From: Candidatus Magasanikbacteria bacterium CG10_big_fil_rev_8_21_14_0_10_47_10
GTDB lineage: Bacteria > Patescibacteriota > Patescibacteriia > Magasanikbacterales > UBA922
NCBI GenBank assembly: GCA_002773135.1
Contig: PFCB01000018.1
Span: 558 to 36,476 of the forward strand
DNA: 35,919 nucleotides
Direction: 5' to 3'
Shown here: positions 1 through 35,919 of the stretch, one piece after another
Numbering within the stretch: position 1 is the first letter of the stretch
How the letters are laid out: each line of letters starts with the position of its first letter
Translations under genes and position numbers: made by a program
The notes under the pieces: model-generated
The model's input: the letters and a program-made list of their open reading frames with translations, nothing else
The model's database searches: none
What the model was told of the DNA's origin: nothing

Positions 1-97
1 ATCCAGAAAAGTCGTGACGCCTCAAAACGGATATATAATAAACGAGTTTGACCTATTTGTCAAACTGGCCGCTTGTGGATAAATAATATACTCATCC

Positions 98-658
98 TCA
101 GTCCAAAATTTCCATGGTGAGTGTTTTCGCCCCAAAAATGCGAGCGTCATCTCTTGTCTTGAGCCATATATCAACTCTCCCGTTTCCATACCGGCTATTC
201 ATGCGATCATGGACTGTATATACGTTGTTTCCAAGTTCGGGAAAACGGACGCGAGTGCCAAAAGATAAAAAATTGGCCGCAATAACGGTTTCCTGCCCAT
301 GTTCGCAGAGATCAAATCCGTCCGCAGTGATACAAGGAGTTGCGTCCGTCTGATCCGGTGTACTGGAGTATGCCGTGGCAACCACCATAACAGTATCTAC
401 CACTACATCCGGCGGCAACGGTTCAATCCTGATCGCAAAAATGGATATAAGCACAAATATCGCCGCCACACCAAGCATGCCGCCAAGCGGAGCAAAAAAA
501 TAGTCAACCCAGCGAGTCCGAACCTGCAAAACGCCGCCCGGTGTCCGTTTCCGTGTTGAAACAGGACAGCGCTTTCCCACCGTCTTTTTCACAGATGCCT
601 TTTGCCGTGCTTTGACAGGCGTGCGCTTTGTAGTTTTTGTTTTCTTTTGGGTTGGCAT
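98..658 (-). CDS. Membrane-anchored 3D-domain (Asp-Asp-Asp) protein, putative cell-wall-active
   Basis: From the MPTQKKTK start: basic N-terminus, one TM (GGMLGVAAIFVLISIFAI), then VVATAYSSTPDQTD...VHDRMNSRYGNGRVDIWLKTRDDARIFG, typical of 3D domains. The 892 start in the ORF track overlaps divergent ftsK. Confidence 0.7.
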   Translation of the reverse strand: MPTQKKTKTTKRTPVKARQKASVKKTVGKRCPVSTRKRTPGGVLQVRTRWVDYFFAPLGGMLGVAAIFVLISIFAIRIEPLPPDVVVDTVMVVATAYSSTPDQTDATPCITADGFDLCEHGQETVIAANFLSFGTRVRFPELGNNVYTVHDRMNSRYGNGRVDIWLKTRDDARIFGAKTLTMEILD

Positions 659-755
659 ACAACAACAGTATATCATACCGACACGCGCCCTGAATACATA
701 TTGTGTACGATATATATTTGAGTCTTGCCTCCCCTGTGGTAAAATACTTCTATCT

Positions 756-3209
756 ATGACAAAAAGAAACTCACAGCGCCCTGCATACGATGATGCCATG
801 CTCACGCATGGTGTTATTGCTATTTTACTCATTACATTCGCTATTGTTACGGCACTGAGTTTTTTTGGGCGAGCCGGGACGGTAGGCGTCATTCTGAATG
901 AATGGATATTAAGCTTTCTGTTCGGATCAATGCGCTATTTTGTTCCGATCGTGATAGTTGTTCTGGCATGGTACATTGTCGCCGATGTTAAATATGATTA
1001 TCGCAAAACACACGGTATTGGTGCTGTTCTTTTTTTTGTGGCCACCTCCAGCGTCATTCATTTGCGGTATCCGGCGGATGAAATGTGGCTCAACGCCGTA
1101 GAGGGACGAGGGGGCGGCATTTTTGGGATGCTTGCGTGGGTTTTGCAAACGTACGTTGGCACAGTCGCCTCTTGGGTTATTTTAATCGCATCCATAGCCA
1201 TATCACTGCTGTTGCTATTCAACACGTCTATCATGCACTTATTCAAATCCGGTTCTCTTTCAGAACGGTTTGCTCCCGTACGAAAAAAGATGGAAAATGC
1301 CCGTAACGACATGGATGACGACGAGGAGACCGCAGACACTGATGAATGGGATGACGAAGATGAAGAGGAAGATGAAACAGCGCATGAGGACAATCTGATT
1401 CACGAGGACGAAACTGAGGATGAGATGGAGGAACATGATGACGCGTCTAACGAAAACGAAGATGAAGACGATGATCGCGCTGACGTCATCACAGGTAAAC
1501 AGCGGGTCACCCATAGAATTGATGTTGATATCATTCCGGCGTGGCAAAAAAATGCAGTGATCAAACCGATTCCGCCGCTTTCCTTACTGCAAAATAAGAA
1601 AGAACGTCCAAATGGCGGCGATATTAAGCAAAGTCAAAAAATTATAAAAGATACACTCCGCGAATTCCGTATCAATGTTTCCATGGAAGACGTTCGTATC
1701 GGACCGACGGTCACCCAGTTTTCTCTTAAACCGGCCAGCGGGGTAAAGCTAACGCGGATCACCGGCCTATCCAATGATCTCGCCTTGGCACTGGCCGCCC
1801 ATCCCATTCGTATAGAAGCACCCATTCCCGGAAAGGCGTTGGTTGGTATTGAAGTACCCAACCACAAAACCGCGATGGTCTCTTTGCGTGAGCTGATAGA
1901 AAGCCAAGAGTTCAAAGAGAGAAAACACGACATGATGATTGGGCTTGGAAAGGACGTCAGCGGCAAAGTATGGTTTGCAGACTTGCCACGAATGCCCCAC
2001 CTGCTTATTGCGGGTTCCACCGGTTCCGGAAAGACAGTCTGCATGAACACCATCATCACAAGTCTTTTGTATCAAAATACGGCCGAAACACTGCGCATGA
2101 TCATGATAGACCCAAAACGCGTGGAATTGACCGTATATAATGGCATCCCACACCTGCTCACACCGGTCATTACCAATGTTGGGAAAACAGTCAACGCACT
2201 GAAGTGGACTATTGCAGAAATGGATCGACGATTTGAAGTCCTTAGCCGAGCCGGGAACAGAAACATCACCAGCTATAATGAAAAGCATCCGGATCAAAAA
2301 ATGCCGCATATCCTTTTTATTATTGATGAGCTGGCAGACCTTATGGCCACCGCATCCGGCGATGTGGAAGCAGGCATTATTCGATTGGCACAAATGGCAC
2401 GAGCCGTGGGCATTCATCTGATTGTCGCAACACAACGACCCAGCGTAGATGTCATTACCGGCCTGATGAAGGCAAACATTCCCGGCCGTATTGCTTTTTC
2501 TGTGGCGTCAATTACCGACTCGCGAACTATTTTGGACACGCAAGGAGCGGATAAATTGATTGGAAAGGGAGATATGCTGCTGCTAACATCCGACTTTCCA
2601 AAACCGGTTCGCATCCAAGGCGCGTTCATTTCCGAATCCGAAACAAAACGTGTGATTAAATACTTAAAAGCGGGCGTGAAGCCAAACTACGATGAATCAA
2701 TCGTCGAAAAACAAGGCAATGGCGGAACCATGAATATGTTTGGTGGCAGCGATGACGATACTGATGACATGTTTAACGACGCAAAAAAAGAAATTATCGC
2801 GTCCGGCAAGGCCAGCGCCTCATTTTTGCAACGAAAACTAAAAATTGGATACGCCCGCGCCGCCCGTATCTTGGACGAACTTGAAGAAGCCGGTGTTATC
2901 GGGCCGGCAAAAGGGGCAAAACCCCGAGAAATATTAATGACCAACGATGAAATAGAATCGAGCATGGACGCAGGTGGCGAATATAATGTGTACCGCGATC
3001 ACGATACTGATGACGATCAAGATTGGAGCGATGATGACGAAACGGATGAGGATGACATGGAAAATCAAGACAACGAGCAAGAAGATACTGATAATTATGA
3101 GGAAGAGGATGATAGTGATGAAGATGATGAGAAAGAAGACGGTGACCCGGAGGAAGAGGAAGAGGGCGACGACGACGACGAAAAAAAATTAAATGCTTTT
3201 GAAACATGA
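756..3209 (+). CDS. ftsK: FtsK/SpoIIIE-type DNA translocase with acidic linker and acidic C-terminal tail
   Basis: N-terminal TM helices; Walker A AGSTGSGKTVCMN; FIIDELADLM; IVATQRPSVDVITG; C-terminal gamma-like winged helix ASASFLQRKLKIGYARAARILDELEEAGVIGP. Start MTKRNSQRP chosen at 756. Confidence 0.93.
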   Translation: MTKRNSQRPAYDDAMLTHGVIAILLITFAIVTALSFFGRAGTVGVILNEWILSFLFGSMRYFVPIVIVVLAWYIVADVKYDYRKTHGIGAVLFFVATSSVIHLRYPADEMWLNAVEGRGGGIFGMLAWVLQTYVGTVASWVILIASIAISLLLLFNTSIMHLFKSGSLSERFAPVRKKMENARNDMDDDEETADTDEWDDEDEEEDETAHEDNLIHEDETEDEMEEHDDASNENEDEDDDRADVITGKQRVTHRIDVDIIPAWQKNAVIKPIPPLSLLQNKKERPNGGDIKQSQKIIKDTLREFRINVSMEDVRIGPTVTQFSLKPASGVKLTRITGLSNDLALALAAHPIRIEAPIPGKALVGIEVPNHKTAMVSLRELIESQEFKERKHDMMIGLGKDVSGKVWFADLPRMPHLLIAGSTGSGKTVCMNTIITSLLYQNTAETLRMIMIDPKRVELTVYNGIPHLLTPVITNVGKTVNALKWTIAEMDRRFEVLSRAGNRNITSYNEKHPDQKMPHILFIIDELADLMATASGDVEAGIIRLAQMARAVGIHLIVATQRPSVDVITGLMKANIPGRIAFSVASITDSRTILDTQGADKLIGKGDMLLLTSDFPKPVRIQGAFISESETKRVIKYLKAGVKPNYDESIVEKQGNGGTMNMFGGSDDDTDDMFNDAKKEIIASGKASASFLQRKLKIGYARAARILDELEEAGVIGPAKGAKPREILMTNDEIESSMDAGGEYNVYRDHDTDDDQDWSDDDETDEDDMENQDNEQEDTDNYEEEDDSDEDDEKEDGDPEEEEEGDDDDEKKLNAFET

Positions 3210-3910
3210 AATTGATGACAAAACAACTGAACCCGACCAAACGAGTGTGTTTGCGTCTGCAAGAAGCCCGAGAGCACTCCGGGGTCAGCCTTCAGGAACT
3301 GTCAAAACGAATGCGTTTGAGCCAAGATCACATTGTCGCGCTTGAAGAATGCCGCTTTGACGAGATCCCATTCGCCCCTGTCTACCAAAAAAATATTATC
3401 AAATCCTATATGACGAACTTGGGACTTGACCCTGATTCGTTTGTTGATCAATTTGTATGCGAAGAAGCCAATAGGATGGAGGAAACACCCACACGCGGCA
3501 GAAAAAAACAACAGGGCTTTGACAGCACCCATGTACCATTGCTCCTCAAATTGAGCGGCATTTCGGTTGTAGTCATCTCGATTTTGGGATACTTGATGAT
3601 ACAAGTACGACACATCGTGGAGCCGCCCAATCTCGTCATTTACAGCCCGACTGACGGACTTATAACCCACGAGCAGGTCATCGTAGTGCATGGAAAAACC
3701 GATAGCGAAGCAAGCATCCAAATTAATGGTCAACGTATTCCCAATAGTGAATCCGGTTTTTTTGAGCAATCGATACCACTCAACGAGGGAGTAAACACCA
3801 TCATGTTTATGGCTCAAAAAAAACACGGAAAGCAAACATTACACACAAGTCACATCATTTATAAAAAGGACTCCTCCATTTCCGCACTCCCTTTTGCCGC
3901 TCCGCTCTAA
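3206..3910 (+). CDS. RodZ-like protein: HTH_25 + TM + extracellular Ig-like domain
   Basis: LQEAREHSGVSLQELSKRMRLSQDHIVALEECRFDEIPFAPVYQKNIIKSY, TM VVVISILGYLMIQV, then an Ig-like repeat. Overlaps the ftsK stop by 4 nt (ATGA). Confidence 0.8.
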   Translation: MKLMTKQLNPTKRVCLRLQEAREHSGVSLQELSKRMRLSQDHIVALEECRFDEIPFAPVYQKNIIKSYMTNLGLDPDSFVDQFVCEEANRMEETPTRGRKKQQGFDSTHVPLLLKLSGISVVVISILGYLMIQVRHIVEPPNLVIYSPTDGLITHEQVIVVHGKTDSEASIQINGQRIPNSESGFFEQSIPLNEGVNTIMFMAQKKHGKQTLHTSHIIYKKDSSISALPFAAPL

Positions 3911-3959
3911 ACAGTGCCATAAACAATTGCCGGAGCTGTTTGATCAGAGGAGAACAACC

Positions 3960-3979
3960 GCCCACACGGGCTTTTTTTT
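3960..3979 (+). terminator. Short intrinsic terminator after the ftsK/rodZ-like pair
   Basis: GCCC-acac-GGGC followed by a T8 run. Confidence 0.5.
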
Positions 3980-3983
3980 ATGT

Positions 3984-4012
3984 TTGACAGACAGCGCCAA
4001 AAACCGTACCCT
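3984..4012 (+). promoter_or_regulatory. Candidate sigma70-type promoter upstream of recA
   Basis: TTGACA-N17-TACCCT. Confidence 0.45.
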
Positions 4013-4038
4013 ACAGTGACAGAAAGGAGGGGGGCGCC

Positions 4039-4101
4039 GTGATTTTTTTAATTTTTACCGCACGGCAACATGTATTTCAGTCGCGCCTGTCGATAATATA
4101 A
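4039..4101 (+). CDS. Candidate recA leader peptide (20 aa, GTG start)
   Basis: AAAGGAGG, 8 nt, then GTG ATT TTT TTA ... ATA ATA TAA (MIFLIFTARQHVFQSRLSII); ends 7 nt before the recA ATG. Confidence 0.35.
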   Translation: MIFLIFTARQHVFQSRLSII

Positions 4102-4108
4102 TTAGAGT

Positions 4109-5176
4109 ATGCCTACACGATCCGAGGAAACAAACGCAAAACACCAGGCTGCGCAAACAGCAATAGATCAGATAAAACAACGGTTTGGGGATGGTGCGAT
4201 CATGAAATTTGGCGAAGCGAAAGCAAGCCAAGTAGACGCGGTTCCAACAGGGTGCATCTCACTTGATATTGCGCTGGGAGTTGGCGGCGTTCCACGAGGC
4301 CGCGTCATAGAGATCTTTGGTCCTGAAGCCAGTGGAAAGACAACCCTTGCACAGCATGTGGTCGCCGAAGTGCAAAAAGAAGGTGGTATTGCCGCATTTA
4401 TTGATGCGGAGCACGCGCTTGACCCTGATTACGCCCAAAAAATAGGGGTCGATGTCAATAACTTATTGATCTCACAACCGGATACCGGGGAGCAAGCACT
4501 TGAAATATTAGAAACTCTTGTCCGGTCAAACGCAGTGGACGTGGTGGTCATTGACTCGGTAGCCGCGCTGGTGCCAAAAGCTGAAATAGAAGGAAACATG
4601 GGTGACGCGCACATGGGACTTCAGGCTCGACTCATGAGTCAGGCCCTCCGAAAACTGACCGGTATTGTTAGCAAGACAAAAACAGTCGTCATCTTTATTA
4701 ATCAAACACGACAAAAAATAGGAGTGTTCTTTGGCAACCCGGAGACAACACCCGGCGGAAACGCGTTAAAATTTTATTGCTCCATTCGTGTAGAAGTCCG
4801 TCGCAGCGCCCAGATAAAACAGGCGGATAAAATAATTGGAAATCGCGTAAAAGTAAAAATCGTAAAAAATAAAGTGGCTGCGCCATTTCGCACAACGGAA
4901 TTTGATATCATGTACAACGAAGGCATCTCTATTTCCGGCGACACGCTCGATACGGGCGTTGAACACAAAGTCATACACAAATCCGGAAACAGCTACGAAT
5001 TCGACGGCGAAAAGCTTGGGGTAGGCAGAGAAAAAGCAAAGCAATTTTTGCGGGACAACCCCATTATCATGCAAACCATACGAGAAAAAATCTGGGAGGC
5101 AGCCACACATGGTGACGCCCCCGAGCAGGAGCAAAGGAAACCGGGCAATAAAGAAGATGTTGAAGAAGATATCTAG
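4109..5176 (+). CDS. recA: Recombinase RecA
   Basis: [14 protein letters not shown] (Walker A), [22 protein letters not shown] (L1), [27 protein letters not shown] (L2). Confidence 0.98.
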
Positions 5177-5194
5177 ATCATATACTTTCAATGT

Positions 5195-5226
5195 AAAAGT
5201 GACGCAAAAAAAGCGTCACTTTTTTG
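5195..5226 (+). terminator. Intrinsic terminator after recA
   Basis: AAAAGTGACGC-aaaaaaa-GCGTCACTTTTTT. Confidence 0.85.
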
Positions 5227-5253
5227 TTTACTTGTGGTATACTAGAATATAAT

Positions 5254-5808
5254 ATGCCTGACACAACGCAATCACAGACAAATAAAAATGGATCAACATC
5301 ACCCAAAAACAAAATGACATTTTCGCAGCGATCAGCGGATCGCCTGACGTCGTTTATGGGGAGCTGGACATTTATACTGCTTTTTTGTGCGTTTCTCGTT
5401 ATCTGGATGGCCATCAATGCCGTCGCCTGGGCCAACCAATGGGATCCATACCCGTTTATTCTACTCAACCTGGTTCTTTCCACCTTGGCGGCAACACAAG
5501 CTCCCATTATCATGATGAGCCAAAACAGACAAGCGGAAAGAGACCGGCAGCAAGCACAGTATGATTACGCGGTCAACAGAAAAGCAGAGCGAGAAATCCA
5601 AGACATGCAAAAGGAGCTGAAATCAATTCAACAACAGTTAAAGAAGACTGATAAAGATCGACAAATCATTCTTAATGATTACGCTGCTGACAAAAAATCG
5701 GGGCGGCAAATGGAAAATATATTAAAGGAACTTGAATCAATAAAACGATTACTTCGAAAAACAAAGGACGAGGAAATAAAAGAGATAAAGAAAAAGAGAA
5801 AAAAGTAG
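5254..5808 (+). CDS. DUF1003 membrane protein
   Basis: ADRLTSFMGSWTFILLFCAFLVIWMAINAVAWANQWDPYPFILLNLVLSTLAATQAPIIMMSQNRQAERDR, then coiled-coil; typical DUF1003 signature. Confidence 0.85.
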   Translation: MPDTTQSQTNKNGSTSPKNKMTFSQRSADRLTSFMGSWTFILLFCAFLVIWMAINAVAWANQWDPYPFILLNLVLSTLAATQAPIIMMSQNRQAERDRQQAQYDYAVNRKAEREIQDMQKELKSIQQQLKKTDKDRQIILNDYAADKKSGRQMENILKELESIKRLLRKTKDEEIKEIKKKRKK

Positions 5809-5818
5809 CATACAAAAA

Positions 5819-5842
5819 AACCTCCGAACATACGGAGGTTTT
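5819..5842. terminator. Bidirectional terminator between convergent genes
   Basis: AACCTCCG-aacata-CGGAGGTT flanked by A- and T-runs. Confidence 0.8.
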
Positions 5843-5849
5843 TAAATTT

Positions 5850-7772
5850 TTATCGATACATTGTTTCTACCTGCGTCCCGGAATAGTAATAGGTCAACAA
5901 TTGGTCACTCGTCCACCCATCATTTTTTGCGCGGAGCGCGGCGTCGCGCTGACTCATGCCCACTCCATGACCAAACCGGCTACGGCCGGCATCATATTTG
6001 GCGACAATGGAAACCAACCACGACTTTTCTGACCCACCCCAAACGCTGCTCCAACTGCGCGTTTTCCCATCAGAATTTCCAAAATAGGGTGTCATAACAA
6101 CGGTTCCTTGATATGTGACCATCTGGCCACGAGTTGCTTTGGCGGCGGATTTCACATCAACTAAATATTTTGACACATCGTCCCCCAAATACAGCTGATC
6201 GTAGGTGCTCCCCAAAACATCAAAAAACGGATACTTTCCCCTGCTGGTGTACGCATAGGTTCTGGCGGCAACTAAATTTGCTTTTACCGCTTCTGACGCG
6301 ATGCCCTTTCCTGTCTCTGCAATTCCTTCCACGTAATCCTCCAGCAGAACATCATTGACCACATACAGTTCATTATCAACCTGCCCTATTCGAAATTCAT
6401 ACGCACCACGATACCGCAAAAATTCACTTGGCCCCACCCATGCCACTTTTCTGTCCTTTAGTCCTTTCATTACAGTAAACACCGCATGCGGATTATTGAC
6501 AGGGACAAAACGGAAATACGCAGCCGACGTATAGGTGATACCGGCGGCTCTGAGAATATAGCCGTCTCCTGTGTGCGTAATAATGGCAATGCTGCTCTTT
6601 GGTAAAAGCCCTACTTCATTATCAATATCGTAAATACGGTAGTCATCATCATAGGAAACAATTTGTACGGTTGATCCTTCTGCAGCCAGTCCAACGCGTA
6701 TACGAGGTTCTGCGCTCAGGCGGACAGACGGCGGCGTCACGGAAGTATCAGTTGAAAAAGTTGGAGGAGCATAATTGTATGGTGCGTTTTCGGTGACGTG
6801 CACGTTGACGTGTGTTTGCGATCCTTCTATTTCACTACCGTCTGATGCCAAGAAAAAACTCAACACATAATCACCTTTTTGGCTGGGGGCACGGAATGTA
6901 AACTCCTCACGAAATATTTCTTCCGGAGTCACAAGCTTCTCCTGTGTTTTTACCGTCGTACTCCCCTGCCAATTGGTGTCGGCAAATGAAATATCAGAAC
7001 CAACTGATGCCAGGCTGGCAGATGGGGCGGCATGCAATGTATAGTTGCGCCATGGCTGTCCGCCCTTATTGCGATACACAAGGATAAACGGGACAGCGTC
7101 ACCACCGTGAACTGTCACCTCTTTTGCTTTTTGTGTAATGATCCGTGCCACCGGCTTTGATTCGGCAACAGGTGAAGCAACAGCATCGCTCCCCGGAGGC
7201 GGCGTGCTGACGGCGGGAAGTGGAGCCGCGGATGAAGCAGGGACAACGGTAATATCAAAATAAAAATAGCCGCCCTTGATCCATGACCAATTTTCAGCGG
7301 CAAGATAAAATTCTTCTTTATATGTCCCCGGTGTTGTCGGTGCGGTTAACTGAATCGCTAGCTCTGCGATTTCTCCCGGCTTTGTATCCTTTACAATGGA
7401 GGCTGTTTGTTTTGCGCTCAACCAATTGCTGCCTTTGAACGCGGAATTTCTATCACGCGGTTCCATGGTGTAGGCAGATACGTGCTTATACCCGTCTTTG
7501 TGCGCATTGAGTGACAACAATGGCTGTGTCCCTGTATTTTTGAATCGCACTGTCACTGTTTGCGTTTTCCCTGCCTCAATTCGGATAGGATCCGGAATAC
7601 TTTGCGAAACATACTGTACCGACAAACCGGAATCACGAATCGTCAGCTTTGGGTCTGCTGCCTGCGCTGTGCCGACAAGAATGCCAGAGGCTGTGAGCGA
7701 AAAAAAAGCAATTACAAATGCCTTTATCAGTACTGATTTTGTATAGTGATACATCATATTCTTTGACTCCAT
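5850..7772 (-). CDS. Secreted SpoIID/LytB-domain protein with two N-terminal Ig-like (NBR1 FW-type) domains
   Basis: Signal peptide; two domains with FKNTGTQP...LTAPTTPGTYKEEFYLAAE and YRNKGGQPW...FRAPSQKGDYVLSFFLASD; C-terminal VLLEDYVEGIAETGKGIASEAVKANLVAARTYAY...GHGVGMSQRDAALRAKNDGWTSDQLLTYYYSGT. Confidence 0.85.
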   Translation of the reverse strand: MESKNMMYHYTKSVLIKAFVIAFFSLTASGILVGTAQAADPKLTIRDSGLSVQYVSQSIPDPIRIEAGKTQTVTVRFKNTGTQPLLSLNAHKDGYKHVSAYTMEPRDRNSAFKGSNWLSAKQTASIVKDTKPGEIAELAIQLTAPTTPGTYKEEFYLAAENWSWIKGGYFYFDITVVPASSAAPLPAVSTPPPGSDAVASPVAESKPVARIITQKAKEVTVHGGDAVPFILVYRNKGGQPWRNYTLHAAPSASLASVGSDISFADTNWQGSTTVKTQEKLVTPEEIFREEFTFRAPSQKGDYVLSFFLASDGSEIEGSQTHVNVHVTENAPYNYAPPTFSTDTSVTPPSVRLSAEPRIRVGLAAEGSTVQIVSYDDDYRIYDIDNEVGLLPKSSIAIITHTGDGYILRAAGITYTSAAYFRFVPVNNPHAVFTVMKGLKDRKVAWVGPSEFLRYRGAYEFRIGQVDNELYVVNDVLLEDYVEGIAETGKGIASEAVKANLVAARTYAYTSRGKYPFFDVLGSTYDQLYLGDDVSKYLVDVKSAAKATRGQMVTYQGTVVMTPYFGNSDGKTRSWSSVWGGSEKSWLVSIVAKYDAGRSRFGHGVGMSQRDAALRAKNDGWTSDQLLTYYYSGTQVETMYR

Positions 7773-7836
7773 TATAGCAGATACATCAATGAGTTTTCAA
7801 CACACTTGAGACATGGTATATTACGCCGGAACACAT

Positions 7837-9258
7837 ATGTCTACCACACGAAAAATTGCGCACAACACAGCCATTCAAATAGGCGGCAAAGCGATATCGA
7901 CACTGCTCGGTCTTGCGGCCATTGGGATGATGACCCGCTATTTGGGGACAGAACAATTCGGCTGGTATGTTGCTGCGATTTCTTTTCTTCAATTTATTGG
8001 AATTATCATTGATTTTGGCCTGATTCCCGTTACAGCACAAATGATGAGTGAACCGGCGTTTGATAAAAAAATATTATTTCAAAATTTACTCGGCTTTCGA
8101 TTTATTTCAGCCATTATTTTTTTGGGAATTGCACCACTTCTGATATTACTGTTCCCCTATCCAATTGAAGTAAAAATGGCAGTTGCCATTATGACGATAT
8201 CCTTTTTGGGAATTGCCATGAATCAAGTGTTTACGGGTTTTTATCAGTATACATTAAAAATGCATATTCAAGCGCTGGGTGAAGTGCTTGGCCGCGCTGT
8301 TTTGGTTGGCGGATTATGGCTCTTGATCGCGCAACGTGCGTCTTTTTTATCTGTCATGATGCTGGTAACAATTTCAACGCTCGTGTACACCGCGTATATG
8401 TGGTTTGCTTCGGCTCGTTTTGAAAAATCACAGTTTCGATTTGACTGGCCGGTCTACAAAGCGATATTTCACAAAAGTTGGCCCATTGCTATTTCCATTA
8501 TTTTTAACGTCATCTATCTCAAAGGCGATATCATTTTACTTTCACTGTTTCGCGATCTAAGCGAGGTCGGTATTTATGGAGCCGCCTACCGCGTAATTGA
8601 TATTCTTACGCAAACAGCCATGCTGCTTATGGGCCTAATGCTTCCGCTTCTCACATATGCATGGTCACGCTCCAATACGGCGCTATTCAAAAAAAGATAC
8701 CAGCAGTCATTTGACGCTATGATGATGTTTGGCATTCCAGTGACAGTGGGAACCGCTGTCCTTGCCAAACCCATCATGTCTTTTGTCGCGGGCCCGGACT
8801 TTGCATCAGCAGCACCAGCGCTTGCCATTTTGGCGCTTGCTGTTGGAGCCGTATACTTTGGCGGTGTGTACGGCCATCTTGCCGTTGCGATTAATAAACA
8901 AAAAAGCACCATGTGGATTTATATTTCAGGTGCTTTGCTAACCCTGGTCGGATATCTTATTTTTATTCCGCGGTTTGGTATGCTTGGTGCCGCATGGATG
9001 AGTGTTTTTTCTGAAGTCTATGCCGGCGTGCTGCTTACCCTTGTGGTGCGGCGGCATCTACAATCGCATCTTTCCCTGCTTACCTTTTCAAAAATCTGCA
9101 TCAGTGCCATGGTGATGGGTCTTTTATTGACTATTCTTCCACCATGGCCTGTTCTTCTTACCGTCTGCATTGGTGCCGGCGTCTATGCCGCTTTGCTCCT
9201 CATAACCGGCGCGATCTCAAAGCAAACGCTCCGCGATGTTTTGGCGCGCAGCGAGTAA
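7837..9258 (+). CDS. Polysaccharide/oligosaccharide flippase (Wzx/MOP superfamily)
   Basis: Multi-TM protein; TRKIAHNTAIQIGGKAISTLLGLAAIGMMTRYLGTEQFGWY is the typical N-terminus. Confidence 0.88.
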   Translation: MSTTRKIAHNTAIQIGGKAISTLLGLAAIGMMTRYLGTEQFGWYVAAISFLQFIGIIIDFGLIPVTAQMMSEPAFDKKILFQNLLGFRFISAIIFLGIAPLLILLFPYPIEVKMAVAIMTISFLGIAMNQVFTGFYQYTLKMHIQALGEVLGRAVLVGGLWLLIAQRASFLSVMMLVTISTLVYTAYMWFASARFEKSQFRFDWPVYKAIFHKSWPIAISIIFNVIYLKGDIILLSLFRDLSEVGIYGAAYRVIDILTQTAMLLMGLMLPLLTYAWSRSNTALFKKRYQQSFDAMMMFGIPVTVGTAVLAKPIMSFVAGPDFASAAPALAILALAVGAVYFGGVYGHLAVAINKQKSTMWIYISGALLTLVGYLIFIPRFGMLGAAWMSVFSEVYAGVLLTLVVRRHLQSHLSLLTFSKICISAMVMGLLLTILPPWPVLLTVCIGAGVYAALLLITGAISKQTLRDVLARSE

Positions 9259-9504
9259 TTATACTTCTTCAAACGGATCAACCCCCCGGGCCGCATTGCG
9301 AAAATCGGCCCATCGTATTTTTTTTGGTGTGACACGGCCAAGCATAAGTGTCCCCTCTCCGGAATGAAGCAACGGCAAATCACCTGTCTCTTGCTCAACA
9401 ATAAAATAAATTGTTGCTACATACGGGATTCCATTGGCATCCACCGTTGCAATTGCAGCCGGGTGGCACCCTTTCAAAAATTCATACACTTGTTCTCTTG
9501 TCAT
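9259..9504 (-). CDS. Short pyridoxamine 5'-phosphate oxidase-like protein, possibly internally deleted
   Basis: MTREQVYEFLKGCHPAAIATVDANGIPYVATIYFIV resembles the PNPOx-like N-terminus; VTPKKIRWADFRN resembles the C-terminal segment. Confidence 0.5.
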   Translation of the reverse strand: MTREQVYEFLKGCHPAAIATVDANGIPYVATIYFIVEQETGDLPLLHSGEGTLMLGRVTPKKIRWADFRNAARGVDPFEEV

Positions 9505-9510
9505 AAAAAA

Positions 9511-9822
9511 TTATTTATACCCAAATAGCTGTATTGCGTTATCCTTGCTCGCTATTTCAAATTTACCAAGTGTATCCAACTGTTCAACAAAAGAATCTAC
9601 ATTTGTATCCACAAAAATTTCAATCCACTCAATATCAGAAAAGCGAACGGGTTGAAACCCTCCTCTATCTTTGAGCCCTACATACGCGTCTGTTTCAATC
9701 TCCTCCGACGACGGCACCCCCCAATCATACACATGGTCGTCATTTAAAAATTTCCAACGACATTTTTTTATGCCACTCGCATATAAAAAACTAAACAGCT
9801 TCTGCCATTTGGTGTCACTCAT
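9511..9822 (-). CDS. Hypothetical protein
   Basis: ORF with plausible composition from MSDTKWQKLFSFLYASG; same strand as its neighbours. Confidence 0.55.
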   Translation of the reverse strand: MSDTKWQKLFSFLYASGIKKCRWKFLNDDHVYDWGVPSSEEIETDAYVGLKDRGGFQPVRFSDIEWIEIFVDTNVDSFVEQLDTLGKFEIASKDNAIQLFGYK

Positions 9823-9854
9823 GCACGATGTCATGTGATTCATACAGGACAGTA

Positions 9855-10607
9855 TTACCTACCAAACAATCTTTTGAACCAACTTTTTTTTGGCGGTGGC
9901 GGTGTCAATTCCAGCACAGCGGGCGGCTTGATTTGCACAGGCGGCTGTTCTGTGGATATACGTCGTTTTGGCATTTCGGGGAGTGTTGCGTATAAGCTGG
10001 CTTTTTTGTCTCTCGCTGCCGCTGTGGCCGCTTTCCTCCGCTGAAACTCGCCTGTTTTTGCAATATTTTGCGGAACAACCCATTTTTCCCTGGCCATCAC
10101 CTTCCATGTTGCTTGATCAACTTTTTTTATTTCGCCATCATCGCGCCTTCCAACAATATTTCCTTGACTGTCTACACCCAAAATTTCAACTGAATGTTTT
10201 TCCTTTCCATCAAGATCAAATACGGTAAATTCCTCGCCAACGCGAATGTTTAGCTTTTTAAGACCTGACGTTTCCAGACCCAGTTTTTTGGCTTCCGCAC
10301 TTGATTCATCCATTTTTTCTATTTGATCTCGTATGGCCGCAACATCAAACGCATTCGTTTTATCGGGTCTTGCCTCTGTCACCGCTCGGACAGATGCCTC
10401 ATCTTTTTCATCCACAAATTGCGCCCCTGATTGTTCCGCCTCCTCTGCCATTGTTAACAATTCGTCGGCAGACGCATGCTCCAATTCTTTACCTGTCATC
10501 TGCTTGGCAGTTCTTTTTGACTTTTCAACAGGCACTGCTGGGAGCTCCTGCGTCTCTGCAAAACCGATATCTCTTGGGCTCGGTCCGCCCTGCATTGTTT
10601 CCGGCAT
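9855..10607 (-). CDS. Hypothetical protein with low-complexity N-terminus and basic C-terminus
   Basis: MPETMQGGPSPRD... compact middle segment (RVGEEFTVFDLDGKEKHSVEILGVDSQGNIVGRRDDGEIKKVDQATWKVMAREKW) and a KKSWFKRLFGR tail. Confidence 0.6.
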   Translation of the reverse strand: MPETMQGGPSPRDIGFAETQELPAVPVEKSKRTAKQMTGKELEHASADELLTMAEEAEQSGAQFVDEKDEASVRAVTEARPDKTNAFDVAAIRDQIEKMDESSAEAKKLGLETSGLKKLNIRVGEEFTVFDLDGKEKHSVEILGVDSQGNIVGRRDDGEIKKVDQATWKVMAREKWVVPQNIAKTGEFQRRKAATAAARDKKASLYATLPEMPKRRISTEQPPVQIKPPAVLELTPPPPKKSWFKRLFGR

Positions 10608-10677
10608 ATGAGTTACCATTATTATCAATGTTTATTGAAAACTGATATCATTTTATACGCAGGCAGGATACCATCAC

Positions 10678-11574
10678 TCACCTGCACGCGGTTCTTCCAC
10701 CATCAAGTTCGTACGCCATCTTCAACCAGCTAAAGCCAAGCCTATTAGCTTCTGCACAAAACGCATCAGTCTCAAGCTCATACTCGACTCCAAAAACCGC
10801 CTTATTTTGATCAATGAATGGTAGCAGCTCGCCACATTCTTCATACTGAAAACATTGTTCGTTCACAGCAAAATCAAAGTCTGAAACCAAATCAACAATT
10901 TGATCCAAATCATTTTTTAAACCAATGGACAAACCGCGTGCGTGCGCTTCTTTCGCCAGCCAACGATTAAAAACAAGCTGATCCTTCGGTGAGAGGTCGA
11001 AACCTGAATCATTTTGATACGCGTCTACATTGTCCGGTTCCACGCCATCACATTTTTTTCTTACTGCCAAATCCAGACGGGCTGTCATAATGTCCTGAAA
11101 GGCCTGATACTGCGATACGTCCAACCACTTTTCTCCCGGCCAATCTTCAAGTGGATTGCCAATCTGCGCGCGAGGGAACAAATTGGCATCCGGTCGCCAC
11201 TGTTCAAACGTGCCCGCACTAAAATAGCAAATCACTTTCCTATTTTTCGCATGCAGCGCGTCAATCGTACCTTGGTCTGTCTCAAATAAATCAATATCAT
11301 ACACCATGACGTCGTAGGCCATGTTAATATCCCCTTCCAGTTGCCATTGCCAGCTGGTTCCCGGCGTTGGCATGTACCGAGTTTTTGCTGGCAGTGAGAC
11401 TGTTCCATTTGTATCAGCTGCTTGCGACTGTCCTTTGTCAGCACTGCGCGGCAACCCGGATTGCTCTTGTTTCTGATTTGACGGATCATATGGCTGCAAA
11501 ACCGGCGGTTCCGGCTTGGCAACGCAACCGGCACCCAAAAATACAATACATCCCAATAGTAACATCTTTTTCAT
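10678..11574 (-). CDS. Lipoprotein, GH114-like (endo-alpha-1,4-polygalactosaminidase family)
   Basis: Lipobox LGAGC; WQWQLEGDIN...VMVYDIDLFETDQGTIDALHAKNRKVICYFSAGTFEQWRPD...WLDVSQYQAFQDIMTARLDLAVRKKCDGVEPDNVDAYQN. Confidence 0.85.
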   Translation of the reverse strand: MKKMLLLGCIVFLGAGCVAKPEPPVLQPYDPSNQKQEQSGLPRSADKGQSQAADTNGTVSLPAKTRYMPTPGTSWQWQLEGDINMAYDVMVYDIDLFETDQGTIDALHAKNRKVICYFSAGTFEQWRPDANLFPRAQIGNPLEDWPGEKWLDVSQYQAFQDIMTARLDLAVRKKCDGVEPDNVDAYQNDSGFDLSPKDQLVFNRWLAKEAHARGLSIGLKNDLDQIVDLVSDFDFAVNEQCFQYEECGELLPFIDQNKAVFGVEYELETDAFCAEANRLGFSWLKMAYELDGGRTACR

Positions 11575-11600
11575 ATACGTTGATCAAATGAATGCTTTGC

Positions 11601-11606
11601 TATAGT
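11601..11606 (+). promoter_or_regulatory. Candidate extended -10 element of the O-antigen ligase gene
   Basis: TG-C-TATAGT, 14 nt before the ATG at 11621. Confidence 0.4.
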
Positions 11607-11620
11607 ATAGTCGTATCAGT

Positions 11621-12916
11621 ATGCATATGCAATCATTGCTCCCCCTCATTTTTCTTCTTCTCCCAACCTATCTGATCCGATTTCAGCTTGGACCCGTGCC
11701 CACAACGCTACTCGAGGTTTTCATTTTGATATCGATAGGTACATCGCTCTACTATAATGGACCAAATAACGTATGGCGCGAGGTAAAACAGACACTCCAC
11801 ACGAACAAGCTCCTTTTTGCCGGCCTTGTTTTGTTCTTTCTTGGGGCAACACTGTCACTATTTACAGCAACGAATGTCCGAGCGGCAGCCGGAGAGTGGA
11901 AAGCTTTTTACCTTGAGCCAATATTATTTTTCTTTGTTCTCGCGCCGGCCTTAAAAAAAAATTTACAGCAGCGCAATCTGCTGCTCGCTCTGATACTATC
12001 TGGGCTTATTACAGCAATTTTTGCCGTATACCAGCACTTCACCGGCTGGCTGGTGCCCGACGCCTTTTGGGCAAACGGAACTAGTTACCGCGTAACTGCC
12101 TGGTACGGCTTTCCAAATGGTGTGGGACTTTTTCTATCACCACTCATCCCGCTTGCTCTGTATCTCATTCATTCGGTTTGGTATGAAAAAAAGAAATCAA
12201 ACACATCTCATTCCCGCGAAAACAGGAATCCAGATTTACTATTTCTCGCCCTTTCAATAGTATTCCTGTTTTTTTCAATCCCGGCTATTTTTTTTGCAAA
12301 ATCCACCGGCGCGCTGGTTGGTGTTGCCGGAGGCATAGGACTTCTGCTTCTGCTCTATAAGAAAACACGATGGCCGTCGGTTGCATTAATTGCTATTGGC
12401 GTCATTATCCTATTTAGCCTGCCACCGGGCAACGCTGTTCGCACCGAGCTGCTTGCGCAAGATCGCTCAGGACAAATACGACGCGCCATTTGGAACGAAA
12501 CAGTATCTCTTCTGAAAGATCGACCGCTCCTTGGCGCCGGTCTTGCGTCCTACGATGACCGCATTGTCCCCTATCACACAACAGTGAACGGCGAGGGTAT
12601 TGAAATTTTTCATCATCCTCACAATATCTTCCTCTCTATATACGTGAATACCGGCCTGATGGGATTGACCGGTTTTATCCTTATCCTGATTTGGTTTTAC
12701 TCAAGAAGCTCGCGGTTGATTGTCCATAGCTCGCCGAATCGCGTGCTGCCAATCTATCTTATGGCAAGCATGACAGTGATCTTGGTGTCCGGCTTGGTAG
12801 ACTCTCCATACATAAAAAATGATCTTGCCATATTGTTTTGGCTGCTCCCCGCCTTACTCATAGCGACAATTGACAGCAAAGAGAGAATATTTTATAGTAA
12901 AAATCCTACTTATTAA
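11621..12916 (+). CDS. O-antigen ligase/Wzy-like polymerase family membrane protein
   Basis: Multiple TM segments; central RRAIWNETVSLLKDRPLLGAGLASYDDRI...FHHPHNIFLSIYVNTGLMGLTGF motif. Confidence 0.85.
   Translation: MHMQSLLPLIFLLLPTYLIRFQLGPVPTTLLEVFILISIGTSLYYNGPNNVWREVKQTLHTNKLLFAGLVLFFLGATLSLFTATNVRAAAGEWKAFYLEPILFFFVLAPALKKNLQQRNLLLALILSGLITAIFAVYQHFTGWLVPDAFWANGTSYRVTAWYGFPNGVGLFLSPLIPLALYLIHSVWYEKKKSNTSHSRENRNPDLLFLALSIVFLFFSIPAIFFAKSTGALVGVAGGIGLLLLLYKKTRWPSVALIAIGVIILFSLPPGNAVRTELLAQDRSGQIRRAIWNETVSLLKDRPLLGAGLASYDDRIVPYHTTVNGEGIEIFHHPHNIFLSIYVNTGLMGLTGFILILIWFYSRSSRLIVHSSPNRVLPIYLMASMTVILVSGLVDSPYIKNDLAILFWLLPALLIATIDSKERIFYSKNPTY
12208..12233. repeat. Copy of the ATTCCCGCGAAA(A/G)C(A/G)GGAATCC-type short palindromic repeat inside the ligase gene
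   Basis: TCATTCCCGCGAAAACAGGAATCCAG, read in frame as SHSRENRNPD. Confidence 0.6.
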
Positions 12917-12918
12917 TC

Positions 12919-13314
12919 ATGTGTCATATGGGAGGGAACCAAAAGGGAGGGCGACAAAAAATACGCAGATCTAAAATCGATGAAGTCTTGGAGATTGTCC
13001 GATTCATGGTGGACACTGGCGCAACAAAGGACGATTTGAAAGGCTTTGCCACAAAAGAAGATCTAAAGCGCTTTGCCACAAAAGAAGATCTGAAACAGTT
13101 TGCTACAAAGGATGATCTGAAACAGTTTGCTACAAAGGACGACTTGACAAGAGAGATCCGGAGACTGGAAAATAATATTGCAGAGCATGTCGACAGTTTC
13201 GTGGGCATGCATATGAAAATGGACACCGAGATCACTGCCCTTAAGTCAGCTTCAAAACGTCACGAAGGGTACTTTGAAAACATTCAAAGGCATACGAAAA
13301 TTAAATTCGCGTAA
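12919..13314 (+). CDS. Coiled-coil protein with tandem ATKDDLKxF repeats
   Basis: [42 protein letters not shown]. Confidence 0.75.
13021..13155 (+). repeat. Five tandem 27-bp units (last one degenerate)
   Basis: Units at 13021, 13048, 13075, 13102 and 13129, each gcNacaaargangatntgaaa.... Confidence 0.9.
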
Positions 13315-13316
13315 CG

Positions 13317-13346
13317 AAAAAACACTCCCCCCATGGAGTGTTTTTA
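13317..13346 (+). terminator. Intrinsic terminator
   Basis: AAAACACTCC-ccccat-GGAGTGTTTTT. Confidence 0.8.
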
Positions 13347-13350
13347 CCTC

Positions 13351-13389
13351 TTGGACACATTTCAAAAATACGGTATTATGATACCGTAT
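13351..13389 (+). promoter_or_regulatory. Candidate msrB promoter overlapped by a 9-bp-arm palindrome
   Basis: TTGGAC (13351-13356)-N17-TATTAT (13374-13379); palindrome ATACGGTAT-TATG-ATACCGTAT at 13368-13389. Confidence 0.5.
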
Positions 13390-13406
13390 ACACAGTAAAA
13401 TATAGT

Positions 13407-13802
13407 ATGAATACCATGCCAAAAAACGAGGAAGAATGGAAAGAAAAATTATCACCAGAGCAGTACGAGGTCTTACGCCAAAAAGGCACAGAGCGGCCGT
13501 TTACCGGCAAGTACCACGACAGCCACGAAAAAGGTATGTTTACCTGCGCCGGCTGCGGCGCGCAGCTGTTTTCCAGTGACACAAAATTTGAGTCCGGCTC
13601 CGGCTGGCCCAGTTTTGACCGAGCGCTTCCCGGCGCGGTGGAACTCCGCGATGACTCAAGCATGGGTATGAAGCGCACCGAGGTTGTCTGCGCCAAATGC
13701 GGCGGACACTTGGGCCATATTTTTGAAGACGGGCCAAAAGAAACTACCGGCAAGCGTTTTTGCATTAATTCGTGCGCTCTCGATTTGAAGAAGGATGAGT
13801 AG
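13407..13802 (+). CDS. msrB: Peptide-methionine (R)-S-oxide reductase MsrB
   Basis: [39 protein letters not shown]...[19 protein letters not shown]...RFCINSCAL; both CxxC pairs and the catalytic Cys are present. Confidence 0.95.
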
Positions 13803-13810
13803 GAAGCACT

Positions 13811-14482
13811 ATGAGTACCTTCGAACTAAAAATGGTCGCCATTGTCACCATGATAATCGACCATATCGGTCTTTTTTTCTTTCCCCATATTGTATTTCTC
13901 CGTATCATTGGTCGGATCTCTTTTCCTCTCTTCGCCTTTCTTCTTGCCAACGGGGCAATACACACAAAAAATATCAATGCCTACCTGAAACGCCTGCTCA
14001 TTTTTGCGTGTCTTTCGCAAATTCCTTTTCTTCTTGCCAACAGGCACATATCACCGGAATTTCATGAATTAAACATACTGTTTACCCTCTTTCTTGGACT
14101 TTTGGCAATCAAGTACATAAAAAAACAAAAGACTTTTTCAATGCGAAGCCTGACTGTTGCTCTTGCGTGCCTCATTGGAGCGCTGTTGCATGTGAACTAT
14201 GGCTGGCTTGGTATTTTGTCTATTATTTTTTTCTACCTCTGTTATAACCACTTTACGCAAACAACTCTTTCTCAAGGTGGTCTTTTGTTGACATATGCTT
14301 TACTCAATCCGCTCCGCACCTGGAGCCTCATAAACGTGGCCGGTCTTGCATCGCTTATCTTTATCTTTTTTTACAACAAAAAAGAAGGACCGCGAACAGC
14401 CTACTTATTTTACATTTTTTATCCGGCGCAGTATGTTGTTATATTCGCGATCCAAGTACTCATAGGCCGCGTCGGCGCATAG
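13811..14482 (+). CDS. TraX family membrane protein
   Basis: LKMVAIVTMIIDHIGLFFFP...RIIGRISFPLFAFLLANG...NILFTLFLGLLAI...FYIFYPAQYVVIFAI. Confidence 0.88.
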   Translation: MSTFELKMVAIVTMIIDHIGLFFFPHIVFLRIIGRISFPLFAFLLANGAIHTKNINAYLKRLLIFACLSQIPFLLANRHISPEFHELNILFTLFLGLLAIKYIKKQKTFSMRSLTVALACLIGALLHVNYGWLGILSIIFFYLCYNHFTQTTLSQGGLLLTYALLNPLRTWSLINVAGLASLIFIFFYNKKEGPRTAYLFYIFYPAQYVVIFAIQVLIGRVGA

Positions 14483-14539
14483 TGCAACCCCGCACCCGTT
14501 CAATACGCTGAATGCACAGTCTTTCTTTTACACGTTAAT

Positions 14540-15121
14540 ATGACAAAATATATCCTTCACGGCGGCGCAACCGGCACGCAGTCAGAGGACAACACAAACT
14601 TTTTCCTGGAGATGACGAAAGGCGTGGCCGGCAGCCTCACAATTCTTTGTGTTTATTTTTCAAGACCAAAGGAAGAATGGCTATCACTTTTTGCGCAAGA
14701 TAAAAAACGCTTTTCTTCAGTCTGCCCCACAAAAAAATTGCACTGTATACTTGCTGATGACCAATCTAATTTTTTTAAAGAACAGCTCCAAAAATCTGAC
14801 GTCGTCTATATGCGCGGAGGCAAAACAGATATGTTGATGGAAACCTTGCGGCAAGTAAAAAATTTGGGAGCCCTGCTCAGCGGCAAGGTAGTGGGCGGAT
14901 CCTCAGCCGGAGCGTGTGTCCTTTCAACATATTTCTATACCGGCACCCCAGGCAGCAGGATCAGAGAAGGACTCGGTATTCTTCCCATTAAACTATTTGT
15001 GCACTACAATACAGATAGACAGGATGAACTGGAAGCACTTGAGAATCATGGAACGCACTTGCCAGTCTATAAAATACCGGAGGAAAAATTTTTCATTTTG
15101 GAGCAGTGCGTATCAAAATAA
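14540..15121 (+). CDS. Peptidase S51 (dipeptidase E-like) family protein
   Basis: YILHGGATG; VVYMRGGKTDMLMETLR; VVGGSSAGACVLS (Ser nucleophile). Confidence 0.8.
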   Translation: MTKYILHGGATGTQSEDNTNFFLEMTKGVAGSLTILCVYFSRPKEEWLSLFAQDKKRFSSVCPTKKLHCILADDQSNFFKEQLQKSDVVYMRGGKTDMLMETLRQVKNLGALLSGKVVGGSSAGACVLSTYFYTGTPGSRIREGLGILPIKLFVHYNTDRQDELEALENHGTHLPVYKIPEEKFFILEQCVSK

Positions 15122-15161
15122 TATCCCATAGTTTTGTGAAATAATAAAAAATTTTGTTCTT

Positions 15162-15488
15162 ATGAACGATGTCAGCGTAGGGAAAGGTACTATGACGGGT
15201 AAGGGAGTGTATGCCAACCGAGACTTCAAAAAAGGTGAGGTTGTGATGGAATACAACGTCATACCACTATCTGAAGAAGAATATGATGAGCTTCCCGAGA
15301 GTGAAAAAATGTTTACTCACTCTCACTGGGGTCAAATCTACCTTTACCTGGAACCGGATCGGTATGTTAATCACGCAGATGATCCGAATACGTATCAAGA
15401 CCTAAAAAACAAACGCGACCTGGCCAAGAGAGACATACACAAAGGTGAAGCGATAACGTGTGATGCCGGAAAGGACGATATTGAGTAA
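15162..15488 (+). CDS. Small SET-domain protein
   Basis: GKGVYANRDFKKGEVVMEY; YVNHADDPNT; KRDIHKGEAITCDAG. Confidence 0.8.
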   Translation: MNDVSVGKGTMTGKGVYANRDFKKGEVVMEYNVIPLSEEEYDELPESEKMFTHSHWGQIYLYLEPDRYVNHADDPNTYQDLKNKRDLAKRDIHKGEAITCDAGKDDIE

Positions 15489-15557
15489 AACTGCGCGACG
15501 ATCGTACAACACCGGCCTCTTTTTTTTTATTCCTTTTTATGATAGCCTAGCCACCAT

Positions 15558-15650
<93 letters not shown>

Positions 15651-15672
15651 TTTTCACCTATGCTATAGCGCT

Positions 15673-16485
15673 ATGCTCGGAAACTTCGCGTCAATCAATG
15701 GCACGCTCGTACCCGTGTCTGAAGCCACTGTGCCAGTTGATGACATTGCCTTTGGCTACGGCTACGGCGTGTACGAAACCATTCGGCTGAAAAAAGGCTC
15801 GCCACTTTTTTTGCGCGACCATATAGACCGCCTCTTTTTTTCAGCTGACCAGCTTGGTATCTCTCCGGCGTGCTCAAAAAACGATATCGCGACATGGATA
15901 AACACACTGATTAAAAATCAGGCTATAGAAACGGCGAATATCAAAATGATTCTCATTGGAAATGATCCAACCCCCACTCTGTATATTTTTTTACTCGCGC
16001 CGAAATTTGTAGAAAAAAAGGAATACCGCGATGGCATAATGACAATCAGTGTTGAATATGAACGTTTTTTGCCGCAGGCAAAGTCGCTCAACATGCTTGG
16101 CAGCACGCTTGCCTACCGCGCGGCAAAACAGGCAGACTGCTATGACGCGCTCTTGGTTGACCGTCAAGGAAATATCACCGAGGGAACGCGCTCAAATTTT
16201 TTTGCGATGCGAGGTACTGACCTGTATACCCCGCCGGCGGTTACTGTTCTTGCGGGTATCACACGAACACACGTTATTGCATGCGCCAAAGAAAATGGAC
16301 GACAGGTGTATGAGCAAACAATTCCCCTCGCGGACGCACTTTCATATGACACGCTTTTTCTTACAAATACCTCATCGGGCATTGTTCCTATAAAACAGGT
16401 GGATAATAAAGCCTTTGCTTCTATCTCAGATGAGCTGCGCGCGTTCACACGCGAGTTCGCGGCATACACGGATGCAAACGCGTAA
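15673..16485 (+). CDS. Class IV PLP-dependent aminotransferase (BCAT/DAAT/ADC-lyase family)
   Basis: FGYGYGVYETIRLKKG; AKSLNMLGSTLAYRAAKQADCYDALLVDRQGNITEGTRSNFF; TNTSSGIVPI. Confidence 0.88.
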   Translation: MLGNFASINGTLVPVSEATVPVDDIAFGYGYGVYETIRLKKGSPLFLRDHIDRLFFSADQLGISPACSKNDIATWINTLIKNQAIETANIKMILIGNDPTPTLYIFLLAPKFVEKKEYRDGIMTISVEYERFLPQAKSLNMLGSTLAYRAAKQADCYDALLVDRQGNITEGTRSNFFAMRGTDLYTPPAVTVLAGITRTHVIACAKENGRQVYEQTIPLADALSYDTLFLTNTSSGIVPIKQVDNKAFASISDELRAFTREFAAYTDANA

Positions 16486-16525
16486 GATATCACCATACTA
16501 CCCACACTTTTTCTACAGGTACTCA

Positions 16526-16554
16526 TTGACCAATCGTGTACAAACTGATACAAT
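16526..16554 (+). promoter_or_regulatory. Strong sigma70-type promoter match
   Basis: TTGACC-N17-TACAAT. Confidence 0.65.
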
Positions 16555-16560
16555 ATGAAT

Positions 16561-16693
16561 AACAGGGTGACATGTAGCTAACATGCGCGCCACCCCAAAA
16601 AAACGCGGAGAGGTTTGCATGGAGGTCTGAAGTACCCGCATGCAAACCTCTCACTACGCTCCCCTTTTCACTCGCATTCGCGAGATTTTTTTT
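16561..16693 (+). ncRNA. Candidate structured RNA or 5' leader upstream of nth
   Basis: Nested hairpin GGGTG-CATGT-agcta-ACATG-cgcgc-CACCC (16565-16595); 14-bp stem GAGAGGTTTGCATG/CATGCAAACCTCTC (16608-16621/16639-16652); terminator CTCGC-attc-GCGAG-a-T8 (16671-16693). Confidence 0.5.
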
Positions 16694-16710
16694 GGGAATA
16701 TTTTTTTCAT

Positions 16711-17361
16711 ATGTCCCACACACTTTTAGAAAAAAAAGAACGCATGCGAATTGTTGTGCGCGAGCTGAAAAAATTGTTCCCCGACACAAGAACATCACTG
16801 CACTACCAAACAATTTGGCAGCTGCTGGTTGCCGTTGTGCTTTCTGCCCGTTGCACAGATAAAAAAGTAAATGAAGTAACGCAAGTACTATTCAAAAAAT
16901 ATACAACTCTTGAGAGCATCGCCCGAACTCACGTATCCGACTTTGAAAAAGACATCCGCCACATTGGACTCTATAGAGGAAAGGCAAAAAATATTGTGGC
17001 TGCCGCCAAAATAATTACGCAGAAATATGGCGGCCGCGTTCCAGATACGCTCGATGAGCTGATTGAGCTGCCGGGGGTTGGCAGAAAAACAGCGAATGTC
17101 GTGCTGTCCGAAGGGTTTAACAAAGCAACGGGAATCGCGGTTGACACGCACGTAACTCGATTGGCCAAAAAATTTGGACTTACCACTCAAACAACACCTG
17201 ATACAATTGAGAATGATTTGATGGAAATTTTGCCAAAAAAAGAATGGCGCCATTTCACAACCCGGATGATTGATTACGGCCGCACGTATTCTTCTGCCCG
17301 CGTGAAAGGGTATACTGACCCCATCTCCGAGGTGCTTTACAAAAAAAAATTGCTCCCTTGA
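16711..17361 (+). CDS. nth: Endonuclease III family protein lacking the C-terminal [4Fe-4S] cysteines
   Basis: LSARCTDKKVNEVT; LPGVGRKTANVVLSEGFNKATGIAVDTHVTRLAKKFGL; C-terminus YGRTYSSARVKGYTDPISEVLYKKKLLP has no cysteine. Confidence 0.9.
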   Translation: MSHTLLEKKERMRIVVRELKKLFPDTRTSLHYQTIWQLLVAVVLSARCTDKKVNEVTQVLFKKYTTLESIARTHVSDFEKDIRHIGLYRGKAKNIVAAAKIITQKYGGRVPDTLDELIELPGVGRKTANVVLSEGFNKATGIAVDTHVTRLAKKFGLTTQTTPDTIENDLMEILPKKEWRHFTTRMIDYGRTYSSARVKGYTDPISEVLYKKKLLP

Positions 17362-17483
17362 ACCAAATAAAAAATATGGTAGAATGATTTAAATAAGGGG
17401 TACTATATAGGGAATAAGGAAACGAGATGAAAATGTTTTTTTATTCCTTACTCCTTATTCTTTATTCCTTTAATCTCTCCCCT

Positions 17484-18167
17484 ATGAAAGAACATCTTTG
17501 GTGGATTATTGCTCTTCTTGGATCTGCTGGACTTCTTATTCTCTTGGTGATGATGGGTGGACGTGGACCGTCCGGCACCCTCAATACAGGGTCCGGCAAT
17601 CAACCGCCGGCAACAGGAACACTTGTTGAAGCGGTCGGCGAGTACGACCACGTACGAGGAACTACCGAGTCCTCAGTGCAGTTGGTTGAGTACAGTGATT
17701 TTCAATGCCCGGCCTGTGGCGCGTATCACCCGTTACTCAAACGTGTGAGCGAAGAGTTTCCTGATATTCAATTTGTGTACCGACATTTTCCACTCAGATC
17801 CATTCACCCAAACGCACAGCCGGCAGCACAGGCGGCAGAGGCGGCGGCACTACAGGGTAGATTTTGGGAAATGCATGATAGCTTATTTGAAACGCAGCGT
17901 GAATGGTCTGCTGTAAAAGACTCCAAAGATTATTTTGTCACACTGGCAGAATCTCTTGGCTTAAACAAGGAACAATTCCTAGCGGACTTTGAAGCGGATG
18001 AGGTCAAAAAAATGATTAGCGATGATTACAACAGTGGAACCCGCTCGAATGTTCAAGGGACGCCCTCGTTATACCTCAATGGTCAAAAAATAAACAGTCC
18101 GGGAAGCTACGATGAGCTGAAAACACTCATTGAAAACGCCCGCGCCGACGCGACGTCTCAAGAATAA
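17484..18167 (+). CDS. DsbA-like thioredoxin-fold protein, membrane anchored (CPAC)
   Basis: N-terminal TM; VEYSDFQCPACGAYHPLLKRVSEEFPDIQFVYRHFPL; VQGTPSLYLNGQKI. Confidence 0.92.
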   Translation: MKEHLWWIIALLGSAGLLILLVMMGGRGPSGTLNTGSGNQPPATGTLVEAVGEYDHVRGTTESSVQLVEYSDFQCPACGAYHPLLKRVSEEFPDIQFVYRHFPLRSIHPNAQPAAQAAEAAALQGRFWEMHDSLFETQREWSAVKDSKDYFVTLAESLGLNKEQFLADFEADEVKKMISDDYNSGTRSNVQGTPSLYLNGQKINSPGSYDELKTLIENARADATSQE

Positions 18168-18171
18168 CCCT

Positions 18172-19122
18172 ATGAAGAATATTCTTGTCTCCGGAAGCCT
18201 GGCATATGATTACATCATGTCATTTCCGGATAGTTTCAAGCATCATATTTTGCCGGATCAGATTCACATTCTAAATGTGGCGTTTACCGTGGAAAAACTG
18301 CAAAAAAATCTTGGCGGATGCGCGGGAAATATCGCGTACACAATCAAACTCCTTGGCGCTGAACCGTTGATTGTCGCGCCAATCGGTTCAGACGCTCAAG
18401 AATATTTTTTGCATTGGGAAAAACAAGGTATCAGAACAGAGTACATTGAAAAAATTGATTCTGTTCTCACCGCCAGTGCCTACATCACAACAGACAAAGA
18501 TGACAACCAAATCACAGCATTTTATCCGGGGGCGCTGATGCGCGATGAAAACGTAAAGATTGAAACCGTGCGAGAAAATACTGCCCTTGCCATTATCAGT
18601 CCAACAAACAAACATACCATGATCGCGCACGCAAAAGAGTGCGCCGAAAAAAATATCCCTTTTTGCTTTGACCCGGGCCAGCAAATTACCGCCCTTTCAG
18701 CACAAGAACTCATGCTCCTGATTGGCCAGGCCACTTATGTGATCGGCAATGATTACGAAATTCGATTGCTGGAAGAAAAAACCGGCTGGTCAACCGAGCA
18801 AATGCTCGAGCATGTCGAATTTTTAATTTTGACACTTGGAGAAAACGGATCCACTATCCATACAAAAGAAGAAGTCATACAGGTGGCTGCTTGCCCGGTG
18901 TTATCGGTTGAAGATCCCACCGGTGCAGGGGACGCGTATAGAGCCGGTTTTTTTACAGCACTCAGCGCGGGAGAGCCGCTGCGAGCATGCGGACAAGCCG
19001 GATCTGTCGCCGCCGCCTATGCGGTTGAAAAATACGGCACACAAAACCATGCATATATGCCGAAAGAATTCATGGCGCGATATGAAAAAACATACGGCAC
19101 AAAAATATCTCTGACTCTATGA
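18172..19122 (+). CDS. PfkB family kinase, adenosine kinase/ribokinase type
   Basis: NILVSGSLAYDYIMSFPD; LGGCAGNIAYTIKLLGAEPLIVAPIGSD; DPTGAGDAYRAGFFTAL. Confidence 0.88.
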   Translation: MKNILVSGSLAYDYIMSFPDSFKHHILPDQIHILNVAFTVEKLQKNLGGCAGNIAYTIKLLGAEPLIVAPIGSDAQEYFLHWEKQGIRTEYIEKIDSVLTASAYITTDKDDNQITAFYPGALMRDENVKIETVRENTALAIISPTNKHTMIAHAKECAEKNIPFCFDPGQQITALSAQELMLLIGQATYVIGNDYEIRLLEEKTGWSTEQMLEHVEFLILTLGENGSTIHTKEEVIQVAACPVLSVEDPTGAGDAYRAGFFTALSAGEPLRACGQAGSVAAAYAVEKYGTQNHAYMPKEFMARYEKTYGTKISLTL

Positions 19123-19631
19123 TGGAATGGATGCGCTCACGCCGGCCATACGCCCTATGTATCCGTCGTTTAATCCCTTGCGCACGGGTTTGCCAAGGAT
19201 ATACTGAATCCTGTTGAGTCGTATCGTCATTACTTCAGCACAACATTATTTTTTCTCCGACTTACCGGCCATTTCGATTGAATCGGCGGTCCAACACGGC
19301 ATTCCTTATAGTGACGGCTCGATTGCAACGGTAAACAGCACCAACCCCCATTGGATTTTTTGGAAAAATGTCACATGCGAATATGGCGGCTCAACAGGTG
19401 CCGCCTGGCTCACCAAACAAAAAGAATGGTACTATCATGCACGAAAAAACGACCCCATCGCGCCTCCTTAAAAGCGCCGAGCCCTCGCGTTCCGACAGAT
19501 CAGAACACAAGAATAAGCTCCGTACCTTTATGGTGGCAGGGTCGTTTTCGTATACGTGTATAATGAAATCTCTCCCGTCTTCTTGCGCTATTTATATTAC
19601 CGATTGCAAGTGAAAACGGTACCACATTGCA

Positions 19632-19648
19632 TGACACTAACAGTGTCA
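19632..19648. promoter_or_regulatory. Palindrome upstream of the exchanger gene, possible operator
   Basis: TGACACT-aac-AGTGTCA, perfect 7-bp arms. Confidence 0.3.
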
Positions 19649-19784
19649 CGAGGGATTTCAAAAAAAGTATACCATATTTTTTCTTACAAACAAAATTGAC
19701 CACCATTGATTTTGGAGCTTGCAACGGGTATAATCTAAAAATCCACCATTTATTTCGATTTCTCTACTTTTTATATTTTTTCGT

Positions 19785-20747
19785 ATGAACCTCCTCCTGT
19801 GGCTCAATATCCTCCTCCTGCTTGTCGGACTGGTAATTCTGGTCGCGGGTGCCGAATACATGGTGCGAGGATCCGCGTCCATGGCCAGCAAATGGGGTCT
19901 GCCGAGCATTGTCATAGGCCTCACCATAGTCGCCTTTGGGACATCTGCCCCGGAAATGATGGTAAACCTTTTTTCCGCGGCAAAGGGAACAACGGATTTG
20001 GCCATTGCCAACGTGATAGGTAGCAACATGGCAAACATTTTGCTTATCCTGGGTGTTGGAGCCATGATACGAACGCTGGATGTAAAAAAAGGCACGACGT
20101 ACAAAGAAATTCCTTTTGCCCTCTTGGCAATGGTTTTGGTGGCTATTATGGCCAATGATGGAATCATTGATGGCGGATTAAGCAACGCGCTCACGCGTTC
20201 GGATGGTCTGGCCATGCTCGCATTTTTTGGCATCTTTCTGTATTACACCTACAGTCTTTCAAAAACAGCCGGGACATCGGAAAAAATAAAACAGTATTCT
20301 TGGCCCCTTTCCACTGTCATGTTTATTGGCGGCCTAACCGCACTGATTGTCGGCGGAAAACTCATTGTGGACAACGCAATCAGTCTTGCCACGCTCGCCG
20401 GCCTCTCAGAGGGTCTTATCGGGCTGACAATCGTCGCCCTTGGAACCTCACTGCCCGAACTTGCCACCACCGTGGTTGCCCTACGCAAAGGACACACGGA
20501 TTTGGCCATTGGAAATGTGATTGGATCCAACATTTTCAATGTTTTTTGGATTCTTGGTTTAACCGCAACAATCGCGCCCCTACCATTTGACACACAGGCC
20601 AATGCTGATGTACTCTTTACTACTCTTATCACTCTTTTACTGTTCATCGTCATGTTTGTGGGACAAAAAAACAAAATTACCAAGGTGGAAGGGACCATCT
20701 TTTTACTTCTCTATTTTGGATATATCGGGTACGCGATTGTACGATAA
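19785..20747 (+). CDS. Calcium/sodium antiporter (CaCA family, YrbG-like)
   Basis: Two inverted repeats: GLTIVAFGTSAPEMMVNLFSAAKGTTDLAIANVIGSNMANI and GLTIVALGTSLPELATTVVALRKGHTDLAIGNVIGSNIFNV. Confidence 0.95.
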   Translation: MNLLLWLNILLLLVGLVILVAGAEYMVRGSASMASKWGLPSIVIGLTIVAFGTSAPEMMVNLFSAAKGTTDLAIANVIGSNMANILLILGVGAMIRTLDVKKGTTYKEIPFALLAMVLVAIMANDGIIDGGLSNALTRSDGLAMLAFFGIFLYYTYSLSKTAGTSEKIKQYSWPLSTVMFIGGLTALIVGGKLIVDNAISLATLAGLSEGLIGLTIVALGTSLPELATTVVALRKGHTDLAIGNVIGSNIFNVFWILGLTATIAPLPFDTQANADVLFTTLITLLLFIVMFVGQKNKITKVEGTIFLLLYFGYIGYAIVR

Positions 20748-20796
20748 GCATTGAAAAAAGTAAAAAAAATGCAATTTACAAAGAACAACAGACCGT

Positions 20797-22209
20797 ATGG
20801 ACGAAACTCAAACCTATAAGGTGGCGGATATTTCACTGGCTGATCTTGGCAGGAAAGAAATCACCATTGCAGAGCAGGAAATGCCGGGACTGATGGCTAT
20901 TCGCGAAAAATACGCAGAAAGCAAGCCGCTTGCTGACGTTCGCATTATGGGCAGTCTTCACATGACGATCCAAACCGCAGTCCTTATTGAAACACTAACG
21001 GCTCTTGGTGCCTCGGTCCGCTGGGCCAGCTGCAATATCTTTTCAACACAAGATCACGCGGCTGCGGCCATTGCAAAAAGCGGTGTCCCCGTGTTTGCCT
21101 GGAAGGGCGAGACTCTGGCCGAATACTGGTGGTGCACGGAGCGGGCACTTGATTTTGATCAGGGGAAAGGACCGGACATGATTGTGGACGATGGCGGCGA
21201 CGCGACCATGATGATTCACAAAGGATTGAACGCGGAAAAAAATCCCGATCTTCTTGACGCAGACTATTCTCATGAGGGAGAAGACTTTCGCGAACTGATA
21301 AAGATACTAAAAAACGAATACGAGAAAAATCCCGGCAGATGGCAATCCGTTGCAAACGGCATAAAGGGCGTGTCAGAAGAAACAACCACCGGCGTGCACA
21401 GACTCTACCAGCTGAATGAAAAAGGACAGCTGCTCTTTCCGGCCGTGAACGTGAACGACTCCGTGACAAAAAGTAAATTTGATAATGTGTACGGCTGCCG
21501 CCACTCCGTGATTGACGGTCTGAACCGTGCCATGGATGTGATGCTTGCCGGAAAAGTTGCCGTCGTGTGTGGCTATGGTGATGTTGGAAAAGGATGCGCG
21601 CAAGCGCTTAAGGGTCAAGGATGCCGCGTCATTGTAACTGAAATTGATCCCATTTGCGCGCTGCAGGCCGCCATGGAAGGATTTGAGGTTACCACACTGG
21701 AGGATACGCTTGGTCGAGCCGACATTTACGTGACGACCACGGGAAACAAGGACATTATCACTGTCGCGCACATGGAGAAAATGAAAAATCAGGCAGTGGT
21801 CTGCAACATAGGACACTTTGATAATGAAATACAAGTTGAGCCGCTCAACAACAGGCAGGACGTACAAAAAATGAATATTAAACCACAGGTGGATATGTAT
21901 ACGTTTGCTGACGGCCATGGCATTTACTTGCTGGCCGAAGGTCGTCTGATGAACCTGGGTTGTGCCACCGGCCACCCAAGTTTTGTCATGAGCAACAGTT
22001 TTTCCAACCAAGTGCTGGCCCAGCTGCATCTGTGGCAAAACGACCTCGACGTAGGCGTTTATACGCTACCAAAGGAAATGGACGAAGAAGTCGCACGGCT
22101 GCATTTGGCGAAAATTGGTGTTACGCTGACCAAGCTGACAGACGACCAATCCGCCTACCTGGGTATTCCCAAACAAGGGCCGTACAAGCCGGATCACTAT
22201 CGATACTAG
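20797..22209 (+). CDS. ahcY: Adenosylhomocysteinase
   Basis: Clear SAHase motifs: [58 protein letters not shown]-terminal KPDHYRY. Confidence 0.97.
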
Positions 22210-22213
22210 TATG

Positions 22214-22235
22214 AACCCGCCCTTTGGCGGGTTTT
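22214..22235 (+). terminator. Intrinsic terminator after ahcY
   Basis: AACCCGCC-cttt-GGCGGGTTTT. Confidence 0.75.
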
Positions 22236-22280
22236 CTCTTGAAAAAGTCATGGAAATAAGGTTAAATACCTGCATTCGAT

Positions 22281-22631
22281 ATGAACGAACACGCGCCAAA
22301 AATATCAGAGCCGCCTCAGGAAAAACTCACTGAGGCTGAGTTGGAATTGCGCCGAAACATTGCCCTGGCGTGTGCTGGCTCACATGAGGTGGAGTATATT
22401 CCAAGCAAGGCAGAACTGGATGATATCACAGCGTCTATTCAAGGAATCGTGTTTGATCCAGCCAGTGCCCGGGAAACCATGGACCGGCTTACGACGAAAT
22501 ATCCCCACTACGCGCCCTATTTTGAAAATAAATTAGAGTATATTCAGACCCGGTTGCACGCAGGAAAGCAACCCCAGGCAAAGGCTGAAGGACCTCGCCC
22601 GGATCTAAAAATTGTTTCAGATAGTATATGA
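22281..22631 (+). CDS. Hypothetical protein
   Basis: 116-aa ORF; its stop overlaps the ATG of the next gene (ATGA). Confidence 0.6.
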   Translation: MNEHAPKISEPPQEKLTEAELELRRNIALACAGSHEVEYIPSKAELDDITASIQGIVFDPASARETMDRLTTKYPHYAPYFENKLEYIQTRLHAGKQPQAKAEGPRPDLKIVSDSI

Positions 22632-23848
22632 CCTTTCAGCTTATTCTACTTTTTATTTTACTTATATTGTCTGCTTTTTTTTCCGCATCAGAAGTCGCGT
22701 TTATCAGCCTCAGTCATGCCAAAGTGGAAGCCATGACAAAACAAAAAATACCGCGCGCCAAGCAGATAAAACTGCTCAAAGACAATCCTCGTCGTCTGTT
22801 GGTCACTATCCTTATTGGAAATAATATTGTCAACATCGCCGCATCATCACTGGCAACACTTTTGGCAACAGGAATCTTTGAATCTGCGGTTATTGGCATT
22901 ACCACCGGTATTATGACACTGCTCGTGCTCACATTTGGCGAAATCATTCCAAAATCGTATGCCAGCAATCACCCAAAACGATTTGCCATGTTCGCGGCTC
23001 CAACGTTACGCATTTTTCAGCTTGTCACCTTTCCCCTCGTTTTACTCTTTGAATGGATGACCAACGTCTTTACCGGTAAACATCAAACACAGCGCGTCAG
23101 TGAAGAAGAAATCCGATCAATCATAAAGACAGGATCAATTCAAGGATCTATTGAAATGGATGAAAGTATGATGATAGAGCGTCTGTTTTCTCTCAACGAT
23201 ATTACGGCCGAACTCATCATGACACCGCGCGTACGCATGACCGCGCTCAAACACGACCAAACCATCGAGCAGGCCGCGGATATCATAAAAAACAATCCGT
23301 ACACGCGTTACCCGGTCATGCAGGAATCCATTGACCACATTATAGGATTTGTTCACTCACGCGATGTCCTGATGGCATTGCACGAGGATAAGGAAAACCA
23401 GTCGGTTGGGACAATTGTGCACCCAATTGTGGTGGTGCCGCGACAAATGCCCATTGACGATGTCATGAAAGAATTCCAAAAAAGAAAAACGCATATTGCC
23501 GTGGTCGTTGACGAATTCGGTGGTACCGAGGGCGTGGTTACATTTGAAGACGTCATAGAAGAGCTCGTTGGAGAAATAACGGACGAGCATGACGTTGAGG
23601 AAAGTATGATTCACCGCGTTGATCCCCTCACTATCATCGCATCCGGGGATACGACGATCCGAGATATTAATGATTTTTTCAACTGTGAACTCCCCGGACA
23701 GCCGCTTGATACGCTCGCCGAGCTGATGCTTGACCATCTGCAAAAATTACCCCGCGTCGGACAAACGGCCGTATTCGGCATCGTCACCGCAAAAGTTATT
23801 GAAGTAAAAAAGAAGCGTATTCAGCGCGTTGAACTGAAGAAAAAATAG
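22628..23848 (+). CDS. CNNM/HlyC/CorC-type membrane protein with CBS domains
   Basis: FFSASEVAFISLSHAKVE; LTFGEIIPKSYASNHPKRFA; RSIIKTGSIQGSIEMDESMMIERLFSLNDITAELIMTPR; VVDEFGGTEGVVTFEDVIEELVGEI. Confidence 0.95.
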   Translation: MTFQLILLFILLILSAFFSASEVAFISLSHAKVEAMTKQKIPRAKQIKLLKDNPRRLLVTILIGNNIVNIAASSLATLLATGIFESAVIGITTGIMTLLVLTFGEIIPKSYASNHPKRFAMFAAPTLRIFQLVTFPLVLLFEWMTNVFTGKHQTQRVSEEEIRSIIKTGSIQGSIEMDESMMIERLFSLNDITAELIMTPRVRMTALKHDQTIEQAADIIKNNPYTRYPVMQESIDHIIGFVHSRDVLMALHEDKENQSVGTIVHPIVVVPRQMPIDDVMKEFQKRKTHIAVVVDEFGGTEGVVTFEDVIEELVGEITDEHDVEESMIHRVDPLTIIASGDTTIRDINDFFNCELPGQPLDTLAELMLDHLQKLPRVGQTAVFGIVTAKVIEVKKKRIQRVELKKK

Positions 23849-23849
23849 C

Positions 23850-24596
23850 ATGCGTATTCGACTTCAAAAACACATCGCCGACTGCGGGGTTTGCTCTCGT
23901 CGAAAGGCAGAAGAGCATATTTCCGCAGGCAACGTAGCAGTAAATGGAAAGACAGTGACAGAACTTGGGACAAAAATTGACCCGGCCATCGATACTGTCA
24001 CCGTAGCCGGAAAAAATGTTCAGAAAAAGAATGAAAATACGAACAAAAAAAAATACGTCTACATTATTTTGAATAAACCCACCGGCTACATAACCAGCGC
24101 GTCCAGCGAACAGGGTGCGTCTGTTCTTGACCTCATTACCCGGGATAACTGTGTGGGAGAAAAAAAAGATCTTTTGCGCACCCGCGTCTATCCTGTTGGC
24201 AGGTTAGACAAAGATTCCGAAGGTTTGGTACTATTAACAAACGACGGTGAACTTACCAACACATTGACACACCCAAAATACGAGCACGAAAAAGAGTATG
24301 ATGTGACCGTAGACATGCCGCTCAGACAAAAGGAGCAGGCTGTGTTAGAAAAAGGAATGATCATTGATGACGCGGCCGTACAAGGAATTGTTGTGAAAGA
24401 ACAGAAAAATCTTGGCCGACGATCCGTTGTCACAGTCGTTCTAAAAGAGGGGAAAAACAGACAAATCAGAAAAATGTTCGGCGCGCTTGGATACTCTATC
24501 CTGTCACTCAAGCGTACACGCATGGGCCGCCTCAAATTGGGCGTTCTCCCAATAGGCCGCTGGCGGTATATAAGAAAAGATCAAATCATTAAATGA
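23850..24596 (+). CDS. RsuA/RluB-type rRNA pseudouridine synthase
   Basis: S4 domain RLQKHIADCGVCSRRKAEEHISAGNVAVNGKTV; GRLDKDSEGLVLLTNDGELTNTLTHPKYEHEKEYDV; LKEGKNRQIRKMFGALGYSILSLKRTRMG. Confidence 0.95.
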   Translation: MRIRLQKHIADCGVCSRRKAEEHISAGNVAVNGKTVTELGTKIDPAIDTVTVAGKNVQKKNENTNKKKYVYIILNKPTGYITSASSEQGASVLDLITRDNCVGEKKDLLRTRVYPVGRLDKDSEGLVLLTNDGELTNTLTHPKYEHEKEYDVTVDMPLRQKEQAVLEKGMIIDDAAVQGIVVKEQKNLGRRSVVTVVLKEGKNRQIRKMFGALGYSILSLKRTRMGRLKLGVLPIGRWRYIRKDQIIK

Positions 24597-25084
24597 GTAC
24601 CTCTATGGAAGCAAGACAGCACGAAGGAACACCCGAGGCAGCGCAATTTCAGCAGCTGATGAATGAAATGACCCCGGTTGGGCCTGCTGATATTGATAAA
24701 CTCAAAGCGGAAGCGGAAGCCGAGACAAAAATAGAACGAGGCCAGACCACCCACTCACGAATTAAAGACGCAATCGCTGATCTGACCAGGCAATCCGGCA
24801 AAAGCAGCGAAATAGGCAAAGCAATCGCGCGCCGACTTGACTCAATTGACCATGCTACCGGTTTATCCGGAGACACGGAGCTGCCCGCACTCGCGGGGAT
24901 TGAACAGATGGACTATTTCGACGACCTCCTTCAAAAATTGCAAGGCGACCCTGTTGCGCAAAGTGCGTTGCGAGACGCCGTCGGTTCGGTCAAAACCATT
25001 GAAGCCCCACCAAAAGTTGCCTTTGGCAGACCGCCGGTTGATGTATCAAACGAAGATACTCAGGACAACGCGCAGGCTGCCTGA
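24593..25084 (+). CDS. Hypothetical protein, Glu/Ala-rich helical
   Basis: ATGA overlap with the pseudouridine synthase gene; coding-like composition. Confidence 0.6.
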   Translation: MSTSMEARQHEGTPEAAQFQQLMNEMTPVGPADIDKLKAEAEAETKIERGQTTHSRIKDAIADLTRQSGKSSEIGKAIARRLDSIDHATGLSGDTELPALAGIEQMDYFDDLLQKLQGDPVAQSALRDAVGSVKTIEAPPKVAFGRPPVDVSNEDTQDNAQAA

Positions 25085-25086
25085 GC

Positions 25087-25115
25087 TTGACAAAACCATT
25101 TTTTAGTGCTACACT
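25087..25115 (+). promoter_or_regulatory. Strong sigma70-type promoter with extended -10
   Basis: TTGACA-N17-TACACT with TGC before the -10. Confidence 0.65.
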
Positions 25116-25140
25116 GTTGCGTTCTTATAGATTATATCGT

Positions 25141-25833
25141 ATGCCAGAGCTGCGCGATTACAACAATCCATTGCCCGAGCAGCAACCGCTACCACCCGAA
25201 CCAACGCCTGTTGAGGTTCCCGCGTCTGAACTTGAGCGTGTTGTATCAGCACTCAGACGTGAACATTGGATTCATATTGATACGACATACCTGGATAAAC
25301 TGCTGACAAAGGGCGTCGTTACAGGCGGAGAAACATATCGCGCACTCGCGCGAATGAAACAAGAAGGCCAAAGCGAATACCAGTATTTTGAGCGCCTGTA
25401 CGATGAGCGCGAAAAAAATGCCCTTCCGAATGATCCACATGATATCCTTCCCACACAAGTGCACGGCCTCGTGGAACTGGTTGGCGTGTATAAACCCCTC
25501 CCGCGGAGAAAAGAAGCCATTCGGGAAGTACACAATGAAATAATCGCGCGAAAAAAAATGCTGAGGCAAACACAGCAGCAAGAGGAACCTTTTATGGACG
25601 CAATTGACGCGCGCGCAGATCTCACGGAAGAAGAAAAGGCCCGATTGAAAATGCCGCATGCAAAAAAAATAGCAGAGCAAGATGAAAAACTCATATCGGC
25701 TCAAAATATAGAAGATGACGCTATTTTTGAACGATCATACCAAAAAATGCTTTTAACAGAAGGCGGCTGGAAACCGGATCCATCGGAACCGGCAAAATCC
25801 AAATTTGATCCTCCGAATATTAGAAACATCTAA
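25141..25833 (+). CDS. Hypothetical protein, paralogue of the downstream ORF
   Basis: HWIHIDTTYLDKLLTKGVVTGGETYRALARMKQEG...LPTQVHGLVELVGVYKPLPRRKEA...GGWKPDPS. Confidence 0.7.
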   Translation: MPELRDYNNPLPEQQPLPPEPTPVEVPASELERVVSALRREHWIHIDTTYLDKLLTKGVVTGGETYRALARMKQEGQSEYQYFERLYDEREKNALPNDPHDILPTQVHGLVELVGVYKPLPRRKEAIREVHNEIIARKKMLRQTQQQEEPFMDAIDARADLTEEEKARLKMPHAKKIAEQDEKLISAQNIEDDAIFERSYQKMLLTEGGWKPDPSEPAKSKFDPPNIRNI

Positions 25834-25870
25834 CCATAATTCACCCGCCGGACTGTTAACACCAAATCGT

Positions 25871-26665
25871 ATGCCAGAAGAACTACAAGGTATCCCGCAG
25901 GAAGCACGTGACTTTCGAGCGCCACAACCGCAGGAAGTGCCGGATGTTCTGCCCGTAGACGCGGAGCAAGCAAAAAAAGAAAATTTAAAAAATATGGAAA
26001 CGCTCGAAGCGGACGGCTGGCACATGACAAGCCCCCAGCAAATGGAAGTGGCACTGACAGACGGCGACATCACGGGGGGAGAAGCATACAACGCGTACCT
26101 GCGCGTGCAAGACGCGGCAGACCCGTCCACAGAGACCTGGATGTACTTTGCCAAACCATTTAGCAAAGGTGACACGCTGCCACAGACAAGTGACGCCTTC
26201 ACTCCCGAGGGCATAGGAAAGCCGGCGGAATTGCTGGGTTTGTACGAGGTTCAACCAATCCGCAAAGATTTGAAACACTATTATGAATACAGCGCGCAAA
26301 AATTAAAAATGAAGCCGCGCACCAGCGATGACCAAAAAATATTGCATGATTATCAAAGGCGAATAATCAGTAACCTATACCCCCAGGCATTGCACCGCAT
26401 GGAACCGGGTCATAATGGTTGGCAAAAAGATCCTTCTTATACCGCGCAGCTGCGGTTGCCGGAGGATTTTGATGAAACCATGGCAGACCCGGGTCTCAAT
26501 GCCTTTATAGACGCGCGAAGCGAAGCGATTGCCACCGAACAAGTCCGCCGTGAGCGCGTGACCCCTCTGCCTGAAAGCGGCGCTCCTCCAAATGATTCTG
26601 AAACAGGTGAATTCCCTTTTCAGCCGGGAGATCCCACACCGCCGGATAAAAATATAACAGTCTAA
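25871..26665 (+). CDS. Hypothetical protein, paralogue of the upstream ORF
   Basis: GWHMTSPQQMEVALTDGDITGGEAYNAYLRVQDA...GIGKPAELLGLYEVQPIRKDL...NGWQKDPS. Confidence 0.7.
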   Translation: MPEELQGIPQEARDFRAPQPQEVPDVLPVDAEQAKKENLKNMETLEADGWHMTSPQQMEVALTDGDITGGEAYNAYLRVQDAADPSTETWMYFAKPFSKGDTLPQTSDAFTPEGIGKPAELLGLYEVQPIRKDLKHYYEYSAQKLKMKPRTSDDQKILHDYQRRIISNLYPQALHRMEPGHNGWQKDPSYTAQLRLPEDFDETMADPGLNAFIDARSEAIATEQVRRERVTPLPESGAPPNDSETGEFPFQPGDPTPPDKNITV

Positions 26666-26670
26666 CTCTC

Positions 26671-26711
26671 TTGCCAAACAAACATGCTTTGCTATACTCA
26701 GAGCATGTTTT
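26671..26711 (+). promoter_or_regulatory. Promoter whose -10 lies in the loop of a terminator-like hairpin
   Basis: TTGCCA-N16-TATACT (26671-26698); arms AACATGCT (26681-26688)/AGCATGTT (26702-26709), followed by TTATTTTT. Confidence 0.5.
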
Positions 26712-26730
26712 ATTTTTAACATCACTGCGT

Positions 26731-27195
26731 ATGCTATCAGAACGAGAACGCGCTCGCGCCAGAGCGGGCGTTGAAATGTCAAAGAAAAAACTTGGCGACC
26801 TCTATCCGGAAGGTCACCCAATGCACAAAGCGGCTCAAAAAACTGTAGAGGCGCCAAAGAGTGACAAACCTTCACTCCCGGAAGGCTTATCAAAAAGAGA
26901 AAAATTGGGAACCCTCTATCCTGATAAACCGGTCATGAACCCATTACGCGCGGAGGCGGAGGCGGCTATTGCCCGTGAGCAAGCACTGGACAATGTGGTA
27001 CCTATACAGCGCAAAGAGGCCGGTCCACTGCACGGTCTTACGCGCGATGAAATTAAGTCATGGGCGCAAATGCATGACATGCTCGATGAGAACAGCCCGG
27101 ATTGGTCCAAGGCCGAAGCCGCGGCTCGGCTGATTGCAGAAGAACAGATGGCAGGCCTGGAAGAGTCGGCCGATGAGGAGAAAAAAGCCGCGTAG
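26731..27195 (+). CDS. Hypothetical protein with duplicated KLGxLYP motif
   Basis: KKLGDLYPEGHPMHKAA and EKLGTLYPDKPVMNPLR. Confidence 0.65.
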   Translation: MLSERERARARAGVEMSKKKLGDLYPEGHPMHKAAQKTVEAPKSDKPSLPEGLSKREKLGTLYPDKPVMNPLRAEAEAAIAREQALDNVVPIQRKEAGPLHGLTRDEIKSWAQMHDMLDENSPDWSKAEAAARLIAEEQMAGLEESADEEKKAA

Positions 27196-27202
27196 CACAA
27201 CA

Positions 27203-27230
27203 AAAAATCCGGGATAGCCCGGATTTTTTT
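27203..27230. terminator. Bidirectional terminator between convergent genes
   Basis: AAAAATCCGGG-atag-CCCGGATTTTT. Confidence 0.85.
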
Positions 27231-27235
27231 ATTCT

Positions 27236-29086
27236 TTATTTCTTGTCTTCTTGTTCTGTTTCCCCATCCATTATTAGTTTAAACGCCTCTTGTTCCACCG
27301 TTTCCCTTACCATCAGCTCTTTCACAAGGCGCTCCATTTCTGTTCTTCTATCTATCAGTACGCGCTCCGCAGTCTCCCTCGCATGTGCGAGCAATTTATT
27401 GATTTCACTATCAATGGTTTCTGCTGTTTTTTCAGAATAATTTTTCTTATCATGAATTTCTTGCGCCAAGAAAATCATTTCTTCATTTTCACCGTACACG
27501 CGTGGCCCCAGCTCTTCACTCATGCCATATTGCATGACCATTTTCTTTGCCAATTGTGTTGCTTTTTTCAAATCACTTGATGGACCGGTGGTCAGCTGAT
27601 CCAAGCCGTATATCATCCGCTCGGCAACGTATCCGCCCATCATCATGGCCATGTCGTCTTTAAACTGCGCAATGCGCTGGTAGTGCTTATCCGAATCAGG
27701 CATAGAAAGCGTATATCCGCCTGCCATGCCACGACCAATAATGGAAACCTTTCGAACAGGATCACAGTTTGGCAAGAAGTGACCAACTATGGCATGCCCT
27801 GCCTCGTGATACGCGGTCATTTCTTTGTCCTTTTCACTCATCACGCGAGACCGTTTTTCAGGACCAAGCAGCACCTTATCGATACTTTCGCGTACCAATT
27901 CCTCATTAATTTTCTTTTTATTTTTTCGCACGGCCAAGATGGCTGCCTCGTTTAATAAATTTTCCAAATCAGCACCGGAAAATCCGGGCGTTCGTTCGGC
28001 CAGGGTTCGCAATTTCACGTCATCTGCAAGTGGTTTGCCCTGCGCGTGCACTTTTAGGATAGCTTCTCTGTCATTTATATCCGGGAGTGAAATCACCACG
28101 CGTCTGTCAAAACGACCGGGACGAAGCAGCGCCTCGTCCAAGACATCCGGTCGATTGGTGGCCGCCACGACGATCACACCAAGATTCGGTTCAAATCCGT
28201 CCATCTCCACCAATATTTGGTTCAATGTTTGCTCACGCTCATCGTGCGACCCACCAAGGCCGGCTCCGCGCTTGCGACCAACCGCATCAATTTCATCGAT
28301 AAACACTATGGCCGGTGCTGTTTTTTTCGCTTTGTTAAATAAATCTCGGACACGTGACGCACCCACACCCACAAACATTTCCACAAACTCAGAACCTGAA
28401 ATATGGAAAAATGGAACGCCCGCTTCTCCGGCAACGGCTTTTGCAAGTAATGTTTTTCCGGTTCCCGGTGATCCCATGAGCAAGACACCCTTTGGAATCT
28501 TTGCACCCATGTCTGCAAACTTTTTTGGGTGCTTCAAAAAATCTACAATCTCTTCCAATTCTTCTTTTGCTTCCACAGCACCGGCTACATCTTTAAATGT
28601 TTTTTTACTTTTTTCATCCGCCTTTGCTTCCTTTGCTTTGCTTGAACCAAAGCCCATGGCTTTATTGTTGACGCCCTGCACCTGACGACTCATAAACCAA
28701 ATAAACCCTACGATAAAGAGAAGCGGAATCAGGTACGGCGCAAGCACCGTTGCCCAAAAAGCAAATCCATCTTCTTTTTTTACTTTTACATCAATAGACC
28801 CAACTTTTGCCGGATCAACACCCAGGTTGTCCATGAGTTCTGTAAAGGATTGCCCATATTCCTTTTTAATCTCCTGCTTTGCCCGGCTTTCATCTTTAAG
28901 CGTTACGGCAATAATATCTTTCTGAATTTCAATACTTTGTACTTCGTCGTTTTGTATTTCCGTGACAAGCGTATTGATACTGGTTTCTTCTGGTTTTTCT
29001 TTGTCAAAATTACCAAAACTGAGCACGGCTGCCAATAAAAACAGGACAACGATGATGTAGGCGAAATTCTTAATCAGATTCTTCAT
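27236..29086 (-). CDS. ftsH: ATP-dependent zinc metalloprotease FtsH
   Basis: Two N-terminal TMs; [26 protein letters not shown] region [14 protein letters not shown] zinc motif. Confidence 0.98.
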
Positions 29087-29123
29087 AAAAAACGTGTAAA
29101 TCTAGAGAAATTATCGTTGGATG

Positions 29124-29159
29124 AGTATAGATAAAAGCACCGATTTTGTCAACCGGTGC
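29124..29159 (-). promoter_or_regulatory. ftsH promoter overlapping a terminator-like hairpin
   Basis: Minus strand TTGACA (29152-29147)-N17-TATACT (29129-29124). GCACCG/CGGTGC hairpin (29137-29142/29154-29159) holds the -35 in its loop. Confidence 0.55.
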
Positions 29160-29215
29160 CTGCGCATCCTTCCCGCCTAGTGGAATGTCCTTACACGTAA
29201 CATGTCTCACGGCGG

Positions 29216-32200
29216 TCAGACCAATTCAGCCAATACATCTTCTATAACATCATCGATTGAAAAAGGTATACCTTGTTGGATATCTTCTACCGATTCTTCA
29301 AGCGACTTTTTTACCCCGGCAACCAGGTCCGCTCTGGTGACAAATCCGTCAAGAATATAATCCATGACTTCTTCATTTGCCGCTATGGTTGCTTCCACAT
29401 TTCTCCACTGATCATTAAAGACATCAAACCAGCCCTGATCATAGTTCTCCTCAATTTTTGGCATATTTCTTTTGTATGCCGATTCGATTTTGCCTTCCAA
29501 TGTGGCAATCTGTCCGCGAAGACTTGCGACATCAGCCCCTCTTTCAAGTAATTCCGCAAGACGTGCCGCTTCTGCCTTAAAACTCGCGTACTTCTCGTAC
29601 ATATCTGCCATGGCTTTTGTGTTTTCAGTGGACTCCTGTTTCTTCGCTCGTATTTTATCCGGCTGTTTTTCGCGTCCGCGCGCGTGCTTTTTTTCTTTCA
29701 CGCGCTTCTGCTTACCACGAGCGATATCGGCACGCCCCATGTATGGACGCATACCGTCAATAAGCGCGCGCATTTTGGCCAGATGATCAAAAAATTCCGC
29801 CTTGAGTTCATCCGTCATGTCTTCCTTTTTTTCTTTGCTACGCGGGGTCATATCAATCACCACAGCAGGTTTCACAGGCTCTGGTTTTTCCTGTTTTTTT
29901 GCGCTCAGCAAATCAGCGAGCGTTCCCATTGACTCACCGACAGTACCAATCTCGGACGTTCCGCCACCGCGCGTTTCCTCATAAAAATTCTCACTGTAAT
30001 TGCCACCTGCACCTTTTGAAATTTCATACAATTCATCCGGCTGAATATGACCGTTCGATATGCTGACACGGAGCATTTCATTCGCCCCTTCACCGATAAC
30101 CCAGTGTCCATCCGGCAATCGAAAATTGCCCTCGAACCAATCGTGGGCCCTTCCAAAATAGAGTACGTCTCCATTTGCCTGAAATATCAGCTTCTTTCCC
30201 CACGTGCCAATGGGAATGCCACCCTGCCGCGACTCCTGTATGGAAAATGCATCGCCTAATTTGAACCCATCAACGGCATTCACTTTGGCGGCTTTGCCGT
30301 TTTGGACATACACGTATTTGGCCGCAGTTCCCCATTCTTTCATTTTAGTATACAAATCCATGTGTTCCGGCAACGTGACACCGGCCAATATGCCAGTAAG
30401 CTCTTGTATCATTTCTTCAGCTTGCATGACTCTTTGCTCAAACGTCATGTTTCTCACATCGTACGAAGAATACGCTAATGCAAGCAATTGATTGACATGA
30501 GACCATTTTTCTTTGATTATCTCCTGATCAATCCCATCAATCAATCCTGCGTAGGCATCATCGGAAATTATGGTGACCTTCTCACTCATCTTGCTCAATT
30601 TCTCCCGCAACGCGCGGACTTGGGCAATATGTCCCTCAAGATTGCTGATCATATCCGATGCCTCCCACATCTGGACGATGGCCCGTCGGGGATCGTGTGA
30701 AATCAGGCTTTCCGTCCTATTGGACCAATCACCTTGGAGCTTTGAGCGTATACGGCTCAACTCTTCTGAAAAAAGATTATCCCGATCCAAGGACTTCTCC
30801 ACCGTGTCAAGGCGTGCTTTCACCTCATCATGTATATCCCGCGCGGGTTTTGGCAGTTCGCGCATATCTGATTCCCTCAACGCTGCCCGCTGCGCCGTGG
30901 TATGCAGATTCTCGGCATTTTCCGCCGCCTGCCGAGCGTGCTCTTCATTCTGAAAGTACTGGATAAAATAATGCGGTTTGTCTCCAGACCATACCACTTC
31001 CGCGCACACGGCAGGGTATGCAATGAGCGATTTCTGGTCAAAAGAGATTCCGTATTGCAACGGCAGAACCCCAAAAGCCTCCGGCCCGGGAAGCGGCCCT
31101 TCAAGACCCACCCCGTCACCAGGCAATGCCACCCGCTCGTTTACCTTTTTAAACTCTTCAAACAGCTGCGCAGCGTGATGCTCACGCAACTTCAGTATGT
31201 ATGATTCAATGGATGGGAATGATGTACCAAAAAATTCGCTCACCACAATGAGTTCATCATCATCGTCAAACGAAAGAATTTCACTGCGAATGGGTTCTAT
31301 TTCTTTTTCAAGCAGACGAGCGGCATGGTACGAGTCCTCAAGATTCGATCCCGGCATGCCTATTGTTACTTTTTGTACTTTATGCCGGTCATTCCAACTT
31401 TTATCCTCGTACGCATACGTTAATGCATACATATACCCGCCGTACTGCAGAGTATCGGGCTTGTTCTTTTCAATATTTTCCCGTTGTTCGCTCGGACATA
31501 TATCTTCCACGTTCAACAAAAAACCTTCCGGATTTAACTCCATAGCTTCCTGCATGGAAATACTTTCACCCAGCTGACCGGCAATCCATTCATCCAAAAG
31601 AAACAACGGAACAGTACCTTTTGATTTATGAAACAGCTTCGTCACTGTTTGTATAGAATCTTTATTCTCCTGAATATGAAAGAACTTCTGAATCGCAGGG
31701 TCGCTTGAGCCAGCAATATATCTGGCCAGTTCACGTGTGGCTGCACGGCTTCTTTCGATAACCGTGTCTTCGGGTAAGCGTACCCACATGCCGTCTTTTC
31801 TTTGAAACTCGTAGCTCGCCGTTGTCTGCGCAATTCCATCCTTTACTGACACCCGGACATATTCCGGCGTGTCGGTACGACGAACAATTTGGGGAAGGGC
31901 GCGTTCCAGCATGGTTGAACCAATCGGCTGCAAACCCACCGCGTATTTCCATGTGGTTTCACTACTTCCATACTTGGTAGATCTGGTGCCTTTCCCCGGT
32001 TGTAGCCGCATACAGACAGCCATTTCAGGGCTCGCCTTCATTGCATGAGATGTACTGTTAATCCGCACATCCAAATCACCTCTATCAAGACGCTCATACT
32101 GCACACCATGCTTTCTGCCGGTCTTTTTTATCAAATGATCGGGCGCGAACCCGGCGCACAGTGACAGCGCAATGTCATCGACAGATCCGCCTCTCGGCCG

Positions 32201-34096
32201 TTCTATTCCGGCTACGCGCAGCTGTTCCATGATGCGTCCATATTGATCCATTACATACCGCATTTGATCAAAATCATACCCATATTCATGACAAAACCCT
32301 TCCCGATTTTTCGATGATCGAAAGGCATTGAACGCAGCCAAGGCGGTGCCCCAATCTGATCCACGATCATTCTCTGTGGCCAGACTTGCTTGCTTGTCTC
32401 TATAGCGACTTCGAATGTTCCCGACCGCATCACGCTCGCTCTGTTCGTATCCTCTCTCTTTTTTCCATTGATCACGACTCTGTTTAATTTCCGAAACACT
32501 GGGCCGCTTGTTCAAATTCTTCCCCGATAACATTTGAGATACAGCAACAACTTCCGGCACACAAGAATGTTTTTGCGCTTCCACCACCACACGCGCCATA
32601 CGAGGTTCAAGCGGCATGTCCGCCATAACTTCTCCCTCAGGCGTCAGCCGTCTGTCCTTGTCTATAGCGCCGATGGTATACAGCAAATGCAACGCTTCTT
32701 TCAAATTTTGTTCATTGGGCTTGTCTATAAAGTCAAAGTCTTCCACGTCCGTTATACCCGCCCGAATCATTTGCAATACAACCGACGTAATGTCCAAACG
32801 CTTTATGTCAGGTGTTGGTTGGTCATCAAGCGCTTCAAATTGCTCCCGCGAAATCAGCGGATAATAGTGCCCATCTTCCACACGACCGGCCCGACCCTTT
32901 CGCTGTGTGGATTCCGCTTTGCTCACCGGCACCTCTTGAAGTGAAGACAAACGTGTTTCCGGATCAAACACACTTTGATTTTTGCGGCATGAGTCCACCA
33001 CATATTTGACCCCCGGCACGGTGACCGATGTCTCGGCCATATTGGTAGATACAATGACGCGTCGCGTGCCCCGTTTTCCGGGCGACAGTGCCGTATTGCG
33101 CTCGTGTTGAGAAAAACTGCTGTGCAAACCCAGCACCTGTACGCGTTTCCCGCGCGCATTTTGCAATTGCGCCAGTTCATTCTGAATTTCTCGAATGGTT
33201 CTCAAGCCCGGCATGAACACGAGTATGTCCCCATCATCCGTGGATTCCAAAATCGACAGAATGCGATCAATGGCAATAGTGGTATACGGTCTTTCCTTTT
33301 CTTCTCCACTTGGATGCGCGTACGTCAAATCCGCCGGATCAGGAAAATGTTCATCCACAGGAAAAAGCCTGCCTTCCACTTGAAGCGCATGCTCGTCTTT
33401 GATGCCAAAATAATTCTGAAATTTTTCTTTATCAATGGTGGCCGATGCGACAACCACTTTTAACAACGGCTGTCCGCTTTGTGCGCGCAAATGGTTAGCG
33501 CGTTTGACCAACCCCAACACCAAATCGATATTCAAATCGCGCTCATGCGCTTCATCTATCACCACCGCATCATACTGACGAAGTGTGGTGTCATTACGAA
33601 ACTTATTTGCAAGCACTTGCGTCGTCTGTATTTGGAGCGATGTCTCTCGATTATTTCCATGAAATTCAGAGGTGGTAAAACAAATATCCCTTCCAAATTG
33701 CATTCCTGCAAACCGGGCAGCGGTTGCAACCGTCACAGCCTTGGCCGCGTCACGTCTTGGTTGTGTCATTGCCACTCTTACGTTGCCCTCTCCTCTGTGT
33801 TCCTCCAAATGACTCAACGTCCAAACTCCCAACGAAAGAGACTTGCCCGCTCCGGTTTGGGCCTGCACCAACACCGCCTCACTCTCGCGCAATGCTCGGT
33901 CAAATTGATCTTCGTACTTCTCAATGGGAAAATCACGATCCACCAAATCAGTATGTTCTGCTATTTCTCGGATGCTATCCAAACAATCACGCGCGATTTC
34001 CTGTTCTCGATCGCTTCGCAATTTCAAAGAGGCGACAATTTCCGCATCATCGCCACGATCTCGTCCGGGTTGTCCTTCACCTATACGGCGTGCCAT
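29216..34096 (-). CDS. Giant HrpA-like DEAH-box helicase with a long uncharacterised C-terminal region
   Basis: QAQTGAGKS (I), VVIDEAHERD (II), VVASAT (III), VIVSTNMAETSVTVPGVKYVVD (V), QRKGRAGR (VI); HA2-like region; most of the C-terminal half has no domain I recognise. Confidence 0.9.
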   Translation of the reverse strand: MARRIGEGQPGRDRGDDAEIVASLKLRSDREQEIARDCLDSIREIAEHTDLVDRDFPIEKYEDQFDRALRESEAVLVQAQTGAGKSLSLGVWTLSHLEEHRGEGNVRVAMTQPRRDAAKAVTVATAARFAGMQFGRDICFTTSEFHGNNRETSLQIQTTQVLANKFRNDTTLRQYDAVVIDEAHERDLNIDLVLGLVKRANHLRAQSGQPLLKVVVASATIDKEKFQNYFGIKDEHALQVEGRLFPVDEHFPDPADLTYAHPSGEEKERPYTTIAIDRILSILESTDDGDILVFMPGLRTIREIQNELAQLQNARGKRVQVLGLHSSFSQHERNTALSPGKRGTRRVIVSTNMAETSVTVPGVKYVVDSCRKNQSVFDPETRLSSLQEVPVSKAESTQRKGRAGRVEDGHYYPLISREQFEALDDQPTPDIKRLDITSVVLQMIRAGITDVEDFDFIDKPNEQNLKEALHLLYTIGAIDKDRRLTPEGEVMADMPLEPRMARVVVEAQKHSCVPEVVAVSQMLSGKNLNKRPSVSEIKQSRDQWKKERGYEQSERDAVGNIRSRYRDKQASLATENDRGSDWGTALAAFNAFRSSKNREGFCHEYGYDFDQMRYVMDQYGRIMEQLRVAGIERPRGGSVDDIALSLCAGFAPDHLIKKTGRKHGVQYERLDRGDLDVRINSTSHAMKASPEMAVCMRLQPGKGTRSTKYGSSETTWKYAVGLQPIGSTMLERALPQIVRRTDTPEYVRVSVKDGIAQTTASYEFQRKDGMWVRLPEDTVIERSRAATRELARYIAGSSDPAIQKFFHIQENKDSIQTVTKLFHKSKGTVPLFLLDEWIAGQLGESISMQEAMELNPEGFLLNVEDICPSEQRENIEKNKPDTLQYGGYMYALTYAYEDKSWNDRHKVQKVTIGMPGSNLEDSYHAARLLEKEIEPIRSEILSFDDDDELIVVSEFFGTSFPSIESYILKLREHHAAQLFEEFKKVNERVALPGDGVGLEGPLPGPEAFGVLPLQYGISFDQKSLIAYPAVCAEVVWSGDKPHYFIQYFQNEEHARQAAENAENLHTTAQRAALRESDMRELPKPARDIHDEVKARLDTVEKSLDRDNLFSEELSRIRSKLQGDWSNRTESLISHDPRRAIVQMWEASDMISNLEGHIAQVRALREKLSKMSEKVTIISDDAYAGLIDGIDQEIIKEKWSHVNQLLALAYSSYDVRNMTFEQRVMQAEEMIQELTGILAGVTLPEHMDLYTKMKEWGTAAKYVYVQNGKAAKVNAVDGFKLGDAFSIQESRQGGIPIGTWGKKLIFQANGDVLYFGRAHDWFEGNFRLPDGHWVIGEGANEMLRVSISNGHIQPDELYEISKGAGGNYSENFYEETRGGGTSEIGTVGESMGTLADLLSAKKQEKPEPVKPAVVIDMTPRSKEKKEDMTDELKAEFFDHLAKMRALIDGMRPYMGRADIARGKQKRVKEKKHARGREKQPDKIRAKKQESTENTKAMADMYEKYASFKAEAARLAELLERGADVASLRGQIATLEGKIESAYKRNMPKIEENYDQGWFDVFNDQWRNVEATIAANEEVMDYILDGFVTRADLVAGVKKSLEESVEDIQQGIPFSIDDVIEDVLAELV

Positions 34097-34617
34097 ATGT
34101 TCTGACTATCTTGTATCTTTACAATCGGCGCGTATTTTATCCACAAAGCGTATGCTATAAGCGCGGTCATTGCGTCCGTGTCGCCTTCGAACAAAACTTC
34201 CTGAGCAAATCGTACATTATTTTTTACAAAAAAACAGGTATCCAAATATGTATCCGCTGTGGCTTTTGGTGCCGAGGAAATTTCAAATGTAACCGTCTTT
34301 TTGATCCGCTCAGGCAGTTCAGGGGGTTCAAACAGTATCTCAGAGTGGATCCATATTGCGTCATCTCTTGAATACATCTCCGGCGGGACGGTACTGAAAA
34401 GTACTACACATACGTCCTCTGAAAATTGCAGTACCACCTCCTGGCATGTGCGGCGCAGTAATTCAAGATTACGCAGAGCAAAAAGAATATCGGGCAATGA
34501 AGGATCAAGGGTAACAATCACATGTTCGCTATCCAAATCAGCCAGCTGTTCCGGGGTAACGCTTGCCAAAGAGACTGTTCGGTATGACAAAATGTGGGTA
34601 AGTGATAAAGACTGCAT
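34081..34617 (-). CDS. Hypothetical protein overlapping the helicase start
   Basis: ORF from MQSLSLTHIL; 16-nt overlap with the helicase gene, same strand. Confidence 0.6.
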   Translation of the reverse strand: MQSLSLTHILSYRTVSLASVTPEQLADLDSEHVIVTLDPSLPDILFALRNLELLRRTCQEVVLQFSEDVCVVLFSTVPPEMYSRDDAIWIHSEILFEPPELPERIKKTVTFEISSAPKATADTYLDTCFFVKNNVRFAQEVLFEGDTDAMTALIAYALWIKYAPIVKIQDSQNIWHAV

Positions 34618-34663
34618 ACAAGAATTATTCTGTATAGTGTAGCACGACTGAGGCAAATATAAC

Positions 34664-34686
34664 AAAAAACCGCGTGCGAAGCGGTT
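34664..34686 (-). terminator. Intrinsic terminator for minus-strand transcription out of the right-end region
   Basis: Minus strand AACCGC-ttcgcac-GCGGTT-TTTT. Confidence 0.7.
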
Positions 34687-34819
34687 ATCTTATTTCCACG
34701 CCTTTCCCTACCAGCAATGTCCCGCTTGCGCGGGTCATGTCCGGAAAAATCTTCAGCGGGGAGAGAGTACTCTGCCCGACAGGTCGGGTCAAAGATCCGC
34801 CTGGGATCTTGCCGACCAT
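34685..34819 (-). CDS. Possible 44-aa ORF, or structured RNA
   Basis: MVGKIPGGSLTRPVGQSTLSPLKIFPDMTRASGTLLVGKGVEIR; its TAA overlaps the terminator. No clear SD and many internal hairpins. Confidence 0.25.
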   Translation of the reverse strand: MVGKIPGGSLTRPVGQSTLSPLKIFPDMTRASGTLLVGKGVEIR

Positions 34820-34848
34820 GCACTGCTGGTGGGAAAAGGGGTGGAAAC

Positions 34849-34916
34849 CCCTTTCAACACTCAATCAACTTAAGTGTTCAAAGGGAATCGGCTCGTTGCA
34901 TGTGCATGCGTTGAGC
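34849..34916 (-). repeat. Two-hairpin structured element, copy A
   Basis: Minus strand CGGCTC-aac-GCAT-GCAC-ATGC-aac-GAGCCG followed by CCCTTTGAACACTTAA-gttga-TTGAGTGTTGAAAGGG. Confidence 0.6.
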
Positions 34917-35063
34917 CGTATCCGAGTTGCATTGTCCATCTTTCGACGGACTGCCCGACTGCGTCGGGCTATTGTTTGCGTTGACCTCCACGCATCGGGC
35001 CCAGGGCCCACTAAGGTGTATTCTTTTTTTAACGCGGGAATACGAAAACCCTCGTTGAGAGCT

Positions 35064-35276
35064 CTACGAGCCGAGGATCTTTCGAAGATCCTCGGCCAGG
35101 CCCAGACGCTCGACGAGCGCCCGGGCCTCCTCGTGCTCTCGGTCCCCGAGGTGCCGCGGCAAGCCGCAGAACCCCGGGGTGCCAGTCATCGCCCACTGCT
35201 GCCCGAAGGCAAGCAGCAAGGCGAGCTGGCGCTCGGTGAGGGTCACCTCGCGGGTGCCCTCGGGGGTCTCATCCAC
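35064..35276 (-). CDS. Small GC-rich ORF (70 aa), function unknown
   Basis: AGGAGG, 4 nt, then GTG; VDETPEGTREVTLTERQLALLLAFGQQWAMTGTPGFCGLPRHLGDREHEEARALVERLGLAEDLRKILGS. Confidence 0.55.
   Translation of the reverse strand: MDETPEGTREVTLTERQLALLLAFGQQWAMTGTPGFCGLPRHLGDREHEEARALVERLGLAEDLRKILGS
35070..35096. repeat. Perfect 12-bp inverted repeat in the 3' end of the small ORF
   Basis: GCCGAGGATCTT-tcg-AAGATCCTCGGC. Confidence 0.85.
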
Positions 35277-35295
35277 TCTCCCTCCTTTTTTAGAC

Positions 35296-35360
35296 TCCCT
35301 TGAAACTCTTAACATAAGAATCTCGAGGGAATCCGGCTCTACTTTGTGCAAAGTGAGCCG
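35296..35360 (-). repeat. Two-hairpin structured element, copy B, in the 5' leader of the small ORF
   Basis: Minus strand CGGCTC-a-CTTT-GCAC-AAAG-ta-GAGCCG followed by TCCCTCGAGATTCTT-atgtt-AAGAGTTTCAAGGGA. Confidence 0.6.
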
Positions 35361-35454
35361 TTTCCGAATGCTACGTATTTATCCAGCCGTCGCTGCGCTC
35401 ATGTGGTTTTTCTGTAGGGTCGCCTACAAATTTCCACTCTAGCCATGAGCTTGG

Positions 35455-35511
35455 CAGGCCAAGTATGCTTTCGTTCATCCCATTGCAGGATGGCATACTA
35501 TCGTTGGCCTG
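35455..35511. repeat. Long composite hairpin downstream of the second GC-rich ORF
   Basis: CAGGCCA-AGTATGC-tttcgtt-CATCC-cattgca-GGATG-GCATACT-atcgt-TGGCCTG. Confidence 0.7.
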
Positions 35512-35548
35512 TCCCGGTTTTCTGCCGGTTCAGTTTCTCCACCCGCGG

Positions 35549-35827
35549 CTAGATCTTTCCGTCGGCGGCGTCGAATACGTCGCCAAACGAGACCTGGCCG
35601 CGGGGGCCCCTGAAGCCGTCGTTGGTCCAGAAGCCAGGACTGCAGCAAGTGCAGCCGGCCTCCTCCCAACGAAACGTCGGCTCCAGTCCGGGGACGATGT
35701 GCTTTCCGTCGCAGAGCGGCCGACCCTCCCGAAGGAGAATCCGCGCCGCCCGCTTCGCAGGGCCCATCGCCAGGCCCGCCTTCCGAAAAAGGCGGGCCAC
35801 CCGGTTGACGCATTTCTTTCGCGTCAT
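35549..35827 (-). CDS. Small GC-rich ORF (92 aa), function unknown
   Basis: MTRKKCVNRVARLFRKAGLAMGPAKRAARILLREGRPLCDGKHIVPGLEPTFRWEEAGCTCCSPGFWTNDGFRGPRGQVSFGDVFDAADGKI; more protein-like than the competing frame. Confidence 0.5.
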   Translation of the reverse strand: MTRKKCVNRVARLFRKAGLAMGPAKRAARILLREGRPLCDGKHIVPGLEPTFRWEEAGCTCCSPGFWTNDGFRGPRGQVSFGDVFDAADGKI

Positions 35828-35834
35828 TGGTCAT

Positions 35835-35882
35835 CCACCACGTCTTGCACTCCTCGCTCCCGAGGGCTATTCGACGTGGTGG
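35835..35882. repeat. Composite hairpin immediately upstream of the second GC-rich ORF
   Basis: CCACCACGTC ... CCTCG-ctcc-CGAGG ... GACGTGGTGG. Confidence 0.7.
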
Positions 35883-35919
35883 CCCTTTTTTAATTTCCTA
35901 CAGATACTTTTTCTAAATC

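Follow-up and report, generated by a model that had tools for sequence, protein, structure and literature searches.

The two-hairpin element on the minus strand of the window (the whole stretch of DNA analysed, 35,919 nt) is, on the reading that we favour, a conserved module at the 3' terminus of a larger structured RNA. On this reading the RNA stands after high-GC, horizontally mixed ORFs in Patescibacteria-like genomes and would serve in cis as the tail or boundary of a gene cassette; on sequence grounds we put this reading, taken whole, only a little short of even. Of its parts, the identity of the element as structured RNA is very probable, and the role in cis, in marking a boundary or giving stability, is proposed tentatively, at somewhat below even. 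The tail module, the cores upstream of it, the place after the ORF stop and the presence of different ORFs between near-identical flanks are read from sequence and covariation.

Three copies of the element

Copies A and B lie within the window (Table 1), and a third, C, was found at contig position 36619-36656, 0.7 kb beyond B and outside the window, past which the contig extends for 989 bases. A sequence-only reading of this DNA had described two structured copies on the minus strand; A and B are indeed present, and the total should be three. Both fold far beyond expectation, with energies of -35.0 kcal/mol (z -5.4) for A and -36.7 kcal/mol (z -6.8) for B, none of 200 dinucleotide shuffles being as good in either case. 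The CGGCTC/GAGCCG stem common to A and B, the shared GCAC loop (in the form U[GCAC]A), the upper stem that has changed yet remains paired (GCAU/AUGC against CUUU/AAAG) and the position of copy B just upstream of an AAGGAGG..GTG ORF had all been correctly recognised. Near-total sequence change in the second hairpin with retention of pairing also stands, although the loop of 5 nt attributed to it has 3 nt in copy B. A conserved AAUGCAACUC precedes hairpin 1 of copy A.

Copy C, with the sequence GGGAUACGGCUC-AUGCACAC-GAGCCGAUUCCC, is preceded by a high-GC gene fragment. It keeps U[GCAC]A, with the upper stem reduced to one U-A pair, and where other copies have a simple hairpin 2 it has a long rod built from CUUG/CAAG steps. 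In this rod (L002:1640-1700) the steps are of 4 bp with 3-nt internal loops between them, and similar heptad repeats are present in genomes G020 and G009. An assembly gap follows copy C, which is adjoined by contig joins with N. A covariance model built from the genome's own copies A, B and C (CM R1) scores copy A at 62.5 bits and copy B at 55.7 bits; together with a loose pattern it finds no further copy in the 1.04-Mb genome (46.7% GC, 36 contigs), and all three lie in one array and in one orientation.

Table 1. Array features in the window, listed in the 5' to 3' direction of the minus strand
Feature	Position	Strand	Description
Leader, 86 bp	35832..35917	-	strong CCACCACGUC/GACGUGGUGG hairpin; ends at the start-codon region of ORF2
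ORF2	35549..35827	-	92-aa orphan, GC 0.66
Type-B RNA core (putative), upstream of copy B	35403..35535	-	AACUGAACCGGCAGAAAACCGGGACAG ... GGCUAGAGUGG ... GGCGACCC ... GAAAAACCAC
Copy B	35295..35365	-	
Copy B hairpin 1	35328..35365	-	outer stem GGAA/UUCC, stem CGGCUC/GAGCCG, upper stem ACUUU/AAAGU, loop GCAC
Copy B hairpin 2	35295..35331	-	6 bp, 1x1 C-A mismatch, 10 bp, loop of 3 nt
ORF1	35064..35279	-	71-aa orphan, GTG start after AAGGAGGGAGA
Type-A RNA core, upstream of copy A	34978..35056	-	pseudoknot P1/P2, SL1, SL2 with loop GGAGGUCA
P2 of the pseudoknot	35018..35043	-	GUAUUC 35043-35038 (5' strand), GAAUAC 35023-35018 (3' strand)
SL2	34978..34993	-	stem GCGU/ACGC, Shine-Dalgarno-like loop GGAGGUCA
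Copy A	34849..34923	-	
Copy A hairpin 1	34884..34923	-	outer stem GGA/UCC, stem CGGCUC/GAGCCG, upper stem GCAU/AUGC, loop GCAC
Copy A hairpin 2	34849..34885	-	6 bp, 1x1 G-G mismatch, 9 bp, loop of 5 nt
Large imperfect hairpin after copy A	34690..34849	-	GGUUUCCACCCCUUUUCCCACCAGCA paired with UGCUGGUAGGGAAAGGCGUGGAAAU (RNAfold)
Terminator-like hairpin closing the array	34664..34686	-	AACCGCUUCGCACGCGGUUUUUU, from sequence

The larger RNA and its homologues

No match to CM R1 was obtained in 46 genomes of the family and 381 of the class, since the stems differ between genomes, and searches with exact hairpin-1 patterns of family genomes, IMG/VR and GTDB contigs yielded only chance or coding matches. 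With whole intergenic DNA as query, the region upstream of copy A matched genome G027 (84% over 104 nt, E 2.5e-23) and that upstream of copy B matched G431; a homologue in G055 came from further search. A second covariance model (CM R2), of the type-A core found upstream of copy A, was run on the 381 class genomes and scored 76.6 bits in the window's own genome, 76.7 in G055 and 57.5 in G290, the latter two belonging to two other families. The type-A core is present in four genomes of three families (own, G027, G055 and G290). Comparison of the RNA with phage, plasmid and IMG/VR sequences came back empty apart from two weak plasmid matches in the ORF1 stretch. A candidate homologue in G030 of the region upstream of copy C was rejected, the match being a lone CGCGAAGCG hairpin, apparently an ordinary terminator; several further-search matches below 41 bits rest on this same hairpin.

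The type-A core is arranged as an H-type pseudoknot (in which P1 was assigned by eye), CCUUAGU[G/A]G, SL1, GAU and SL2. P2 is replaced in the homologues by GUGUUC/GAACAC, GUCUUC/GAAGAC and ACGUUC/GAACGU, and the SL2 stem likewise covaries (GGGU/ACCC, GCCU/AGGC) beneath a loop, GGAGGUCA, that is identical in the four genomes. Over P2, SL1 and SL2 in the four sequences, all 56 pair cells are standard and half of the pairs (7 of 14) have changed on both sides; the covariation score was reached by none of 500 shuffles and every slid version collapses. The type-A core thus passes the test of compensatory change, as expected of a structured RNA under selection.

An invariant GGAGGUCA loop on a covarying stem, together with the length of the conserved pseudoknot core and the large size of the whole, would also fit a trans-acting ncRNA, co-expressed with the cassette transcript or processed from it and meeting, for example, the ribosome through that loop. 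We regard this as distinctly improbable: the divergence between types A and B is very large for the trans RNA of one genome, and pairing of the loop with the anti-Shine-Dalgarno sequence is presumed.

Support for the type-B core, upstream of copy B, is weaker and comes from two sequences. Homologues occur in G431 and, in the window's own genome, at the end of contig C1. The window's type-B sequence and that of G431 share AACUGxACCGGCAGAAAACCGGGACAG, GGCUAGAGUGG and GAAAAACCAC, and a putative hairpin with a CGAC loop reads GUAGG/CCUAC in the former and GCAGG/CCUGC in the latter. Types A and B and the sequence that lies upstream of copy C cannot be aligned to one another, and the standing of the three regions as one family therefore rests on their shared tail.

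That tail was recovered with different, still paired stems in two other genomes, G027 and G431. In G027 it reads AAUGCACUUGGAAG..CUGUCAGAUGUAGU-UGCAC-ACUACGUCUGACAG..CUUCC followed by a hairpin of 8 bp / 1x1 / 6 bp, and in G431 UUGCACUCGGGUAUGGGGAA..GGUU-ACAC-AACC..UUCCCC followed by one of 8 bp / 1x1 / 10 bp. The known set is small and amounts to five tail copies and four type-A cores. Across the five tails the helices of hairpin 1, assigned by eye and then checked by script, contain only Watson-Crick pairs, with up to three pair types per position in the inner stem; all that stays constant is the 5' flank GCA..UYGG, the U[G/A]CACA loop and the outer stem at its base. The plan of hairpin 2 (6-8 bp / 1x1 / 6-11 bp / loop of 3-5 nt) is found in copies A and B, in G027 and at each end of the G431 cassette. 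The minus-strand two-hairpin RNA with compensatory change proposed from the sequence alone survives in substance but not in extent: what had been overlooked is the larger conserved RNA of which the two hairpins form the tail.

These comparisons also bear on the notion that the copies are plain DNA palindromes (of MITE, REP or double-hairpin type) or an assembly artefact, lacking RNA function. The genome does hold other palindromic repeat families, both strands fold, and the N contig joins lie beside copy C. Against this, covariation extends over four genomes, the loop and internal sequence are kept while the stems change, the place 3' of ORFs is fixed, and the same modules have been independently assembled in five genomes. 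We consider such an origin hardly probable at all.

Position, cargo and strand

In five genomes (own, G027, G431, G055 and G290) the larger RNA has an ORF of the same strand on its 5' side; the type-A core comes, in each genome, after the stop of a high-GC ORF. The cargo varies by locus and includes orphans, an AAA_33 kinase, a PPDK-like protein, a TSP3-repeat protein and DUF1232, and the neighbours of the loci include ribosomal proteins in G290 and gyrase-like proteins in G027 (names read from the sequences). The array ORFs in the window's genome are of 63-70% GC and match no Pfam family. Homologues of ORF2 were sought and none found; for the gene beyond copy C one good relative was found. 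The spacers between array ORFs are hairpin-rich and of 270-430 nt, the RNA itself measuring 250-400 nt; the element always occupies the 3' end of the spacer, next to which comes an ORF, the leader or a terminator. Hairpins resembling hairpin 2 occur near 6 of 15 high-GC genes, against 14% expected, a weak enrichment.

Several other observations were made around high-GC genes and repeats. A simple gene caller, with some weak calls, gives 68 high-GC (>56%) genes genome-wide, often single, and long strings of hairpins stand just 3' of the stop at several of them (for example C30:26.37-26.87 kb and C7:37.38-37.55 kb). About five high-GC ORFs form an array with structured spacers at G290:C33, ~53-57 kb (L237), and one of these spacers looks tRNA-like (GGCATCG...GGTTCAACTCC...CGATGCCA). 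A palindromic repeat family, TGTCATTCCCGCGAAAGCGGGAATCCAGT, is dispersed on contigs C1, C2, C12, C29 and C35, with up to 13 matches. Elsewhere in the window (29216-34096, minus strand) is a 1626-aa DEAH-type helicase with a long C-terminal part that has no assignment; only two related genes were seen among the 46 family genomes.

Contig C1 carries the identical 86-bp leader ahead of a different ORF, and behind that ORF comes a 3' region that matches the region following ORF2 with 92% identity over 37 nt, where the contig ends. Between the product of ORF2 and that of the leader-linked ORF on C1 there is no similarity. Since C1 and C32 share the leader and the start of the 3' RNA around unrelated ORFs, the ORFs differ between conserved flanks. 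This second cassette, at L052:1-547, encodes a Cys-rich product. Both contigs end inside shared repeats, and the array is probably longer than assembled. The intergenic region L052:1150-2100 of C1, which adjoins the array end, folds strongly without an Rfam match and is unrelated in sequence to the elements.

Such an arrangement admits the strongest rival explanation, namely that a unit running hairpin 2 - leader - ORF - structured RNA - hairpin 1 is mobile, being captured and shuffled by a recombinase or a reverse-transcription step that recognises the hairpins as RNA or single-stranded DNA. Besides the leader and 3' RNA start common to C32 and C1, the different cargo at each locus would suit it, as would the G431 unit, in which one isolated high-GC gene in a contig of 43% GC is bracketed by hairpin-2-like structures, and the capacity of the element hairpins to fold on either strand. 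In integron attC sites the R-box motifs R'' RYYYAAC and R' GTTRRRY bracket the palindrome; this pair is absent from both strands of all six intergenic sequences. No integron-type integrase was found beside the array in the assembled contigs, the array being cut by contig ends, and the only Phage_integrase match of the genome is an Xer-like protein of 329 aa, at C1:27.5 kb, far from the array. The candidate left-boundary site CGCAWTTCCC occurs many times and is not specific, and the boundaries of ORF exchange fall at the leader end and the RNA start, not at the element. We judge mobility of this kind to be rather unlikely.

The place of copy B directly upstream of the AAGGAGG-GTG ORF had been taken to hint at action through that ORF, as a riboswitch, attenuator or RNA thermometer would act on the gene that follows; the UCCCUC of the element could, from the sequence, pair with GGAGGGA of its ribosome site. 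The hint is not supported by the other copies: directly below copy A comes the terminator region and no ORF, and copy C gives way to the assembly gap. AT-rich sequence follows the G431 tail, and the ORFs downstream, orphans unrelated to one another, share no pathway to be regulated. A riboswitch in particular was rejected, the element standing not 5' of genes of one pathway but 3' of unrelated ORFs. Cis-regulation of the following ORF is, in our estimation, very improbable.

As for the strand, it had been argued that wobbles which are G-U on the minus strand and A-C on the plus strand identify a minus-strand RNA. This argument was incomplete. Over all helices of the three copies, 5 G-U pairs exist only on the minus strand and 8 only on the plus strand, and the tally accordingly picks neither; the C-A mismatch in hairpin 2 of copy B would be G-U on the plus strand, as would two mismatches in hairpin 1 of copy A and several in copy C. 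Both strands of the intergenic regions fold strongly (z -6 to -10 on the minus), and the element hairpins fold nearly as well on the opposite strand. The minus strand is nevertheless supported as the better reading: the larger RNA lies 3' of the ORF on the ORF's own strand in the five genomes, which points to a sense (here minus-strand) RNA, and the covariation of the core agrees with it.

Known families and the proposed role

The earlier judgement that the element belongs to no recognised riboswitch or ncRNA class agrees with the Rfam comparisons. At gathering score only a tRNA was matched in the window, and the array, the C1 end and the three homologous loci were without match; nor did any of 4227 models match the array and the three loci when below-threshold searches were included. 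Nothing relevant to such an RNA in these bacteria was found in the open-access literature. The RNA is thus a strong candidate for a new class, with no match among the families tested.

Some known systems nevertheless resemble it. GOLLD, ROOL, HEARO and OLE are large structured bacterial RNAs of unknown role; they too are intergenic, several hundred nt long and built of pseudoknots and many hairpins, but the RNA described here matches none of the 4227 Rfam models. REP/BIME and the mitochondrial double-hairpin elements consist of paired neighbouring intergenic hairpins with variable stem sequence, as here; in contrast to both, the present element has three copies in a single array and lies inside a larger covarying conserved RNA. 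Ends of insertion sequences, offered earlier along with plain DNA repeats as an alternative, failed the test of paired ends around a transposase: the three copies share one array and orientation, there is no transposase, and the array ORFs have no Pfam match. Integron attC sites, whose features are taken from PMC8946536, are likewise imperfect palindromes with little sequence conservation that follow unrelated, foreign-looking ORFs in an array and have a variable terminal part. Beyond the missing R-box pair and integrase, the structured region here is far longer, and the loop, variable in attC, is conserved. Candidate riboswitch and structured-motif classes that came from comparative genomics, for example by the DIMPL pipeline (PMC8723152), share the GC-rich intergenic setting, the covariation and a function that is not known; they are mostly 5' leaders of related genes, whereas the present RNA is 3' of unrelated genes.

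What leads us to prefer a role in cis is that the RNA keeps a fixed position 3' of the ORF, that a terminator-like hairpin closes the array and that hairpin 2 has a plan which may be that of an RNase site. Each ORF and the RNA behind it would be transcribed together, on the minus strand here, the RNA being both tail and boundary of the cassette transcript. The shared stem / 1x1 / stem plan suggests hairpin 2 as a putative RNase III-type processing site, where a double-strand-specific RNase might cut or one unit be set off from the next. The constant loop of hairpin 1 could be where a protein or an RNA docks, and the fold upstream could protect the 3' end and so allow a short foreign ORF to be expressed whatever its neighbours. 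The invariant Shine-Dalgarno-like GGAGGUCA loop may also touch the ribosome.

Patescibacteria live at the expense of other cells and their genomes are very small, yet the present genome contains dozens of high-GC genes that look acquired. In its widest form, which we think unlikely, the proposal would be that Patescibacteria possess an undescribed gene-cassette system. Unrelated high-GC ORFs would be swapped into the space between a conserved leader on the 5' side and, on the 3' side, a large conserved RNA that contains the pseudoknot and ends in the two hairpins; this RNA, as such or in its DNA form, would serve both capture and expression. The pair counts make the RNA claim directly testable. 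If the RNA is tied to such genes in several families it would be a new RNA class, and if those genes are acquired it would offer a handle on the uptake or expression of foreign genes in Patescibacteria.
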